Source: Verrucomicrobia bacterium LW23 (lineage in GTDB: Bacteria; Verrucomicrobiota; Verrucomicrobiia; Methylacidiphilales; UBA1321). Taken from it: a stretch of DNA of 64,000 bases. The number at the start of each line of letters is the position of its first letter. The first letter of the stretch is position 1. The notes under the pieces were generated by a model that was not told the origin of the DNA, searched no databases, and saw nothing but the letters and a program-made list of their open reading frames with translations. Shown here one piece after another: positions 1 through 64,000 of the stretch. A program made the position numbers and the translations under genes. The DNA is taken from assembly GCA_003054695.1 (NCBI GenBank), contig QAZA01000045.1, forward strand, positions 1-64,000. The letters are read 5' to 3'.

Positions 1-42
1 CGCCGCCAGCGTTCGTTCTGAGCCAGAATCAAACTCTCCGTA
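1..42 (-). rRNA. 16S rRNA, 5' end only (truncated by window edge)
   Basis: The reverse complement reads AGAGTTTGATTCTGGCTCAG followed by AACGAACGCTGGCGGCG, the universally conserved start of bacterial 16S rRNA (the 27F primer site). Only about 40 bases of the gene are present. It is transcribed leftward out of the window. The mature 5' end is estimated near position 40-45 from the distance to the conserved motif, not from a mapped processing site. Confidence 0.95.
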
Positions 43-45
43 AAA

Positions 46-651
46 ATGCCTCACAGGCAGACTATCGCTTACGCAACAGGCTAACCCCCAAGGACTTTTA
101 TAAGAATATTGAGCACTGCGACCGGCTTAAGGGCCGCAGCCTTCTGACCATTCCGGTCAATCAACTATTCCAAAGATGCTCCCGTGGTGTGAAACACAAA
201 GAGCTCTCAAAAAAATCAACGTTCCGCACAACTCAAACTTGCTGACTTCACTATCTATTCTTCCATCACCGTTGCAATCCATCCAGCTTCCACAAGCACC
301 GCCCCATGTAGAGGTCAAGCACCCACTTCCACCAGAATCCATGCATCGCATGATTCCATCTCGTTGCCAAAGAACAAATATTTTTCGAAAGATGCGCGAT
401 TGTGTTGCCAGAAGACGCAAATCCTCGATTTTAGTCGATGATTTTACCGAGTTTTTCTTGATTTTGCCGTTTGAGACGACGAAATCACCGCCGTTGTCAT
501 CTTTCGATGAACACCGGCATTCGGTGTCTTGCTTGAGCTCAATTGAGACTGCTTAATGTGAGCCTTGCAAGCTCTGTCACTAAACTATCACCAGTCGATC
601 GCTTTCGCTTTTCTCTCGCTTCGTTCGGTTAGTGCCGTTCGAAGTGTTTGG
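46..651 (-). other. Pre-16S leader region, non-coding
   Basis: This stretch lies between the candidate rRNA promoter and the 16S 5' end and is markedly more A/T-rich than the neighbouring genes. The short open frames on both strands show no recognisable protein. It probably holds the transcribed leader with processing and antitermination signals. I could not assign boxA or RNase III stems with confidence. Confidence 0.5.
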
Positions 652-680
652 ACTATATGAAATCGGTAGCGAAGGGTCAA
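652..680 (-). promoter_or_regulatory. Probable rRNA operon promoter (sigma70 type)
   Basis: On the minus strand there is a TTGACC -35 box (675-680) and a TATAGT -10 box (652-657) separated by exactly 17 bp. It points toward the 16S gene. An A/T-rich stretch with a GACAAATTTGTC palindrome lies just upstream. If used, it would give a pre-16S leader of about 600 nt, long but normal for rRNA operons. Transcription start not verified. Confidence 0.6.
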
Positions 681-1134
681 TGGGTTTTTTTGACAAATTT
701 GTCGAGAGAGGCCGAGATGGGAATGCAAGTGCCTGATAGGCAATAACCTCGGGGTTGGGAAGAAATTTCCGATTTTCTGGTTCCACCGCCGATTTCCTCG
801 TTTTTGATGCCTGAAAAAGGCCAATTTTCGCGGTTGAAAGCATTGTTTGAGGGAATGGAGATGCCTGAGGGTTGCCCGCAGACGTCCCTCCCCGCCCGCG
901 CGCGCCTTTCCAGTCAGCGGAGATATGCCTGTCCCACTGCTCCGGAATTGCCCTCCGCAGAGGATCATTGCGTTGCGCTGCCCCCTCTGTATTTGGTGTG
1001 GGTCGAGTCGTCTGCCGCCCGGGACGTGCATCCGGTCCACGCCACGTTTTGCTCGCCTCCCTGCAGGCTGGTGGCTTAGACTGCGCGTCGTCGTCTGGCC
1101 ACATCCCGGCCTCTGCGTCTCGCCTTCCCCTGCC

Positions 1135-1887
1135 ATGCCTACACTTCCCTCTTTGCCCGCCGCCGTTCTTGCGGCGATGGATCCGCACTGGACGCCGACG
1201 GGGTGTCTGTTGTGGAGTGCGCTGACCATTGGCGCGTTTTTTCTGTGCCGCCACATCTTTCTTACCTCTGGCAAGAACTCGCTGCTGCATCCTGTTTTGT
1301 GGGCGACGGTTGCGGTTGTCCTTACGATGGAGCTGACGCGGCACGGGTACGAGGCGTACCGGGCCGACACGGAGTGGCTGAAGTGGCTGCTGGGCCCCTG
1401 CGTGGTGGCGCTGGCGGTGCCGATTTACCACTTGCGCAGTACAATCTGGGCGCAGGCGGGGCCGCTGGCCGCGGTGGTGGTAACGGCCGTGCTCTTCAGC
1501 ATGCTGAGCGTTTACGGGCTGCTGATGGCGTTTTCGGTGGATATCGGTATAATCAAGGCGCTTAGCCTTAAATCCATTACCGCGCCGGTAGCTTACCGCA
1601 TTGCGCTGGATACCCCTGATGTGCAGGCGTTTGCGGATATTACGGGCATTGGCGTAATGTTCGCCGGCATTATGGGCGCGGTGCTGGGGCCGATGGTGCT
1701 GAGCTGGGCGGGCGTGCGCGATTCGCGCGCCGTAGGCCTGGCCCTGGGCTGCACCAGCCACGGTGTCGGCACCGCCCGTGCGCTGGAGCTGGGCGGCACC
1801 TGTGGTGCTTTTGCCAGCATGGGGATGAGCTGCAGCGCGGTTGCCGCCGCCATTGTGTGCCCGCTGATGTTGCGCTATGTGTTGTAG
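1135..1887 (+). CDS. lrgB: LrgB family membrane protein
   Basis: A 250-residue, strongly hydrophobic protein with multiple predicted membrane segments. The C-terminal part carries the LrgB/CidB signature, seen here as GCTSHGVGTARALELG, followed by a final hydrophobic helix. LrgB proteins act with LrgA in holin/antiholin-like control of murein hydrolase activity or in export of small metabolites such as glycolate or pyruvate. No LrgA partner is next to it: upstream is the rRNA leader and downstream a glycosyltransferase-like gene. The ATG at 1135 was chosen because the more upstream open frame encodes an Arg/Pro-rich stretch unlike the family. The leader is pyrimidine-rich and lacks a clear Shine-Dalgarno. 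Confidence 0.85.
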   Translation: MPTLPSLPAAVLAAMDPHWTPTGCLLWSALTIGAFFLCRHIFLTSGKNSLLHPVLWATVAVVLTMELTRHGYEAYRADTEWLKWLLGPCVVALAVPIYHLRSTIWAQAGPLAAVVVTAVLFSMLSVYGLLMAFSVDIGIIKALSLKSITAPVAYRIALDTPDVQAFADITGIGVMFAGIMGAVLGPMVLSWAGVRDSRAVGLALGCTSHGVGTARALELGGTCGAFASMGMSCSAVAAAIVCPLMLRYVL

Positions 1888-2077
1888 CTGGGGTTCCGGG
1901 TGTGTAGGAGGTGGCGGCGGGCGCCCTCTCTCCGGAGTCGTCAGCCCGGTGCTTACAATTGGGGCGCCGGGGCCGATAACCATTGCTTTCTGCACGCTTG
2001 CTGCTTTCTTGATCCAACCTGCCGCGCACGCACTCCCGGTGCGTCTGATGGCTCTGCCGCCGTCGTAACTTACCGCC

Positions 2078-3259
2078 ATGCATCACCTCCCTGGAGGATC
2101 CTTCCCTGTGTTGGAGACTGCCTCTCTTACCCTCTCGAACGCGCCCGTTGCCTCGGCCGCGCGGCCCCTGCGTATCCTCGCCTTTTGGGCGGCTTCGGAC
2201 TACGAGGAATTTTTTGTGCCGGCCTTTCTGGGGCGCCCCGAGTACCAGGTGGAGATCGTCTCCGGCGACCGCACCAGCGGACCCTCGCCGCACGTGGCGG
2301 ACAGCCGCCGCATTGCGGAGCTGAAGGAGCGGGTGCGGGAGCGCGACTTTGATCTGGTGCTGGCTGGCAATGTGTGGAACACGCCCTACCCGGGCAACAA
2401 GGGCTTCTGGACGTCGCTGAGCGTGTCCCTTCGCTTTACGTTGTGGAAGCGCCGGATGCTCGACACGTATCTGGCCCCCGGCATCGCCCGGCCCGCGCCG
2501 GACCGCTCCACGCGCCGCGGCCGCGAACTTGCCGCGCTTCCGCCCGTGCCCTTTGCGGCGGTGGATATGCGCGACAGCCCGTTTGTGCTGCCCGCCGACT
2601 GGCCGCTGCTGGAGGCATGCGACCTCTACTTCAAGCGCGAACTCTTTTTCTGGGAGGCCAAAAGCCTGCTGCCCATGCGTCACGCGCGGGGTGGGGCGGA
2701 GACCGATCCGCTGGCGCAGCGATTGCGCCCGCTGAGCTACGGCGTGCGCCCCAAGTACCAGGGCCGCCCCCACCGTCCGGTGGCGGAGCGCGATGTGGAT
2801 ATCTACATTAGCGGGCACGGCAACCCGATTCGCGACGAAGCACGCGCCCGGCTGCGGCGGTTTGCCGAGAAGCATGCCGGCCGTTACCGTGTGGAGATTG
2901 TCGATTTTCTTCAGGACGCCGAGTACGACGAGATGCTGCAGCGCGCTAAACTGATCGTCTGCACGGAGAGCTTTGGCTGCGAAACGTGGCGTCAACTGGA
3001 GGCCGCGGCCTGCGGGGCGGTGCCGGTCATCAACTGGCCGTACGCCCAGCACCATCTGGCGCTGGAGCCCGACAAGCACGCCGTCTACTACTCCCCCCTG
3101 GGCGACGACTTTGAGCGCCAGCTCGAACGCGCCCTGGCCGACCTGCCCCGGCTGGAGGCGATGAGCATCGCGACCGCCCAGCATACGCAGGCCCACAAAA
3201 CCCGGGCCGCTATTGGCGACTATATTGTGCGCACCACGCTGGCGCAGGCGCCCGCGTAG
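2078..3259 (+). CDS. Glycosyltransferase-like protein
   Basis: About 390 residues. The C-terminal half resembles the nucleotide-sugar-binding Rossmann domain of GT-B glycosyltransferases: a segment with FLQDAEYDEMLQRAKLIVC is followed by ESFGCETWRQLEAAACGAVPV, which fits the E-x7-E type donor-binding region. The N-terminal half is less familiar and rich in charged residues. No signal peptide or membrane helix is obvious, so it is probably cytoplasmic and could act on a glycan or lipid precursor. The first ATG is at 2078, but a GTG at 2108 has a much better ribosome site (GGAGGA at 2093-2098). Acceptor and donor are unknown. Confidence 0.65.
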   Translation: MHHLPGGSFPVLETASLTLSNAPVASAARPLRILAFWAASDYEEFFVPAFLGRPEYQVEIVSGDRTSGPSPHVADSRRIAELKERVRERDFDLVLAGNVWNTPYPGNKGFWTSLSVSLRFTLWKRRMLDTYLAPGIARPAPDRSTRRGRELAALPPVPFAAVDMRDSPFVLPADWPLLEACDLYFKRELFFWEAKSLLPMRHARGGAETDPLAQRLRPLSYGVRPKYQGRPHRPVAERDVDIYISGHGNPIRDEARARLRRFAEKHAGRYRVEIVDFLQDAEYDEMLQRAKLIVCTESFGCETWRQLEAAACGAVPVINWPYAQHHLALEPDKHAVYYSPLGDDFERQLERALADLPRLEAMSIATAQHTQAHKTRAAIGDYIVRTTLAQAPA

Positions 3260-3302
3260 GTTGACAAAGGGCTTTCGGTAGAGTGAATGCGCGTGTGATT
3301 TC

Positions 3303-3581
3303 TTGTTGACGCTCGTGTCGCATCGGATCAACAGTAAGCAATGGATCGATCTCCTCTACGTCGTTCTCTTTGGCGTCGCTCTTGCAGGGCTGGGGATCTT
3401 CAGCATCATGCGCAAGCAGAGGGCCCAGCTGCTGGTAGCGTACCCAGCGGCCATCGGCCTGGGCTTTACTCTGGTGTGCTGGGCCATCGCGTTCCACTGG
3501 TGGCGCTGCCTGGCAACGTGGCCAGCGCCAACCCCGGCCCCTTCCCAACCTGCGGCGCCTGTCGTTTCGGCTCAGGGCTAA
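3303..3581 (+). CDS. Small hypothetical membrane protein
   Basis: About 92 residues with two hydrophobic segments, roughly residues 16-36 and 48-64, separated by a short basic loop (MRKQR), then a Pro/Ala-rich tail. This suggests an inner-membrane hairpin protein. The start is a TTG (3303 or 3306), since no suitable ATG is present near the N-terminus. It sits 6 bp upstream of the frameshifted gene that follows and could be co-transcribed with it. No family recognised. Confidence 0.5.
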   Translation: MLTLVSHRINSKQWIDLLYVVLFGVALAGLGIFSIMRKQRAQLLVAYPAAIGLGFTLVCWAIAFHWWRCLATWPAPTPAPSQPAAPVVSAQG

Positions 3582-3587
3582 CAGGAC

Positions 3588-3895
3588 ATGAGATTTGTTG
3601 CAGCACTTCAATGGATCAAGACGGACTTTGGCGGACGATCTGCGTTGCCTGTTAACGGCTTGCGTCCAGGTTTCCGCATACAACGGCATGTCGATTTGTG
3701 GCTGAAGGGGACCACATCAATCACTGTTTCGGACTTACTTTTGGATTCGACTACATGGTCCGGAACGGCAACTCTGGAAATTCACCCTCACTCATCGTCT
3801 CAACTGGCAGGACTGGTTAAAATGGAGAGAGTATCGAACTTCTCGATGGGTACCGAGTGATAGCTGTGGGCAAAATACAAGAGTGCCTTACATGA
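3588..3895 (+). pseudogene. EF-Tu domain 2-like small protein, frameshifted
   Basis: The first frame (3588-3860) starts MRFVAALQWIKTDFGGRSA and includes RPGFRIQRH and a SGTATLEI strand. This resembles the small stand-alone proteins related to the elongation factor Tu beta-barrel domain. It then loses the pattern and stops at 3858-3860. The +2 frame over 3824-3895 continues it as IELLDGYRVIAVGKI, the usual terminal strand of these proteins. One extra A in the AAAA run at 3819-3822 would restore a single open frame of about 102 residues (..LVKNGESIELLDG..). It is therefore either a one-base deletion in the organism or a homopolymer sequencing error. Confidence 0.6.
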
Positions 3896-4063
3896 GCCGT
3901 TCCTGGGGTTCTCTCGCATCAGAATGCGAGCGGAACCCCGGGCTAAGTGAGGGAACAGCTTCCGCCGTTCTCGGAGCACTATGCCCGGGCAAAGCCCCTT
4001 TCGCAAACGCCCGCCGTTGTCCAGAATCTAACCGCGCGACAGATTGATTGGGCTTTGCTCCGG

Positions 4064-4993
4064 CTACGGCCGCAGCGCGCCGACACACACGAAGAGCTCC
4101 GAGCGGTTGAGGGCGTCCTCCAGGTAGATGGGCGCTGTCGCTTCGGCGTCGATGGGGAGGCTGGGCCGGGGGGTGGCCTGGTAGCAGTACGTCACAAATT
4201 CCGAGCACATCATGGAAGCGCTGGGAGCCTGCAGCTGGGCCGCCATGCCAGCGCGGCGGCGGGCGTCGGCATCAAACCATGTTGTGGCAGGAAAGGTGAG
4301 CAGAGCGTGATCCAGCGCATAGGTGATGACGGGCCGGCGCGCGGCCATGCGGGCCTGGGCGCGGGTGTTGCCGGAGGCGGCTGCGGAGGCCAGCTTTTCG
4401 TCCCACGCATAGGGGGAGCACGCGCGGGCAAACTCGACGGCGCGGCGGCGTGCCTCGTCGGCGCCGGGCCCGACGCGGCGGTAGACAAGGAGCGTCTGTC
4501 CTTTGCGGGAGCTGAGTTTGTCCTGCCACAGGCCGCCGCGGGTCATGCTGGCCTCCGCCACATGGCCGGCGCCCAGGTAAATGAGAGCGTGGCCGGTGCG
4601 GCGGGTGCCGTGGGTGGAGTGGAAGGGAGTCTGGCCCTGCACCACCTCGTTGGTGGCGTGGCCGTCGTACACCTTTTTCAGGAGGATATCGCCGGGCAGC
4701 AGGCGGCCGGGCGTGGTGGCGGGCAGCCGGTCAAACCATTCGCGCTCGCTCACGCGATCTTTCTCGCGCCGGTTGGGATTGATGCGCCACCCGCCTGTGC
4801 CGGGGACGGGGATGGCGTAGACCGGGGCGGGGCGGTGGGTGTGCGTTGCCTCCCGGGCTTTGCGCGCAGCGGGAAGCGGCGGCACCGGCTCCGGCCGTGC
4901 CACGGCGTTGGGAGGCGCCATGCCGGGGATCAGGGCGACGATGCTGAAGACGGAGGCGAAGGCGAGGCAAAGCGAGAAGGAAGTGGATTTCAC
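4064..4993 (-). CDS. Exported permuted papain-fold peptidase/amidase (YiiX/NlpC-like)
   Basis: Starting from the GTG at 4993 the product is 309 residues with a signal peptide or membrane anchor (residues about 1-30). A GDILLKK motif near residue 101 is followed by TGHALIYLG with His135 and, much later, CSEFVTY with Cys263. The order GDxL, His, then Cys is typical of circularly permuted NlpC/P60 proteins (YaeF/YiiX type). These cleave peptide or amide bonds in murein or lipid-linked substrates; the actual substrate here is unknown. An ATG start at 5107 is also open, but it lies inside a palindromic repeat and would bury the signal peptide, so the GTG is preferred. Confidence 0.7.
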   Translation of the reverse strand: MKSTSFSLCLAFASVFSIVALIPGMAPPNAVARPEPVPPLPAARKAREATHTHRPAPVYAIPVPGTGGWRINPNRREKDRVSEREWFDRLPATTPGRLLPGDILLKKVYDGHATNEVVQGQTPFHSTHGTRRTGHALIYLGAGHVAEASMTRGGLWQDKLSSRKGQTLLVYRRVGPGADEARRRAVEFARACSPYAWDEKLASAAASGNTRAQARMAARRPVITYALDHALLTFPATTWFDADARRRAGMAAQLQAPSASMMCSEFVTYCYQATPRPSLPIDAEATAPIYLEDALNRSELFVCVGALRP

Positions 4994-5095
4994 GAAACGA
5001 AGAGGAGAGAAAGCGCGCGCAGGCGACTCGGCGGCGATCGGCTTCTCTTCAACAATCGAAATCAGCTTACCTCCCCTTACATAAAAATCCGCCCT

Positions 5096-5460
5096 CTTTA
5101 TCCCCACCTTAAAGGCTTCTATCGCCCTTAGAGCGAGATACTCTGTGATGCAGTGTCGCTTTACGGAGGGGAATATCTCGCTCTAAGGGGGACGCAAGCC
5201 TCTAAGCAGGGGATAAAGGGGGAACGTAAGGAAGGTTGAACATCGTGGAAGCAACCCTCTTGGCGAAACTTTCCGCCCCTGGCGATGTTATCTGAAGGTC
5301 CGTAGATCCAAGGCAGATAGTATCGCCAAGGACGGAAAGTTTCGCCAAGGGGATCCAGCGGAAATGTCGACAGCCTCTAAGGTGGGGACAAAGGGGGACC
5401 GGGAAGGAATGTTAATGAGCGTAGAGGAGTCTCGCCTGGCGAAACATTCCGTCCTCGGCT
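5096..5460. repeat. Composite of palindromic repeats
   Basis: Non-coding region between two minus-strand genes. It holds a hairpin with perfect 16-bp arms (5125-5140 / 5174-5189, CCCTTAGAGCGAGATA) and a second hairpin around TTGGCGAAACTTTCCG (5260-5275 / 5333-5348). A GGAAATGTCGACAG end sits at 5360-5373. An imperfect direct repeat is visible: the block from 5198 (gcctctaag...) to about 5280 recurs at 5373-5455. The TTGGCG hairpin and GTCGAC end are shared with copies near 34.2 and 47.4 kb. Confidence 0.8.
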
Positions 5461-5466
5461 TTCGCC

Positions 5467-6618
5467 CTACTTTCCTGTCAGCGTTACCGCGCCGCGATCG
5501 GGCACGGCTTGCACCAGGGCATAGCGTTTGCCTTCGTGCTCCACCATCTGCACGCCGGCGGGTTTGCCGGCCTGGGTGGCGGCGGCTTCCTTCCATGCGG
5601 CGGGCACGCACACTTTGATGGTGAGGGGGAAGTCGAACGCGGCGTCGTCCATGCGGTCGGTCAGGTCGAACACGATCTTCGCGTCGCTCTTTTCCGTTAC
5701 CTTCAGCGTCGCGGTGTCGCGCTCCTGCCCGTAGAGGGAGGTGTCGCCGAATTTCGAGATCCAGAGGTTGTCGCGGTTTTGCTCAAAAAAGACGAAGATG
5801 GGGCGCGGTTCCGTCGACTTGGTGGCGTCCTTCATAAAGTGGTAGAGGAGGATGCACCAGCCGCGGTAGGCTTTGTGCTGGGGGTTGAGGATGTTGGCCG
5901 GGTCGGCCCAGTCGCCCTTTTCGCCGGCGGGCGTATTGAGGACGCTTTCGCTGCCGCAGCGGGTGCCCATGTAATCCACCACATGGGGCCCGGGAATGAC
6001 GCCGCTGACGCCGCGCGCGCCGTTGTAGTATTTGGCGGCGACGCTCCGGTCGTTCTTGCCCGAGTTTTTGCCGCCGGGGTACGCGAGGAAGCGGATACGG
6101 TGCCCCGGCAAGTTCTTCTCCAGCAGGGTTTTGGATTCAGCGTACTCCCACTCGATGTCCTTCCAGTCGGGCAGCTCCACATGCAGGTGGGTGTGGGTGT
6201 GCGACTGCACGTCGTGGCCTTTTTCCAGCACGCCGCGCCACAGGTCCCACGTGCCGCCAAACGCGCGGGCATCGGTGCCGATGCGGTCGGTAATGATAAA
6301 CCAGGTGACGGGAAACTTGTATTTCTCGCCCATCTCCACCCACCACGGCACGTCGGGCGCGCAGTTGTCGTCCACCGTAACGCTGATGGCGGCCAGCTTG
6401 TCGTCCTTCCAGAGGCAGATCTCGGCGTCGCCGGGCTCCGCGGGCCACGTGCGATCGGTAACCTTGAAGCGCGGCTCCACCTTCTCCCCGCCCGGCGCAA
6501 CAAGGTTCGGCAGCTGTTCGCCCACGGCAACGGCGGGGATGGCGGAGCATGCGGCAAGGAGGGCCGCCGCAAGAGCCGCAGCGGCGAGAGATCGGGCCGG
6601 AAAGAGGTAGGGAATCAT
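5467..6618 (-). CDS. Polysaccharide deacetylase family lipoprotein
   Basis: About 383 residues from the ATG at 6618. The N-terminus is a signal peptide with a lipobox-like LLAAC, so a lipoprotein is likely. The NodB/CE4-like fold is suggested by SVTVDDN (motif 1, metal-binding Asp), QSHTHTHLH (motif 2, metal-binding His) and FLAYPGG (motif 3). Such enzymes remove acetyl or related acyl groups from glycans, here probably outside the cytoplasm. A C-terminal segment of about 90 residues looks like a beta-sandwich. An in-frame ATG at 6660 is possible but would place extra residues before the signal peptide. Confidence 0.8.
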   Translation of the reverse strand: MIPYLFPARSLAAAALAAALLAACSAIPAVAVGEQLPNLVAPGGEKVEPRFKVTDRTWPAEPGDAEICLWKDDKLAAISVTVDDNCAPDVPWWVEMGEKYKFPVTWFIITDRIGTDARAFGGTWDLWRGVLEKGHDVQSHTHTHLHVELPDWKDIEWEYAESKTLLEKNLPGHRIRFLAYPGGKNSGKNDRSVAAKYYNGARGVSGVIPGPHVVDYMGTRCGSESVLNTPAGEKGDWADPANILNPQHKAYRGWCILLYHFMKDATKSTEPRPIFVFFEQNRDNLWISKFGDTSLYGQERDTATLKVTEKSDAKIVFDLTDRMDDAAFDFPLTIKVCVPAAWKEAAATQAGKPAGVQMVEHEGKRYALVQAVPDRGAVTLTGK

Positions 6619-6740
6619 GGCGATTGTGCTGAGGAAGGGGAATCCCCCGCAGGTTATCACAGCTTTGATAAAGCCTGCAAGTAAATCCTTAGCAATCGCA
6701 ACGAGCTCGCGCTGTGCGTCCGAGGGCGCCTGCGGACGCC

Positions 6741-8183
6741 CTAATCCTGCGCTTCGCGGCCGGATTCCAGCTTCTCCGTCAGGAAAAGCACGGTCTGGCG
6801 CAGCTTGTCGTCGGCTTTCATCTTTTCCTCAATGCTGCGGTTGGCGTGCAGCACGGTGCCGTGGTCGCGGCCGCCGAAGGCGTCGCCGATGTCGCTGAGG
6901 CTGCTGGTTGTCAGCTTGCGGCTGAGGTACATGGCCACCATGCGGGGGAGGGCGATGTTGGCGGGGCGGCGCTTGCTGGTCATGTCGGCCAGGCGGATGT
7001 CGTAGGTTTCGGCCACGCGCTTCTGGATGACATCAATAGAGATGGAGGTGTGTACCTCCTTGTGCAGCAGGTCCTTAAGCAGAATCTCCAGGCTGGCGGT
7101 GCTGAGTTTGCGGCCATCGTCCAGCACGGTTTGCGCGGCCACGCGGGTCAGCGCGCCTTCCAGCCGGCGCACGTTGCTTTTCACGCGGCGGGCGATGAAG
7201 GCGAGCACATCCTCGTCCAGCTTGACGGACATCGTGCTCAGCTTATGGCTCAGGATGGCCATGCGCGTCTCCAGGTCGGGCGGCGACAATTCGGCTGTCA
7301 TGCCCCACTCAAAGCGGGAGGAGAGGCGCTTTTCCAGGTTGGCGATGTCGTTGGGCGGGGAGTCGCTGGTCAGGACGATCTGTTTGCTGCCATCAAACAG
7401 CGTGTTGAAGGTGTGGAAGAATTCGTCCTGGCTGCGCTCCTTGCCGGCCAGGAACTGCACGTCGTCGATAAGCAGCACATCCACAAGGCGATACGCTTTG
7501 CGGAAATCCACCAACTCGCCGCGCTGGATGGCGGCGATAAACTCGTTGGTGAACTGCTCCGACGTGACGTACTTGACGCGTAAGTGCTTTTTGGTGCGGA
7601 TGATATGATGGCCGACGGCCTGCATCAGGTGCGTCTTGCCCAGCCCCACGCTGCCGTGCAGAAAGAGCGGGTTGTACGAGCGCGAGGGCGCCCCTGCGAC
7701 CGCGAGGGCGGCCGCGTGCGCAAACTGATTGTTGGCGCCCACCACAAAGGTGTCGAACGTGCTGCGCGGGTTGAAGACCGAAGCGGCCTGCTGCGCGGAG
7801 GCGGCAGAGGTGCGACGGGTGGTGACCCGGGCGTGGGTGGCGGGCGTCTCCTCCTCGGCCGCTGCGGCGGCCCCCGCGGTTTCCCCGGCCCTGGCGGGGT
7901 CGGCGGCGGCGGCCTGGCTTTCGGGGGTGATAAAGACGATGCGGACCCGGGTGTCCAGGGCCAGCACGCGCGTCACAACATTCTCCAGCTGAGGCAGATA
8001 GTTCTCCTCAATCCAAAACTGGTAAATGCTGTTTTCGACACGCAGCGTCAGCGCGGCGCCGTCATAGCTCTCGATACTCAGGGGGGTAAACCAGCGCTTC
8101 ACGGCGTCGGCCGAGATCACGCACTGCAACTCGGTGCAGATGGAGTTCCAGAGTTCGGGGAGGTTCTGCTGAGGGGTATTCAC
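6741..8183 (-). CDS. dnaA: Chromosomal replication initiator DnaA
   Basis: A complete 480-residue DnaA. Domain I covers residues 1-90, followed by an Ala/Thr-rich linker (about 95-130). The AAA+ domain has Walker A HGSVGLGKTHL (176-186) and Walker B LLIDDVQFL (237-245). The C-terminal DNA-binding domain carries the DnaA signature DHGTVLHANRSI. It binds DnaA boxes and melts the origin. The upstream intergenic region has clustered DnaA-box-like 9-mers, fitting an origin and autoregulation. No dnaN or recF follows, which differs from the classic arrangement. Confidence 0.98.
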   Translation of the reverse strand: MNTPQQNLPELWNSICTELQCVISADAVKRWFTPLSIESYDGAALTLRVENSIYQFWIEENYLPQLENVVTRVLALDTRVRIVFITPESQAAAADPARAGETAGAAAAAEEETPATHARVTTRRTSAASAQQAASVFNPRSTFDTFVVGANNQFAHAAALAVAGAPSRSYNPLFLHGSVGLGKTHLMQAVGHHIIRTKKHLRVKYVTSEQFTNEFIAAIQRGELVDFRKAYRLVDVLLIDDVQFLAGKERSQDEFFHTFNTLFDGSKQIVLTSDSPPNDIANLEKRLSSRFEWGMTAELSPPDLETRMAILSHKLSTMSVKLDEDVLAFIARRVKSNVRRLEGALTRVAAQTVLDDGRKLSTASLEILLKDLLHKEVHTSISIDVIQKRVAETYDIRLADMTSKRRPANIALPRMVAMYLSRKLTTSSLSDIGDAFGGRDHGTVLHANRSIEEKMKADDKLRQTVLFLTEKLESGREAQD

Positions 8184-9229
8184 GGATCAGTTAAAAAAGG
8201 GGGGGGGAGATTGGCGGTAGAGAGCGATTTATCGGACTTTGTTCACAGGTTATTCACAGCCTGCGCGGGCGTTGCGAAGAACAGACAGGGCGCGGACAGG
8301 CAGCGGGATTGTGGGATGCATGGATGCGTAAATCTTTGTGAAGAAGCCATTTAAGAGGATGCGGCGCTGGTCGGCATGTAGGCTGCGTGGCCGATAAAGG
8401 GGAGCTGGCGGCATTCAATGGCGGTAAATGTTTCAGGAGATCTGTGATACAACAAAAGTTGTTCACACATGCCCCCGCGGGCTCCCTGCGGCCGCCCAGG
8501 CAAATGCAACAAGGCTGGAGCAGCGTGGCCGGACCCGGGTTGCGACGGGGTGGCGCCAGCCGAAGCCCCGGGGGGGCGGGCGACCGGGCGGCACATAGCA
8601 ATCGGGAATTAGGTTCTAGGTTTTGGAAGGCCGATCGACAAGCGTTTTGAACGCGAAGGGAAGGAATATACTTTGGAAAAACGATTGACTTGCTCCGCTC
8701 AATTCTATCACGGAGTGGGCTGGTTATTCGTCTGTGTAATGCATTGATTGGCAACGTTTTACGCAAAGCGAAAAATCCATTCTCGTGGAAATTCTTTTTG
8801 TAAACTTTCCCGCTTTTTCCCACAAGATCACAGAAATCCGGCCCGTTGTTGCCGCAATTGGAAGAGGTTGCGCAGCCTGGGCAAAAGCCCGGCGTTCCGA
8901 ATAGATGGCACTCCTGTTGCACTTGTGTGACGTGCTGTGCATGTCGATGATCTGCGACCTGTTCGCATGCGTTCAGCATTTCAACGCCGCGCTTTGCGGG
9001 GCAGAGTCGCGGGGCTTTGCGCGGGTGCCCCTCACGGAAGGCTGGCGCGCGCTGTCCCATTTGTGTATTACTGGAAAGGGACCGGGGACTAAGGTAGCGT
9101 TTGCGTTACACGGCGGTTTGGATTCAGGTTCGCGCGTTCCGCCGTCAACCATCTGCCTGTGGGGTGGCTCCATTTCCTGGCGAGTTCTCCGCAAGTCCTT
9201 CTCTCCCTGTCCTTTGCCTCTCAATAGCT
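8184..9229. other. Putative oriC region upstream of dnaA
   Basis: A 1-kb stretch without a credible gene next to dnaA. DnaA-box-like 9-mers seen: TTATTCACA (8250-8258, matches TTATNCACA), TTGTTCACA at 8239-8247 and 8459-8467, TGTGAAGAA (8337-8345, one mismatch) and TGTGTATTA (9062-9070, one mismatch). An A/T-rich block spans about 8655-8870, a candidate unwinding element. Gene orientation switches here: dnaA and rRNA run left, most large genes run right. This supports an origin, but no skew calculation was possible. Confidence 0.5.
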
Positions 9230-12200
9230 ATGAAGATTCGTGAGTCCGTCCCGCGTTGCTGTTCCGTGCTTCCTCCTGCGGCAGGCCCGTGCCACCGCCG
9301 CCGCCGCTGTCGTCAGGGCAGCGCGCTTCTCATCTGTCTGGCGTTTGTGTCGCTGATGACGCTGCTGGTGGTGAGCTTTCTGATTATGGCGCGCACGGAA
9401 CGCACCACCTCCAACCTGGCGATGGACCGGGTGCAGGGCGAGATACTGGCCGATATGGCCGCGGATACGGCCGTACAACGGCTGCGCGAGGCCATTGACG
9501 CGGGGCGCACGTTCAATGCGTCGCAGTTTACCACCTGGGCCTCGGAGCCGGGGCGCATCCACATATTTACGGTGCAGCAGGGCAACGGCGCCATCTCCCG
9601 CACGTCGCGCGATATGTTCTCCGCCCTGCCGGGTCCCGATACGCCGGCCACGCCCAACCTCAATAATATAGATCTGAATGAGCCGTCCCTCTCCGGCACC
9701 TACCCCATCACCGGCACGGTGCCCGGCACAATGAAAGTGGGCTGGCGCAATGTGCGCATGGACCCTACCCGCCCGGCCGCGGCGGATAACCGGGTGGTGG
9801 GCCGCATTGCCTACTGGGTGGATGACGAGAGCTGTAAGGTCAACATCAACACGGCGGATGGCAGCCACAAGAATGATACCCCCTCCGCCCAGGCCGCCTC
9901 CGGCAAGTACACGTTCGGCTTCGGCACACCGTCGGAGATCAGCCTGGAAGCCTTTGCCGGCATGACGCCCGCGCTGGCCGAGGCGACGGCAACCTATGCG
10001 GCGGACAAAAACTTTAACTCCCTGGGCGAGCTGGGCCAGGTGGGCGGCCTGCCGGCCGATTTTGTGACGCAGCACAAGTTCTCCATGACCTACACGAGCC
10101 GCAGCCCGGATCTGAACATGTGGGGCGAGCCGCGGATTCATCTGTTTGCTGTTAACCGGCTAAGCACAGGGCGTGTGGTGAATTTTATGACGGGGCCGTA
10201 CGGCGGCAATTATGAGATTAACAGCGGCCCCGCGCATCCCAGCAATGAGTCCGGCGGCGGGTCGGATCCCATCAAAACCAATGTCTCGGGCGGGCCGGTT
10301 GACCACATTTACCCGACCAGTGTGCAGCTGCCGTTGACTACGCTGCGTGTGGCGGCGGGCGAAGCGCTGCCGCAACACCTGGCGGGCTCCGAGGGGCTTA
10401 CCAACACGGCGTCCAACAACTACCTGGTGGCGTTGCGCATTGCCAAGTATTTACAGGGCTATAACTCGCTGGGCCAGGCGATTACGTGGCCGCGGTTTCC
10501 TGGCGCTACCGTCAGCAACTTTGCGGGCAAATACAGCCTGCGGCAGATCGACAGCATTGTCGTGCAGATGATCGACCTGGTGGGCAGGACGATCATGTGC
10601 GATCAGTTTCGCGTCTACAGCATGCCGTCGGTGGTGCAAAAGGGCATTCTTGGCGGCGAGCTGGTGAGCGGCGTGGCGAGGGCGGTGAAGCTTACGGAGC
10701 TGAGCGTGATTATCACCACCCTCTCGGGCAGCCCCCCTCAGGTGCAGTTTCAGAATCGCTACGAGTGGTATCTCCCCCGCTATTATGAAGGAGCGCCCAT
10801 GGATTACTTCGCCAGCGCTATCGGCCAGTGGCGCACGGGGCATAATACGGTGGGCCGGCTCCTTAATCGTACCGACATCTCCCCCAGCCCGCTGGGACAG
10901 CCCGGCAAGGAGTTGCCGCACTGGATGTGCAATCTCCTCCGCTTTGAGGATGACGCTGGCAACCCGGTGGGGATGGACTTGAATGGAAGCCCCAGCACGG
11001 AACCCGATCCCGATCAGGCCGCCGCGGCCGCCCTGCATCCCTACATGCTCAACACCACGCCGGGGCCGAATCTGAACAAGTACATGGGCATCAATATCTC
11101 CACCAGCAACGACCGCCCGCTGGTAAGTGGCGGCAGCCCGTGGAGCTCCTCGACCAACCTGCGCGGTCCCGCGGGCCTTTATCAAATTACGCGCATGTTG
11201 AATGACCACATGACGCGGATGATCCGCCCCGACGCCACGACGGTAAACGTGCGCGGCGGCATCAGCGTTACCACACACAACGAGTCGGGCGCGGCCCCGT
11301 ACGAGTTTGCACCGCTGGAGGCGATGCGCGGGCCCAATTACTCCGGCGAGGCTGTAGCGGACATCAAGGATCTCGTGCTCAACAATGTCATCCCGGTGCG
11401 GGCGAATCTGACGATCCCCGGCAGGGTGGCGCTTTCCATCCGCGTGGCCGATCCGCTCGTCAACAAATGGCCGGGCGACTGGATTATCGAGGAGGACCCC
11501 AGCTACGTCACCTTCCGCGCACCCAACACGGGCAACGCCAACTCGCGCCCCTATATGCGTGGGGCCAGCTCCACCATCACCCAGCTTAACGCCGACTGGC
11601 CCGCAAAGGCGCCTTCGATTGAGGACCCGGTTGAGCTGGACGGCGACAATCCCGAGTTCCGCGCGGCGGGCGGCGGCGATCCGCTCTCGCTGTGGCTGCC
11701 GCGGCAGGACATCCGGCTGCCCAAGCAGGCACGTTTGCCCAGCGTAGGCGCGCTTAACACGCTGCGCACCGGCATGATCCCGGACGTCATCGTGCCCAAC
11801 AGCATGGCTAACAAGGGCGTGCCGTTCCGCTGCATCTGCTTTGACGCCGCGACGGGGCCGGGGCAGACGACGGCCATGGGCTCCTACCCGGACTGGGCAA
11901 TGCTCGATCTCTTTACCGTGCCCTTTTTGCCGCAAAAGCCGGTGACCTTCGAGACAACCGACGCTTCCTCGCCCTACCCCAACCCGCCGGCCGTGCGTCA
12001 GCTTACCAGTGGTGGCAGTACGGAGGGGCGCATCAACATCAACAACCCGCGCGTGCCCTACCCGTTCGCGGAGTCGATACCAGGCGTGGACCAGACGGGG
12101 CCCGAGCGGCTGACGCCCCTGCGCGCGTTGTTCCGCAATGTCCGTGCGTCGAACGCGTATGATCCCTCCGGCGAGCCCGTGTACACCACCGCCAACGAGG

Positions 12201-12688
12201 TGGCGCTGGCCGCCGGCGTGCAGGAATACATGTCCAACAACGGCCCGTTTATGCTGGCCGGGCAGCTGGCCAACGTGCCGGAGGTGGCGGCCTACACGTA
12301 CCGCGGCGTTGCGGCAGCCTCGCAAAGTCGCAACGACCTGTTTGCCAAAGTGGTGGGCGCCTGCACCACGCAAAGCAACACCTACTCGGTGTGGGTCGTC
12401 ACCCAAACCATCCGCAAAGCCGCCCATAACACCAACTACGACGCGGTGGAGCCCGGCGATCAGGTTACCAGCGAGGTGCGCCGCCGCTACCTGGTGGAGC
12501 GCCTGATCGAGCCCGGCAAAGACGGCGTCCCCGGCAACGTCAAGCACACCAGCAGCACCACCGGCACCAACAACGACGGCACCCTTAACAGCGCCGACGA
12601 CCGGCTGCTGACGGATTTCCATCCGCCAATGACGTATCCCCTGCCGTACCGCTGGCGCATCCTCTCCGTGGAGGATGTGAACCGGTAG
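9230..12688 (+). CDS. Verru_Chthon cassette protein A-like exported protein
   Basis: A 1,152-residue protein. The N-terminus has an Arg/Cys-rich leader, then GSALLICLAFVSLMTLLVV, a pilin-like hydrophobic segment, then a long secreted domain rich in Asn, Thr, Gly and Pro. Size and N-terminal pattern fit the verrucomicrobial Verru_Chthon cassette A family, whose function is unknown but whose partners are pseudopilin-like. No cassette B, C or D gene is adjacent, so this copy appears isolated. The ATG at 9230 follows a C/T-rich leader with no Shine-Dalgarno. The family assignment is from memory of sequence features. Confidence 0.6.
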   Translation: MKIRESVPRCCSVLPPAAGPCHRRRRCRQGSALLICLAFVSLMTLLVVSFLIMARTERTTSNLAMDRVQGEILADMAADTAVQRLREAIDAGRTFNASQFTTWASEPGRIHIFTVQQGNGAISRTSRDMFSALPGPDTPATPNLNNIDLNEPSLSGTYPITGTVPGTMKVGWRNVRMDPTRPAAADNRVVGRIAYWVDDESCKVNINTADGSHKNDTPSAQAASGKYTFGFGTPSEISLEAFAGMTPALAEATATYAADKNFNSLGELGQVGGLPADFVTQHKFSMTYTSRSPDLNMWGEPRIHLFAVNRLSTGRVVNFMTGPYGGNYEINSGPAHPSNESGGGSDPIKTNVSGGPVDHIYPTSVQLPLTTLRVAAGEALPQHLAGSEGLTNTASNNYLVALRIAKYLQGYNSLGQAITWPRFPGATVSNFAGKYSLRQIDSIVVQMIDLVGRTIMCDQFRVYSMPSVVQKGILGGELVSGVARAVKLTELSVIITTLSGSPPQVQFQNRYEWYLPRYYEGAPMDYFASAIGQWRTGHNTVGRLLNRTDISPSPLGQPGKELPHWMCNLLRFEDDAGNPVGMDLNGSPSTEPDPDQAAAAALHPYMLNTTPGPNLNKYMGINISTSNDRPLVSGGSPWSSSTNLRGPAGLYQITRMLNDHMTRMIRPDATTVNVRGGISVTTHNESGAAPYEFAPLEAMRGPNYSGEAVADIKDLVLNNVIPVRANLTIPGRVALSIRVADPLVNKWPGDWIIEEDPSYVTFRAPNTGNANSRPYMRGASSTITQLNADWPAKAPSIEDPVELDGDNPEFRAAGGGDPLSLWLPRQDIRLPKQARLPSVGALNTLRTGMIPDVIVPNSMANKGVPFRCICFDAATGPGQTTAMGSYPDWAMLDLFTVPFLPQKPVTFETTDASSPYPNPPAVRQLTSGGSTEGRININNPRVPYPFAESIPGVDQTGPERLTPLRALFRNVRASNAYDPSGEPVYTTANEVALAAGVQEYMSNNGPFMLAGQLANVPEVAAYTYRGVAAASQSRNDLFAKVVGACTTQSNTYSVWVVTQTIRKAAHNTNYDAVEPGDQVTSEVRRRYLVERLIEPGKDGVPGNVKHTSSTTGTNNDGTLNSADDRLLTDFHPPMTYPLPYRWRILSVEDVNR

Positions 12689-12912
12689 GGCGGCGGCCGG
12701 AAACCGGACTCCGCAGGCAGCTCGAAGTGCTGCGATGCGCCAAACGCGCACAGCTTATCGCCCGCGGCATGAGCCGTGAGAAAACATCTTTCTGACTGAG
12801 CTTTCCTCGTTGCCTCACAAGTAAATGACACCGAAAAGAAGCCCAGGCGAGTGAATCCCCCGCAAAAAGAATCTCGCGCACGGGCGCCTGCCGGAGTATG
12901 CTGGCCCCTCCT

Positions 12913-14035
12913 ATGGGTAAAGATTCGATTTTCGATTTTAGTGAGATAGAGGCCCGCCTGCAGCAGCTCCGGAGGTTTCTTTGACAAGGCCGAGCTTGCT
13001 CCGCGCCTGGCTGTACTAGAGGAAAAGATGGCCGCCGGCGACTTCTGGAACGACCAGGCCGCCGCGCAAAAAGTCATTACGGAGGCCAACCAGATTCGCG
13101 GGCGCCTCGAGCCCCTCGCCTCGCTCATCACCCGCATGGACGACCTGAACGTGCTGGCCGAGCTGGCGCTGGAGGACGAAAGCGGCGATACCGACAAAGA
13201 GGTCGCCGCCGAGCAAAAGAAGCTGGAGAAAGACCTGAGCGACCTGGAGCTGAAAGTGCTCCTCGGCGGCCCGCAGGATCCCAACAACGCCATCATCTCC
13301 CTGCACGCCGGCGCCGGCGGCACGGAGGCGTGCGACTGGGCGAGCATGCTGCTGCGCATGTACCAGCGCTTTGCGGAGCGCGCCGGCTATAAAGTCGATA
13401 TTCTCGACATTCAGCAGGGCGACGAAGCGGGCATCAAAACCGCCACGCTGCACATCAAGGGCGAGTACGCCTTCGGCCGCCTTAAGGCGGAGCGCGGCGT
13501 GCATCGCCTGGTGCGCATCTCGCCGTTCAACTCCGCCGGCAAACGGCAAACCTCCTTTGCCTCGCTGGACGTGGTGGCGGAGATTGAGGACGATATCGAT
13601 ATCGTAGTGGAGGACAAGGACATACGCGTAGACGTGTACCGCGCCGGCGGCCCCGGCGGCCAGGGCGTCAACACCACGGACTCCGCCGTGCGTATCACCC
13701 ACATCCCCTCCGGCATCATCGTTACCTGCCAAAACGAGCGCAGCCAGATCAAGAACCGCGCCACCGCCATGAGCGTGCTCAAAGCCCGCCTTTACCAGGT
13801 GGAGATGGACAAGAAAAAAGCCGACGCCGAAAAGATGTACGGCGAAAAAGGCGAAATCGGCTGGGGCCGCCAAATCCGCAGCTACGTCCTGCAACCCTAC
13901 CAGAGCGTCAAGGACCTGCGCACCGGCCAAGCCACCGGCGACGTCCAGGCCGTCCTCGACGGCGAAATCAACGACTTCATCGACGCCTTCCTGCGCGGCA
14001 AAAAGCGCACCGATGTCGACGACGATGAGGAGTAG
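12913..14035 (+). CDS. prfB: Peptide chain release factor 2 with programmed +1 frameshift
   Basis: RF2 recognises UGA and UAA stops and triggers peptide release. Reading starts at ATG 12913 (MGKDSIFDF) and runs to CTT TGA at 12979-12984. Skipping one T continues as DKAELAPRLAV and onward for a total of 373 residues. The site has the classic elements: an internal GGAGG (12971-12975), TTT CTT TGA and a C after the stop. The protein contains the GGQ motif (GGPGGQGVN) and the SPF tripeptide (RISPFNS). The in-frame UGA is autoregulatory: low RF2 favours the frameshift. Confidence 0.97.
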
Positions 14036-14209
14036 GCGGGAGGCGGAAAGAACAACAGCACAGCGTGTTGCCTGCGGGCGCAATGCGCGGCATCGCAACG
14101 AATTAGGCTGGACGACGAGGATTCCCGCCGTTAAGTTGGTCAACCGCCGCGCCTGCGCTCCCGTCGCGGCGCGGCGCCCTCCGCTTTCGCCCGCTCTTTT
14201 CCCCCCCCC

Positions 14210-14965
14210 ATGCAACCCCTGCCCATCCGTCGCCACCGCTCCGCACGCCCTGCATCTGGCTGTACCGAAACGGCTTTGGCGGGCGTATGCACGGGGGCGG
14301 CGCGGATCAAACCCTGCCGGCCGTCGCCGACCGTCGGCACGGCGGCATCCACCGGTGGCACCGGCACGGGCAGCACTCCGCGGCTGGTGCGTCGTGTTAC
14401 GCCCGCCGCCTGCCTTCTGGCCGCCGCCGCCACGTGGCTGACGTGGCCCCTGGTTCCCGCCGCGCATGCGGAGGCCCAGGCTCAGCCCCCCGCCGGCGCC
14501 GAGCAGACGCCGGCCACCCCGGCCGAAAAGCCCGCCCGGCCCGCGCTCCCGCCACAGCCGCACGCGTCGCTCGCCGTCACCAGGGCGGACTACAGCGCGG
14601 ACGGCAGGCTGGTGCTGTGCGTGCGCATCGGCGCCCCCACCCGGGAGGTTAGCCTGGGGATCTCCACCGACACGGAGAAGGCGGAGGCTTCGCCCTTTAC
14701 CATGGACGGCAGCTACCTGGAGGGCACTACCTCCAAAACCAAAATCCCCGCGCTGGCGGACCTGCCCAAAAAGCCCTATTTCGGCCCCAACAACGCCGTC
14801 ACCCGCATCCCCAAAGGCGGCTGGCTGGAGCTCTCCGTCGCCTTCCCTGCCCTGCCCGCGCCTGCCGAAGGCGCCCCGGCCGAGACCTACTCGCTTCACA
14901 TCCCGCAACTGCGCCAGGAGCCGGTTGTGCTCAAGAATCTCCCCGCGCCGCCGTCCCCCAAATAG
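14210..14965 (+). CDS. Hypothetical exported protein
   Basis: Up to 251 residues. A hydrophobic segment with a typical AHA cleavage site (residues about 66-88) is followed by an Ala/Pro-rich linker and a roughly 130-residue beta-rich domain. The first 60 residues are low-complexity and basic; a GTG at 14387 directly before the signal-like segment may be the true start. The leader has a run of C and no Shine-Dalgarno. It lies between prfB and the ffh unit on the same strand. No family recognised. Confidence 0.6.
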   Translation: MQPLPIRRHRSARPASGCTETALAGVCTGAARIKPCRPSPTVGTAASTGGTGTGSTPRLVRRVTPAACLLAAAATWLTWPLVPAAHAEAQAQPPAGAEQTPATPAEKPARPALPPQPHASLAVTRADYSADGRLVLCVRIGAPTREVSLGISTDTEKAEASPFTMDGSYLEGTTSKTKIPALADLPKKPYFGPNNAVTRIPKGGWLELSVAFPALPAPAEGAPAETYSLHIPQLRQEPVVLKNLPAPPSPK

Positions 14966-15059
14966 GGCGATTGCTGACGCCCCCGCCTTCTCCGCGATAG
15001 ACCGCCGCCCCAAAATGTGCTTGGATGGGGCCAACCCCAAGGGAAGGAGACGGATCGCC

Positions 15060-15386
15060 ATGGCCCGACGCCCGCTCATAAACCTGCAGGATTTTCTCGA
15101 GCATGTTCAGCTGATGCGCAGCGACGACTTTTATGAAAAAGTCGCGCACACCTCGCCTCAGCTCGCGCGATTTTTCGAAGAACGCAATCCTCGTTTGCTG
15201 CGGCGCATTGAATCTATTATTCTCTCCATGACTATTTTTGAGCGGCGCAACCCGCGCGTGCTCAAGCTTTCCCTCAGCCGGCGCGCGCGCGTGGCGGTGG
15301 GCAGTGGCGTCCCGATGTCACACATCGACGACCTGCTCCAGCATTTCTTTCACATGCAACATTACATCGACGGCCTTCAGTCATGA
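15060..15386 (+). CDS. Stand-alone SRP54 M-domain-like protein
   Basis: A 108-residue protein that aligns by eye with the M domain of Ffh. INLQDFLEHVQLMRS matches the start of the M domain, RRIESIILSMT matches the helix RIEAMIHSMT seen in the neighbouring Ffh, and RRARVAVGSG with SHIDDLLQHF matches the SRP RNA-binding GSG helix-turn-helix. The NG GTPase domain is absent. The Met/Gly-rich finger loop that binds signal peptides is replaced by a short charged segment (residues 20-45). A good ribosome site (AAGGAGA) precedes the ATG. Its TGA overlaps the ffh start as ATGA, implying translational coupling. It may bind SRP RNA without binding signal peptides. Confidence 0.75.
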   Translation: MARRPLINLQDFLEHVQLMRSDDFYEKVAHTSPQLARFFEERNPRLLRRIESIILSMTIFERRNPRVLKLSLSRRARVAVGSGVPMSHIDDLLQHFFHMQHYIDGLQS

Positions 15387-16786
15387 TCAACCAGCTTTCA
15401 GACAAACTCCAGGGCATCTTCAAAAAGCTGCGCGGTTACGGCAAACTTTCGGAAAGCAATGTGGCCGAGGCGGTTAAAGAAGTGCGCATGGCACTCCTGG
15501 CCGCCGACGTCAACTACGCCGTCGTCAAGGACTTTACCGAAGAAGTAAAGAAGCGCGCCCTGGGCAAGGAAGTGCTCGATGCCGTCCAGCCCGGCCAGCA
15601 GTTCATCAAAATCGTTCACGACGAACTGATCGCCCGCTTTAGCGACGCCGAGCCCGGCCTGTCCAAAAACCGGCCCCTGCGCGTCCTCATGGTCGGCCTC
15701 AACGGCGCGGGTAAAACCACCACTTCCGCCAAAATCGCCCTCTTTTATAAGCAGCGTAAGCAGAACGTGTTGCTCGTCGCCGGCGACTTGATGCGCCCCG
15801 CCGCCATCAAGCAGCTGCAAACTCTCGGCCGCCAGATCGGCGTGAACGTGCTGGCGTACCCGGACGAGACCGACGTGGTGAAGCTGGCCCGCGAGGCCCG
15901 CGCCGAAGCGGAACGCCTTCGCGCCGAAGTGGTTATCTTTGACAGCGCCGGCCGCCTGGAGCTGGACGAATCGCTGCTGGCCGAGCTCAAGGCGATCAAC
16001 GGCGTGTGGGATCCGCAGGAGACCCTGCTCGTCGCCGACGCCGCGACCGGCCAGAACGCGGTGAACGTGGCGCGGCACTTTGCCAGCACCGTCAGCCTCA
16101 CCGGCCTGGTGCTCAGCAAGTTCGACGCCGACGTGCGCGGCGGCGCGGCCCTTTCCTTTCAGCATGAGGCCAAAGTGCCGATCAAGTTCCTGGGCACCGG
16201 CGAAGCCGCCAACATGCTGGAGGAGTTCCATCCGGATCGCCTTGTCGGCCGCATGCTGGGCATGGGCGACATTGTAAGCTTTGTCGAGAAGGCGCAGCTG
16301 CAGTTTGACGAGAAGAGCGCCGAGGCGATGGGCAAGAAGATGATGGCGGGCAAGTTTGACCTGCAGGACTTTCTGAGTCAGATGAAAATGATGAAGAATA
16401 TGGGTCCCATACAAAATTTGCTTGCGATGATACCTGGAATGTCTAATATCAACATTTCCTCCAATGATCTGAAGCAGCTGGGACGCATTGAGGCCATGAT
16501 TCACTCCATGACCCCGGATGAACGCAAAAATCCGGATATCCTCAACGCCCGCAGGCGCTTGCGCATTGCGAACGGGAGCGGGACAAGCGTCTCGGACCTG
16601 AACGACATGCTTCGGAAATTTGGTACGATGAAGGAAATGATGTCCGCCTTTACCAAGGGCGGCAACCCCCAGGATATGCTTCAAAGGCTGATGGGCGGGG
16701 GAGGACCTGGCAAGGGACCTGGCGGTCCCGGCGGGTTCCCTGGATTTCCCCCGGGTCGCCCCGGCAAGAAACCCAAAAGGCGATAA
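15383..16786 (+). CDS. ffh: Signal recognition particle protein Ffh (SRP54)
   Basis: A complete 467-residue SRP GTPase that targets ribosomes making membrane proteins to FtsY. N domain about 1-95. G domain: GLNGAGKTTTSAK (G1), DSAGRLELDE (G3, usually DTAGR), SKFDADVRGG (G4 region, usually TKLDGDARGG) and the closing GTGE motif. C-terminal M domain with a Met-rich loop (MKMMKNMG) and the GSGTSVSDLNDML RNA-binding motif, then a Gly/Pro-rich tail ending in KPKRR. It overlaps the preceding M-domain-like gene by 4 bp. The G3 and G4 deviations are conservative and it is probably active. Confidence 0.97.
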   Translation: MINQLSDKLQGIFKKLRGYGKLSESNVAEAVKEVRMALLAADVNYAVVKDFTEEVKKRALGKEVLDAVQPGQQFIKIVHDELIARFSDAEPGLSKNRPLRVLMVGLNGAGKTTTSAKIALFYKQRKQNVLLVAGDLMRPAAIKQLQTLGRQIGVNVLAYPDETDVVKLAREARAEAERLRAEVVIFDSAGRLELDESLLAELKAINGVWDPQETLLVADAATGQNAVNVARHFASTVSLTGLVLSKFDADVRGGAALSFQHEAKVPIKFLGTGEAANMLEEFHPDRLVGRMLGMGDIVSFVEKAQLQFDEKSAEAMGKKMMAGKFDLQDFLSQMKMMKNMGPIQNLLAMIPGMSNINISSNDLKQLGRIEAMIHSMTPDERKNPDILNARRRLRIANGSGTSVSDLNDMLRKFGTMKEMMSAFTKGGNPQDMLQRLMGGGGPGKGPGGPGGFPGFPPGRPGKKPKRR

Positions 16787-16860
16787 GCGGCGCTGCGAAG
16801 CGCTGAGCAAAGCACATCATTCGAGAAGAAGAAGAGCAGCAGAACAAGGAAAGCACTACT

Positions 16861-17136
16861 ATGGCCGTTTCGATTCGTCTGCGCCGCGAGGGCGCAAAGA
16901 ACAACCCTTACTACAAGATCGTCGTTGCCTCCAAGCAGGGCAAGCGCGACGGCAAATTCATTGAGCAGGTCGGCACGTACGACCCGAAGAAGAAGGACAA
17001 CAACTTCAACCTCAAGCTCGATCGCGTGAACTACTGGCTCGGATGCGGCGCACAGCCCAGCGACACCGTCGCCAGCTTTGTGAAGACCGCCCGCAAGACC
17101 GCCGAAGCCGCCGCGGCCGCCGCTGTCTCCAGCTAA
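16861..17136 (+). CDS. rpsP: 30S ribosomal protein S16
   Basis: A 91-residue protein starting MAVSIRLRREGAKNNPYYKI, the hallmark of bacterial S16, with GTYDPKK and an Ala-rich C-terminal tail. It binds 16S rRNA and assists 30S assembly. It lies 74 bp after ffh, the common ffh-rpsP order, and is likely co-transcribed. rimM, trmD and rplS, often next in this operon, are absent here. Confidence 0.97.
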   Translation: MAVSIRLRREGAKNNPYYKIVVASKQGKRDGKFIEQVGTYDPKKKDNNFNLKLDRVNYWLGCGAQPSDTVASFVKTARKTAEAAAAAAVSS

Positions 17137-17766
17137 AGCCAGGCCAGGCGATTGCCGCCGGCGCAATCCGCACGGTGGCAGGACGTTCCCTCCATCGCTC
17201 AGCCGCTTCCGAATATTCGCGCTCTTCCAGCCCCCACCCCGCACGGGCGGGGCCAGGCGCGAGAGAAGTACGGAATTGCCCGAGCCTCGTACACCTGTAT
17301 TCAGGCGCCCAAGCTTGCCTTCTCGTTTAACGAGGGTGGAAGCGAAAGGCGCCCACATGCATTTCTTTCGTCCTGGCGTCGTTTTCTGGAGCACGGCAAG
17401 AAGCCAGTGCGCCTTTTGGTCAGTGCCTTCCACAATCGACCCTGGTGACTTTGCGCCTTGGTGGCTAATCCCCTTTCCCTTGCCATATTAGCCCGCGCAA
17501 AAATCGGACTAAATCGGATCGGTTCCAGTTGTCAAACGCGCGTGATGGGTTAAGCTGCGTTGTCTCACTAATTCACACGGCAAAATCTTGTCGGCCGTGC
17601 GTCTTATCGTCTCCCTGGCCCGCTGTCGTTTTCGGCGGGGCGGGGCGGATCAGCCTGGCTTGCCTCCCAGACGGAAACGCTCTGCGCGTTGCTGTTGAGG
17701 GGCGAGTCTGGCGTTGCGTCACAAAGCAGTGCCATCGTCACATAACACCCAACTAACTTCACGTCC
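17137..17766. other. Non-coding gap with a repeat half-site
   Basis: About 630 bp between rpsP and the flotillin gene. No convincing protein or structured RNA was recognised. One half of a CTTGGTG-type repeat (CCTGGTGACTTTGCGCCTTG then GTGGCTAAT) is at 17441-17469 without an obvious opposite arm, so it may be a decayed hairpin. Confidence 0.5.
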
Positions 17767-19560
17767 ATGCCCGAAAACCTACCTGATATCGTCTTCTACC
17801 TCGCCATCGGCGGCGCCGTTCTCTTCGGCATTGTGTGCCTTCTGGGCATCCTCACGCGGCTTTACGTTCAGGCAACCAAGGATCGAGCGTACGTGCGAAC
17901 GGGTATCGGCGGGCAAATGGTGGTGATGGACGGCGGCTCGATTGTGCTGCCCGGTTTCCACCAGATTTTGCCCGTCAACATGCTGACCACGCGCCTTACC
18001 GTAACCCGCCGCAACGAGCAGGCGCTGATTACGCAGGACCGCATGCGCGTGGACGTGGACGCCGAGTTTTACGTGCGCGTGCAGCCCAACAAGGATTCCA
18101 TTGCGATGGCCGCCAGCTCGCTGGGCAACAAAACGCTCAATCCCATTGAGGTCAAAAGCCTTATGGAAGGCAAGTTCGTCGACGCACTGCGCTCCGTAGC
18201 CGCCGAAATGACGCTGGAGCAGCTGCACGAGCGCCGCGCCGAGTTTGTGCAAAAGGTGCAAAGCGCCGTGGCGTCCGATCTCTCCAAAAACGGCCTGGAG
18301 CTTGAGACTGTGTCGCTTACGTCCCTGGACCAGACGCACAAGAGCTTTTTTCAGGAGCAAAACGCCTTCGACGCGCAGGGCCTGGCAAAGCTGACGCAAC
18401 AAATCGAGCAGCGCCGCAAGGAGCGCCTGGCGATCGAAGCCAGCACGCAAGTGGAAATCAAGCGTAAGCAGGTGGAGGCCGAGCGCGAGACGCTGGAGCT
18501 GAACCTGCAGGGCGAGACGCTGCGCCTGAACCAGGAGCGCGAAGTGGAAACGCTGCGCGCCCAGCAGGGTGCCGACCTGAAAATCATTGCCGCGCAACGA
18601 GATCAGGAAGCCCGCATGGCGGCGATTGAGGCCGAGCGCAAGGTTACCGAGGTCAGCATCTCCACGGAGCAAATGCTGAACGCGCGCCGCATTGAGGCGG
18701 ACCGCCAGCAAAAAGAGGCCCAGCTTGTCGCCAACCGCGAAGTTGAGATCGCGTTGAAGGACAAGGAGATACGCGTGGCGCAAAAGAGCCAGGAAGAGAA
18801 TCAGGCCAAAGCCGCCGCCGCCGAAGCCCGCGCCCTGGCCGTCAAGGCCGAGGAACAGGTTGTGACCGCCAAGGCCGTGGCCGAGGCCGAGCGTAATCGC
18901 CAGATCTCCCTGGTTCAGGCCGAGGAAGTGGCGCAGCGCGACGCGGTGAAAGTAACCGTGCAGGCCGAAGCCGAGCGCAAAGCGGCCGAAAACCGGGCCG
19001 AAGCCGTGCTGACGGAAGCCCGCGCCCGCGCCGCCGCTGAGATGGAGATGGCCAAGGCCACGTCCACAGGCACCCGCATGCAGGCCGGCGCGCTGAAGGA
19101 GCAAAACGAGGCGGAAAACATGCTGAGCGAGGAACTTATCGCGCTGCGCATCAAGCTGGCGACGATTGAGCGCCTGCCGGAAATCATTGCCGCGGCCACC
19201 AAGCCGATGGAGAGCGTAAGCAACGTCAAGATTGTGCACTTTAGCGGCCAGGGCAACCCCATGGCTCAGGGCGCGGGCGTGCCCGGCGGCGGTGCCGGCA
19301 GTGGCGCGGCGGGCGGGCCGGTGGACAGCCTGGCCCAGGCGTTGCTGTCCTACCGCGCGCAGGCCCCCGTCATCGACTTCCTGCTGAAGGAGTCCGGCGT
19401 AACCAGCCAGGGCCTGGAGTCGCTCGTCAGCAATGTGCCGGTCGACGCCAAGGCGGCCAACGGCTCGGCCGCGTCGCACGGCTCCACCCGCGTGGATTCC
19501 GCCAAGCCGACGCCTCCTGCCCCACCGACGCTGCCGCCCGCGCCCTCGCGGCTGGGCTAA
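17767..19560 (+). CDS. Flotillin-like SPFH/band 7 protein
   Basis: 597 residues. An N-terminal membrane segment (about residues 8-32) is followed by the SPFH domain, with the typical GSIVLPGFHQILPVNM and VDVDAEFYVRV stretches. A very long charged coiled coil (about 210-450, rich in AEAE, RRKE and EREV) leads to a Gly/Ala/Pro-rich tail. This is the YqiK/flotillin architecture: oligomeric membrane scaffolds organising lipid domains. No NfeD-type partner is adjacent. The gene ends 4 bp into the convergent uracil-DNA glycosylase gene. Confidence 0.88.
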   Translation: MPENLPDIVFYLAIGGAVLFGIVCLLGILTRLYVQATKDRAYVRTGIGGQMVVMDGGSIVLPGFHQILPVNMLTTRLTVTRRNEQALITQDRMRVDVDAEFYVRVQPNKDSIAMAASSLGNKTLNPIEVKSLMEGKFVDALRSVAAEMTLEQLHERRAEFVQKVQSAVASDLSKNGLELETVSLTSLDQTHKSFFQEQNAFDAQGLAKLTQQIEQRRKERLAIEASTQVEIKRKQVEAERETLELNLQGETLRLNQEREVETLRAQQGADLKIIAAQRDQEARMAAIEAERKVTEVSISTEQMLNARRIEADRQQKEAQLVANREVEIALKDKEIRVAQKSQEENQAKAAAAEARALAVKAEEQVVTAKAVAEAERNRQISLVQAEEVAQRDAVKVTVQAEAERKAAENRAEAVLTEARARAAAEMEMAKATSTGTRMQAGALKEQNEAENMLSEELIALRIKLATIERLPEIIAAATKPMESVSNVKIVHFSGQGNPMAQGAGVPGGGAGSGAAGGPVDSLAQALLSYRAQAPVIDFLLKESGVTSQGLESLVSNVPVDAKAANGSAASHGSTRVDSAKPTPPAPPTLPPAPSRLG

Positions 19561-20249
19561 GCGGAGCTGACCGGAGCGGAGCGCCCGGCTCCGCCTCCCC
19601 TCTCTCGCGACATCCGGCCCTTCCAGGCCGGATGTTCTGCGACCAGACGTAACGCTTTGCCCAGCAGAGACTTGCCGGGCTCCATGCGGTGCCAGGGGGA
19701 GGCGCCGCTGGGGTGGGGCAGCGGCACGAGGTCGAAGGTGACGCCGGCGCGGCTGAGGCGGTGTATGCCGCCGATGAGCGTATCGAGCTTTCCCATGGTG
19801 GGGAGAAACTGGGCGATCGCGAGCTTACCGACGGGCACAACCAGCTCAGGCTCAAGGAGTAGCAGCTCGCGATCCAGCCAGCGGGCGCAGTTGGTTATTT
19901 CGTCCGGCGCGGGCACGCGGTCGCCACCCGTGGGCGCCTTGCCGGGGAAGCAGCGGCAAACGGCTGCCATGTAGACACTTGTGCGAAATCCTTCCTCATC
20001 CACGCCACAAGCTTCACCAAACCAGCGGAACAGGGTTTTGCCGGCCGTCCAGGCAAACGGGCGCCCCAGCACGGGCTCCTTGGCGCCGGGCGCCTGGCCT
20101 ACCAGCAGCACGCGGCTGCGCACGGGGCGGCCGTTAACGGGGGGCGGCACCATGCGCGGGCATTGCCGGCACGCGGCTATATCAGCCTGATGCGCAACAA
20201 GTTGCGTGTTGGGCGGTTGCGAGCTTTCAGGGGCGGGGGCTTCGGTCAT
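19557..20249 (-). CDS. Uracil-DNA glycosylase superfamily protein
   Basis: 230 residues. Motif VGQAPGAKE with GRPFAWTAGKTLFRW matches the Fe-S type UDG superfamily active-site region, and HPSGASPW matches motif 2. Cysteines fit iron-sulfur ligands: C27-x2-C30 (CRQC), C98/C100 (VCRC) and C121. These enzymes excise uracil or deaminated bases from DNA; the exact family (type 4, type 5 or a sister group) cannot be fixed by eye. The 3' end overlaps the flotillin stop, so the two are convergent. Confidence 0.8.
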   Translation of the reverse strand: MTEAPAPESSQPPNTQLVAHQADIAACRQCPRMVPPPVNGRPVRSRVLLVGQAPGAKEPVLGRPFAWTAGKTLFRWFGEACGVDEEGFRTSVYMAAVCRCFPGKAPTGGDRVPAPDEITNCARWLDRELLLLEPELVVPVGKLAIAQFLPTMGKLDTLIGGIHRLSRAGVTFDLVPLPHPSGASPWHRMEPGKSLLGKALRLVAEHPAWKGRMSRERGGGAGRSAPVSSA

Positions 20250-20363
20250 CTGTCGTTACCCGTGCGCCGGGTATTCGGCGGGGCGGGGGCTCCACAAACA
20301 AGGCGCGGGGTGATCGGCGGCGGCGGCTGGGGAAAACCGTGGCGATCGGGCGCTGGTGCTGCT

Positions 20364-20777
20364 TCAGTTAGCCTTATCCTTGCATTCTTTAATTTCGGTC
20401 TCGTCGGGGCGCGCGTGGCCGGTCAGGCGTACCATGCGGTTCTTTTCGTCCAGCAACAGGACGACGGGGTGATGGTCGGCGCCATCTTCCTCGGGAATTT
20501 GCGTGTAGCACATGATGGTGAGACGATCGCCGATTTTGCCCAGGTGGGCGGTGGCGCCGTTTAGCTCAATGATGCCTTTGCCGGCCTCTCCAAAAATGAC
20601 GTAAGTCTCAAAGCGCTCGCCATTGTTGATGTTGCCGACGAGAATACGCTCGTACTGATGAAATCGGGCGCGTCGCGCGAGATCCTCCGAGATGGTAAGG
20701 CTGCCCTCATAGTGCAGGCTCGCGCCTGTCACCGTAGCCCGGTGCAGCTTGGACTTTAGCATGTTTATCAACCGCAT
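20364..20777 (-). CDS. panD: Aspartate 1-decarboxylase
   Basis: 137 residues from the ATG at 20777 (MRLINMLKSKLHRATVTGAS). It makes beta-alanine for pantothenate and CoA. The self-cleavage site is Gly25-Ser26 in HYEGSLTI; Ser26 becomes the pyruvoyl cofactor. NNGERFETYVI and ELNGATAHLGKIGD match the family core. Longer in-frame starts add a non-conserved extension and are rejected. No panB or panC nearby. Confidence 0.96.
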   Translation of the reverse strand: MRLINMLKSKLHRATVTGASLHYEGSLTISEDLARRARFHQYERILVGNINNGERFETYVIFGEAGKGIIELNGATAHLGKIGDRLTIMCYTQIPEEDGADHHPVVLLLDEKNRMVRLTGHARPDETEIKECKDKAN

Positions 20778-20926
20778 AGCCTTCAACGTAAGCCTTCCGT
20801 GCCGCAAGGTTAAGGAAAAAAATGGGGCCGTACCCATTTAGCCACGAAGCGACTGGCAGTGCGATACCGCGGGAACTCCGCGGCTCGCTTGACCGCCCGG
20901 CCTGTCGCGGTTAGATATAGGCGCCC

Positions 20927-21877
20927 ATGATTGATACGCACGCACACCTTGATTTCCCCGACTTTGACGCCGACCGCGAGGGTGTGCTGACCCGCGCCGC
21001 TCAGGCGGGCGTGCGCGAGATCATCTCCATCGGCACGCGACTCGATACCAGTGCCAATGCGGTGGAGCTGGCCACCCGCTACGCCGCGCCGGCCGCCTCC
21101 GCCAGCGCCAGTGCCGCCGATCCTGCCTCCCCTGAGACGCCGATCGTCTGGGCCACCGTCGGCATCCACCCGGGCGAGGCGGACACGATTATCCCCGACG
21201 GCGGCGGGCCTGCCGTGGAGGGGTGGATTGACGAGCTGCGCCGCATGGCCGCCAACCCGCGCGTGGTGGCGATTGGCGAGATTGGCTTTGACTACCACCA
21301 CCTGCCCAGCGAAAAGCTCTCCTCCGGCATCGTGGCCGCCGAAGCGCCGGCCGATGGCCACAGCGCCGCGTTCAGCAACCCGCAGGCCGAGGCGGAGGCC
21401 GTGGACCGCCCCTACAAGGCGCGGCAGGAGGAGATATTTCGCCGCCAGCTGGACCTTGCCGTGGAGCTGGGCCTCAACGTCGTCATTCACCAGCGCGACA
21501 GCTGGTACGACACGCTGGAGGTGCTGCGCGACTATCGCGGCCGTGTGCGTGGCGTGTTTCACTGCTTTGGCGGCACGGAGGAGCAGGCGCGCACGTTGCT
21601 GGACGACGGCCACCTCATTTCCTTCACCGGCATCGTCACTTTCAAGAACGCGCGCCAGGTGTATGCCACCGCGCAAGCCGTTCCGCTGGACTCCTTTATG
21701 CTGGAGACCGATTGTCCCTACCTGGCGCCAGCGCCCCATCGCGGCAAGCGTTGCGAGCCCGCGCATACCGCCCGCACGGCCGAGTTCATTGCCCTGGCGC
21801 GCGGCATGGAGCTGGAGGAGCTTGTAGCCGCCACTAACGCAACGGCCCGCGGCTTTTTTGCGTTTAACCGCAGCTGA
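20927..21877 (+). CDS. tatD: TatD family metal-dependent deoxyribonuclease
   Basis: 316 residues, TIM-barrel hydrolase. Metal ligands are visible: THAHLDF near the N-terminus, GEIGFDY, VIHQRDS, VFHCFGG and LETDCPY near the C-terminus. TatD enzymes act as 3'-5' exonucleases in DNA repair or turnover. Compared with typical members (about 255-265 residues) this one is long, with an Ala/Ser/Pro insertion around residues 56-70 and a second of about 35 residues after GFDYHHL. Start ATG with the usual MIDTHAH. Confidence 0.93.
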   Translation: MIDTHAHLDFPDFDADREGVLTRAAQAGVREIISIGTRLDTSANAVELATRYAAPAASASASAADPASPETPIVWATVGIHPGEADTIIPDGGGPAVEGWIDELRRMAANPRVVAIGEIGFDYHHLPSEKLSSGIVAAEAPADGHSAAFSNPQAEAEAVDRPYKARQEEIFRRQLDLAVELGLNVVIHQRDSWYDTLEVLRDYRGRVRGVFHCFGGTEEQARTLLDDGHLISFTGIVTFKNARQVYATAQAVPLDSFMLETDCPYLAPAPHRGKRCEPAHTARTAEFIALARGMELEELVAATNATARGFFAFNRS

Positions 21878-21949
21878 ATCAGCAAGCAAGCAAGGCGGCA
21901 CGTAAGCTGTTGCCACACAACCTCGTTTCACATCTCCATCGCCATCTCC

Positions 21950-22492
21950 ATGACATCTCGCCCTTCCGACCCGGCCGCCCGCGCCGGGGCTATGCTCCAC
22001 ATTTCCGCCACCGCCCTCACGCTGGCGGCCCTTGCGCTGGCGGGCTGCGCCTCACCTGGCTCGTCGGAGAGGGAGGGGCGCGCGGGCGTCACGACGTCGA
22101 TGCGGCAGGACATCTATGTCTCTCAGATAGAAGGGTTTGAGTATCGCGTCATTGTCGACGAAATCACGCTGGCCAACGCGGCGCTGGAAGCCGGGCCCAA
22201 CCCCATCAACAGCGCGGACGCGGAGCGCCGCTGCCGCAACTACATGCGCGCCGCCTTTCCCCTGCGGCAAAGCCTTGTGGTGCAAAACGTTATCGAGATG
22301 CCGCTGCTCGGCACGGAGCGCCCGGCGGTGGGCGACCCCAAAAAGGACGGCAGGCCCTACACTTACTTCCTCGTCAGCATGCGCTCCACCCACACCCCGC
22401 GCTTCCGCGAGGACGTCGACATGGTCAAACTTGTGGTGCTGCCCAACGGCAAAATCGTGCCCTTTACGGCCAAGCGGCAGTGGATCTCCTGA
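21950..22492 (+). CDS. Hypothetical lipoprotein
   Basis: 180 residues with a signal peptide ending in a clear lipobox (LALAGC), then a roughly 140-residue soluble domain with mixed alpha/beta character and a DVDMVKLVVLPNGKIVPF beta segment near the C-terminus. Probably membrane-anchored and facing the periplasm. Lies 72 bp after tatD and 66 bp before iscX on the same strand. No family recognised. Confidence 0.75.
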   Translation: MTSRPSDPAARAGAMLHISATALTLAALALAGCASPGSSEREGRAGVTTSMRQDIYVSQIEGFEYRVIVDEITLANAALEAGPNPINSADAERRCRNYMRAAFPLRQSLVVQNVIEMPLLGTERPAVGDPKKDGRPYTYFLVSMRSTHTPRFREDVDMVKLVVLPNGKIVPFTAKRQWIS

Positions 22493-22558
22493 GCCATGCA
22501 GCGCCGCCCCGCCCCGCGCGCAATTGACAGCGCGGCGGCGGGGGAGTAAGTCTGGCTT

Positions 22559-22765
22559 ATGTCGAATAAACTCACCTGGAAGGACTCCGAGGAGATCGCG
22601 TTTGCGCTCGTCGACAAGTTCCCCGACCAGAACCCCCTCAAGCTCAGCTTCCCCAAGCTGCACAAGCTCATTATCGAGCTGGAAGATTTTGGCGATAATC
22701 CCGAGGCCTCCAACGAAAAGATATTGGAGACCATCCAGATGGCATGGTACGAGGAAGTGAAATGA
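22559..22765 (+). CDS. iscX: Fe-S cluster assembly protein IscX
   Basis: 68 residues that align with E. coli IscX throughout: LTWKDSEEIAFALVDKFPD, IIELEDFGDNPEASNEKIL and a C-terminal W-x-E-E. IscX binds iron and IscS and modulates Fe-S assembly. No iscRSUA genes are in this window. It overlaps the next gene (RidA) as ATGA at 22762-22765, so they are probably translated together. Confidence 0.9.
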   Translation: MSNKLTWKDSEEIAFALVDKFPDQNPLKLSFPKLHKLIIELEDFGDNPEASNEKILETIQMAWYEEVK

Positions 22766-23211
22766 CACAGACAATCGCACCCGCGCCGCTTGCCGGTCGC
22801 ACCGTAATCGCCTCCTCGGACGCCCCGCCCGCCATCGGGCCGTACAGCCAGGGCATCCGCGAAGGCCGTATGGTTTTCCTGGCCGGCCAGATCCCGCTCG
22901 TGGGCACCACCGGCAACCTGGTGGAAGGCGGCATTACGGAGCAGACCGAGCAAGTCATCCACAACATCAAGTCGCTGCTGGCCACTCAAGCGCTGGACCT
23001 TCGCGCCATCGTCAAAGCCACGGTCTTTCTGGCCGACATGAACGAGTTTGCCGCGATGAACGCCGTTTACACGCGCCACTTCGTCACGGAGTCCCCCGAC
23101 CCGACGTGCCCCCCGCCCGCCCGCAGCACCGTGCAAGTCGCCCGCCTGCCCAAGGACGCGCGCGTGGAGATTGAAGTGATTGCCATCGCGCCTGAGGCGC
23201 CGGTGGTGTAA
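22762..23211 (+). CDS. ridA: RidA family protein (2-iminopropanoate deaminase-like)
   Basis: 149 residues. Typical family segments: APPAIGPYSQGI near the N-terminus, FLAGQIPL, VVKATVFLADM-like (IVKATVFLADMNEF) and PPARSTVQVARLPKDARVEIE with the conserved arginine that binds substrate carboxylate. RidA hydrolyses reactive imines and enamines made by PLP enzymes such as threonine dehydratase. The start ATG overlaps the iscX stop. A link between imine detoxification and IscX/PLP-dependent cysteine desulfurase is an attractive inference only. Confidence 0.93.
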   Translation: MTQTIAPAPLAGRTVIASSDAPPAIGPYSQGIREGRMVFLAGQIPLVGTTGNLVEGGITEQTEQVIHNIKSLLATQALDLRAIVKATVFLADMNEFAAMNAVYTRHFVTESPDPTCPPPARSTVQVARLPKDARVEIEVIAIAPEAPVV

Positions 23212-23314
23212 GGTAGCGACTGTTTGCAGCAGGAAGGCGGCGCGTCGTTATCCGCCGCTTTCCGATTCGTTCCACGTTTTTACACAGACATCTCCTTCTC
23301 CCTCAATCACTTCC

Positions 23315-23878
23315 ATGGATATCGCATCCGCCTTCCGTAAAACGGGCGCCTTGTTGGACGGGCATTTTTTGCTGCGGTCCGGGCTGCATAGCCGGCAGTA
23401 TTTTCAGTGCGCGCTGTTGTTGCAGCATGCCAGGCTGGCGGCGGAGGTGATTGGATTGCTGGCGGAGAAGGTGGCGGCCTCCGGCGTGGCCTACGATGCG
23501 GTGGTATCGCCGGCCATGGGCGGCATACTTGTGGGGCAAGAGCTTGCGCGGCAACTGGATACGCGCCATGTCTTTACGGAGAAGGAGGACGGCAGGCTGA
23601 AGATGCGTCGCTTTAAAATCAAGCCGGGCGAGCGCTTTCTGGTGGCCGAGGACGTGGTGACAACCGGCAGCGCCGTGCGCGAGACGATTGACGTTGTGCG
23701 CGCGGCCGGTGGCATCCCCGTGGCGGTGGCGGTGATTGTGAACCGCAGTGGCACGGGCGGTGTCGACTTTGGCGTGCCGCTTCACGAGCTGCTGCGCCTG
23801 CAGGTGGAGACGTTCCACGCCGATGCGATCCCGGCCGACCTGGCGGGGATTCCGGCCGTAAAGCCGGGCAGCAAATAA
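23315..23878 (+). CDS. pyrE: Orotate phosphoribosyltransferase
   Basis: 187 residues. Starts MDIASAFRKTGALLDGHFLL with SGLHSRQYFQ. The PRPP-binding loop FLVAEDVVTTGSAV is present, and TEKEDGRLKMRRF matches the catalytic flexible loop. It converts orotate and PRPP to OMP in pyrimidine synthesis. The ATG at 23315 has a C/T-rich leader; the earlier open frame is not conserved. Confidence 0.95.
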   Translation: MDIASAFRKTGALLDGHFLLRSGLHSRQYFQCALLLQHARLAAEVIGLLAEKVAASGVAYDAVVSPAMGGILVGQELARQLDTRHVFTEKEDGRLKMRRFKIKPGERFLVAEDVVTTGSAVRETIDVVRAAGGIPVAVAVIVNRSGTGGVDFGVPLHELLRLQVETFHADAIPADLAGIPAVKPGSK

Positions 23879-23929
23879 GTCGTGGCGCTCTTTACTCGCA
23901 CATCTCGCACTCCTTCCTTCCCCTCCCCC

Positions 23930-24634
23930 ATGCACGGCACCCCGCTCGCAACCGGCACGGCTGGCGGCGTCCTCTGGCGCGCCGGCGTGATGGCGTTGCT
24001 GTGCGCGGCGCTGAGCCTCGTGTGCCTCGCACTGGCCGGCTGCGCAACCTCCAGGGAGGAGAAGGAAAAGGAGGCCGCCAGGGAGCAGGCGGAGAAGCAG
24101 GGCAATGTGGCGCAGATCCCCATTGTGCTGCCACAGGATGTGCCGAAGCTGGGCAAACCGCTGGAGATCAGCGAGTTCCGCAACAGCCAGGTGCGCTGGA
24201 TTATTGGCGAAGCGGGCGGCGTGCAGCCCAACATGGCCAAACGCCTGCGGGCCGCCACCTTTCACTACCGCTCGGAGTCGCAGTGGCGCAAGATTCTGCC
24301 GCTGCTGCGCGATGAAGACAAATGTGTCGCCGCCCACGTGGTGCTGACCCTCGCCACCGCCTCGCCCCTGCGCTCCTCCGCCGCGGACTGGAATGGGCTG
24401 CGCGTAGGGCCGGACCAGTACAAGAAGGGCAAGCCCGTCAATCTGGAGCCCGAAGAGCGTATGGCGCTGTACAAAAGGTGGCGCAATTTTCTGGACGGCC
24501 TGGAGATCGCCCGCCTGCGCGAGGGCGTGGTATCGCCGCTTAACGTTGAGCCCACAACGCCGGCCTCACCCGCCTCGCGAGGCGGCGCGGCGCCAAAGCT
24601 GGACCTTGGTCCGCCGGGCGCCCCCAAACTTTAG
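23930..24634 (+). CDS. Hypothetical lipoprotein
   Basis: 234 residues from the ATG at 23930, with a signal peptide and a lipobox (LALAGC). A highly charged Lys/Glu segment (residues about 39-54) is followed by a helical domain with VRWIIGEAGGVQPNMAKRL and a Pro/Ala-rich tail. Lies just upstream of moxR on the same strand, so it may be part of that envelope-related unit. No family recognised. A GTG at 23882 is an alternative start. Confidence 0.7.
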   Translation: MHGTPLATGTAGGVLWRAGVMALLCAALSLVCLALAGCATSREEKEKEAAREQAEKQGNVAQIPIVLPQDVPKLGKPLEISEFRNSQVRWIIGEAGGVQPNMAKRLRAATFHYRSESQWRKILPLLRDEDKCVAAHVVLTLATASPLRSSAADWNGLRVGPDQYKKGKPVNLEPEERMALYKRWRNFLDGLEIARLREGVVSPLNVEPTTPASPASRGGAAPKLDLGPPGAPKL

Positions 24635-24682
24635 GTCGAACAAATCGACCGCTCCACCGCACCGCCGCACTCCACGCACCGC

Positions 24683-25786
24683 ATGAACTCTCCCCAGCCC
24701 CCCACGCCGCCGCCGCTCCGCACGCCTCCACCGCCTCCCGGTGCGCCCGGGCCATCCCCGCTGGCCAACGCGTGGGAGGCGGAAATGATGGAGAAGGCAA
24801 AGCGGGACCCCGGTGCGGTGCTGGAGTCGCTCCCCGCCCGCGTGGCGGCCATCAAGCAGGCGCTGGAGCCGGTGGTGGTAGGGCAGCACGAGACGATCGA
24901 CGCCATCCTGTTTGCGCTGCTAAGCCGCGGCCACTGCCTGCTGGTGGGTGTGCCGGGCCTAGGCAAGACGTTGCTGGTCAACGCGTTAGGGCGCGTGCTG
25001 GGGCTTCCGTTCTCGCGCATCCAGTTTACGCCGGACCTGATGCCGTCGGACATCACCGGCACGGAAATCCTGGAGGAGGACGTGACGACCGGGCACCGCA
25101 AGTTTGTGTTTGTGCCGGGGCCGGTGTTTACCAACATCCTGCTGGCGGATGAAATCAATCGCACGCCGCCCAAAACGCAGGCCGCGCTGCTGGAGGCCAT
25201 GCAGGAGAAAGTCGTCACCATCGCCGGCAAGCGCTACAAGCTTAAGGAGCCGTTTATTGTGCTGGCCACGCAAAACCCCATTGAACAGGAAGGCACCTAC
25301 CCGCTGCCGGAGGCGCAGCTGGACCGCTTTCTGTTTGAGCTGCCGCTGACGTATCCCTCTCTGGAAGAGGAGCTCAAAATTGTCTCGCAGCACCAGTTCC
25401 ACCCCACGGATCAGCTGCCCGACGTACTGACGCAGGGCGAAATCCTGGCCTGCCGCGAGGCCGTGGCGCAGGTACCCGCCGCGCCCAATGTCATCGACTA
25501 TGCGGTGCGCCTGGTGCGCGCCACGCGACCGGAGGCGCCCGACGCGCCGGACTACGTGAAGCGCTGGCTGAAATGGGGCGCCAGCCCGCGCGCCAGCCAG
25601 AATCTCATCCTGGCCGGCAAAGCGCGCGCCGCATGCCTGGGCCGCTTCAACGTCTCTCGCGAGGACGTGGCCGCTCTGGCCCCCCTGGTGCTGCGCCACC
25701 GCCTCATCCGCAACTTCCAGGCGGATGCGGACGGGAAGTCCACGTACGATATTATTGGGCAACTGCTGGACGGCGTGAAGGCGTAG
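24683..25786 (+). CDS. MoxR family AAA+ ATPase
   Basis: 367 residues. A Pro-rich N-terminus (1-28) leads to an AAA+ core with Walker A GVPGLGKTLL (89-98), Walker B ILLADEINR (152-160) and sensor ATQNPIEQEGTYPLPEAQLDRF. MoxR ATPases act as chaperones, usually with a DUF58/vWA protein made from the next gene, which is the case here. The operon is reduced: no transglutaminase-like or BatA/BatB-type vWA gene follows. Confidence 0.95.
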   Translation: MNSPQPPTPPPLRTPPPPPGAPGPSPLANAWEAEMMEKAKRDPGAVLESLPARVAAIKQALEPVVVGQHETIDAILFALLSRGHCLLVGVPGLGKTLLVNALGRVLGLPFSRIQFTPDLMPSDITGTEILEEDVTTGHRKFVFVPGPVFTNILLADEINRTPPKTQAALLEAMQEKVVTIAGKRYKLKEPFIVLATQNPIEQEGTYPLPEAQLDRFLFELPLTYPSLEEELKIVSQHQFHPTDQLPDVLTQGEILACREAVAQVPAAPNVIDYAVRLVRATRPEAPDAPDYVKRWLKWGASPRASQNLILAGKARAACLGRFNVSREDVAALAPLVLRHRLIRNFQADADGKSTYDIIGQLLDGVKA

Positions 25787-25862
25787 GGCCCGGGCATAGG
25801 TCCTGGGGTTAGCACGGAACGACAGAGAGCGTCCGGAGGGGACGCAATAGCCCGCGGCAATC

Positions 25863-26864
25863 ATGGCAATCTCCACAACCGCAACAACTTCCGAGGCAGC
25901 GCAGGAGCGCGGGCAGCGCTTCAGCGCGGGGAATTTTACGGCGCTGGGGAGCTTGTCGCTCAAATCGCGGTACGTGATGGAAGGGCTGCTGCACGGGTTG
26001 CACAAAAGTCCGTTTCACGGGCTTAGCGTGGAGTTTAACGAGTATCGCGACTACCAGCCGGGCGACGATCTCCGACACCTGGACTGGCGGCTGTACGCAC
26101 GCAGCGACCGGCTCGCGATCAAAAAGTTTGAGCAGGAAACCAACGCCAACGCCTACCTGCTGTGCGACACCAGCGCCAGCATGACGTACAAGGGCAGCCG
26201 CGCGTGGGGCAGCAAGCTGGAGGCCGCCGCCATCTGCGCCGCCGCGCTGGGCTGGATGCTGCTGCACCAGCACGACGCCGTGGGCTGGATGGCCGCCGCG
26301 GCCGCCAACCTGCCCGGCCCGGCGGGTGGAGCGGGAACGGGGGAAGGCGCCGCGCAGTTCGACTACCTGGCGCCCGGCCAGCGGCGTTCCCAGTTTGGCG
26401 CGTTGCTGGGGCGGCTGGAGCGCATGCAGGGCGGCAGCGGCGAGGGGCGGTTTGATGCGCTGCTGGAGACGGCGGCGCGCCTCATTCGCCGTCGCAGCAT
26501 CGTGTTTATTATCAGCGACTTACTGGAGGATGCCGCCACCATGCGCGACGCGTGCCGGCGCTTGCGTTACTCCGGCCACGATTGCGTGGTGATCCAGATC
26601 CTCGATCCCGACGAGATCGACTTCCCTTTTGAGGGCGACGTGACGTTTGAGGATCTGGAGACAAGCGCCCGCCGGCAGGTCCGCACCTCCGAGGCCCGCA
26701 CCCTCTACCTGCGCCGCCTGCAAGCCCACATGGACGCCCATCACGCGCTCTATCGCGAGCTGGAGTTTACCCACGCCCTCCTGCGCACCGACGCCGATCC
26801 AGCCGCCGCCCTGCTCCCCTGCCTGCTGCGCCACACCGCCAGCCGCGCAGGTACGGGACGGTAG
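25863..26864 (+). CDS. DUF58 domain protein
   Basis: 333 residues. The DUF58 core is clear: GLSVEFNEYRDYQPGDDLRH, LDWRLYARSDRLAIKKFEQE and LLCDTSASM, the last a MIDAS-like DxSxS motif of the vWA fold. A second vWA strand is VFIISDLLED. It is predicted to be cytoplasmic and to work with MoxR 77 bp upstream. Function of the pair in this organism is unknown; related pairs influence envelope stress or assembly of metal-enzymes. Confidence 0.92.
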   Translation: MAISTTATTSEAAQERGQRFSAGNFTALGSLSLKSRYVMEGLLHGLHKSPFHGLSVEFNEYRDYQPGDDLRHLDWRLYARSDRLAIKKFEQETNANAYLLCDTSASMTYKGSRAWGSKLEAAAICAAALGWMLLHQHDAVGWMAAAAANLPGPAGGAGTGEGAAQFDYLAPGQRRSQFGALLGRLERMQGGSGEGRFDALLETAARLIRRRSIVFIISDLLEDAATMRDACRRLRYSGHDCVVIQILDPDEIDFPFEGDVTFEDLETSARRQVRTSEARTLYLRRLQAHMDAHHALYRELEFTHALLRTDADPAAALLPCLLRHTASRAGTGR

Positions 26865-27183
26865 ATGCAGAGCCCGGGGGACACGCTCCGGGAATGGCGA
26901 AGCGGATCGTTTGCAAATGGCCTTTGCCTGAGCCGGAACGATTCAGATGGGAGCAGCCCATTGGCGCAAGATCTTGCCCTACAAGCCATTGCGCACTCCT
27001 CAACGTATGACCACGAGGATACGCCTCGTCGTGCGCAAAGTCTTGTAAGCGCAAGCTTTTGCGCCACTGCGCCACTCCCATCTGAATCGTTCCGGCTAAG
27101 CACGGGGCTGCGAGATCGGCGGAGCCGGACGTTCCAGAGGTTGACGACATTTCCACGTTCTGCCGTCCCCCTCGGCGGCACCA
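26865..27183. repeat. Long inverted repeat plus half of a GTCGAC-type element
   Basis: Between convergent DUF58 and ispH. Perfect 23-bp inverted arms lie at 26931-26953 and 27075-27097 (agccggaacgattcagatgg and on), with about 120 bp between them containing smaller GCGCAAG/CTTGCGC pairs. At 27141-27177 lies a sequence closely matching the left end of the 47.4-kb element (GACATTTCCAC then TTCTGC then GTCCCCC then GGCG). No coding potential seen. Confidence 0.75.
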
Positions 27184-28650
27184 TTAATGCCCGGCTTTTT
27201 TCGGGGCGAGGCCGGCGGCTTCGCGGTAGTCGGCGGGGAGGAGGGACTCGACGGTGATGCCGCGGAACTCAAAGAGGCGCTGGATGGTCTCTTCTATCAG
27301 GTTATTGGGACAGCTGGCGCCGGCTGTGATGCCGACGTTGACGACGCCTTCGGGCAGCCAGTTTTCGGTGGTGACCTCGCGGTGGCTGTGCTGGTTCCAG
27401 TGCTCGATCTTGTTGGGGGAGATGAGCTTGTCGCTGTTTTTGATGAAGTAGGTGGGCAGCTGGGCCTCGCCCATCTCGGCCAGGTGGCTCGTGTTGCTGC
27501 TGTTGTAGCCGCCAACGACGATGAGGAGGTCCATCGGGTCGCTGTCGAGCATCACGCGCAGGGCGTCCTGGCGCTCCTGGGTGGCGCCGCAGATGGTGTC
27601 GAAGAAGCGGAAGTGCTGGTTGAGGTTTTCCTCACCGTAGCGGTCGATGATGGACTGCTTGATGCGGCGCTGCACCTCTTCGGTCTCGCCGCGCATCATG
27701 GTCGTCTGGTTGGCTACGCCTACGGCGCGCAGGTGCAGGTCGGGATCGAAGCCGGGGGAGGTGGCGCCCTCAAATTTCTTCAGGAACTCTGCGCGGTCGC
27801 CGCCGTTGCGGATGTAATTGCAGACGTAGTCGGTCTCGGCCAGGGTAAAGACGACCAGATAGTGGCTGCCCTGGTTGTCGGACATGGCGCGGGAGGCGGT
27901 GGCTTTGGTTTCCTCGTGCCAGGCTTTGCCGTGGATGATGGAGGTGATGCCGCCGCGCACGTACTCGCGGATGCGGCGCCACACCATCATTACGTCGCCG
28001 CAGGTGGTGTCGACGAGGTCGCAACCGATCTGCTTGAGGCGGTTCATCACCTTTACCTCAGCGCCGAAGGCGGGGACGATGACGACGTCGTTGGCGGTGA
28101 GGCCGTCGAGATCGTACATGCCGTTTTTCTCCTGCAGCGTGCGGATGCCCATGTCGCGCAGCTGGTCGTTGACCTCCGGGTTATGGATTATTTCACCCAG
28201 CAGGTAGATGGGGCGGCCTTTAAAGTGTTTGGCGGCGGCGTAGGCCAGGTCAATGGCGCGCTCAACGCCGTAGCAGAAGCCGAAGGCCTTGGCCAGCTTG
28301 ACAGTAATGCCGGCGGCGCTGACGGGCGCTTTGGTAAAGCGGATGTACTCGACGATAGGGCTGCGGTAGTGGCTCTCCACCTCGGCCTGGACGAGCTTCA
28401 TCAGCTCCGGCGTACGCAGGTTGGCCTTGCCGGCGGCGTTGACGGGCGCGGCGGTGGGCGGCACAAAGGGGATTTTTTTGGCCTGCTGCCCGGGGGCGCC
28501 TGCTTCGGCGGCCAGTTCCGACGCGGCAGCGGCGGCGGCAGTCACGGCTGCCTCCCCGGCGACGGCGGCGGGTGCCGGAGATGGGGCTGCGGGCGTGGGG
28601 AGGGCGGCAGTTTCCGGTGTGGCTTCGCTGGTGGAGGATGGCGTGAACAT
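27184..28650 (-). CDS. ispH: 4-hydroxy-3-methylbut-2-enyl diphosphate reductase
   Basis: About 488 residues, last step of the MEP isoprenoid pathway. The three Fe-S cysteines are visible: GFCYGVERA, DTTCGDV and TAGASCPNN. The active-site region GEIIHNPEV is also present. The protein is longer than E. coli IspH (about 316): it has an Ala/Pro-rich N-terminal extension of about 65 residues and internal insertions as in other long-form IspH proteins. The ATG at 28650 is preferred; an in-frame ATG is also present at 28677. Confidence 0.95.
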   Translation of the reverse strand: MFTPSSTSEATPETAALPTPAAPSPAPAAVAGEAAVTAAAAAASELAAEAGAPGQQAKKIPFVPPTAAPVNAAGKANLRTPELMKLVQAEVESHYRSPIVEYIRFTKAPVSAAGITVKLAKAFGFCYGVERAIDLAYAAAKHFKGRPIYLLGEIIHNPEVNDQLRDMGIRTLQEKNGMYDLDGLTANDVVIVPAFGAEVKVMNRLKQIGCDLVDTTCGDVMMVWRRIREYVRGGITSIIHGKAWHEETKATASRAMSDNQGSHYLVVFTLAETDYVCNYIRNGGDRAEFLKKFEGATSPGFDPDLHLRAVGVANQTTMMRGETEEVQRRIKQSIIDRYGEENLNQHFRFFDTICGATQERQDALRVMLDSDPMDLLIVVGGYNSSNTSHLAEMGEAQLPTYFIKNSDKLISPNKIEHWNQHSHREVTTENWLPEGVVNVGITAGASCPNNLIEETIQRLFEFRGITVESLLPADYREAAGLAPKKAGH

Positions 28651-28914
28651 ACAGCGGCCAGTCTCGCCCGTCCGCATCGCGGCGTCAATAGTTAGGTGAT
28701 GTGCAGCGCGTGAAAATTCGGCGCGGTGGCGACAATCGCGACGCTGTGGTGAGATTCACGCGTATCGGCCATCGCGACGGCTGGACTTTTGCCGCAGTGC
28801 TGGTACAGATGCATGTCTTGCGCGACGCCTTTTTCCCCAGCGTCGCGGCAGCAGCAGCCCGGGCGCGTCTGCTTGACCACTACGCATCAGCCCTTTTCCT
28901 ATTTTCAATGCACT

Positions 28915-30693
28915 ATGTCTGATCTGAGCAAGTTTTTTAAGGAGTTCTGGAGACTGGCGTGGCCCTTCTGGCGCGGTGTGGACCGCAAGTTCGCATGGAT
29001 CATGATTGTGATCCTGACCGTGCTGGCATTTGCCGATGTAGGCATCGACTACTGGTACAACCTGTGGGGTGGCCGGTTCATGCGCTCCCTGCAGCAGTAC
29101 AACTTGCCGGGCTTTGTCTCCGCCATGTGGGAGTTTGCGGCGCTTGCCTTTCTGGCCATAGGCTTGGCGGTCGTTACCTTCTACCTTCAGAACTGGCTGC
29201 AGAACCGATGGCGCAAATGGATGTTTGAGCGCTACACGGGCGAGTGGATGAAGGATAACAGCTATTATTACTGGCACCTTACCGGCAAGGCCACCGATAA
29301 CCCGGACCAGCGCCTTACGGAGGATATCCGGGACTTTACCGACAAGACTCTGACGCTCTTCTTTGGCTTCCTCGGCAATCTGGGCAAGCTCATCGTGTTT
29401 ACCCAGGTGTTGTGGGAGGTTTCCGGCCCACTCAACATCGGCGGCAAGCGGTACGATATTGAGTTTACGGCGCCCTTTACGGGCGATCAGTTCACATCGC
29501 CGCTGGTGGTGGATGGCTTTGATATCCCCGCCTACATGTTCTGGGTCTGCCTGCTGTACGCCACGCTGGGTACGTGGCTGGGCCACGTCATCGGCAAAGC
29601 GCTCATCCCTCTCTTCTTCAATCAGCAAAAGTACGAGGCGGATCTGCGCTTTGGCCTGGCTCGCCTGCGCGAGACAAGCGAGCAGGTGGCGCTGAGCCGG
29701 GGCGAAGCCTCCGAAGAGAAGCGCCTGAACGGCTACTTCGGGTTTGTCTACACCAACTTTTATGCGCTGACGAATCGGCTAAAGTGGATGGTGCTGTACC
29801 GCTACAGCTATAACCAGGTCGCCATCATCTTCCCCTATATCGTGTCGGCGCCGCGCTACTTCAGCAAGCTGATCGACCTGGGCGACCTGCGGCGGATCTC
29901 CCACTCGTTTGACTCCGTGCGCGTGTCGATGTCGTGGTTCCTGCTCTCCTACTCGGAACTGGCCAACCTGCGCTCCATCATCATCCGTCTCAACGGGTTC
30001 CTAGACGTGGTGGAAGCGACCAAGAAGATGGAAAGCGGCATTACGATCAGCCCGTCCGACACGAACGCGCCGCTGACGGTGAAGGGGATGTCCCTTACCG
30101 TCCCCAATGGCGCCAAACTCTTCGGCCCCATTGATCTGGAGGTGAAGAAGGGGATGTCGGTCCTCGTCTCCGGCCCCTCCGGCTGCGGTAAAAGCACGAT
30201 GTTCCGCGCGTTGACCGGGCTGTGGCCGTTTGGCTCCGGCGCCATCCGCGTGCCGCAGGGCGCGCGGATGATGGTGGTGCCGCAGAAGCCCTACATGCCG
30301 ATGGACTCGCTGCTGAAAGCCGCGACGTATCCCTCCGAGCCCGAAGCATTTACGCGCGAGCAGATAGTGGAGGCCATGCGCCTCTCCAGGCTGGAGCATT
30401 TGATCGCGAAGCTGGACGAAACGGAAAACTGGGCCATGGTCCTCTCCCCCGGCGAGCAGCAGCGCGTGGCGTTTGTCCGCGTCTTTCTGCACAAGCCGGA
30501 CTGGCTGTTCCTGGACGAGGCGACCTCCGCGCTGGACGAGGAGACGCAGAAGGCGATGTACGACCAGATCCGTACCATCGTCCCCGGCGTCACGATTGTC
30601 AGCATCGCGCACCGCGCGTCGTTACGCAATTATCACGATTTCATTATTGATGTTGTGGCGCCGGCGCCGAAACTGGAACCCCTTGCCCACTAG
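28915..30693 (+). CDS. SbmA/BacA-like ABC transporter, fused permease-ATPase
   Basis: 592 residues. The N-terminal 350 residues hold about six membrane segments of the ABC_membrane_2 type, with the YYYWHLTG, NPDQRLTEDIRDFT region typical of SbmA/YddA-like proteins. The C-terminal ATPase has Walker A SGPSGCGKSTMF, signature LSPGEQQR, Walker B WLFLDEATSALD and the H-loop SIAHR. Such transporters take up or extrude peptides, cobalamin or fatty acyl compounds. Substrate here unknown. ATG at 28915 chosen because it starts the conserved amphipathic N-terminus. Confidence 0.9.
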   Translation: MSDLSKFFKEFWRLAWPFWRGVDRKFAWIMIVILTVLAFADVGIDYWYNLWGGRFMRSLQQYNLPGFVSAMWEFAALAFLAIGLAVVTFYLQNWLQNRWRKWMFERYTGEWMKDNSYYYWHLTGKATDNPDQRLTEDIRDFTDKTLTLFFGFLGNLGKLIVFTQVLWEVSGPLNIGGKRYDIEFTAPFTGDQFTSPLVVDGFDIPAYMFWVCLLYATLGTWLGHVIGKALIPLFFNQQKYEADLRFGLARLRETSEQVALSRGEASEEKRLNGYFGFVYTNFYALTNRLKWMVLYRYSYNQVAIIFPYIVSAPRYFSKLIDLGDLRRISHSFDSVRVSMSWFLLSYSELANLRSIIIRLNGFLDVVEATKKMESGITISPSDTNAPLTVKGMSLTVPNGAKLFGPIDLEVKKGMSVLVSGPSGCGKSTMFRALTGLWPFGSGAIRVPQGARMMVVPQKPYMPMDSLLKAATYPSEPEAFTREQIVEAMRLSRLEHLIAKLDETENWAMVLSPGEQQRVAFVRVFLHKPDWLFLDEATSALDEETQKAMYDQIRTIVPGVTIVSIAHRASLRNYHDFIIDVVAPAPKLEPLAH

Positions 30694-30720
30694 CGGGCGG
30701 GGGATGGGGAGGGGATTTAT

Positions 30721-30935
30721 TTAACCACGAAGCACACGAAAAACACGAAATTTACGGAGGGGACGAAAGGGGTATCGGAAGGTTGTAAGTCTGAGGTATT
30801 TTTTCGCGACTGTTATAATCCCGCCATCTGGGGCTGCGCCTTTCTCCATAGGCCGTCCAACCCTTTTCCTTCTCCGCTTATCTCCCTTTCGTCCCCTCCC
30901 TAAATTTCGTGTTTTTCGTGTGCTTCGTGGTTGAA
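30721..30935. repeat. Long-armed palindrome of CACGAA/TTCGTG units
   Basis: Between the ABC transporter and argG. The left arm at 30721-30770 (ttaaccacgaagcacacgaa and on through ggaggggacgaaaggg) and the right arm at 30884-30935 are near-perfect inverted copies of about 50 bp separated by about 110 bp. The arms are built from short iterated CACGAA units. It resembles the CACCAAG hairpins elsewhere in the window in layout but differs in unit sequence. Confidence 0.85.
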
Positions 30936-30989
30936 TAGTCCCCCTCCCCGGTTCCCATTCGCGGACTCCCCCTTCCTATCCCCCCTTTT

Positions 30990-32198
<1,209 letters not shown>

Positions 32199-32212
32199 AA
32201 TTAACGGTTTGA

Positions 32213-32263
32213 GCCAGGGCTGCTTCGCATCGCCACGCTGCTTGGCAGCGCGAAGCAGCTGGA
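32213..32263. repeat. Inverted repeat downstream of argG
   Basis: CCAGGGCTGCTTCGC at 32214-32228 pairs with GCGAAGCAGCTGG at 32251-32263, with one bulge. It lies 15 bp after the argG stop and could be an RNA hairpin that protects or terminates the argG transcript, though there is no T-tract. Confidence 0.5.
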
Positions 32264-32272
32264 TACCGATCC

Positions 32273-32565
32273 ATGCGCATTATCGCCCGTGCAACGCTGA
32301 GGAAGTTTTGGGAGAAACATGCCGACGCCGAGGATGTACTTATCAACTGGCACAAGCGCGTGCAGGAAGCGGACTGGACCTGCTTTCAGGATGTGAAACG
32401 GATGTTTGCAAGCGCGGATGTCTTGCCTGGCAACCGGGTCGTGTTTAATATTAAGGGAACTCGTACCGGTTGATCGTGAAAGTTCATTACGATCAGAAGC
32501 ACGTTTACATTCGGTTTATCGGAACACACGCTGAGTACGACAAAATCGATGCGGAGACCATCCGA
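32273..32565 (+). pseudogene. HigB-like toxin, frameshifted and lacking its stop
   Basis: The frame from ATG 32273 (MRIIARATLRKFWEKHADAE ... [10 protein letters not shown]) is the N-terminal two thirds of a RelE-fold HigB mRNA interferase. It then ends early at 32471-32473. The -1 frame from 32464 continues exactly where the family would: [20 protein letters not shown] then [13 protein letters not shown]. One base is missing at about 32462-32464. The codon where HigB should stop, directly before the antitoxin ATG, is CGA (32563-32565) rather than TGA, so the toxin frame reads into higA. The toxin is probably dead unless these are sequencing errors. Confidence 0.8.
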
Positions 32566-32959
32566 ATGAAACTCAAGCTCATCAAGAGCGACGAGGAGCA
32601 TGCAGCCGCACTTGCCCGGCTCGACGAAATCTTTGATGCCCCATCAGGCACCGAGGATGGCGACGAAGCGGAAGTGCTTGGAGTGCTTATAGATGAGTAC
32701 GAGAAGCACGCGCACGCTATTCCGGACCCTACGCCGCTCTCCGCCATCCGCTACGCGATGGAAGAGCAATCGCTTGCAGAGCAGGATCTCGTCCCCATGA
32801 TCGGCTCGCTCGATGCCGTACGCGAGATCCTGGCCGGCAAGCGCGAGCTGACGCTGCCGATGATCCGCAAGCTCTCCCCCCGCGCTGCACATCAGCGAGA
32901 AGATTCTGGTGCAGGAGATGCGGGTGGACGGGGCTGGGGACTTGTCCAGGGCGGCGTAA
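32566..32959 (+). pseudogene. HigA-like antitoxin, frameshifted near its C-terminus
   Basis: Starts [20 protein letters not shown], followed by [20 protein letters not shown] and a Cro/C1-type helix-turn-helix ([35 protein letters not shown]). After the run of six C at 32876-32881 the frame changes: the +1 frame gives [13 protein letters not shown], the expected C-terminus, ending at TAA 32957-32959. One extra C explains the break. The helix-turn-helix itself is intact, so DNA binding could persist. The gene is fused in frame to the end of higB through the lost stop. Confidence 0.8.
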
Positions 32960-32967
32960 GCGCAGGG

Positions 32968-34101
32968 TTATTGCCCGCCCCCCTCCACCCAGCGCCCGTC
33001 AATCAGCGTTAGCCGCGGGTGCCGGGGGATGCCGAGCTCGTTGCGGGCGATTTGGGAGGCGACCAGCTCTACGGCGGCGGCGCCGATGATCTCGTTGCGC
33101 TCGTCCACGCCGGGAAGGGGGGAGTTGCGCTGGCGGACGAGGCAGGCGTGGAGGATGTCGTCGGGGGTGCGGAGGCCTGCGTTGTCCAGGATAACCTGCT
33201 CGCGGCCGGTGAGGCTGAGGATCGCATCCGGCCGGTGCGTGTTGCGCCAGGCGCTGAACGCCGCCAGGCGCGCCGCCTGGCCGCGCGACGACGTGGCGGG
33301 CAAGAAGGGGATGCGTCGCGAGCGGGGCAGGCGGTATTGCGCCTCCAGAAATCCGGCCAGCCATTTGAGGCCGCGGCGCGTGGCGTTGTCGGGATCCAGC
33401 ACCATGCCGATGCGGCGGCGGCCCAGGCGCGCCAGCTCGTCAAAGGCCAGCAACACGTTCTGCGCGTGGTCGTTAGCCACACGGTCCAGCTGCTGGGGCT
33501 CCCACCCGTGGCCGATGCCCACGCACGCGTAGCGCTCCCACCGCAGCGGCAGCGACGTGTTGCCCCGGTACGGCGGCGCCAGCACCACGCCCTGGATTCC
33601 CCGCGCCTGCAGCACGCGGTCCAGATCCCGGGCACGCACACGCGTGTAGGGCGCCCCGGTGGCGCTATCCGCTGCCCTCCGCCCCGGCGCCGGCCGGGCA
33701 CCCACCGCACCCGCCACGCCTGCCGGCCCCGGTGAGGCAGCCGTTCCGCTAGCCGGCTCCCCTTCGTCCACAAAAAAGACCTCCGCCCGGTAGCCCAGCT
33801 CCGCCGCGCGCTCCTCTATGCCCGCGCGGCAAATGCGGTAGCTCTCCATGCCGTGCCACTCCGCGGGCGTGCGCTCGCGCACCACCACGGCTATGCCGCC
33901 CATCTCCGGCGGCTTCTTCCCGGCGCGGATCCGGGCCATAAGCGCATTCACATACGCGCTGGGCCGATAGCCGAGCCGCTCCGCCGTCTCCCGCACCTTC
34001 GCCGTCATCTCGGCGGAGACAGAGCGATCCCCGCGCAGCGCCAGCGACACGGTTGTCTGATGCACGCCGAGGATCCGGGCAATCTCGCGCTGGTTGGGCA
34101 T
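32968..34101 (-). CDS. LacI family transcriptional regulator
   Basis: 377 residues. The N-terminal LacI helix-turn-helix is clear: [20 protein letters not shown] followed by [15 protein letters not shown] and the hinge. The rest is a periplasmic-binding-protein-like effector domain with an Ala/Gly/Pro-rich insertion around residues 120-150. Effector and targets unknown. It converges on the decayed higBA locus (9 bp apart). Verrucomicrobial genomes often carry many LacI regulators of sugar genes, but no sugar operon is adjacent. Confidence 0.92.
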
Positions 34102-34174
34102 GGTGGGAGGGGAGAGGGTCCAGGCAGATTATTTCACGCCAAGGGGGACTAAGCCGCTAAGGGGGAAACAGATG

Positions 34175-34335
34175 CGTCGACATTCGTGATCATCTCCGTT
34201 ATCAGCAATCCCCCCCTTGGCGAAACTTTCCGTCCTTGGCGATGTAATCTGCCCTGAATTCAGGGAGCTTCAGATAATATCGCCAAGGACGGAAAGTTTC
34301 GCCAAAGGGGGCGCAGATAGAGGAAATGTCCACAG
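34175..34335. repeat. GTCGAC-ended palindromic element (best copy)
   Basis: Ends: GTCGACATT at 34176-34184 and AGGAAATGTCCACAG at 34321-34335, imperfect terminal inverted repeats. The centre is a hairpin with perfect 27-bp arms at 34217-34243 and 34279-34305, beginning TTGGCGAAACTTTCCGTCCT, with C6/G5 runs outside. No coding capacity. Related copies lie at about 5235-5373 and 47405-47520, and a half copy at 27141-27177. Layout is MITE-like. Confidence 0.85.
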
Positions 34336-34339
34336 CCCC

Positions 34340-36508
34340 CTACGCCCCGCCCGCCGGCGCCACCCCTTCCCTCTCGCGCACTTTTTCGGGATCATAGAAG
34401 ATGCGTACGGGCGCGGATTTCTGCCCGAGGAGGGCCTGGGCGCGCAGCAGGGCGTTGCGGGTGGAGATATTGGGGTTGCCGGGGCTGGCCATAAAGATGT
34501 TCTCCTTGCCCAGCAGTTTGAGCAGGCCGCTGGCTTTGATGACCGCGTACACGTCCTCCGTGGCACCGCTGATGACCAGGTGGCGGTCCGTTTCCCTTAA
34601 AAACTGGATGAGTTCGGCCATGGCCATGACGCTTGTCGCGTCGAGGTGGCGCGCGCGTTTCATGCGCAGGATAACGACGCGCAGGTTCGGGTCGGCGCAC
34701 ACGCGGCGGATTTCATCGCGAAAGAGGTCGGCGGCGGCGAAGAAGAGTTCGCCTTCCACGTGGATGATGGAGATTTGCGGGTCGTCGCGGCGCTTGTCCT
34801 CCAGCAGTTCCATCAGCTGGCCTTGCTCGTTAAAGGTAAACTCCACCAGGTGGGGGCGAGAGACTTTGCGCAGGAAAAGCATGATGGAGAGGCCGACGCC
34901 CATAAAGATGGCTGTATCCAGCGGGGCCAGCAGCGCGGCCACAAAGGTGGTGATAAACACCGCCGCATCGCTTTTGGTGGAGAAGAGGCTGAAGGTGATG
35001 TCCCGCTTGTTGATCAGCCCAAACGCCGTAAGGATAACCACCACGGCCAGCGAGGCGCGCGGGATGTAGCCGATAAGCTGCGCCAGCAGCGGCGCGGCCA
35101 GCCCGCAGAGCAGGCCGCACGTGATTGCCGACACGGGGGTTATGGCCCCGCTCGCCCAGTTTAGCCCGGACCGGCTGAGCGAGCCGCTGGCGGGCATGCC
35201 GCTCAGCATACCGCTGGCCATGTTGGCGGCGCCCAGCGCAAACATCTCCTGGTTCACGTCCACCCGCTCGCCCGTGCGGGCGGCCAGGGTTTTGGCCATA
35301 AAGGTGTTCTCCAGCGAGGCAAGAAAGGCAACCGCCAGCGCGCCGCTCATCAGCAGGCTGAACCACTGCGGGTTAAGCTCCGGCGGCGTAAAGCCAAAGC
35401 TGTCGACCGGCAGCGGGGAGAGCATTTGGAGCGGGTAGCCGTGGTACTGAAGCGCCGCGCCTACCAGCGCGGAGAACAGAAGTGTGGCCGCCACGTTGGG
35501 CACTGCGGCAAAGCGCTTCGAGATCCAGAACCAGAAGCCGGCCGTTACGGCGGAGAGGAGCATCGTGGCGGGGTCGGCGTGGTCGATGGTGAAGGCGGTT
35601 TGCCGGACGATATCGATAAACGTGGAGGCGTGCTGCAGCGGAATGTTGAGCACATCCTTGGTTTGATGCGCCACAATCAGCAACGCCGCGCCGGTAACGT
35701 AGCCGATAACGACACTGCGAGAGACGTACTGGGCCAGCCCCGCAATGCCCATCAGGCTGCCCGCGAGGAGAAGCGCACCCACCATGCAGGTAAACAGCGC
35801 CATGCTGGCCAGCGGGGGGATGTCGCGCTGCAACACCAGGTAGGTGCTCAGCACCATGACCGCCGTGGCGTTAGTCGGCCCCACCATGGTAAGGCGCGAT
35901 GTGGAGAAAAGCGCGGCCACCACGGGCGCAATGGCTGCGCAAAAGATGCCGTACTGCACGGGAAGCCCCGCAATCAGCGCGTAGGCCATGGCCTGGGGAA
36001 AAGCCAGCAGCGCCACGTTCAGCCCCGCTTTGGTATCCCGCCCCAGGGTGGCGGCGGAGTAGCCGCGCAGGGAGTGGCGCAGCGGAAAGGGATCGAGCTT
36101 GATGTTCCGCCACGCGGCGGCCAGCGCCGTCTTTATCTGCAGGCGCCAGCTCACGTCTTCATCCTCGTCGTCCGCGGCGGCGGCGGATGGCGAAGAGGCA
36201 GCGGATGCCGGGGAGACGGACGCGGAAGAGGGAGCGGCCGAGGACGGCGGCGATGCTGCAGGGGCCGGAGCAGAAGCAGGCGCAGGCGCGGAAGCATGCG
36301 CAGGGGAACTCTGCGACTCCGGTGCAGATACGGCCGGCTTCGTCGCCAGACCCGGCTTAGGATGTGCCGCCTCGGCCGCTGGCAAAGCGCCCGCCTTCTC
36401 CTGCGCAGGCAACGACTGCCCCTTTGCCCCGGCGCCCTCCGCCCTTGCGGGCTTGCCTGATCCGGTGGTTGAAGCAGATTTCTTGGCCTTCAAAGCGCTT
36501 GCCAGCAT
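34340..36508 (-). CDS. SulP family anion transporter with STAS domain
   Basis: About 722 residues from the ATG at 36508; an ATG at 36598 is also open. A disordered Ala/Pro/Ser-rich N-terminal region of about 120 residues leads to a membrane domain of 10-14 helices with the SulP signatures GLNVALLAFPQAMAYALIAG, YGIFCA and GSLSRSGLNWASGA. The cytoplasmic STAS domain includes ISIIHVEGELFFAAADLFRD. It probably imports sulfate, bicarbonate or another oxyanion. No cysteine-synthesis genes adjacent. The long N-terminal extension is unusual for SulP. Confidence 0.92.
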   Translation of the reverse strand: MLASALKAKKSASTTGSGKPARAEGAGAKGQSLPAQEKAGALPAAEAAHPKPGLATKPAVSAPESQSSPAHASAPAPASAPAPAASPPSSAAPSSASVSPASAASSPSAAAADDEDEDVSWRLQIKTALAAAWRNIKLDPFPLRHSLRGYSAATLGRDTKAGLNVALLAFPQAMAYALIAGLPVQYGIFCAAIAPVVAALFSTSRLTMVGPTNATAVMVLSTYLVLQRDIPPLASMALFTCMVGALLLAGSLMGIAGLAQYVSRSVVIGYVTGAALLIVAHQTKDVLNIPLQHASTFIDIVRQTAFTIDHADPATMLLSAVTAGFWFWISKRFAAVPNVAATLLFSALVGAALQYHGYPLQMLSPLPVDSFGFTPPELNPQWFSLLMSGALAVAFLASLENTFMAKTLAARTGERVDVNQEMFALGAANMASGMLSGMPASGSLSRSGLNWASGAITPVSAITCGLLCGLAAPLLAQLIGYIPRASLAVVVILTAFGLINKRDITFSLFSTKSDAAVFITTFVAALLAPLDTAIFMGVGLSIMLFLRKVSRPHLVEFTFNEQGQLMELLEDKRRDDPQISIIHVEGELFFAAADLFRDEIRRVCADPNLRVVILRMKRARHLDATSVMAMAELIQFLRETDRHLVISGATEDVYAVIKASGLLKLLGKENIFMASPGNPNISTRNALLRAQALLGQKSAPVRIFYDPEKVREREGVAPAGGA

Positions 36509-36663
36509 ACCTTGCCTTGCGCCGGGGACAAGGCTGGATTCCGCGCAGCACCCAACACGCCGCCCCAGCGCCCGGCAAAGCTTGCCCGGCATGGCCAATT
36601 ATGGCCACCACGGACGGTATGGGACACGGGGCCGGCTGAACCTGACCGCACGAGCTTTCCTCT

Positions 36664-36750
36664 TCGGAAACTTGGTGTCTTGGTGACTTGGTGGCTAAAT
36701 TCCTTGCAAGAGACATTAACCACCAAGTCACCAGGACACCAAGTTTCGGA
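36664..36750. repeat. CTTGGTG/CACCAAG hairpin
   Basis: Left arm 36664-36698 (cggaaacttggtgtcttggt and on) and right arm 36716-36750 are inverted copies with 3 mismatches in 35. Arms are made of 8-bp iterated CTTGGTGN units closed by GGTTAA/TTAACC. Lies between the sulP start and the end of the ARC-like ATPase gene, both on the minus strand. Confidence 0.9.
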
Positions 36751-36775
36751 GGGGATCAGGCGCCCCGCTCTTGCT

Positions 36776-38899
36776 CTACACAATCGCCGATACCTCTGCC
36801 CGGCGCGGCTTGACGGGGGAGATGCGGACGACGTTTTCGGGGTCGTAGTCCACGAGCTTGAGCCAGTCTTCCGTGATATCGCTGGGGGGGAAGATGTCGT
36901 TTTCCTGGTACTCGTGGTCCAGGGCGTAGAAGAGGTCGTCGAGGGTGAGTCCGTTGGACGCGGGGTCGCCGGGGTGGGCGATGGCGCGCTTGATGGCGCG
37001 CTCCTTGGCGCGCTCCACAATGCTGCTGATGATGGCGCCGCTGATGAGGTCGCCGCGGTAGAGGTACTCTCTGCGGCCGCTGCGGGTAAAGACCTCCAGG
37101 AACCGGTTGGAATCGCGGCGGCTGAACTGCGCTTCCATCAGCTCGCGCACCAGATAGTCCACCACGGCGGCGTTGCTGGTTGCGGCGGCATCCTTTCCTG
37201 CCGCGGCGGCGGCGCCGTGCTCGCGGCGCAAGGCCTGGGCGTAGGGGAGGTCGGGCGTCAGGTAGATGCGGTAGATTTTCTCCGCTTCCTCGCGCGTGGG
37301 GCGGTTCACCTTCACTTTGCGGTCGATGCGCCCCGGGCGCAGGATGGCGGGGTCAATCAGGTCCGCGCGGTTGGAAGCGAGGATGATGACCATCTCGTGC
37401 AGCGACTCGATGCCGTCCATCTCGGCGCAGAACATCGGCACCAGCGTGCTGAGGATGTTGCTGGCGCGGCCGGCGCGGCGGGTGCCCAGGATGGACTCCG
37501 CTTCGTCGATGAAGATGAAGGGCAGGTAGCCTTCGCGCGCTTTCTCGCGGGCACGGGCAAAGATTTCCCGCACCTGGCGCTCGCTTTCGCCCACCCACAT
37601 GTTGAGGACTTCCGGCCCCTTCACGTGCATAAAGTACTCCTGCCGATCCTCACCAAGCTTATCGCGCAGCTGTTTGGTAAGGTTGTAGGCGGTAGCCTTG
37701 CCGATAAGCGTTTTGCCGCAGCCGGGCGGGCCGTAGAGAAGAATGCCCTTGGGCGTGCTGTGGCGGTAGGCTTTAAACAGCTCCGGATGCAGCAGTGGCA
37801 GCTCGATTGCGTCGCGAACGGCGTTGCGCGCCTCTTCCTGGCCGCCGACCTTCTCCCAGGGGATCTCCGGCACGGTTTCGAGCAGGTGATCGCGGCTGGT
37901 GGGGCTTGCCACCACCTCCAGCGCCACGCGGCCGGTGGAATCCAGGCGCACTTCCAGCCCGGCCTTCAGCTTCTCTTTGAGGAGCGGCGTGCTGCGCAGG
38001 ACGACCGAGTTCTGCAGGCCCGTCTCGCTGCCCAGGCGCAGGCGGCCGTCGGGCAACACGTCCTGCACCTTTGCGACGGGTCCGCCGGCTTCGAAGCCGA
38101 GATCGCCGACGACGGCGTACGCTTCGTTCAACAGCAAACGTGTGCCGATCAACAGCTTGGATTGCTGGAGTCGCGGATCCACGGAGCAATAGAACTCCCC
38201 GCCGCACATCACCAGCGCGATGTCCGTTTTGGGCATGGCGAGGAGGGTGCCGACGCGGTTGGCGGGGCTCGAGAGTTTGGTGACGATGGCGTCGAGCTTT
38301 TCCACGGCGTCGCGCGCCTGCTCCTGCAGCACTTCCATCTCCTCAATGCGCGTGCGCAGGTAGTAGAAGTCGCGCCGCGCGCCCGACTCGTAGGGGACGT
38401 GGTGGGAGATCAGGTCGAGGATCTGCAGCGTGGAGAGATTCTCCAGATGCGACGAAGGCGGCGCGCCCCAGGGCGGGATGGCTTGGGACTCGTGCGGGCG
38501 AGAGTGCCCGTGCGTCTCGCCCTGGTCCTCAAAGAAAGCCCGCCCGCCCGTGCGCGGGAAAACAGGCGGTGCCGGCGGCCTGGGCAGTGACGAGGCGGCC
38601 GCGGGCGAGGGCGGGGGCGCAGCCGGGGCGGCCGATGGCGAAGGAGCACCGCCTGGCAGCGGATCCAGCCCAGGCACCCCGGGCGGCGCTGCGGGTGAGG
38701 AGGGCGAGGCCGCAGCGCTTACCTCAGGCCCGACATCCGCGTGGGCGGATTCCTCGGGCGGAACGGCTTCGCCTGCAAGCTCCACGTTATCCTTGCGCTT
38801 CGCTTGTTTCCTGGGACGGGCATCTCCAAACTCATCCCCCACAGTGGGTTTTGGTCTCTTGGGCACACAGGAATCTAAGCTTGCGGCGTGCCATCGCAA
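36776..38899 (-). CDS. Proteasome-type AAA ATPase (ARC/Mpa-like)
   Basis: 707 residues in the order of ARC/Mpa unfoldases. Residues 1-150 are disordered Pro/Ala-rich; a short coiled coil lies at about 175-210; tandem OB-like beta domains at about 212-330; the AAA+ domain from about 345. Visible motifs: Walker A GPPGCGKTLIGKA (390-402), pore loop WVG (435-437), Walker B FIFIDEAES (461-469) and the arginine-finger region DPAILRPGRID. It resembles actinobacterial Mpa across the ATPase and OB parts. It ends RAEVSAIV, without the penultimate tyrosine used to dock the 20S proteasome. No prcBA, pafA, dop, Pup or UBact gene was seen nearby. A GTG at 38866 could be the start. Confidence 0.85.
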   Translation of the reverse strand: MRWHAASLDSCVPKRPKPTVGDEFGDARPRKQAKRKDNVELAGEAVPPEESAHADVGPEVSAAASPSSPAAPPGVPGLDPLPGGAPSPSAAPAAPPPSPAAASSLPRPPAPPVFPRTGGRAFFEDQGETHGHSRPHESQAIPPWGAPPSSHLENLSTLQILDLISHHVPYESGARRDFYYLRTRIEEMEVLQEQARDAVEKLDAIVTKLSSPANRVGTLLAMPKTDIALVMCGGEFYCSVDPRLQQSKLLIGTRLLLNEAYAVVGDLGFEAGGPVAKVQDVLPDGRLRLGSETGLQNSVVLRSTPLLKEKLKAGLEVRLDSTGRVALEVVASPTSRDHLLETVPEIPWEKVGGQEEARNAVRDAIELPLLHPELFKAYRHSTPKGILLYGPPGCGKTLIGKATAYNLTKQLRDKLGEDRQEYFMHVKGPEVLNMWVGESERQVREIFARAREKAREGYLPFIFIDEAESILGTRRAGRASNILSTLVPMFCAEMDGIESLHEMVIILASNRADLIDPAILRPGRIDRKVKVNRPTREEAEKIYRIYLTPDLPYAQALRREHGAAAAAGKDAAATSNAAVVDYLVRELMEAQFSRRDSNRFLEVFTRSGRREYLYRGDLISGAIISSIVERAKERAIKRAIAHPGDPASNGLTLDDLFYALDHEYQENDIFPPSDITEDWLKLVDYDPENVVRISPVKPRRAEVSAIV

Positions 38900-38980
38900 A
38901 AAATATTTTTGAGGGAAAGCGGGGCGGACCCGAGGCGCCGCTTGCAGATGGGGTCGCGCACCCGTATGCTATTATGCGGG

Positions 38981-39850
38981 ATGAAACGTTATCTTGATCC
39001 TAAAAACGATCTGGTATTCAAGCGCATCTTCGGCCAGCACCCGAATGTGCTGCGCGCGTTTCTTAACGCCCTGCTACCGTTGGAGCAGCATGAGCGTATC
39101 GATTCCCTGGAATATCTCACTCCCGAGCAGACGCCGGAAATCCCGGTCATTAAGCATACCATCGTGGATGTGCGCTGCCGCGACGTCTCCGGCCGCCAGT
39201 TTATTGTGGAGATGCAGATGCAGTGGACCACCGCGTTTTTGCAGCGAGTCCTCTTTAACGCGAGCCGCGCCTACGTGCACCAGCTGGACAGAGGCGAAGA
39301 GTATGAGCTGCTGCAGCCCGTGTACGGCCTTAGTCTGCTGAACGATGTGTACGCGCCGGACCACAAAGGCTTTTACCATCATTATAAGATTGTGGCCGTG
39401 GAGGAGCCGGATCTGGAAATCAAGGGCTTGCAGTTGGTGTTTGTAGAGCTCCCCAAATTTGAAGCACGGGGCACCGATCAGGCGCGAGAACTCTGGCTGC
39501 GCTTTCTCAGTGAAACAGGCAAAAATGAGAAAGCCCCCGTGGAGATCGGCGAGCAGGGCGAGGAATTTCGTCAGGCCCTGTCGCTTGCGGAAGAGGCCGC
39601 GTACACGCGCGAGGAACTCCACGCCTACGATCGCTACTGGGACGCGGTAAGCACGGAGAAAACTCTTATTGCCGGCAAGTTTCGCGAAGGTCTCGCAGAA
39701 GGCCAGGCACTTGGACTGCGCAAAGGCCGCGCAGAGGGGAGGGCGCTGGGCCGAGCTGAGGGCCGGGCAGAAGCGCTGGCACAGGCTCTCGCAAGCATGG
39801 TTGCCTCCGGTGTGCCGGAAGCGGAAGCGCGGCGCATGCTGGGGATTTGA
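38981..39850 (+). CDS. Rpn/PD-(D/E)XK nuclease family (transposase-like)
   Basis: 289 residues. Starts MKRYLDPKNDLVFKRIFGQ, the typical start of the PDDEXK_2 / Rpn recombination-promoting nuclease group. VDVRCRDVSGRQFIVEMQM fits the D...E-x-Q nuclease core. The C-terminus is a helical repeat of KGRAEGRALGRAEGRAE type, common in these proteins. They cut DNA and promote RecA-independent recombination, and are often mobile and multi-copy. No terminal repeats were seen flanking it. Confidence 0.88.
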   Translation: MKRYLDPKNDLVFKRIFGQHPNVLRAFLNALLPLEQHERIDSLEYLTPEQTPEIPVIKHTIVDVRCRDVSGRQFIVEMQMQWTTAFLQRVLFNASRAYVHQLDRGEEYELLQPVYGLSLLNDVYAPDHKGFYHHYKIVAVEEPDLEIKGLQLVFVELPKFEARGTDQARELWLRFLSETGKNEKAPVEIGEQGEEFRQALSLAEEAAYTREELHAYDRYWDAVSTEKTLIAGKFREGLAEGQALGLRKGRAEGRALGRAEGRAEALAQALASMVASGVPEAEARRMLGI

Positions 39851-39938
39851 TTCCCATCGCCCCCAAAACCGCCTTTGGCGATGCTGCGCTTGTTGATACA
39901 CCCGGCCCATCTCCCTCCGCGTTTTCCCTCTTTTCCCG

Positions 39939-39966
39939 TTGACGGTACGTTGCCGCCCCCTAAGAT
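39939..39966 (+). promoter_or_regulatory. Possible gap promoter
   Basis: TTGACG (39939-39944) and TAAGAT (39961-39966) with a 16-bp spacer, about 70 bp before the gap start. Moderate match to sigma70 consensus; not confirmed. Confidence 0.35.
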
Positions 39967-39998
39967 AAAGCACGGGTTTTGCCACAGTACTTTTGTAA

Positions 39999-41084
<1,086 letters not shown>

Positions 41085-41126
41085 GCTCAGGCTTAACCAC
41101 TCATCTCTGCAGATAGCCTCATCCAG

Positions 41127-41166
41127 ACTCCGCCGGTTCAGCTTTGCGGCGACCGGCGGAGTTTTT
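41127..41166 (+). terminator. Rho-independent terminator after gap
   Basis: Perfect 11-bp stem ACTCCGCCGGT (41127-41137) with ACCGGCGGAGT (41152-41162), 14-nt loop, then a T run. It lies 42 bp after the gap stop. Confidence 0.85.
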
Positions 41167-41238
41167 GTGGACGGAACAAGCTTCACACCGCCCCCGATTT
41201 CCCTACGGTCTTTAAGTTAGAACGCTAACGCTTTCCCC

Positions 41239-42453
41239 ATGCCCAAGCTCACCATCAAAGATATCCCGCTGAAGGATCAGCGCGTACTCGTCCGCGTCGA
41301 CTACAATGTGCCGCTGGACGAAAAGGACGGGAAATTCGTCATTACCGACGAAACCCGTATCAAAGAGACGCTGCCCACGCTGGATTACCTGCTGGAGCAG
41401 GGCGCCAAAACCATCCTGTGCGCCCACATGGGCCGCCCCAAAGGCAAGCGCGAGCCATCCACGAGCCTGCGCCCCGTGGCCGAGCGCCTGGCCGAGATCC
41501 TCAAGCGCCCCGTCGCGTTTGTGGATGACTGTATTGGCGAGAAGGTGGAAGCCACCGTCGCCGCGATGAAGGCCGGCGATATCGTCCTCCTCGAGAACCT
41601 CCGCTACTACAACGAGGAGGAGAAGAACAACCCCGAGTTTGCCGCCAAACTCGCCAGGGTGGCCGACGTCTACGTCAACGACGCGTTCGGCGCCGCCCAC
41701 CGCGCGCACGCCAGCACCGAAGGCGTGGCGCACATCGTGCCCACCAAGGCCATCGGCTTCCTCATGGAGAAGGAGCTTCAATTTTTGGGCGAAGAACTGA
41801 AGGCCCCCGCCAAACCGTTCGTCGTCGTGCTGGGAGGCGCCAAGGTCTCCGACAAAATCGGCGTTATCGACGCCCTGCTGGACAAGGCCGACACGATCCT
41901 CATCGGCGGCGCCATGGCCTACACCTTCGGCCTCGCCCTGGGCAAAAAGATCGGCAAGTCCCTCTCCGAGCCCGATAAAGTGGACGTAGCGAAGGAAGCG
42001 CTGGAAAAAGCCAAGGCCAAGGGTGTACGCATCGTGCTTCCTGTCGATACCCTTATTACGGAGCACCTCGACTTTAAGGCAAAGACCATCTCCGAGCCCA
42101 AAACCACCGCGCCCGGCGAGGACATCCCCGACGGCTGGGAAGGCGTCGACATCGGGCCCGAGACGATCGAGCTTTACAAGAAGGAAGTTGCCGCCGCGAA
42201 GACCATCCTCTGGAACGGCCCCATGGGCGTCTTTGAGGTAAAGGCCTCCGCCACAGGCACTTTTGCCATTGCCGAAGCGGTGGCCGCCAACACCGGCGCG
42301 GTCAGCATCATCGGCGGAGGCGACTCCGTCAAGGCCATCAAACGCGCGGGCTACGCGGATAAAGTCAGCTTCATCTCCACAGGCGGCGGCGCCTCCCTGG
42401 AGTTTCTGGAAGGCAAAGTCCTCCCCGGCGTTGCCGCCATTCCCGAAAAGTAA
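41239..42453 (+). CDS. pgk: Phosphoglycerate kinase
   Basis: 404 residues. N-terminal VLVRVDYNVPLDE, substrate loop HMGRPKGKREP, LLENLRYYNEEEKN and the C-terminal GGGDSVKAI and STGGGASLEFLEGK nucleotide motifs are all in place. It makes ATP from 1,3-bisphosphoglycerate. Start ATG gives MPKLTIKDIPLKDQRVLVRV. Confidence 0.97.
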   Translation: MPKLTIKDIPLKDQRVLVRVDYNVPLDEKDGKFVITDETRIKETLPTLDYLLEQGAKTILCAHMGRPKGKREPSTSLRPVAERLAEILKRPVAFVDDCIGEKVEATVAAMKAGDIVLLENLRYYNEEEKNNPEFAAKLARVADVYVNDAFGAAHRAHASTEGVAHIVPTKAIGFLMEKELQFLGEELKAPAKPFVVVLGGAKVSDKIGVIDALLDKADTILIGGAMAYTFGLALGKKIGKSLSEPDKVDVAKEALEKAKAKGVRIVLPVDTLITEHLDFKAKTISEPKTTAPGEDIPDGWEGVDIGPETIELYKKEVAAAKTILWNGPMGVFEVKASATGTFAIAEAVAANTGAVSIIGGGDSVKAIKRAGYADKVSFISTGGGASLEFLEGKVLPGVAAIPEK

Positions 42454-42554
42454 CGCATTGCACCCCAACGCTTAGCGCGGCGCGCGCCGCTTCCGGCCCA
42501 CGGGCCCGGCCGCGCGCCGCAGCCAGGCGACCCTCCCCTCAGGATCCCCAGGTA

Positions 42555-42857
42555 ATGACTAGCTATCTTAAAGACAACACCGGCACGATCATCGCGCACA
42601 TCAAGGACTTGCGCTATAACGACCGCGCTAAAGCCTACGTTGGCCACCTGGAATACGCCAAGGACCAACCCAAACTCCAATCCCTGCTGGCCAAGCTGGA
42701 GACCCTGGTGGACGGCCTGAGCCTCTCCGACATCGACGACGTGCAGGAGGAGATTGACCGCCTGAACATCAAGGTGCGCCTGGAGAACAACGAGGAGCGC
42801 GTCATCAAAGACCTCTTTGTGAACAAGGAGAACGGCGTCTCCTTCCGCGTCGAATAA
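42555..42857 (+). CDS. Small hypothetical protein between pgk and tpiA
   Basis: 100 residues: MTSYLKDNTGTIIAHIKDLR, a short beta region, then a helical pair rich in Leu/Asp (LAKLETLVDGLSLSDIDDVQ) and a final beta segment. No membrane segment or signal peptide. Position inside the glycolysis cluster and clean coding pattern support a real gene. No family recognised. Confidence 0.75.
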   Translation: MTSYLKDNTGTIIAHIKDLRYNDRAKAYVGHLEYAKDQPKLQSLLAKLETLVDGLSLSDIDDVQEEIDRLNIKVRLENNEERVIKDLFVNKENGVSFRVE

Positions 42858-42890
42858 AACAGCTATTGTCCGCGTACAAACAGGTGACTT

Positions 42891-43013
42891 CAACTCTCAT
42901 TCCGCCTTTGGTGTCTTGGTGACTTGGTGGTCATCTGCCTTCGCCGGTACCTGGCCTTACGGAAGCAGATGAACCACCAAGGCACCAAGGCACCGAGGGC
43001 GGAATGAGAGTTG
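42891..43013. repeat. CTTGGTG/CACCAAG hairpin
   Basis: Left arm 42891-42930 and right arm 42974-43013 are 40-bp inverted copies with 4 mismatches. Outer bases are CAACTCTCATTCCGCC / GGCGGAATGAGAGTTG, inner part iterated CTTGGTG units. Sits between the small hypothetical gene and tpiA. Confidence 0.9.
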
Positions 43014-43094
43014 TAACCCATCTCAGGAGTTTCTCCTTCTCATCCGCAAGTATCCCCCACACGCACAGCACCTTACAACGCACCGAGCACCCCC

Positions 43095-43865
43095 ATGGCC
43101 CACCGTAAAAAGATTATCGCCGGCAACTGGAAGATGAACAAGACGGCGACCGAAGCCAAGCCGATCGTCCAGGACATCCTGTTGGAGCTGAAGGACTACG
43201 ATAACTGCGACATCGTGCTTTGCCCGCCCTTTACCGCGCTGACGGCCGTGAGCGAGGCGCTCTCCAGCGTGCAAAACATCCGCCTGGGCGCACAGAATGT
43301 GCACCAGGCCGCCAGCGGCGCCTACACGGGCGAGATCAGCGCCGCCATGCTGCGCGACCTCTACGTGCGCTACGTCATCATCGGCCACTCCGAACGCCGC
43401 CAGTACTGTGGCGAAACCAACGAGATCATCCGCCAGAAGACCAAGACGGCCATCGGCGGCTCTCTCAAGCCCATCGTGTGCATCGGCGAGACGCTGACTG
43501 AGCGCGAGGAAGACCGCTGGAAAGCCGTCCTTACCACCCAGCTGGAGGAAGGCCTGGCCGGCTTTACCGAGGAAGACCTGGCCGAAATCGTCCTGGCCTA
43601 CGAGCCCGTCTGGGCCATCGGCACCGGCAAAACCGCCACCCCCGCCCAGGCGCAGGAGACGCACGCCTACATCCGCACCGAGCTGGCCCGCCTTTTCGGC
43701 CAGTCCACGGCGGACCACATGCGCATTCAATACGGCGGCAGCGTCAAGGCCGACAACGCCAAAGAGCTTCTCAACCAGCCCGATATCGACGGCGCGCTGG
43801 TCGGCGGCGCCTCCCTGGAGGCCCGCAGCTTCGTCGGCATCATCAAGAACGCCTGCGGCGCCTGA
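43095..43865 (+). CDS. tpiA: Triosephosphate isomerase
   Basis: 256 residues. KIIAGNWKMNKT with the catalytic Lys, IIGHSERRQY with the catalytic His, AYEPVWAIGTGKTA with the catalytic Glu and loop 6, and the phosphate-binding IQYGGSVKADN and GALVGGASL. It interconverts DHAP and glyceraldehyde 3-phosphate. Confidence 0.97.
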   Translation: MAHRKKIIAGNWKMNKTATEAKPIVQDILLELKDYDNCDIVLCPPFTALTAVSEALSSVQNIRLGAQNVHQAASGAYTGEISAAMLRDLYVRYVIIGHSERRQYCGETNEIIRQKTKTAIGGSLKPIVCIGETLTEREEDRWKAVLTTQLEEGLAGFTEEDLAEIVLAYEPVWAIGTGKTATPAQAQETHAYIRTELARLFGQSTADHMRIQYGGSVKADNAKELLNQPDIDGALVGGASLEARSFVGIIKNACGA

Positions 43866-43926
43866 TAAGCGCAGCTTTGGACGGGATATAAGTGAGGACC
43901 GGACGTTCAGTCTTCTCCCTCTTCAA

Positions 43927-44024
43927 CCTGGTGCCTTGGTGACGTGGTGGTTAATATTTCTTCACAAACAGCCTGGAGCTAATCGAAGGGAGATTAACCA
44001 CCAGGACACGAAGACAACCAAGTT
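43927..44024. repeat. CTTGGTG/CACCAAG hairpin, degenerate
   Basis: Left arm 43927-43955 (CCTGGTGCCTTGGTGACGTG then GTGGTTAAT) and right arm 43993-44024 (ATTAACCACCAGGACACGAA then GACAACCAAGTT) are imperfect inverted copies. Lies in the 345-bp gap between tpiA and rpmI, which otherwise holds no gene that I could support. Confidence 0.75.
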
Positions 44025-44210
44025 TCGGATAGTGGGGACGCTCTGCACGTGCAATAACCCCGTTGCGAACGATCCGCAATTGCAGAGCATGAGCCGGCAC
44101 CAAAAACTTTTCACACTTCTTTGTTGACGTTGCGGCACTGCTTTGGCACCCTAACCGCTTCGCTACATTGAGCACTCAGCTCAGCAACACCATCACTCAG
44201 AAGGATTGTT

Positions 44211-44420
44211 ATGCCACGACCCATCGCGCGCCGCAAAACCAAGAAGGCGGTCGCCAAGCGCTTTAAAGTGACTGCTACCGGTAAGGTAATTACCCAGCAG
44301 GCAGGCCGCCGCCACCTGGCCGGCAGCAAAAACCGCAAGCGCAAGCGCCACCTCGCCAAAGCCAAAGTGCTCGACGTGTCCGATATGGACCGCGTCATCC
44401 TCAATCTGCCCTTCCGCTAA
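44211..44420 (+). CDS. rpmI: 50S ribosomal protein L35
   Basis: 69 residues, strongly basic: MPRPIARRKTKKAVAKRFKV, GRRHLAGSKNRKRKRHLAK. Matches bacterial L35 in length and pattern. The usual infC gene is not upstream; tpiA is. Confidence 0.95.
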   Translation: MPRPIARRKTKKAVAKRFKVTATGKVITQQAGRRHLAGSKNRKRKRHLAKAKVLDVSDMDRVILNLPFR

Positions 44421-44966
44421 GCCGCCCGGCGCCCGCATGCGCCTCAAAGCAAAGCCACACGGCAGATTTTACCCCGACTCCCTTTTCCGACACCGACACA
44501 CTCTCTCCCTCAGCCATCGTTGCACTCCGGCGCTCCGCGCGCCGGCAGGATGCGAAACGATACCAACAAGGGCACCCCTAGCCTCCCTGCCGCGGTAGAA
44601 GCTCGCGCGCGAAATGCCAGGATCAACAACGTCAGTCGTCTCCCCACTCTAGGGCCGCGCCTCGTTTTAAGGCGCGGCACACGGTGGGCGCGTGCGATAT
44701 ATCGTGTTGCTCCCCAAGCATTTGGCGCGAGAGCGATAGCCGCGCCGCAAGTCCCCGGGCCAGGTCCAGACGCCCGGGCTTTCCAAGTAAAGCCTCCACG
44801 GTATCCGCCCCGCTCCCCTGCATCGTGCAGCATCGGCCGGCGACGAAGCCACCACAACGGCGCCCCCCCCTTAAACCGGGAGCCCCGTAGCGCCAGGCGG
44901 ACGAAAAGCAGGCGGGCCCTCCGATACCGACATCCCCGTCCCCACCTTACACTTCAGGATAACACC
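44421..44966. other. Unusually long rpmI-rplT spacer with hairpin
   Basis: 546 bp separate rpmI and rplT, which are normally adjacent. No convincing gene is present in it. A perfect 9-bp hairpin GCCGCGCCT / AGGCGCGGC lies at 44654-44678 with loop CGTTTTA. The region may hold a separate rplT promoter and an L20-controlled leader, but no L20-binding mimic was identified. Confidence 0.5.
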
Positions 44967-45317
44967 ATGCCCCGTGCAACAAACGCCCCCGCCTCGCGCG
45001 AACGCCGCCGTCGCGTCATAGAAAAAGCCAAAGGCTACCGCGGCCGCCGCAGCAAGCTGTTCCGCTACGCCAAGGATGCCACCATGAAGGGCCAGTACTG
45101 GTCCTACCGCGACCGCAAGGTACGCAAGCGCGACTTCCGCGCGCTGTGGATTACCCGCATCAACGCCGCCGCCCGCGCCCTCAACATCACCTACAGCCGC
45201 CTGATCGAAGCGCTGGCCAAGGCCAAGATCGACATCGATCGCAAGGTTCTGGCCGACCTGGCCGTGCACGAGCCCGCCACCTTCAAGGCAATCGTCGAGA
45301 AAGTGCGCCCCGCCTGA
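44967..45317 (+). CDS. rplT: 50S ribosomal protein L20
   Basis: 116 residues: MPRATNAPASRERRRRVIEK, RGRRSKLFRYAKDATMKG, RDRKVRKRDFRALWITRIN and LNITYSRLIEAL are all classic L20. It binds 23S rRNA early in 50S assembly and in many bacteria represses its own operon. The ATG at 44967 is chosen over a longer open frame whose upstream part has no similarity. Confidence 0.96.
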   Translation: MPRATNAPASRERRRRVIEKAKGYRGRRSKLFRYAKDATMKGQYWSYRDRKVRKRDFRALWITRINAAARALNITYSRLIEALAKAKIDIDRKVLADLAVHEPATFKAIVEKVRPA

Positions 45318-45471
45318 GCCCGTTCCAGAGCCCCAAACCGGGGATCTGCTCGCCCTGGCTAAAGTCTTAAAAGCCAAGATTTTAGCTGAGCAAAGCGTGC
45401 GCCCGAGTGAGAGCCGGCCCGTTCGGCCCCGGCGGGCGATTGCCGGGGGCAGCGGTTTTCCCTTTCTGCCT

Positions 45472-45514
45472 GGCCGGCGAGTCCTCCTTTGTGGAGGCCG
45501 CCGGCCCTTTTTTT
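45472..45514 (+). terminator. Rho-independent terminator downstream of rplT
   Basis: GGCCGGC...GTCCTCC (45472-45487) pairs with GGAGG.CCGCCGGCC (45493-45506), followed by a run of seven T (45508-45514). About 155 bp after the rplT stop. Confidence 0.75.
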
Positions 45515-45734
45515 GCGAGGCCATGCTCTGGACGCCAGGCAGAGACAAGGAACAATGCGCCCGCACCGCGTTGCATTGTGTGTAACCGCTGTTTGCAGGA
45601 TATTACACTTGCGAAACAGTGCGCCAAGGTGTAAATATTACGCTTTCGCACATTCCACCACGCCCCGTCCACCCTCGGTTCGCCCGCCGTGCCCGGCGGC
45701 AACCCGCACAGCAGAAGAAGCAGCCCCGGTCCCC
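45515..45734. other. Spacer before the IclR regulator
   Basis: 220 bp between the rplT terminator and iclR. Includes an A/T-richer patch with TTGCGAAACAG and TAAATATTACG (about 45609-45643), which could be an iclR promoter or operator. No gene or clear dyad identified. Confidence 0.35.
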
Positions 45735-46487
45735 ATGACAGCCCCGTTTTCGCAACCTAACCAGAGTGTGCTGGCCGCCATCGAATGCCTGCAGTGGCTC
45801 GCGGGCTCCCAGGTCCCCATCAGCAACATCGAGATGGCGCGGCAAATGGGTGTGGACCGCAACCGGGCCAACCGTCTGCTCAAAAGCCTCGTCATGGCCG
45901 GCATGGCGCAACAAACGCCGGACCGTAAGTTTGTGGTAGGCAACGGCTTCCACGCCCTGGCCGCCCAAAGTCTCCGGGGCTCCGGCCTGCTGGTAGCCGC
46001 CCTGCCGGTGCTGGAGCCGCTGCGCCGCTTCAAGGCCATCGCGGCGCTGGGCGTGCTGTGGCACCGCGAGGTAGTGTACCTTTACCACAACTGGTCCACA
46101 GCGCCCGCGTGGCAAAACGTCGCCACCATCCCCGCGCACCCCGCCATGTCGTCCAGCATTGGCATGATTTTGATGTCGCACCAGAGCGAGGAGGTCATCG
46201 ACCGCCTCTACGAGGACGGCAGCGTCCAGCCCTTCCCCAGCCTGGCCGCGATGAAGGCCGAACTGGCCCGTTTCCGCACCCGCGGCTACAGCCGCATGAT
46301 GCACCAGCACGACGAATTCTTCTCCGAAGCCGTCCCCATCCACCAAAACGGCAGCCCCGTCGCCGGCATCGCCCTCAGCAACGTCCCCGCCACGTTTCCC
46401 GAAGCCGAGCGCCTGGAAGCCCTCCGCAACGCCGCGTCGGAAATTGAATGCGCCATGAACAAGCTGCGCAAGCCGGCGCGGGGGTGA
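45735..46487 (+). CDS. IclR family transcriptional regulator
   Basis: 250 residues from the ATG at 45735. The N-terminal winged helix-turn-helix is seen as ISNIEMARQMGVDRNRANRL then LKSLVMAGMAQQ. The C-terminal effector domain has HPAMSSSIGMILMSH (equivalent to the usual H-x-TA-x-GKA region) and ends with SEAVPIHQNGSPVAGIALS. IclR proteins control carbon-source genes; targets unknown. Confidence 0.85.
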   Translation: MTAPFSQPNQSVLAAIECLQWLAGSQVPISNIEMARQMGVDRNRANRLLKSLVMAGMAQQTPDRKFVVGNGFHALAAQSLRGSGLLVAALPVLEPLRRFKAIAALGVLWHREVVYLYHNWSTAPAWQNVATIPAHPAMSSSIGMILMSHQSEEVIDRLYEDGSVQPFPSLAAMKAELARFRTRGYSRMMHQHDEFFSEAVPIHQNGSPVAGIALSNVPATFPEAERLEALRNAASEIECAMNKLRKPARG

Positions 46488-46519
46488 GGGCCCGTTAAGG
46501 CCTTCCCTTCCCCGGCTTG

Positions 46520-47092
46520 CTACCGTTTCCCCCGCGGCGCCGTTTGCATAACGATGGCGTAGACAGTGACGGCCACCTGCAGACCGATGGCCGCGGCGCG
46601 GGCCAGCGTCCCGGGGCTAATAGCCAGCGCCAGCGGGCGGTAGGGGCCGCTGGGCACGAGGCCGCTGTCGATGCCAATATCGGCACTGCGCCGGGTGGCA
46701 GTGTCCCATTCGCGTCGGGGGTCGGGTGGCAGGCGCTCCACGGCATTGCAGCAGCGCAGGATGAGGGCGTCTGCGGTTTCGTCGCTGAGGGAGGCTTCCG
46801 ACTCCGGGCTCGGATTGGGGAGGGAGCCGATTGTCAGAAGGTAGCCGCCTTCCCCTGTTGAGCCGGCGCCATAATACTGCAGAGACCACTCCCAGGCGGA
46901 GGCCAGAGCTGGCATGGGCGCTGTGGCGAAAACCTCCACATCCACAGTACAATACCTTGGAGGCTCAATCGCGTCTGCACGAATCCACACGCACCGGCGC
47001 GGGCTTTTGCGGCGGTGAATGGGGCGTGCACCAATCGCGCCTCCGCCAGGTGCGGCGCCGGTTTCGGGGGATTCAGGTGGGGCGCCGGCCAT
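46520..47092 (-). CDS. Hypothetical protein
   Basis: 190 residues. The central part (VDVEVFATAPMPALASAWEW, then a YYGAGSTGEGGYLLTIGS stretch and SLSDETADALILRC) looks like a folded domain, while the first 40 residues are Pro/Gly/Arg-rich and may be non-coding. A C-terminal hydrophobic segment (LARAAAIGLQVAVTVYAIVM) could be a membrane anchor. No family recognised; coding status moderately likely. Confidence 0.5.
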   Translation of the reverse strand: MAGAPPESPETGAAPGGGAIGARPIHRRKSPRRCVWIRADAIEPPRYCTVDVEVFATAPMPALASAWEWSLQYYGAGSTGEGGYLLTIGSLPNPSPESEASLSDETADALILRCCNAVERLPPDPRREWDTATRRSADIGIDSGLVPSGPYRPLALAISPGTLARAAAIGLQVAVTVYAIVMQTAPRGKR

Positions 47093-47234
47093 GTCAACGT
47101 TGGTGGGAAGAGCCAGTGCCGTTTAAGTGCAGGAGCGCACACTCCACTGGGGCAAACTCAAGGAGGTTGTTTCAACCCGGGCCGACTCCAGGCGTTAATC
47201 GGTACAATGGCGGAGCCGGACGGGTGCAGATCTG

Positions 47235-47399
47235 CTAATTCTAACTCGCTTTCAAAATGAGCCTGAGCGCGCCGGACCTTTTGTCGCAGGCCAGGCGTGA
47301 GGAGGAGCCTGTTAGTACCATAGGTGACCGACGATCAACGGGGCGTGCGACACAAAGAGCAAGCGATTTGGGCTCATCTTGAAAGCGTATTGGAATTAG
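47235..47399. repeat. 29-bp imperfect inverted repeat
   Basis: CTAATTCTAACTCGCTTTCA at the start of 47235-47263 is inverted at 47371-47399, with 4 mismatches in 29, spanning a 107-bp interior. Immediately to its right is a GTCGAC-type element. The 807-bp region 47093-47899 contains no gene that I can support. Confidence 0.7.
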
Positions 47400-47404
47400 A
47401 GGGC

Positions 47405-47520
47405 GTCGACATTTCCACATTCTGCGGTCCCCCCCTTGGCGTTAAAAATCTGGGGAGTTTTAACGCCAAAGTCGGAAAGATCGCCAAGATTGAGGTGAGG
47501 CAAAAAGAGACTGTCGACAG
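47405..47520. repeat. GTCGAC-ended palindromic element
   Basis: Begins GTCGACATTTCC (47405-47416) and ends CTGTCGACAG (47511-47520). The central hairpin has 12-bp perfect arms TTGGCGTTAAAA (47436-47447) and TTTTAACGCCAA (47458-47469), preceded by a C7 run. Related to the elements near 5.3 and 34.2 kb, with the hairpin sequence changed on both sides in a compensating way. Confidence 0.75.
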
Positions 47521-47526
47521 CTTCTA

Positions 47527-47553
47527 GGCCAATCCGCACAGTTATCTGGCCTT
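47527..47553. repeat. Dispersed GGCCAAT..CGCACAGTTAT repeat, copy 1
   Basis: GGCCAATCCGCACAGTTATC then TGGCCTT is nearly identical to 51712-51738 (AGACCAATTCGCACAGTTAT then TTGGCCT). Each copy follows a GTCGACA end within 10-40 bp. The ends GGCCAA/TTGGCC make it an imperfect palindrome. Confidence 0.6.
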
Positions 47554-47861
47554 TTGTCGGGCGCCCCGTTGGCCGCATAATGCGTTGTCTTAACCATTAT
47601 TTACACAGCTTTGTTCTTCCAGGCAAGGGTCAGATCACTTCCAGACGTTAATTGTTCTAGGCAGTCCGTCGCCGTCGTCAGAGCCAGGAGTGGATCTGGG
47701 AGGATGGCGGAGATTTCGGTGTAGGGCAGGAGGAGACAGGGGAGGCGACGGCGGCTCGAATGGGCTTCGGCGCTTTCTTGCTGCGCGAGCATCTCGGGGG
47801 CGGCGATCTGGAAACGCAACACGGAGAATTCCCCCCCCACCGCAAATTCTTACAAAATCAT

Positions 47862-47893
47862 TTGACCTTGTAGTAAGGTACAGGGTGTAGATT
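47862..47893 (+). promoter_or_regulatory. MerR-type promoter/operator with long spacer
   Basis: TTGACC (47862-47867) and TAGATT (47888-47893) are separated by 20 bp, the overlong spacing typical of MerR-controlled promoters. The spacer carries the dyad ACCTT-GTAGT-AAGGT (47866-47880). Transcription would start near 47900, the GTG start codon, suggesting a leaderless message. Confidence 0.65.
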
Positions 47894-47899
47894 GTTGGC

Positions 47900-48416
47900 G
47901 TGGATACTGACTCGATTCCCCACCTTCATCGTCGTCGCCGCGCTGCGTATGCCCCGGCGGCGGAGGCCGGCTTTACGCGAAAGCAGCTGGCTGTTGCCGC
48001 GGGCATTGGCGTGGAAACGGTGCGCTTTTATGAGGCGCGAGGACTTTTGCCCGAGCCACCGCGCTCGCCGGCGGGGTACCGGCTTTATTCGCAGGCGGAT
48101 GTGGAGCGCGTGCGACTGGTGCGGCGCTCGCAGCAGCTTGGCTTTACGCTGGGCGAGATTGAGGAGCTTATCGCGATTACGGAGCTTCCGGGGGCTCACC
48201 GCGCGGAGCTCAAGGAGCGCGCAGAAAGCAAGTTGCGCCAGATCCACGGCAAAATCGCCGATCTGCGCGCCATCGAGGCGTCGCTCACAGAGCTTGTAAG
48301 ATCCTGCGATGGAGCGGGTTCCGTTAGCGCGTGCCCGATTTATCAGTTTATGAGCGGCGCGGACAACGGCGACCACCACAACCACAACAATGTCACCGAA
48401 GAGGGAGATTCCTGCC

Positions 48417-48424
<8 letters not shown>
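47900..48424 (+). CDS. MerR family metal-responsive regulator
   Basis: 174 residues. MerR helix-turn-helix [46 protein letters not shown], then a coiled dimer helix and a metal loop with Cys136 and Cys145 (C-x8-C-P, spacing as in mercury-type MerR). The third MerR cysteine (GTHC context) is an arginine here (GAHRAEL), so classic mercury sensing is doubtful. A His-rich tail (DHHNHNN) may help bind metal. Start GTG. It shares a transcript with the P-type ATPase, whose start overlaps its last codons. Confidence 0.88.
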
Positions 48425-51140
<2,716 letters not shown>

Positions 51141-51164
51141 TGGTGAATGCCACAGGCGCGGGCT

Positions 51165-51524
51165 TCAAGCCTTCTCCTCCTCGATGCTGCAGGCGTTGAG
51201 GCCGCCCTGAATGGAAACCACATTGGAGTAGCCCATTTTCTGCAATGTGTCAGCGGCAAGGGCACCGCGGTTGCCGCCTGCGCAGTAGCAGACAACAGGG
51301 GCGGTTTTGTCGGGAGCCACTTCATGGATCTTCATTTCGAGAAGCCCGCGGCTCACGTGTTGGGCATCGGGAAGATGGGATTTATCAAATTCCTCTTTCT
51401 CGCGAACATCCACAAGTATAGCACCTTCTGAAACAAGCTTTGCAGCCTCCTGGGGAGATACTTCTTTTATACGGGCTTTCGCTTCGTTGGCTAAACGGAG
51501 GAACTCTTCGGAATGAGATGGCAT
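51165..51524 (-). CDS. Rhodanese-like domain protein
   Basis: 119 residues, a single rhodanese domain: EAAKLVSEGAILVDVREKEE, F-x-K-SHLPDAQHVSRG and an active-site loop CYCAGGNRG, with the second Cys starting the C-x4-R loop. Transfers sulfane sulfur to a thiol acceptor or cyanide. Convergent with the metal ATPase (24 bp apart). Confidence 0.92.
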   Translation of the reverse strand: MPSHSEEFLRLANEAKARIKEVSPQEAAKLVSEGAILVDVREKEEFDKSHLPDAQHVSRGLLEMKIHEVAPDKTAPVVCYCAGGNRGALAADTLQKMGYSNVVSIQGGLNACSIEEEKA

Positions 51525-51711
51525 ACAGATTACAGGGATGGAGGATCAGACTTTCGCAGATTTATTCAGCGTCATGCGACGGTTAAAATGCCACGCAAGG
51601 CCGACAGCGAGAACAGCAAGTCCGGCAGTACACATTTGCCTCCGGACGACGTTTGTCAAGGCCCCTTTCTCGCTCCGGCCTCCGTCGACAACCGTATCCC
51701 TTAATCCAGCT

Positions 51712-51738
51712 TAGACCAATTCGCACAGTTATTTGGCC
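51712..51738. repeat. Dispersed GGCCAAT..CGCACAGTTAT repeat, copy 2
   Basis: Second copy of the 27-bp repeat described at 47527-47553, touching the 3' end of oleB. A GTCGACAACC sequence lies 40 bp to its left (51686), as in copy 1. Confidence 0.6.
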
Positions 51739-52668
51739 TTACTTCCCGCGGATAAAGTTGCCGATCAGCGGCACTACCTGGTCGCGGGCGTCCTCCAGCA
51801 CGTAGTGTCCGGCGTCCGGGTATACGTGCATGGGCGCGGCGGGGAGGTGGCGCTGCCACTCGCGGAGAAAGTGGTTGTCGAAGACAAAATCCTGCTCGCC
51901 CCAGGCTACCATCACCTGCTTTTGCGCAATTTTGGGCAGGGCAGCCTCCACCTCCAGCACGGTATTCCACGCCGGGTGGCCGGGCGCGAGGGGGATGTCC
52001 TGCACAAAGCGCAGGGTGGCGATGCGGTTCTCCCATGTGTCGTACGGGGCGATGAGCCCGGCCGCCACGCGTTCGTCCAGCGGCTTCACCACGGCCATCG
52101 TAAGCGCTTGCCCCGCAAAGGCATTGAAGCCGCGCACGGCAATGTTTCCAAACGGCGCCACGTTGCGGATGCACCACAGCGAGGTGGGCAGCGGCTTGCT
52201 TTTGGGCAGGCGAAAACCGCCGGTGTTGAGGATGACAATGCGCCCGACAAGATCCAGACGCCGCGCCGCCCAGGCCAGGCCGATCATGCCGCCCCAGTCG
52301 TGCACTACCAGATTCACACGCTTGCCCTGCGCCGCGGCGTTCGCCCCGTAGCCCAGGGAGTCCATCAGCGCGGTGAGATCCGCCACGCGGCTGTCGAGCG
52401 TGTAGGTGTACCGGTCGTCGCCGGGCTTCTCGGAGAGTCCGCAGCCAATGTGATCCGGCACAATGCAGCGGAAGTCGCTTTGCAACTCCTTGATTACGTT
52501 GCGGTAATAGAAGGACCAGGTAGGGTTGCCATGCACCATCAGCACCGCCTCCGCGCCCTCGCGCGGCCCTTCGTCCACGTAATTGAGGGCCAGCCCGCTG
52601 CCGGGGAGCTTGAACGTATGCTCCGCGAACGGGTAGAGATCCTGGAAGTCTTTGCGGGAGAAGGCCAT
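51739..52668 (-). CDS. oleB: Alpha/beta-hydrolase, OleB-like beta-lactone decarboxylase
   Basis: 309 residues. HGNPTWSF oxyanion motif, nucleophile Asp124 in VVHDWGGMIG, haloalkane-dehalogenase-like cap and the catalytic His in DAGHYVLED. OleB belongs to this branch and removes CO2 from the beta-lactone to yield long-chain olefins. Assignment rests on the neighbouring OleA gene, 73 bp upstream on the same strand. oleC and oleD are not in this window. An independent haloalkane dehalogenase cannot be excluded. Confidence 0.72.
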   Translation of the reverse strand: MAFSRKDFQDLYPFAEHTFKLPGSGLALNYVDEGPREGAEAVLMVHGNPTWSFYYRNVIKELQSDFRCIVPDHIGCGLSEKPGDDRYTYTLDSRVADLTALMDSLGYGANAAAQGKRVNLVVHDWGGMIGLAWAARRLDLVGRIVILNTGGFRLPKSKPLPTSLWCIRNVAPFGNIAVRGFNAFAGQALTMAVVKPLDERVAAGLIAPYDTWENRIATLRFVQDIPLAPGHPAWNTVLEVEAALPKIAQKQVMVAWGEQDFVFDNHFLREWQRHLPAAPMHVYPDAGHYVLEDARDQVVPLIGNFIRGK

Positions 52669-52741
52669 GGGGAGGTGATGAGAAGCGGAAAAGTTGATTG
52701 GGGCGAGAAGCGAAGCAGCTGGGGGGATGTTTACGGCAACG

Positions 52742-53782
52742 CTACCACTCCACCCCCAGCATCATGCAGTTGAGGCCGCTGCCGATGCCCAGGAGGCCGA
52801 CGCGGTCGCCGGGTTTAAGGACGCCTTGCTCCTCGGCAATGGCCAGGGCGCTGGGCAGGGCGGCGGTGCCCATGTTGCCCAGGTACTCCACCGTGCTAAA
52901 ATCGCTGCCGGGCGGCATGCCGATCGCCTTGAGTATCGCGGCGCGGTGGCCGGATGTAACCTGATGGCACACAACGCGATCGATACGCGACGGCTCCCAA
53001 CCGGTCTCGCGCAGAAAGTCGGCCCACGTCTCCTTGCCCAGCGCCACGCCATGGGTCAGCACGGCCACGGCGTCGGTCTCCATGGTCATCGGGCCGCTCG
53101 GGGGGACGCCGGTATCCGGGCCCCAGCGGCAAATCTCGTGCCACCTGGGCGCGGCGCGCACGGCGCCGGCCACCAGGCGGTGTTGCGAGAGCGAGTAGTC
53201 GGAATCCGTCAGCAGCACGGCCACGCCGCCGCTGCCGCCGGTAAGGGTGGCCAGCGTTACGCGGAAAAGCTCCATGTCCATGTTGGACAGCAACTTCTGC
53301 ACCATGATATCCGTAATCTCCCGCGCGGATTCGCACGAGACCACCAGGCCGGCGCGCATCTGTCCCAGCTCAATACGGTTCGCCACGTCGAGGATGCCGG
53401 AGAGCACGCCCAGGCACGCGTTGGAGATATCCTGGACGATCACCTCGCCGCCCAGCCCCAGGCCGTTGGCCACGGCGCACGCGGTGGCCGGCTCCAGGTT
53501 GTCGCGGCACACGCCGCAGTACAGCAGCGCGCCGATGTCCTCCCTGGCAATGGACGACGACACAAGTGCTTTGCGCGCAGCGGCAAGCGCGCCGGACCAC
53601 ATCGGTGTGCCGGGCGGCCAGAAACGGCGCTCGCGGATACCGGTGAGCGCGGCCAACTGGCCGCGGGAGAAGTGGAGGCGCTGGTACAGCGGGGCCAGCC
53701 GCCCCTCAAGATCATCCGAGGTAACGATTTCCGGCCCGAGCTCATACCCGAGGGCTTCCAGGCAGACACGGGAGTAACGCAT
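52742..53782 (-). CDS. oleA: OleA-like thiolase-fold condensing enzyme
   Basis: 346 residues of the KAS III/thiolase fold. Catalytic Cys123 in DISNACLGVLSG, His273 in CHQVTSGH and Asn303 in YLGNMGTAALPS form the active site. Glu residues in the N-terminal part and the GSGGVAVLL segment match the OleA branch. OleA joins two fatty acyl-CoAs to a beta-keto acid, the first step of long-chain olefin synthesis. With oleB next to it, an Ole pathway is likely. Confidence 0.78.
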   Translation of the reverse strand: MRYSRVCLEALGYELGPEIVTSDDLEGRLAPLYQRLHFSRGQLAALTGIRERRFWPPGTPMWSGALAAARKALVSSSIAREDIGALLYCGVCRDNLEPATACAVANGLGLGGEVIVQDISNACLGVLSGILDVANRIELGQMRAGLVVSCESAREITDIMVQKLLSNMDMELFRVTLATLTGGSGGVAVLLTDSDYSLSQHRLVAGAVRAAPRWHEICRWGPDTGVPPSGPMTMETDAVAVLTHGVALGKETWADFLRETGWEPSRIDRVVCHQVTSGHRAAILKAIGMPPGSDFSTVEYLGNMGTAALPSALAIAEEQGVLKPGDRVGLLGIGSGLNCMMLGVEW

Positions 53783-54203
53783 GGTCGATCAAAGTGCTCA
53801 ATCCGGCGACGGAATGCAACTACGGGTTGCGGGAATTTGGGGGATGCGGGGGGATCGGGGGAAAGGAGGGGAGCGAACCACGAATCTCACGGATTGCACG
53901 GAGGGGGAGGAACCTGATGTCTCCGTGTCCCCTTTGGATCTTGAATGGCTGATCCGGCCCGATTGCGCCATCCGGGCACGACAAACCCGCCGCGGAGGCC
54001 GGGGCGGGCAAGCGGACTAACGTATAATGTAGCGCCAGCAAAGTGGCGCTTGGATGCAAACACTGACGGACTGAGTGAGTACGTGGTACGTCGGCGTAAT
54101 GTGTTGCAGGCGTGAAACCCGACGCAAATCATCATGCAGACGCTACCCGTGCACAACCATGCGCTCCGCCTCGACGTGCAAGGACGGGTGGCGCAGGCGT
54201 AGC
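53783..54203. other. Non-coding gap with repeat half-site
   Basis: 420 bp between oleA and rpsT. Contains half of a CACGAA-type repeat (GCGAACCACGAATCTCACGG, 53873-53892, then ATTGCACGGAGGGGG) with no opposite arm, a TATAAT at 54023-54028 and a small hairpin AGCGCCA / TGGCGCT at 54030-54049. No gene or tRNA was recognised. Confidence 0.45.
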
Positions 54204-54482
54204 TCAGGCGGCGGCAGGAGCAGTCGACTTACCCAGAAGCTGGGCAACGCGGCTCTTGTGACGATCAGCGGTGTTTTTGTGGATAACGCCCTTTTTGGCG
54301 GCCTTATCCATCTGGGCCTGGAACTCCGGAAACGCCTTGACGGCGTCCTCAGGCTTGCCCGACTTCACAAGCGCGCGGATAGATTTTTCGGAAGCACGAA
54401 TGACCTTCTTGACGGCTACGTTGATAACGCGACGACGCTTGGACACCCGCGCCTGTTTAGCAGCGGAACGAGTATTTGCCAT
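54204..54482 (-). CDS. rpsT: 30S ribosomal protein S20
   Basis: 92 residues: MANTRSAAKQARVSKRRRVI and KKGVIHKNTADRHKSRVAQL are typical S20, which binds the 5' domain of 16S rRNA. Ala-rich C-terminal tail. Its upstream side holds two long homopolymer tracts (see the poly-C feature). Confidence 0.95.
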   Translation of the reverse strand: MANTRSAAKQARVSKRRRVINVAVKKVIRASEKSIRALVKSGKPEDAVKAFPEFQAQMDKAAKKGVIHKNTADRHKSRVAQLLGKSTAPAAA

Positions 54483-54610
54483 AAGAGGGACAGACTAGAT
54501 GCGCGCTTTACAAACGTCAATGGAAAAGATGGAAAAATTTTGGCAGCACCACAAACAGCCACCGACGCCGCAGTACAAATCCCGGTCGGCCCGGATTCCC
54601 GACACCTCCA

Positions 54611-54663
54611 CCCCCCCCCCCCCCCCCCCCGCTTCCCCACACCCCCCCCCCCCCCCCCCCCCC
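54611..54663. repeat. Two long poly-C tracts (C20 and C22) upstream of rpsT
   Basis: Uninterrupted C20 at 54611-54630 and C22 at 54642-54663, separated by GCTTCCCCACA. On the minus strand, the sense strand for rpsT and the TPR gene, these are G20 and G22. They lie 25 bp after the TPR gene stop and about 130-180 bp before the rpsT start. Such tracts are prone to slippage and can form G-quadruplexes; the exact lengths are the least certain bases in the window. Confidence 0.9.
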
Positions 54664-54687
54664 GCCGTCGCTCCGTTTCCCCCGCTA

Positions 54688-55188
54688 CTACGCCAGGCCG
54701 CCGCCGCTCAGCAAAATATCCAACTCGGCCCGCAGGGGAGCCAGATCCGGATCGGTTTGGGCCAGGCGATAGTGCGAGGCGTTCATCTCAAACGCGGTGC
54801 GCAGCAGAGTGCGCGCCTCGTCCAGGCGATCCTGCTGGCAGGCGTAGCAGGCCAGGTTGTAGACGATGGTCGACTCGCGCGGAAAGCGCTCGCGGGCGTC
54901 GCGCAAAATGCGTTCGGCCTCCTCAATGGAGGAGGCGCGGCGCGTGGCGTAGGCCAGTTGAATGGGCCAGTCCCCATTGTTGGGCTCCATATCGCACAGG
55001 CGGCGGGCAACCTCGGCGGCTTCCGGCCAGCGGCGCGTAACGCACCAGAGGCTTTGCCACACGCTGAGCACGTCCAGATCGCCGGCGCGCTCGGGCTCCA
55101 CCTGGCGCAACTCCTCCTCGGCTTCTGCCGCCATGCCCAGTTCAAGATACCCGCAGGCGGATTCAAGGTGGTGGTCTCGTCGGGGCAT
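54688..55188 (-). CDS. TPR-repeat protein
   Basis: 166 residues from the ATG at 55188 (MPRRDHHLESACGYLELGMA). At least three degenerate tetratricopeptide units: ESACGYLELGMAAEAEEELR, WPEAAEVARRLCDMEPNNGD and STIVYNLACYACQQDRLDEA. A protein-protein interaction role is likely. An upstream ATG at 55308 adds a non-TPR stretch. Ends 25 bp before the poly-C tracts. Confidence 0.75.
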   Translation of the reverse strand: MPRRDHHLESACGYLELGMAAEAEEELRQVEPERAGDLDVLSVWQSLWCVTRRWPEAAEVARRLCDMEPNNGDWPIQLAYATRRASSIEEAERILRDARERFPRESTIVYNLACYACQQDRLDEARTLLRTAFEMNASHYRLAQTDPDLAPLRAELDILLSGGGLA

Positions 55189-55389
55189 GGCGTCCGGTGG
55201 GGGTGGGCGGTTGTAAATCGGGGGGGGAGGCGTCGCGCGCTGTCTCTGTATATATGGTGTGCGCGAGAGTCGGAAGTTCAGCATAGCAAAGTTATGTTGC
55301 GCAGGCAACTCCCGGAAAGATGCAGGCCGCGTGGGATTGCTGCCGCCTCTTGCATTTCCCGGGGGGGATCTTTAGGATGCCGGGTCAGG

Positions 55390-56670
55390 ATGGAGCTTTT
55401 TCAACAACGGCTGGGCCTTTTCATTCACTGGGGTCTCTACGCAATCCCCGGTTATTCCGAGCAATTGCAGCAGCGGATGAATATTCCGCGTGACGAATAC
55501 GTCTCTGCATATGCGCCCCACTTTACTGCGCCGGGCTTTAATGCAGACGCGTGGGCGGCTTTAGCCAAAAGCTGGGGGATGACCTACATTATCCTCACTG
55601 CAAAGCATCACGATGGCTATTGCCTTTGGGCGACGGAGCAAACATCCTATAACTCCCTGCAAAGCCCTGTTGCGCGAGATATTGTGAAACAGGTGGCTAC
55701 TGCATGCGAGCGCCACGGCCTGCTCTTTGGCATCTACTATAGCTGTGTGGACTGGCACCACAAAAACTACCCCAACCAGGGGCGCCATCACGAGCTTCCC
55801 GGCCCCCTCCCCGGCGATAAGCCCGACATCGAAGCCTACCTCAGCTACGTGCGCGCCCAGGTGCGGGAGCTGTGCGATGGCCGCTACGGCAACATCGCCG
55901 CGTTCTGGTGGGACATGAATGTGCCGGAGCATCGCGATCCCTCACTCAACGCCATTATCCGCGAGCTGCAACCCCAATGCTCCATCAATAACCGTGGCTA
56001 TAGCGAAGGCGATTTTACTACGCCGGAGCGCGAATGGGACAAGGATAACAGCTGGAAGCCCTTCACCACCAAGGTAGAGGCTTGTAACAGCATAGATGCA
56101 TTGAGCTGGGGCTGGCGTAAAGATCCGCAGTTCTATACGCCGCGCCATATTCAGGCCGCCATTGCAAGATACATTGCGCGCGGCGGCAACTACCTGCTTA
56201 ACGTGGGGCCGGATGCAAACGGGGATATCGACGAGCGCTATACACAAAGGATGCTGCGCATCGGCACCTGGTTCAAGCGCGTGGCGGAGGCGTTTGGCGG
56301 CACGACGGCAATCGCCCCGTTTGCGCTGGCGCCCGGCCAGGTGGCGACGCGCAGCGCCAGCGGAAACATCCTGTATCTCTTTATCACCGAGCCGCTTGCG
56401 AGCGAGGGCCTTTCGCTCAGGCCGATTCTTGCGCTGCCTCTTTCCGCACGCCTCCTTAACTACGCGCGCCCCAACGATGTGCACGCACCCGTCGACGCCT
56501 CGCTCCAGGTTCTTCCCTACGACGCCGACCGGCAGCACGCCTACCTGTGGCTCAGCCTCCCCCTGGAGCGCCTGAACCTGGAGGTCCCGGTCATCCGCCT
56601 GGAATTTGAGCCGGGCGCGCTGGATGTACTTGATGCCGAAGTGCTTACACCCGGCGACGAGCGATTGTAG
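55390..56670 (+). CDS. GH29 alpha-L-fucosidase-like glycoside hydrolase
   Basis: 426 residues. Starts near RLGLFIHWGLYAIPGYSEQ, the GH29 N-terminal signature, then AKHHDGYCLW and AFWWDMN with Asp175 as the likely nucleophile. LLNVGPDANGDI completes the barrel pattern. A C-terminal beta domain follows. No signal peptide, so it is probably cytoplasmic and would act on imported fucosylated oligosaccharides. The ATG at 55390 was chosen; a much longer open frame to the left crosses the poly-C tracts and is not credible. Confidence 0.88.
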   Translation: MELFQQRLGLFIHWGLYAIPGYSEQLQQRMNIPRDEYVSAYAPHFTAPGFNADAWAALAKSWGMTYIILTAKHHDGYCLWATEQTSYNSLQSPVARDIVKQVATACERHGLLFGIYYSCVDWHHKNYPNQGRHHELPGPLPGDKPDIEAYLSYVRAQVRELCDGRYGNIAAFWWDMNVPEHRDPSLNAIIRELQPQCSINNRGYSEGDFTTPEREWDKDNSWKPFTTKVEACNSIDALSWGWRKDPQFYTPRHIQAAIARYIARGGNYLLNVGPDANGDIDERYTQRMLRIGTWFKRVAEAFGGTTAIAPFALAPGQVATRSASGNILYLFITEPLASEGLSLRPILALPLSARLLNYARPNDVHAPVDASLQVLPYDADRQHAYLWLSLPLERLNLEVPVIRLEFEPGALDVLDAEVLTPGDERL

Positions 56671-56785
56671 CGGGGTGTATACAAAGCAACGTGTTCTGAA
56701 GCGCCGGTCGCACCTCCGGTGCTTCGGAGCGATTCGCTTTGTCTACCCTCTTACCTTATCCTCTCCACCTGGATCTTTCGCACGA

Positions 56786-58147
56786 CTACGGGGCCGGTGC
56801 CGGCGCGCTTTCGGCTGCAGGGGCGGGACTTGCCGGAGCGGGCGCCGCCTCGGCAGGCGCTGGTGAAGGCGTAGGCGCAGCTGCAGCCGGCGTCTCCTGC
56901 GGTGTCGGCGCTGCGGCGGCCGGCGCGCTTCCGCTTGCGGGAGCGGGTGCGGCGGCGGGCTGTTGGCCGGGCGCGGAGATGTTGTACGCGTTGTAGCGGC
57001 GGGCGCGCCAGCGGCGGTAGGCGGCCTGGCGGGCCTGCTTTTGTTGTTGAAGCTGTTCCTGCGCAAGAGCTTCCGCCTTTGCTTTGGCTTCGGCCGCGGC
57101 CTGCAGGCTGGTGGCGGTTTTGCCCTGGAGACTGCGACCGGTCCCACCGGCGGGGGCCGGCACGCTAAAGGCGATAACGTCGGCCTTGTCGGCGGAGGCA
57201 TCCGCGGCGGCCGAGCGGCCCGGCTTGCGGGCGGGCGGCGTCGCAGTCGTCGGCGCGGCCGGGGCGGTCTCCCGCGCGGTGGTTACCACGGGCGTTACCG
57301 CGGGCCGGGGCGCAGGAGGGGCAGGCTTTTGAGCGGGCGCGGGCGGCGGCGTTTGCGGGGCGGCGGCCGTCTTTGTGGCGGCGGCGTCGTCCTCGCCGGA
57401 GAGCGCGGCGACAAAGCGGCGCTCGTTTTCGCGCTCGGCGGAGCTGGGGGCAAAGCGCGCGTAGCCGTAAATGCGGCCTACGCCCCGGTACCAGGCCAGC
57501 GGTTTGGCGGGGTCGCCCTTGGGATCGTACGCGCCCTGCGGAAAGTAGGCCACGCCGCCGCCGGAGCGGCCGTCCAGCCGCGGGCCGGAGTGCTGCGCGC
57601 CGGCCACCACATCGCCGCCGCACCATATCATCACGTGCGTAACGGGGTGGCTGCGGCCGTTGTCGATGGTGCCGGAGTAAAACACGAGGTCGCCCGGCTG
57701 CAGCATGCCCGGCGTCCAGTTGCTGGTGGCGTCCCACACGCGGCCTCGGGTCTTCATCCACTCCCACTGCTTGTTGGATTCGTCGGGCAGGTCCACGCCA
57801 TACACCTTCTTATAGATGGCCATGACAAAGCCCGAGCAATCCAGCCCGCCGCGCGCCGGGTTGGCGGAGCCCCACTGGTAGCGCAGCCCCATCCGCGCCA
57901 GCCGGTCCGCCTCGTACAGCACCGCATAGTTGTTGGCGCCGCGACCAGGCAGCGACACGCGGTACTTCGAGCCCCCCGGGGACCGCGTGGAGAAGCTGGC
58001 CGGCGACTCCGCGCTCTCACGCCACGCCCCAAACGTCAGCGCCGCCGCGGTCACAAGCACAATCGCCGCGCACGTGGATGCGGCGCGTGTGATGTTGCGA
58101 AGGATCGGGCGGCGGGTACTCGCAGCGGCGGAAGGCAGGGATTTCAC
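56786..58147 (-). CDS. NlpC/P60 family cell-wall hydrolase with long tail
   Basis: 453 residues from the GTG at 58147. A membrane or signal segment (about 22-41) precedes an NlpC/P60 domain with Cys104 (GGLDCSGF) and His171 (HPVTHVMIW), in the standard Cys-then-His order. These enzymes cut stem peptides in murein. Residues about 260-453 are low-complexity Ala/Pro/Gln-rich and may span the periplasm. In-frame ATGs at 58246 and 58309 are alternatives, but they lie before the signal segment. Not the same domain order as the permuted peptidase at 4.1-5.0 kb. Confidence 0.85.
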   Translation of the reverse strand: MKSLPSAAASTRRPILRNITRAASTCAAIVLVTAAALTFGAWRESAESPASFSTRSPGGSKYRVSLPGRGANNYAVLYEADRLARMGLRYQWGSANPARGGLDCSGFVMAIYKKVYGVDLPDESNKQWEWMKTRGRVWDATSNWTPGMLQPGDLVFYSGTIDNGRSHPVTHVMIWCGGDVVAGAQHSGPRLDGRSGGGVAYFPQGAYDPKGDPAKPLAWYRGVGRIYGYARFAPSSAERENERRFVAALSGEDDAAATKTAAAPQTPPPAPAQKPAPPAPRPAVTPVVTTARETAPAAPTTATPPARKPGRSAAADASADKADVIAFSVPAPAGGTGRSLQGKTATSLQAAAEAKAKAEALAQEQLQQQKQARQAAYRRWRARRYNAYNISAPGQQPAAAPAPASGSAPAAAAPTPQETPAAAAPTPSPAPAEAAPAPASPAPAAESAPAPAP

Positions 58148-58344
58148 GGCGATTCTTGGGAAGGAAAGGGAGGGGAAAGAAGAGCGGCACGGGATTGCCG
58201 CAGGGGACGGTGGGCGCAGAATACCAGCGCAAAGGCGGCTTTCCATGCTTTTTTCACCCAAATGAAGCGATTGAGCGCGGGCCCGAAAAATGCTTCTCAA
58301 ACAGCGCACACTTTGCTCTTCTCACCGCATTACCCGAAGCGATT

Positions 58345-58953
58345 ATGCCCACCATCACCATCCCCGCAGGCAAGTACGACGCCTTTCTCTTTGACTGCGA
58401 CGGCACCCTGGCCGACTCCATGCCCGTGCACTTTAAGGCGTGGACCAGCGCGCTGGAGCAACTTTCCGGGGCCCCCAGCAAGTTCGAGGAAAGCTTCTTC
58501 TACACCCTCGGCGGCATCCCCACCCGCAAAATTGTGGAGATCCTGAACGGCAAGTACGGCTACAGCCTGGACCCGGAGGAGACCGCTCACATCAAGGAGC
58601 TGGAGTTTTTGCAGTGGCTGGGGGACATCAAGCCGATTGCCGCCACGGTGGAGCTGGTAAAGAGCATGGGCAAAGACGTGCCGAAGGGCGTTGTCTCCGG
58701 CGGCCTGAGCCACATTGTGGGGCATACACTGGATGTGCTGGGCATCCACGACTACTTTCAGACGGTGGTGACGGCCGATATGGTGGAGCACGGCAAGCCT
58801 TTTCCGGACATGTATCTGCTTGCGGCGGAGCACCTTAAAGCTAAGCCCGAGCGCTGCCTGGTGTTTGAGGACGCGCCCCCCGGGTTTGACGCGGCCAAAG
58901 CGGCGGGCATGGATTTTATTGACGTGATACCGTATTACGAGAAGGCGGCTTGA
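58345..58953 (+). CDS. HAD family phosphatase (phosphoglucomutase-like)
   Basis: 202 residues. HAD motif I FDCDGTLADS with nucleophile and acid Asp, motif II VVSGG, motif III Lys in HGKPFPD and motif IV FEDAPPGFDAAKAAGM. A C1 cap is present. This resembles YqaB/beta-phosphoglucomutase-like phosphatases of small sugar phosphates. Substrate unknown. Confidence 0.9.
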   Translation: MPTITIPAGKYDAFLFDCDGTLADSMPVHFKAWTSALEQLSGAPSKFEESFFYTLGGIPTRKIVEILNGKYGYSLDPEETAHIKELEFLQWLGDIKPIAATVELVKSMGKDVPKGVVSGGLSHIVGHTLDVLGIHDYFQTVVTADMVEHGKPFPDMYLLAAEHLKAKPERCLVFEDAPPGFDAAKAAGMDFIDVIPYYEKAA

Positions 58954-59135
58954 TCGGAGGGCGGACAAATGCTTAATTCACCGGGTGAAATGTCGAAATT
59001 GTATGACAAATCACCCTGGCAATGATGCAAGACGACACGCGTTCGGAGGCGATACGGTCCCAGCGCTCCATTGCCTCTTCCGTGAATTTCACGTAACATG
59101 ATGTCCGCTTACCCCACTCCATTCCGGAGGTTCGC

Positions 59136-60323
59136 ATGAAGCCACCTCGCTTTTCCTCATCATCACCCTCGCCCAACGGTCGGTCCTCGCGCAAAAACGG
59201 CCGCGCCCGCCTGTCCGCCGCCGCACCGCAAAAGGGTGCGCCGGAGGCCAACGGCCAGGCGGAGTCGCCCAACCCGGCGGGGAGCGCGCCGCCGTCCGCG
59301 CCGGTTGCCGCAGCCGCATCCACCTCCGGTGCAGAGACTTCCGCGTACGCCTCCGCCTCCACCTCCGCCAGCGTGCCGATGACCGAGGACGGCATTCCGC
59401 TGCTGCCTCCGCGTCCGCGGCGGGTGGGGCGTATCCGGGCGGAGACCTCGGCGGCGGCGGTACAGGCCATCTCGTCGTTCTCCTCCTTCGCGGCCATCGC
59501 GCCGTTCTTTACGTTTTTGCTGGCGGCCCTGCTGATGCTCTCGCCGACGGACGGGCGCGCGCAGACGAGCTCGGAGTACCCCTTCCGCAGCAAGTACCCG
59601 GACGAAAAGATCTACTGGTCCGAGGACATGCGCAAAAACTGGGACACGATCATCCCCGTGGATGTACGCGGCAAGATGGAGTACGACGTGCTGCACATTG
59701 AGCACGCGCGCCACGTGCCGCTGGCCTCGCTGGATGAGAAGCTGCCAAAGCTGCGCGCCAAGGCCAGCACAAGGCCTCTCGTCTTTTACGGCACCGGCCC
59801 GTACGAGGAGGCCCCGTACATCGCCGCCCAGCGCGCCCGCCTGGCGGGGTACGAGAACGTGTATGTGTACGACAACGGCGTGAACCGCTGGGTGGACAGC
59901 TGGCCGGATCGCACCCGCTTTTTTGGGCAGCTCATCAACGCCAAGGAGGCCAAGGAGAAGCTCATCCCGGCCGGCGAATACCGCCGCATTAACCTGGAGC
60001 CGTCCGTATTTCTCCACGCCAGCAAAACGGGGGAGTACCACATTGTGGATATCCGCACGCTGGAGCAGCGCGAGCAGATCCGCTTCTACTTTACCGGCCA
60101 GCAAACAGCGTCGATCGACCTGTTTTTGCAGATCATGAAGAATCCCGCGATCATGCCGAAGGAAAAAGTGCTGATTTACGACATGGACGGCACCCGCACG
60201 GAGGCACTGCAATACTACCTGCGCAACCAGGGTATCACGTCCTACTACTTCCTCAAAGGCGGCCTCATCGCCCTGGTCAACTCCGGCCTCATCCCCAAGT
60301 CGACGGAGGCGCCGCAGACGTAG
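59136..60323 (+). CDS. Membrane-anchored double rhodanese-like protein lacking catalytic Cys
   Basis: 395 residues. Residues 1-110 are low-complexity, then a membrane segment (about 117-134: FSSFAAIAPFFTFLLAALLM). Two rhodanese-fold repeats follow: DVRGKMEYDVLHIEHARHVP with PLVFYGTGPYEEAPYIAAQR, and HIVDIRTLEQREQIRFYFTG with VLIYDMDGTRTEALQYYLR. Both loops where the catalytic cysteine should lie have Gly or Asp, so sulfurtransferase activity is unlikely. It may be a binding or scaffold protein at the membrane. Confidence 0.7.
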   Translation: MKPPRFSSSSPSPNGRSSRKNGRARLSAAAPQKGAPEANGQAESPNPAGSAPPSAPVAAAASTSGAETSAYASASTSASVPMTEDGIPLLPPRPRRVGRIRAETSAAAVQAISSFSSFAAIAPFFTFLLAALLMLSPTDGRAQTSSEYPFRSKYPDEKIYWSEDMRKNWDTIIPVDVRGKMEYDVLHIEHARHVPLASLDEKLPKLRAKASTRPLVFYGTGPYEEAPYIAAQRARLAGYENVYVYDNGVNRWVDSWPDRTRFFGQLINAKEAKEKLIPAGEYRRINLEPSVFLHASKTGEYHIVDIRTLEQREQIRFYFTGQQTASIDLFLQIMKNPAIMPKEKVLIYDMDGTRTEALQYYLRNQGITSYYFLKGGLIALVNSGLIPKSTEAPQT

Positions 60324-60475
60324 GTTTCCCCAGCCGGCCGGTGGTATCCGGCGTACCTCTGTCCCAACATGGCCAGTGCCATGTTTTTTTTGTGCTCACG
60401 GGCAGTGTCCGTGCGGCAGTGCTGCCGTCCCAAACATGGTGGTCTGCCCCTATTGAAACGGCTATAGCGCTCCCC

Positions 60476-60580
60476 TTCCGACCTTTGTGCCTTCGTGTCT
60501 TTGTGGTTAAACAATCCGCTGTCCCCCTCTCCGCAGATGGGCGGAGGGGAATTTTCACCACAAAGACACAAAGGTCGGAA
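60476..60580. repeat. CTTNGTG/CACNAAG hairpin with unequal arms
   Basis: Left arm 60476-60511 (TTCCGACCTTTGTGCCTTCG then TGTCTTTGTGGTTAAA) and right arm 60552-60580. The left arm has one extra 9-bp unit compared with the right, showing that units can be gained or lost. Part of the 327-bp gap between the rhodanese-like and ClC genes. Confidence 0.8.
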
Positions 60581-60586
60581 GCAGAG

Positions 60587-60629
60587 TGGGAATCAGACCA
60601 ATGAGCGGAGCTATTTGGTCTGATTCCCC
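60587..60629. repeat. Hairpin GGGAATCAGACCA / TGGTCTGATTCCC
   Basis: TGGGAATCAGACCA (60587-60600) pairs with TGGTCTGATTCCCC (60616-60629), 13-bp stem, 15-nt loop. Lies 22 bp from the end of the ClC gene (minus strand) and may act as its terminator, though the T-tract is missing. Confidence 0.55.
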
Positions 60630-60650
60630 GATCGTTGTCTACATCCGCTC

Positions 60651-62513
60651 TTAACTCCCCTCCCGCGCCGGCAGGCCGTCGGCGGCGCGGATTTCGCCGT
60701 GCACCAGGTCGTGCAGGGTGATGACGCCGGCGAAGCGGGTGCTGGTGCCGTAGTCCAGCATCACCAGCATGCCGCTGGGGGATTTGAGCAGGAGGATGCC
60801 GGCCTCGCGGATGGTGGCGTCGGCATGGATGGTGACAGCGGGGAGCAGCGCGGGCTCTGGAGGAGGGCTTGCCGTTTCGCCCAGCGCGGGGGCGGCGTCG
60901 GCCAGGCGCCTTGCCTCGGCGCGGGGCAGGATGCCGATGCATGTGCCCTCGCGCATCAGCGGGTAGTACTGGTGGTGGGAGCGCTCCAGCACGGCGCGCA
61001 GGGCATCCGGCGCCAGGCTGGTGACGAGTTCGGGGCGCAGGTTGGCGACAGTGGCGGCGTGGCGCATGTGCCAGTCCGCCAGCGAGCGCGGCGGGATCAT
61101 CTTGTCGACGTGGATGCCGTCGCGCGCCAGGACGTCGGTGTAAAAGTTCTCCTTGACCAGGCGGCGGGCGACGGCCTGGCTGACCATAGTGCCGAGCATC
61201 AGAACCGGCACAATCGCAAAGTGATGCGTCATCTCAAACACGATTAGCATGCTGGTAATCGGCGCGCGCACCACGGCGCCCAGGCAGGTGCTCATGCCCA
61301 CCACCACCAGCACAATCGTGTCGCTTTTGGAGAGCGGAATCCACATGTCCAGCAGGCCCGCGCAGGTCATCCCCGCGCTGGCTCCCAGAAAAAGCACGGG
61401 CGCAAAGATGCCACCGCATCCCCCCCACGAGTACGCCGCCGCCGTGGCCAGCAGCTTGGCGCCCAGCAACAGCAGGGCGATTTGCCAGGGCATATTGCCG
61501 TGCAGGGTCTCCTCCAGGTCGCCGTAGCCCAGGCTGAAGACGCCCAGGTGGCCTACGCTGAGCAGCACGGAGACGCCCAGCGTCCACGTAAAGAACCCGC
61601 CCACCGCAGGGCGCAGCCACGCGGGCACCTTGGACTTTTTGCGAATCCAGTCGCGCCACTCCAGTGTCAGCACCTGAAACAGCACGCCCACCGCCGCCGC
61701 CACCGCGCCCACCAGCGGCGCAGCCAGGTACACCCGGGGCGAAAAGTCGTCCACCGCCGGGATGATAAAGGCCGGCGCGGCGCCCACCACCATGTGCGTG
61801 ACAAGCGTGGCCACCACCGCCGCCAGCAGCGCCTGGCTGAGGTACGCGGCGTTGTTGAGATCCTCAATCACCTCCTCCAGCACAAACGTAATGGCCGAGA
61901 TAGGCGTGTTGAACGCCGCCGCCAGCCCCGAGGCCGCGCCTGCCGCCAGCGCCGCGCGACGGTCGTCGGGCGCCGCCCCGGCTGCTCCCGCCAGGTTGGT
62001 GGCCGCAGCGCCGGCCAGCTGCACGCTCGGGCCCTCCCGCCCCAGGCTGGCGCCGCCGCCGATGCTGAGCGCGCCGGCGCAAAACTTAACCACAAGCAGC
62101 CGCAGCGGCACAAACCCGCCCTTCTGCCAAAACGCCGCCTTTACCTGCGGAATGCCGCTGCCCGCCGCCTCCGGGCAGTACCGGGTCACGAGAATGCCCG
62201 AGATCAGCGAGGTGGACATCACCACCGCAAAGCTGACCAGCAGCATGTGCAGAGGCTGCATCGCGGCCAGGGGCGCAATGCCGTTATCGTACACGGCGGA
62301 GACCGCAAAGCGAAATCCCAGGGCCGCCGCCGCGCCGGCCAGGCCGTACAGCACGGCCATCACCAGGGGCCGGGCGTGGCCGGAGAAACTGCCGGCAAAC
62401 CTGCCCAGCCAGCCGGCCCCGGCCTCGCCGTTGGCGCTGACCACGTCCTTGCTGTAAGCTGTTGTGGGCGAGGATCTTAAATCGTAACGGCGGTGGGTGG
62501 GATCATCGGACAT
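60651..62513 (-). CDS. ClC family chloride channel/antiporter with CBS domains
   Basis: 620 residues. Conserved selectivity motifs are present: GSGIPQVK, GREGPSVQ (gating Glu) and GGIFAPVLFLGA, over 10-plus membrane segments. A C-terminal CBS pair starts at about residue 470 (VLARDGIHVDK...), with nucleotide-binding potential. The gating Glu is retained, so both channel and H+/Cl- antiport are possible. No fluoride-riboswitch-like sequence was seen upstream. Confidence 0.93.
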   Translation of the reverse strand: MSDDPTHRRYDLRSSPTTAYSKDVVSANGEAGAGWLGRFAGSFSGHARPLVMAVLYGLAGAAAALGFRFAVSAVYDNGIAPLAAMQPLHMLLVSFAVVMSTSLISGILVTRYCPEAAGSGIPQVKAAFWQKGGFVPLRLLVVKFCAGALSIGGGASLGREGPSVQLAGAAATNLAGAAGAAPDDRRAALAAGAASGLAAAFNTPISAITFVLEEVIEDLNNAAYLSQALLAAVVATLVTHMVVGAAPAFIIPAVDDFSPRVYLAAPLVGAVAAAVGVLFQVLTLEWRDWIRKKSKVPAWLRPAVGGFFTWTLGVSVLLSVGHLGVFSLGYGDLEETLHGNMPWQIALLLLGAKLLATAAAYSWGGCGGIFAPVLFLGASAGMTCAGLLDMWIPLSKSDTIVLVVVGMSTCLGAVVRAPITSMLIVFEMTHHFAIVPVLMLGTMVSQAVARRLVKENFYTDVLARDGIHVDKMIPPRSLADWHMRHAATVANLRPELVTSLAPDALRAVLERSHHQYYPLMREGTCIGILPRAEARRLADAAPALGETASPPPEPALLPAVTIHADATIREAGILLLKSPSGMLVMLDYGTSTRFAGVITLHDLVHGEIRAADGLPAREGS

Positions 62514-62729
62514 CGCGCCACACTATACGCCCGGCCTTTACCGCTGGCCAGCGCCGAGACGGCGGCGTCGCCCGTGATGGCCGGCGGCGAAACTGACGGC
62601 GTTGTCGCAATTTTCTGGCTATCGGTCGTAAGATTCACTAATACCGCAGCGATGTGTTGGCGGCTCCGTCGCCTTTTCTCACGGCAGGCGTTTTTTATCG
62701 CATAAACCTTAACTTCACCTGACTAATCC

Positions 62730-63566
62730 ATGCCACCACCCATGAAGAACGTGACCCCCGGCCGCTCCGGTACCGACTGGACACTCACCTATGGCCTTAT
62801 CGCCGTCGTCGTTATCGGCGTTATCGCGCTCTACAGCTCGTCGGCTGTGGTGCCGCCCGGCTATCGCGGCGTCAGCATCACGCTCGGCAGCGTCAGCCCG
62901 GATATGCGGCCGGAGGGCTTTTCACTGAAAAAGCCGTTTATCGAGGACATCCGCTTTATGGAGATCCGCCAGCAGACGCAGTCCGGCAAAGCCACCTGCT
63001 TCTCCTCGGACATGCAGACGGTGGACATCGCCTTCAACATCATGTACCGCGTGCCGGAGAACAAAGTCGTCACGCTCTTTAAGGACTACTCCGGCGACCC
63101 CTACTACTCGCTGATTGAGCCGCGCGTGCAGGAGACCCTGAAGCAGGTGACCGCCGAGCGCCGCGCCGAGGACCTGGTACGTAATCGCGAAGCGGTGAAG
63201 ACCGAAGTGCTGCGCAAACTCAAGATCAACATCGGCGAGCTGTTGTTTGTGGAGGACCTTGTTGTGGCCAACATCGATCTCTCCGACGAACTGGAGAAGG
63301 CGATTGAGATGAAAGTGGTGCGCGAGCAGGAAGCGCTGGCCAAAAAGTTTGAGCTGGAGAAAGCCCAAAAGGAAGGCGAAATCACCCTCGTCACCGCCAA
63401 AGCCGAGTCCGAAGCCATGCAGCTGCGCGGCAACGCCATCAAGGCCTCGCCCGAGGTTGTGCAGCTGGAGATCATCAAGAAGTGGGACGGTCGCAGCCCG
63501 CAGGTCGTCTCCCTCGGCGCCGGCGCGGCACCCGGCGCCACCATCCTGCTGCCAGCCACGAAGTAG
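62730..63566 (+). CDS. Prohibitin-like SPFH/band 7 protein
   Basis: 278 residues. One membrane segment (residues about 19-37), then an SPFH domain with VPPGYRGVSITLGSVSPDMR, EGFSLKKPFIEDIRFMEIR and the helical AERRAEDLVRNREAVKTEVL. A C-terminal coiled region resembles prohibitins/HflK-like proteins. Forms membrane scaffolds that often regulate FtsH-type proteases. Distinct from the longer flotillin at 17.8 kb. Confidence 0.9.
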   Translation: MPPPMKNVTPGRSGTDWTLTYGLIAVVVIGVIALYSSSAVVPPGYRGVSITLGSVSPDMRPEGFSLKKPFIEDIRFMEIRQQTQSGKATCFSSDMQTVDIAFNIMYRVPENKVVTLFKDYSGDPYYSLIEPRVQETLKQVTAERRAEDLVRNREAVKTEVLRKLKINIGELLFVEDLVVANIDLSDELEKAIEMKVVREQEALAKKFELEKAQKEGEITLVTAKAESEAMQLRGNAIKASPEVVQLEIIKKWDGRSPQVVSLGAGAAPGATILLPATK

Positions 63567-63594
63567 GGGGGGCGGTGGGGACACCACCAAAGCG

Positions 63595-63641
63595 AATCGG
63601 CGACGCCTCCGTGAGGGAGGTGTCGCCGATTAGTTTTATCT
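63595..63641 (+). terminator. Rho-independent terminator after the prohibitin-like gene
   Basis: AATCGGCGACGCCTCC (63595-63610) pairs with GGAGGTGTCGCCGATT (63616-63631) and is followed by AGTTTTATCTT. One mismatch in a 16-bp stem. It also lies at the 3' end of the convergent reductase and may serve both. Confidence 0.8.
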
Positions 63642-63674
63642 TAACACTGTCGGCATTGCCGCCTCCCCAAGCCC

Positions 63675-64000
63675 TTACGCCACAGGCGCGGCGGCCGGCT
63701 CTTCGAGCGCGGCTTTCAGCTCGTCCTTGTTGACGCGGCGGGTGAAGTCGGCGAAGGCTTCGTCGGCCAGGCGGTTGTCCTGGTAGTAGTGCAGGAGGCG
63801 GCCGACGGTCTTGTGCACGTCGCGGGCCAGCACTTTGCCTTTGATGAGCTCGTTAAAGCGGGCGTCGTGGCCGAGTTTGCCGCCAATCATCATGTCAAAC
63901 GCTTCGGTCGGCACGCCGTTGACGCGGGTAACCGCGCCGCGGAAGCCGATGTCGGCGACCTGATGCTGGCCGCAGGAGCTGGGGCAGCCACTGAAGTGGA
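63675..64000 (-). CDS. Siroheme-type sulfite/nitrite reductase, C-terminal part
   Basis: The 3' end of a gene truncated by the right edge. The visible C-terminus contains FSGCPSSCGQHQVADIGFRG, whose Cys residues bind the 4Fe-4S/siroheme pair, then MIGGKLGHDARFNELIKGKV. Matches ferredoxin-dependent sulfite or nitrite reductases; which one cannot be told from this part. It reduces sulfite to sulfide or nitrite to ammonia in assimilation. Confidence 0.9.
   Translation of the reverse strand, partial: HFSGCPSSCGQHQVADIGFRGAVTRVNGVPTEAFDMMIGGKLGHDARFNELIKGKVLARDVHKTVGRLLHYYQDNRLADEAFADFTRRVNKDELKAALEEPAAAPVA

Follow-up and report, generated by a model that had tools for sequence, protein, structure and literature searches.

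Directly ahead of the ffh gene, within the 64,000-nucleotide stretch of DNA analysed here (the window), we found a 108-residue gene whose product is a free-standing Ffh M domain. It keeps the residues of the RNA-binding motif, the loop that holds cargo in Ffh is replaced, and there is no GTPase part. The usual view of SRP in bacteria is of a single protein and a single RNA, to which Gram-positives add YlxM. Tentatively, and judging from sequence features, we propose that the small protein may be a cargo-blind M domain that occupies the SRP RNA and tunes Ffh.

Having the RNA grip but neither cargo nor GTPase function, such a natural, free-standing M domain would offer a separation-of-function reagent ready for use. 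It would also give a first hint that a bacterium may control SRP through a decoy protein, and would be a counterpart, in a free-living cell, of mL105, the M-domain relic of mitochondria.

An M domain on its own

At the sequence level, the Pfam M-domain family PF02978 (SRP_SPB) matched residues 8-101 of the small protein with 58 bits against a curated cut-off of 27 (E 1.3e-15). It was the only Pfam family to appear at E up to 1, and UPF0122 (YlxM) was not matched. The match to the Ffh profile TIGR00959 was confined to the M-domain end (positions 327-425 of 428) and scored 48.7 bits, under the cut-off of 473; the adjoining ffh product scored 533 bits against the same cut-off. Solved Ffh M domains also matched the small protein (best E 1.4e-8), as did the paralogous M domain of the neighbouring Ffh (16352..16642, + strand), with 34% identity and E 1e-14. 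The small protein is very divergent: its identity to the Ffh proteins seen did not exceed 41%.

The initial annotation had read these 108 residues as an M domain lacking the GTPase domain, and had suggested a profile search with the SRP54 M domain. The homology was borne out by PF02978, by the end of TIGR00959, by solved structures and by the genome's own Ffh. The protein is homologous to Ffh over the last quarter but has neither the N nor the G (GTPase) domain, both absent in the Pfam and TIGR00959 searches.

Compared with the M domain of Ffh/SRP54, the likeness extends to the whole-domain sequence, the predicted fold and the RNA-binding helix-turn-helix. The helix-turn-helix, with the GSG motif already noticed in the initial annotation, is retained as S73-R74-x-x-R77-x-A79-x-G81-S82-G83 (S73-R-R-A-R-V-A-V-G-S-G83; 15276..15308, + strand) in the alignment, and its conserved columns are kept. 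The residues of S-R-x-x-R-x-A-x-G-S-G are those that we take to be the RNA contacts, following the published structures of the E. coli M domain with RNA. All eight invariant columns of a 46-row alignment are kept by the small protein, among them D11, the M57-T58...E61 signature, R74, R77, G81 and G83.

The differences are that the protein is free-standing, that the finger loop is replaced, and that two residues are inserted before the RNA-binding helix (KLSLS vs. LNA). The cargo finger loop of Ffh (MG...MIPGM) gives way to residues 21-43 (15120..15188, + strand), for which the alignment and models indicate two short predicted helices. Residues 2-43 hold one Met, whereas 45 Ffh average 4.1 (range 1-8), and two glycines, the invariant one of 'MG' and that of 'IPG', are missing, in line with the missing Met-rich loop first noted from the sequence. 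Among columns conserved at 80% or more in the 45 Ffh, the small protein matches 16 of 22 in residues 44-102 and one of five in the finger-loop residues 20-43, both small counts. Within the limits of such counts, this is the pattern expected if RNA binding had been kept and cargo binding dropped.

At the structural level, AlphaFold2 predicted the helical fold of an M domain, which had been proposed as a check in the initial annotation, with a pLDDT of 89.3. The input alignment consisted of 45 Ffh M domains alongside the small protein, so the model is pulled towards that fold; the sequence evidence for an M domain is independent of it. Every significant Foldseek match to the model was an SRP chain. 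VIA-align gave Z values of 13-14 (about 14 overall) across 1hq1, 1dul, 5gaf and 4xco: 14.4 to 4xco, 14.1 to 1hq1 (76 residues, 1.1 Å) and 13.0 to 1dul (69 residues, 0.8 Å). Both 1hq1 and 1dul show E. coli M domains in structures determined with RNA. In the place of the finger loop the model has two short helices, at residues 22-31 and 33-41. A control model of the genome's own Ffh M domain, obtained by the same procedure, shows instead a loop of low confidence (residues 27-38).

Gene boundaries and the ffh locus

The gene for the small protein (15060..15386, + strand) runs from an ATG at 15060 to a TGA stop at 15384-15386 and encodes a product of 12.8 kDa with a pI of 10.3. A ribosome-binding site, AAGGAG (15044..15049, + strand), lies 10 nt 5' of its ATG. 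By codon use, the frame at 15060-15386 scored best of the six. A 306-aa in-frame protein from an upstream start at 14466 was ruled out, since the stretch before 15060 is not coding-like in its codon use.

The full-length SRP GTPase gene ffh (15383..16786, + strand), with N, G and M domains according to TIGR00959 and Pfam, has its ATG at 15383. The small gene's stop and the ffh start share the four letters ATGA (15383..15386, + strand), exactly as the initial annotation had placed them. No Shine-Dalgarno site was found ahead of ffh, a weak test because orfU, the flotillin gene and tatD of the window likewise have none. Since ffh has no Shine-Dalgarno site of its own and starts inside the ATGA overlap, translational coupling of the small gene to ffh is plausible.

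Downstream of ffh lies rpsP (bS16; 16861..17136, + strand). It adjoins ffh in 20 of the 20 relatives examined, which shows that the small gene occupies the native locus of ffh. Contamination is unlikely, because a single 1-Mb contig carries both the small gene and the SRP RNA and the ffh-rpsP linkage is as in the relatives. Further downstream is a gene for a flotillin/Band_7 protein (17767-19560). On the other side, a 251-aa ORF (14210-14965, + strand) separates prfB (13028-14035, + strand) from the small gene; Pfam gave nothing for it up to E 5, and tblastn did not find it near ffh in 20 relatives.

The G+C content at third positions is 0.68 in the small gene (15060-15383) and 0.66 in the M-domain region of ffh (16352-16642). 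It is higher elsewhere, with 0.83 in the NG part of ffh and 0.82-0.86 in the neighbouring genes.

Distribution and origin

The initial annotation had suggested a survey for conserved linkage of such an ORF with ffh, and none was seen: an intact second M domain was absent from 11 family relatives, from the other genomes of the order and from a class survey of 384 genomes with PF02978. A phylum survey of 388 genomes (BLAST at 1e-12) added no further case; in these surveys the window's genus was represented by its own species alone. When 147 M-domain loci were rechecked locally, two M domains were found only at the window's own locus.

Six genomes of the class had two PF02978 matches, none with a second intact M domain. 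In three of them (G119, G237 and G262) ffh is split at contig ends, and in two (G123 and G248) the additional matches are sub-threshold and lie in long unrelated frames. The sixth, G235, was rejected as well: its second match is what remains of an ffh M domain, a 3' piece of 41 aa (L044 1-404, G235:C49). This remnant is found behind an unrelated small ORF, and a full-length ffh is present elsewhere in that genome.

Other searches were also negative. A scan of a collection of genome contigs with the small protein as query gave none, and a scan with the Ffh N domain yielded 80 diverse named loci, close relatives not among them, and no second M domain. Phage and plasmid collections held no stand-alone relative – their annotated matches were ffh, and several of the records were chromosome-sized – and viral contigs held none either.

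The small protein likely arose as a partial copy of ffh. Its branch in the tree is very long, with 3.2 changes per column, and with such a branch the AU test neither supported nor rejected sisterhood with the genome's own Ffh (p 0.10). The branch length also fits relaxed constraint. A duplicate of the ffh 3' end that is specific to this lineage and has no selected function of its own, serving as a leader ORF that carries ribosomes into ffh, would agree with this unrejected sisterhood, with the occurrence in one genome only and with the position directly before a gene that has no Shine-Dalgarno site of its own. We consider it unlikely, however. The 108-codon frame is intact and coding-like in codon use, and every invariant M-domain column is kept despite the low identity to Ffh, where neutral decay would erase these columns. 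True debris looks different, as the piece in G235 illustrates. Divergence this high in a protein whose frame and RNA-binding residues are both intact argues for selection, and against a recent or neutral dead copy.

Possible roles beside Ffh

PF00448 matched at two places in the genome, one for Ffh and one for FtsY, and Rfam recognised a single SRP RNA (contig C45 1003876-1003963, minus strand; L049 1501-1588, minus). The RNA scored 35.5 bits, under the Rfam gathering score of 40, with the CAGG/AGCA core and the GAAA tetraloop intact. It is divergent, since the SRP RNA of G012, from the same order, scored 51.8 bits. One domain-IV-like site was found in it; with one recognisable SRP RNA, one RNA site is visible for two M-domain proteins.

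An RNA grip without a cargo loop or GTPase would allow no targeting by itself, and the simplest role for the small protein would be to occupy SRP RNA. It would be made just before Ffh and together with it, their amounts being linked by translational coupling. It would then bind the same SRP RNA as Ffh, at the Ffh site in domain IV, and would be unable to hold a signal peptide or to engage FtsY. As a cargo-blind partner or competitor, it would set the supply of SRP RNA for Ffh, either by storing free RNA or by damping SRP. That the two M-domain proteins share one SRP RNA, with the cargo-blind and GTPase-less one made in fixed proportion to full-length Ffh through coupling and acting as a built-in brake or reservoir, is possible, though we hold this specific form with some doubt.

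Several points stand against a tuning role. The second M domain occurs in one surveyed genome only. Two residues are inserted ahead of the RNA-binding helix, and the long branch agrees with relaxed constraint as well. And by analogy, the precedent of MAP67/mL105 points to the ribosome rather than to SRP RNA.

On the ribosomes of mitochondria, an Ffh M domain is found by itself, as MAP67/mL105 (PMC8321541, PMC7326499, PMC9576764). In a non-exhaustive search of the open literature, we found no bacterial stand-alone M-domain protein of this kind. The initial annotation, which knew of no described bacterial SRP with two M-domain proteins, is borne out within this search; the described stand-alone case is mitochondrial. 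Like the small protein, MAP67/mL105 is an Ffh-derived M domain without the NG domain. Unlike it, MAP67/mL105 is mitochondrial, is bound to the ribosome at the exit tunnel and has no ffh partner gene; the identity between the two is 7-17%, a value that comes from the structural match alone.

A comparable ribosome-associated M domain in this bacterium would sit at the polypeptide exit near uL23 and guide or shield nascent chains without SRP RNA or GTP. We regard this as improbable, even though mL105 occupies the tunnel exit without an NG domain and our model also matches the mitoribosomal chains 9i05_AI (Z 10.0), 6z1p_AT (Z 9.8) and 7pkt_S (Z 8.3). Bacterial M domains gave much higher Z values. 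Moreover, such a role would not need the SRP-RNA-binding motif, yet the motif is fully kept, and what has changed is the cargo loop, the part that a nascent chain would encounter.

YlxM (UPF0122) is the SRP accessory of Gram-positives, likewise a small protein, and its gene adjoins ffh. YlxM binds both Ffh and the SRP RNA, and it modulates the hydrolysis of GTP (PMC8546722). By analogy, it may serve as a precedent for a small protein that is encoded beside ffh and binds both partners. The protein described here could also be a subunit of the working particle, attached either to Ffh or to the SRP RNA at a second site, and could stimulate targeting as streptococcal YlxM does. This, too, seems improbable to us: it belongs to a different family and is not homologous to YlxM (PF02978, not UPF0122), and the SRP RNA shows one domain-IV-like site only.

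Ribosomal-protein operons are a known case of autogenous regulation, and the same logic could apply to a gene that sits just ahead of ffh with a translational overlap. The small protein would then recognise, in its own mRNA, a hairpin resembling SRP RNA and, when SRP RNA is scarce, would shut off translation of itself and of ffh. We consider this very improbable, as no SRP-RNA mimic was found in the mRNA near ffh: Rfam gave no SRP-RNA-like or other credible match at 13900-17200 on both strands, even at E 5.

Apart from the small protein, the surveys touched on a different fate of SRP in the same order. To our knowledge, SRP is usually called universal. In family f4 (genus g6), represented by G014, G022, G027, G031, G046, G056 and 15 further MAGs (63-96% complete), neither PF00448, which would catch both Ffh and FtsY, nor PF02978 had a match in any of the 21 MAGs, and the SRP RNA (RF00169) had none in the six tested. 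Ffh and FtsY were detected in the controls G012 and G000. It looks like this family has lost the entire SRP pathway; SecY is present in all six of the MAGs tested.
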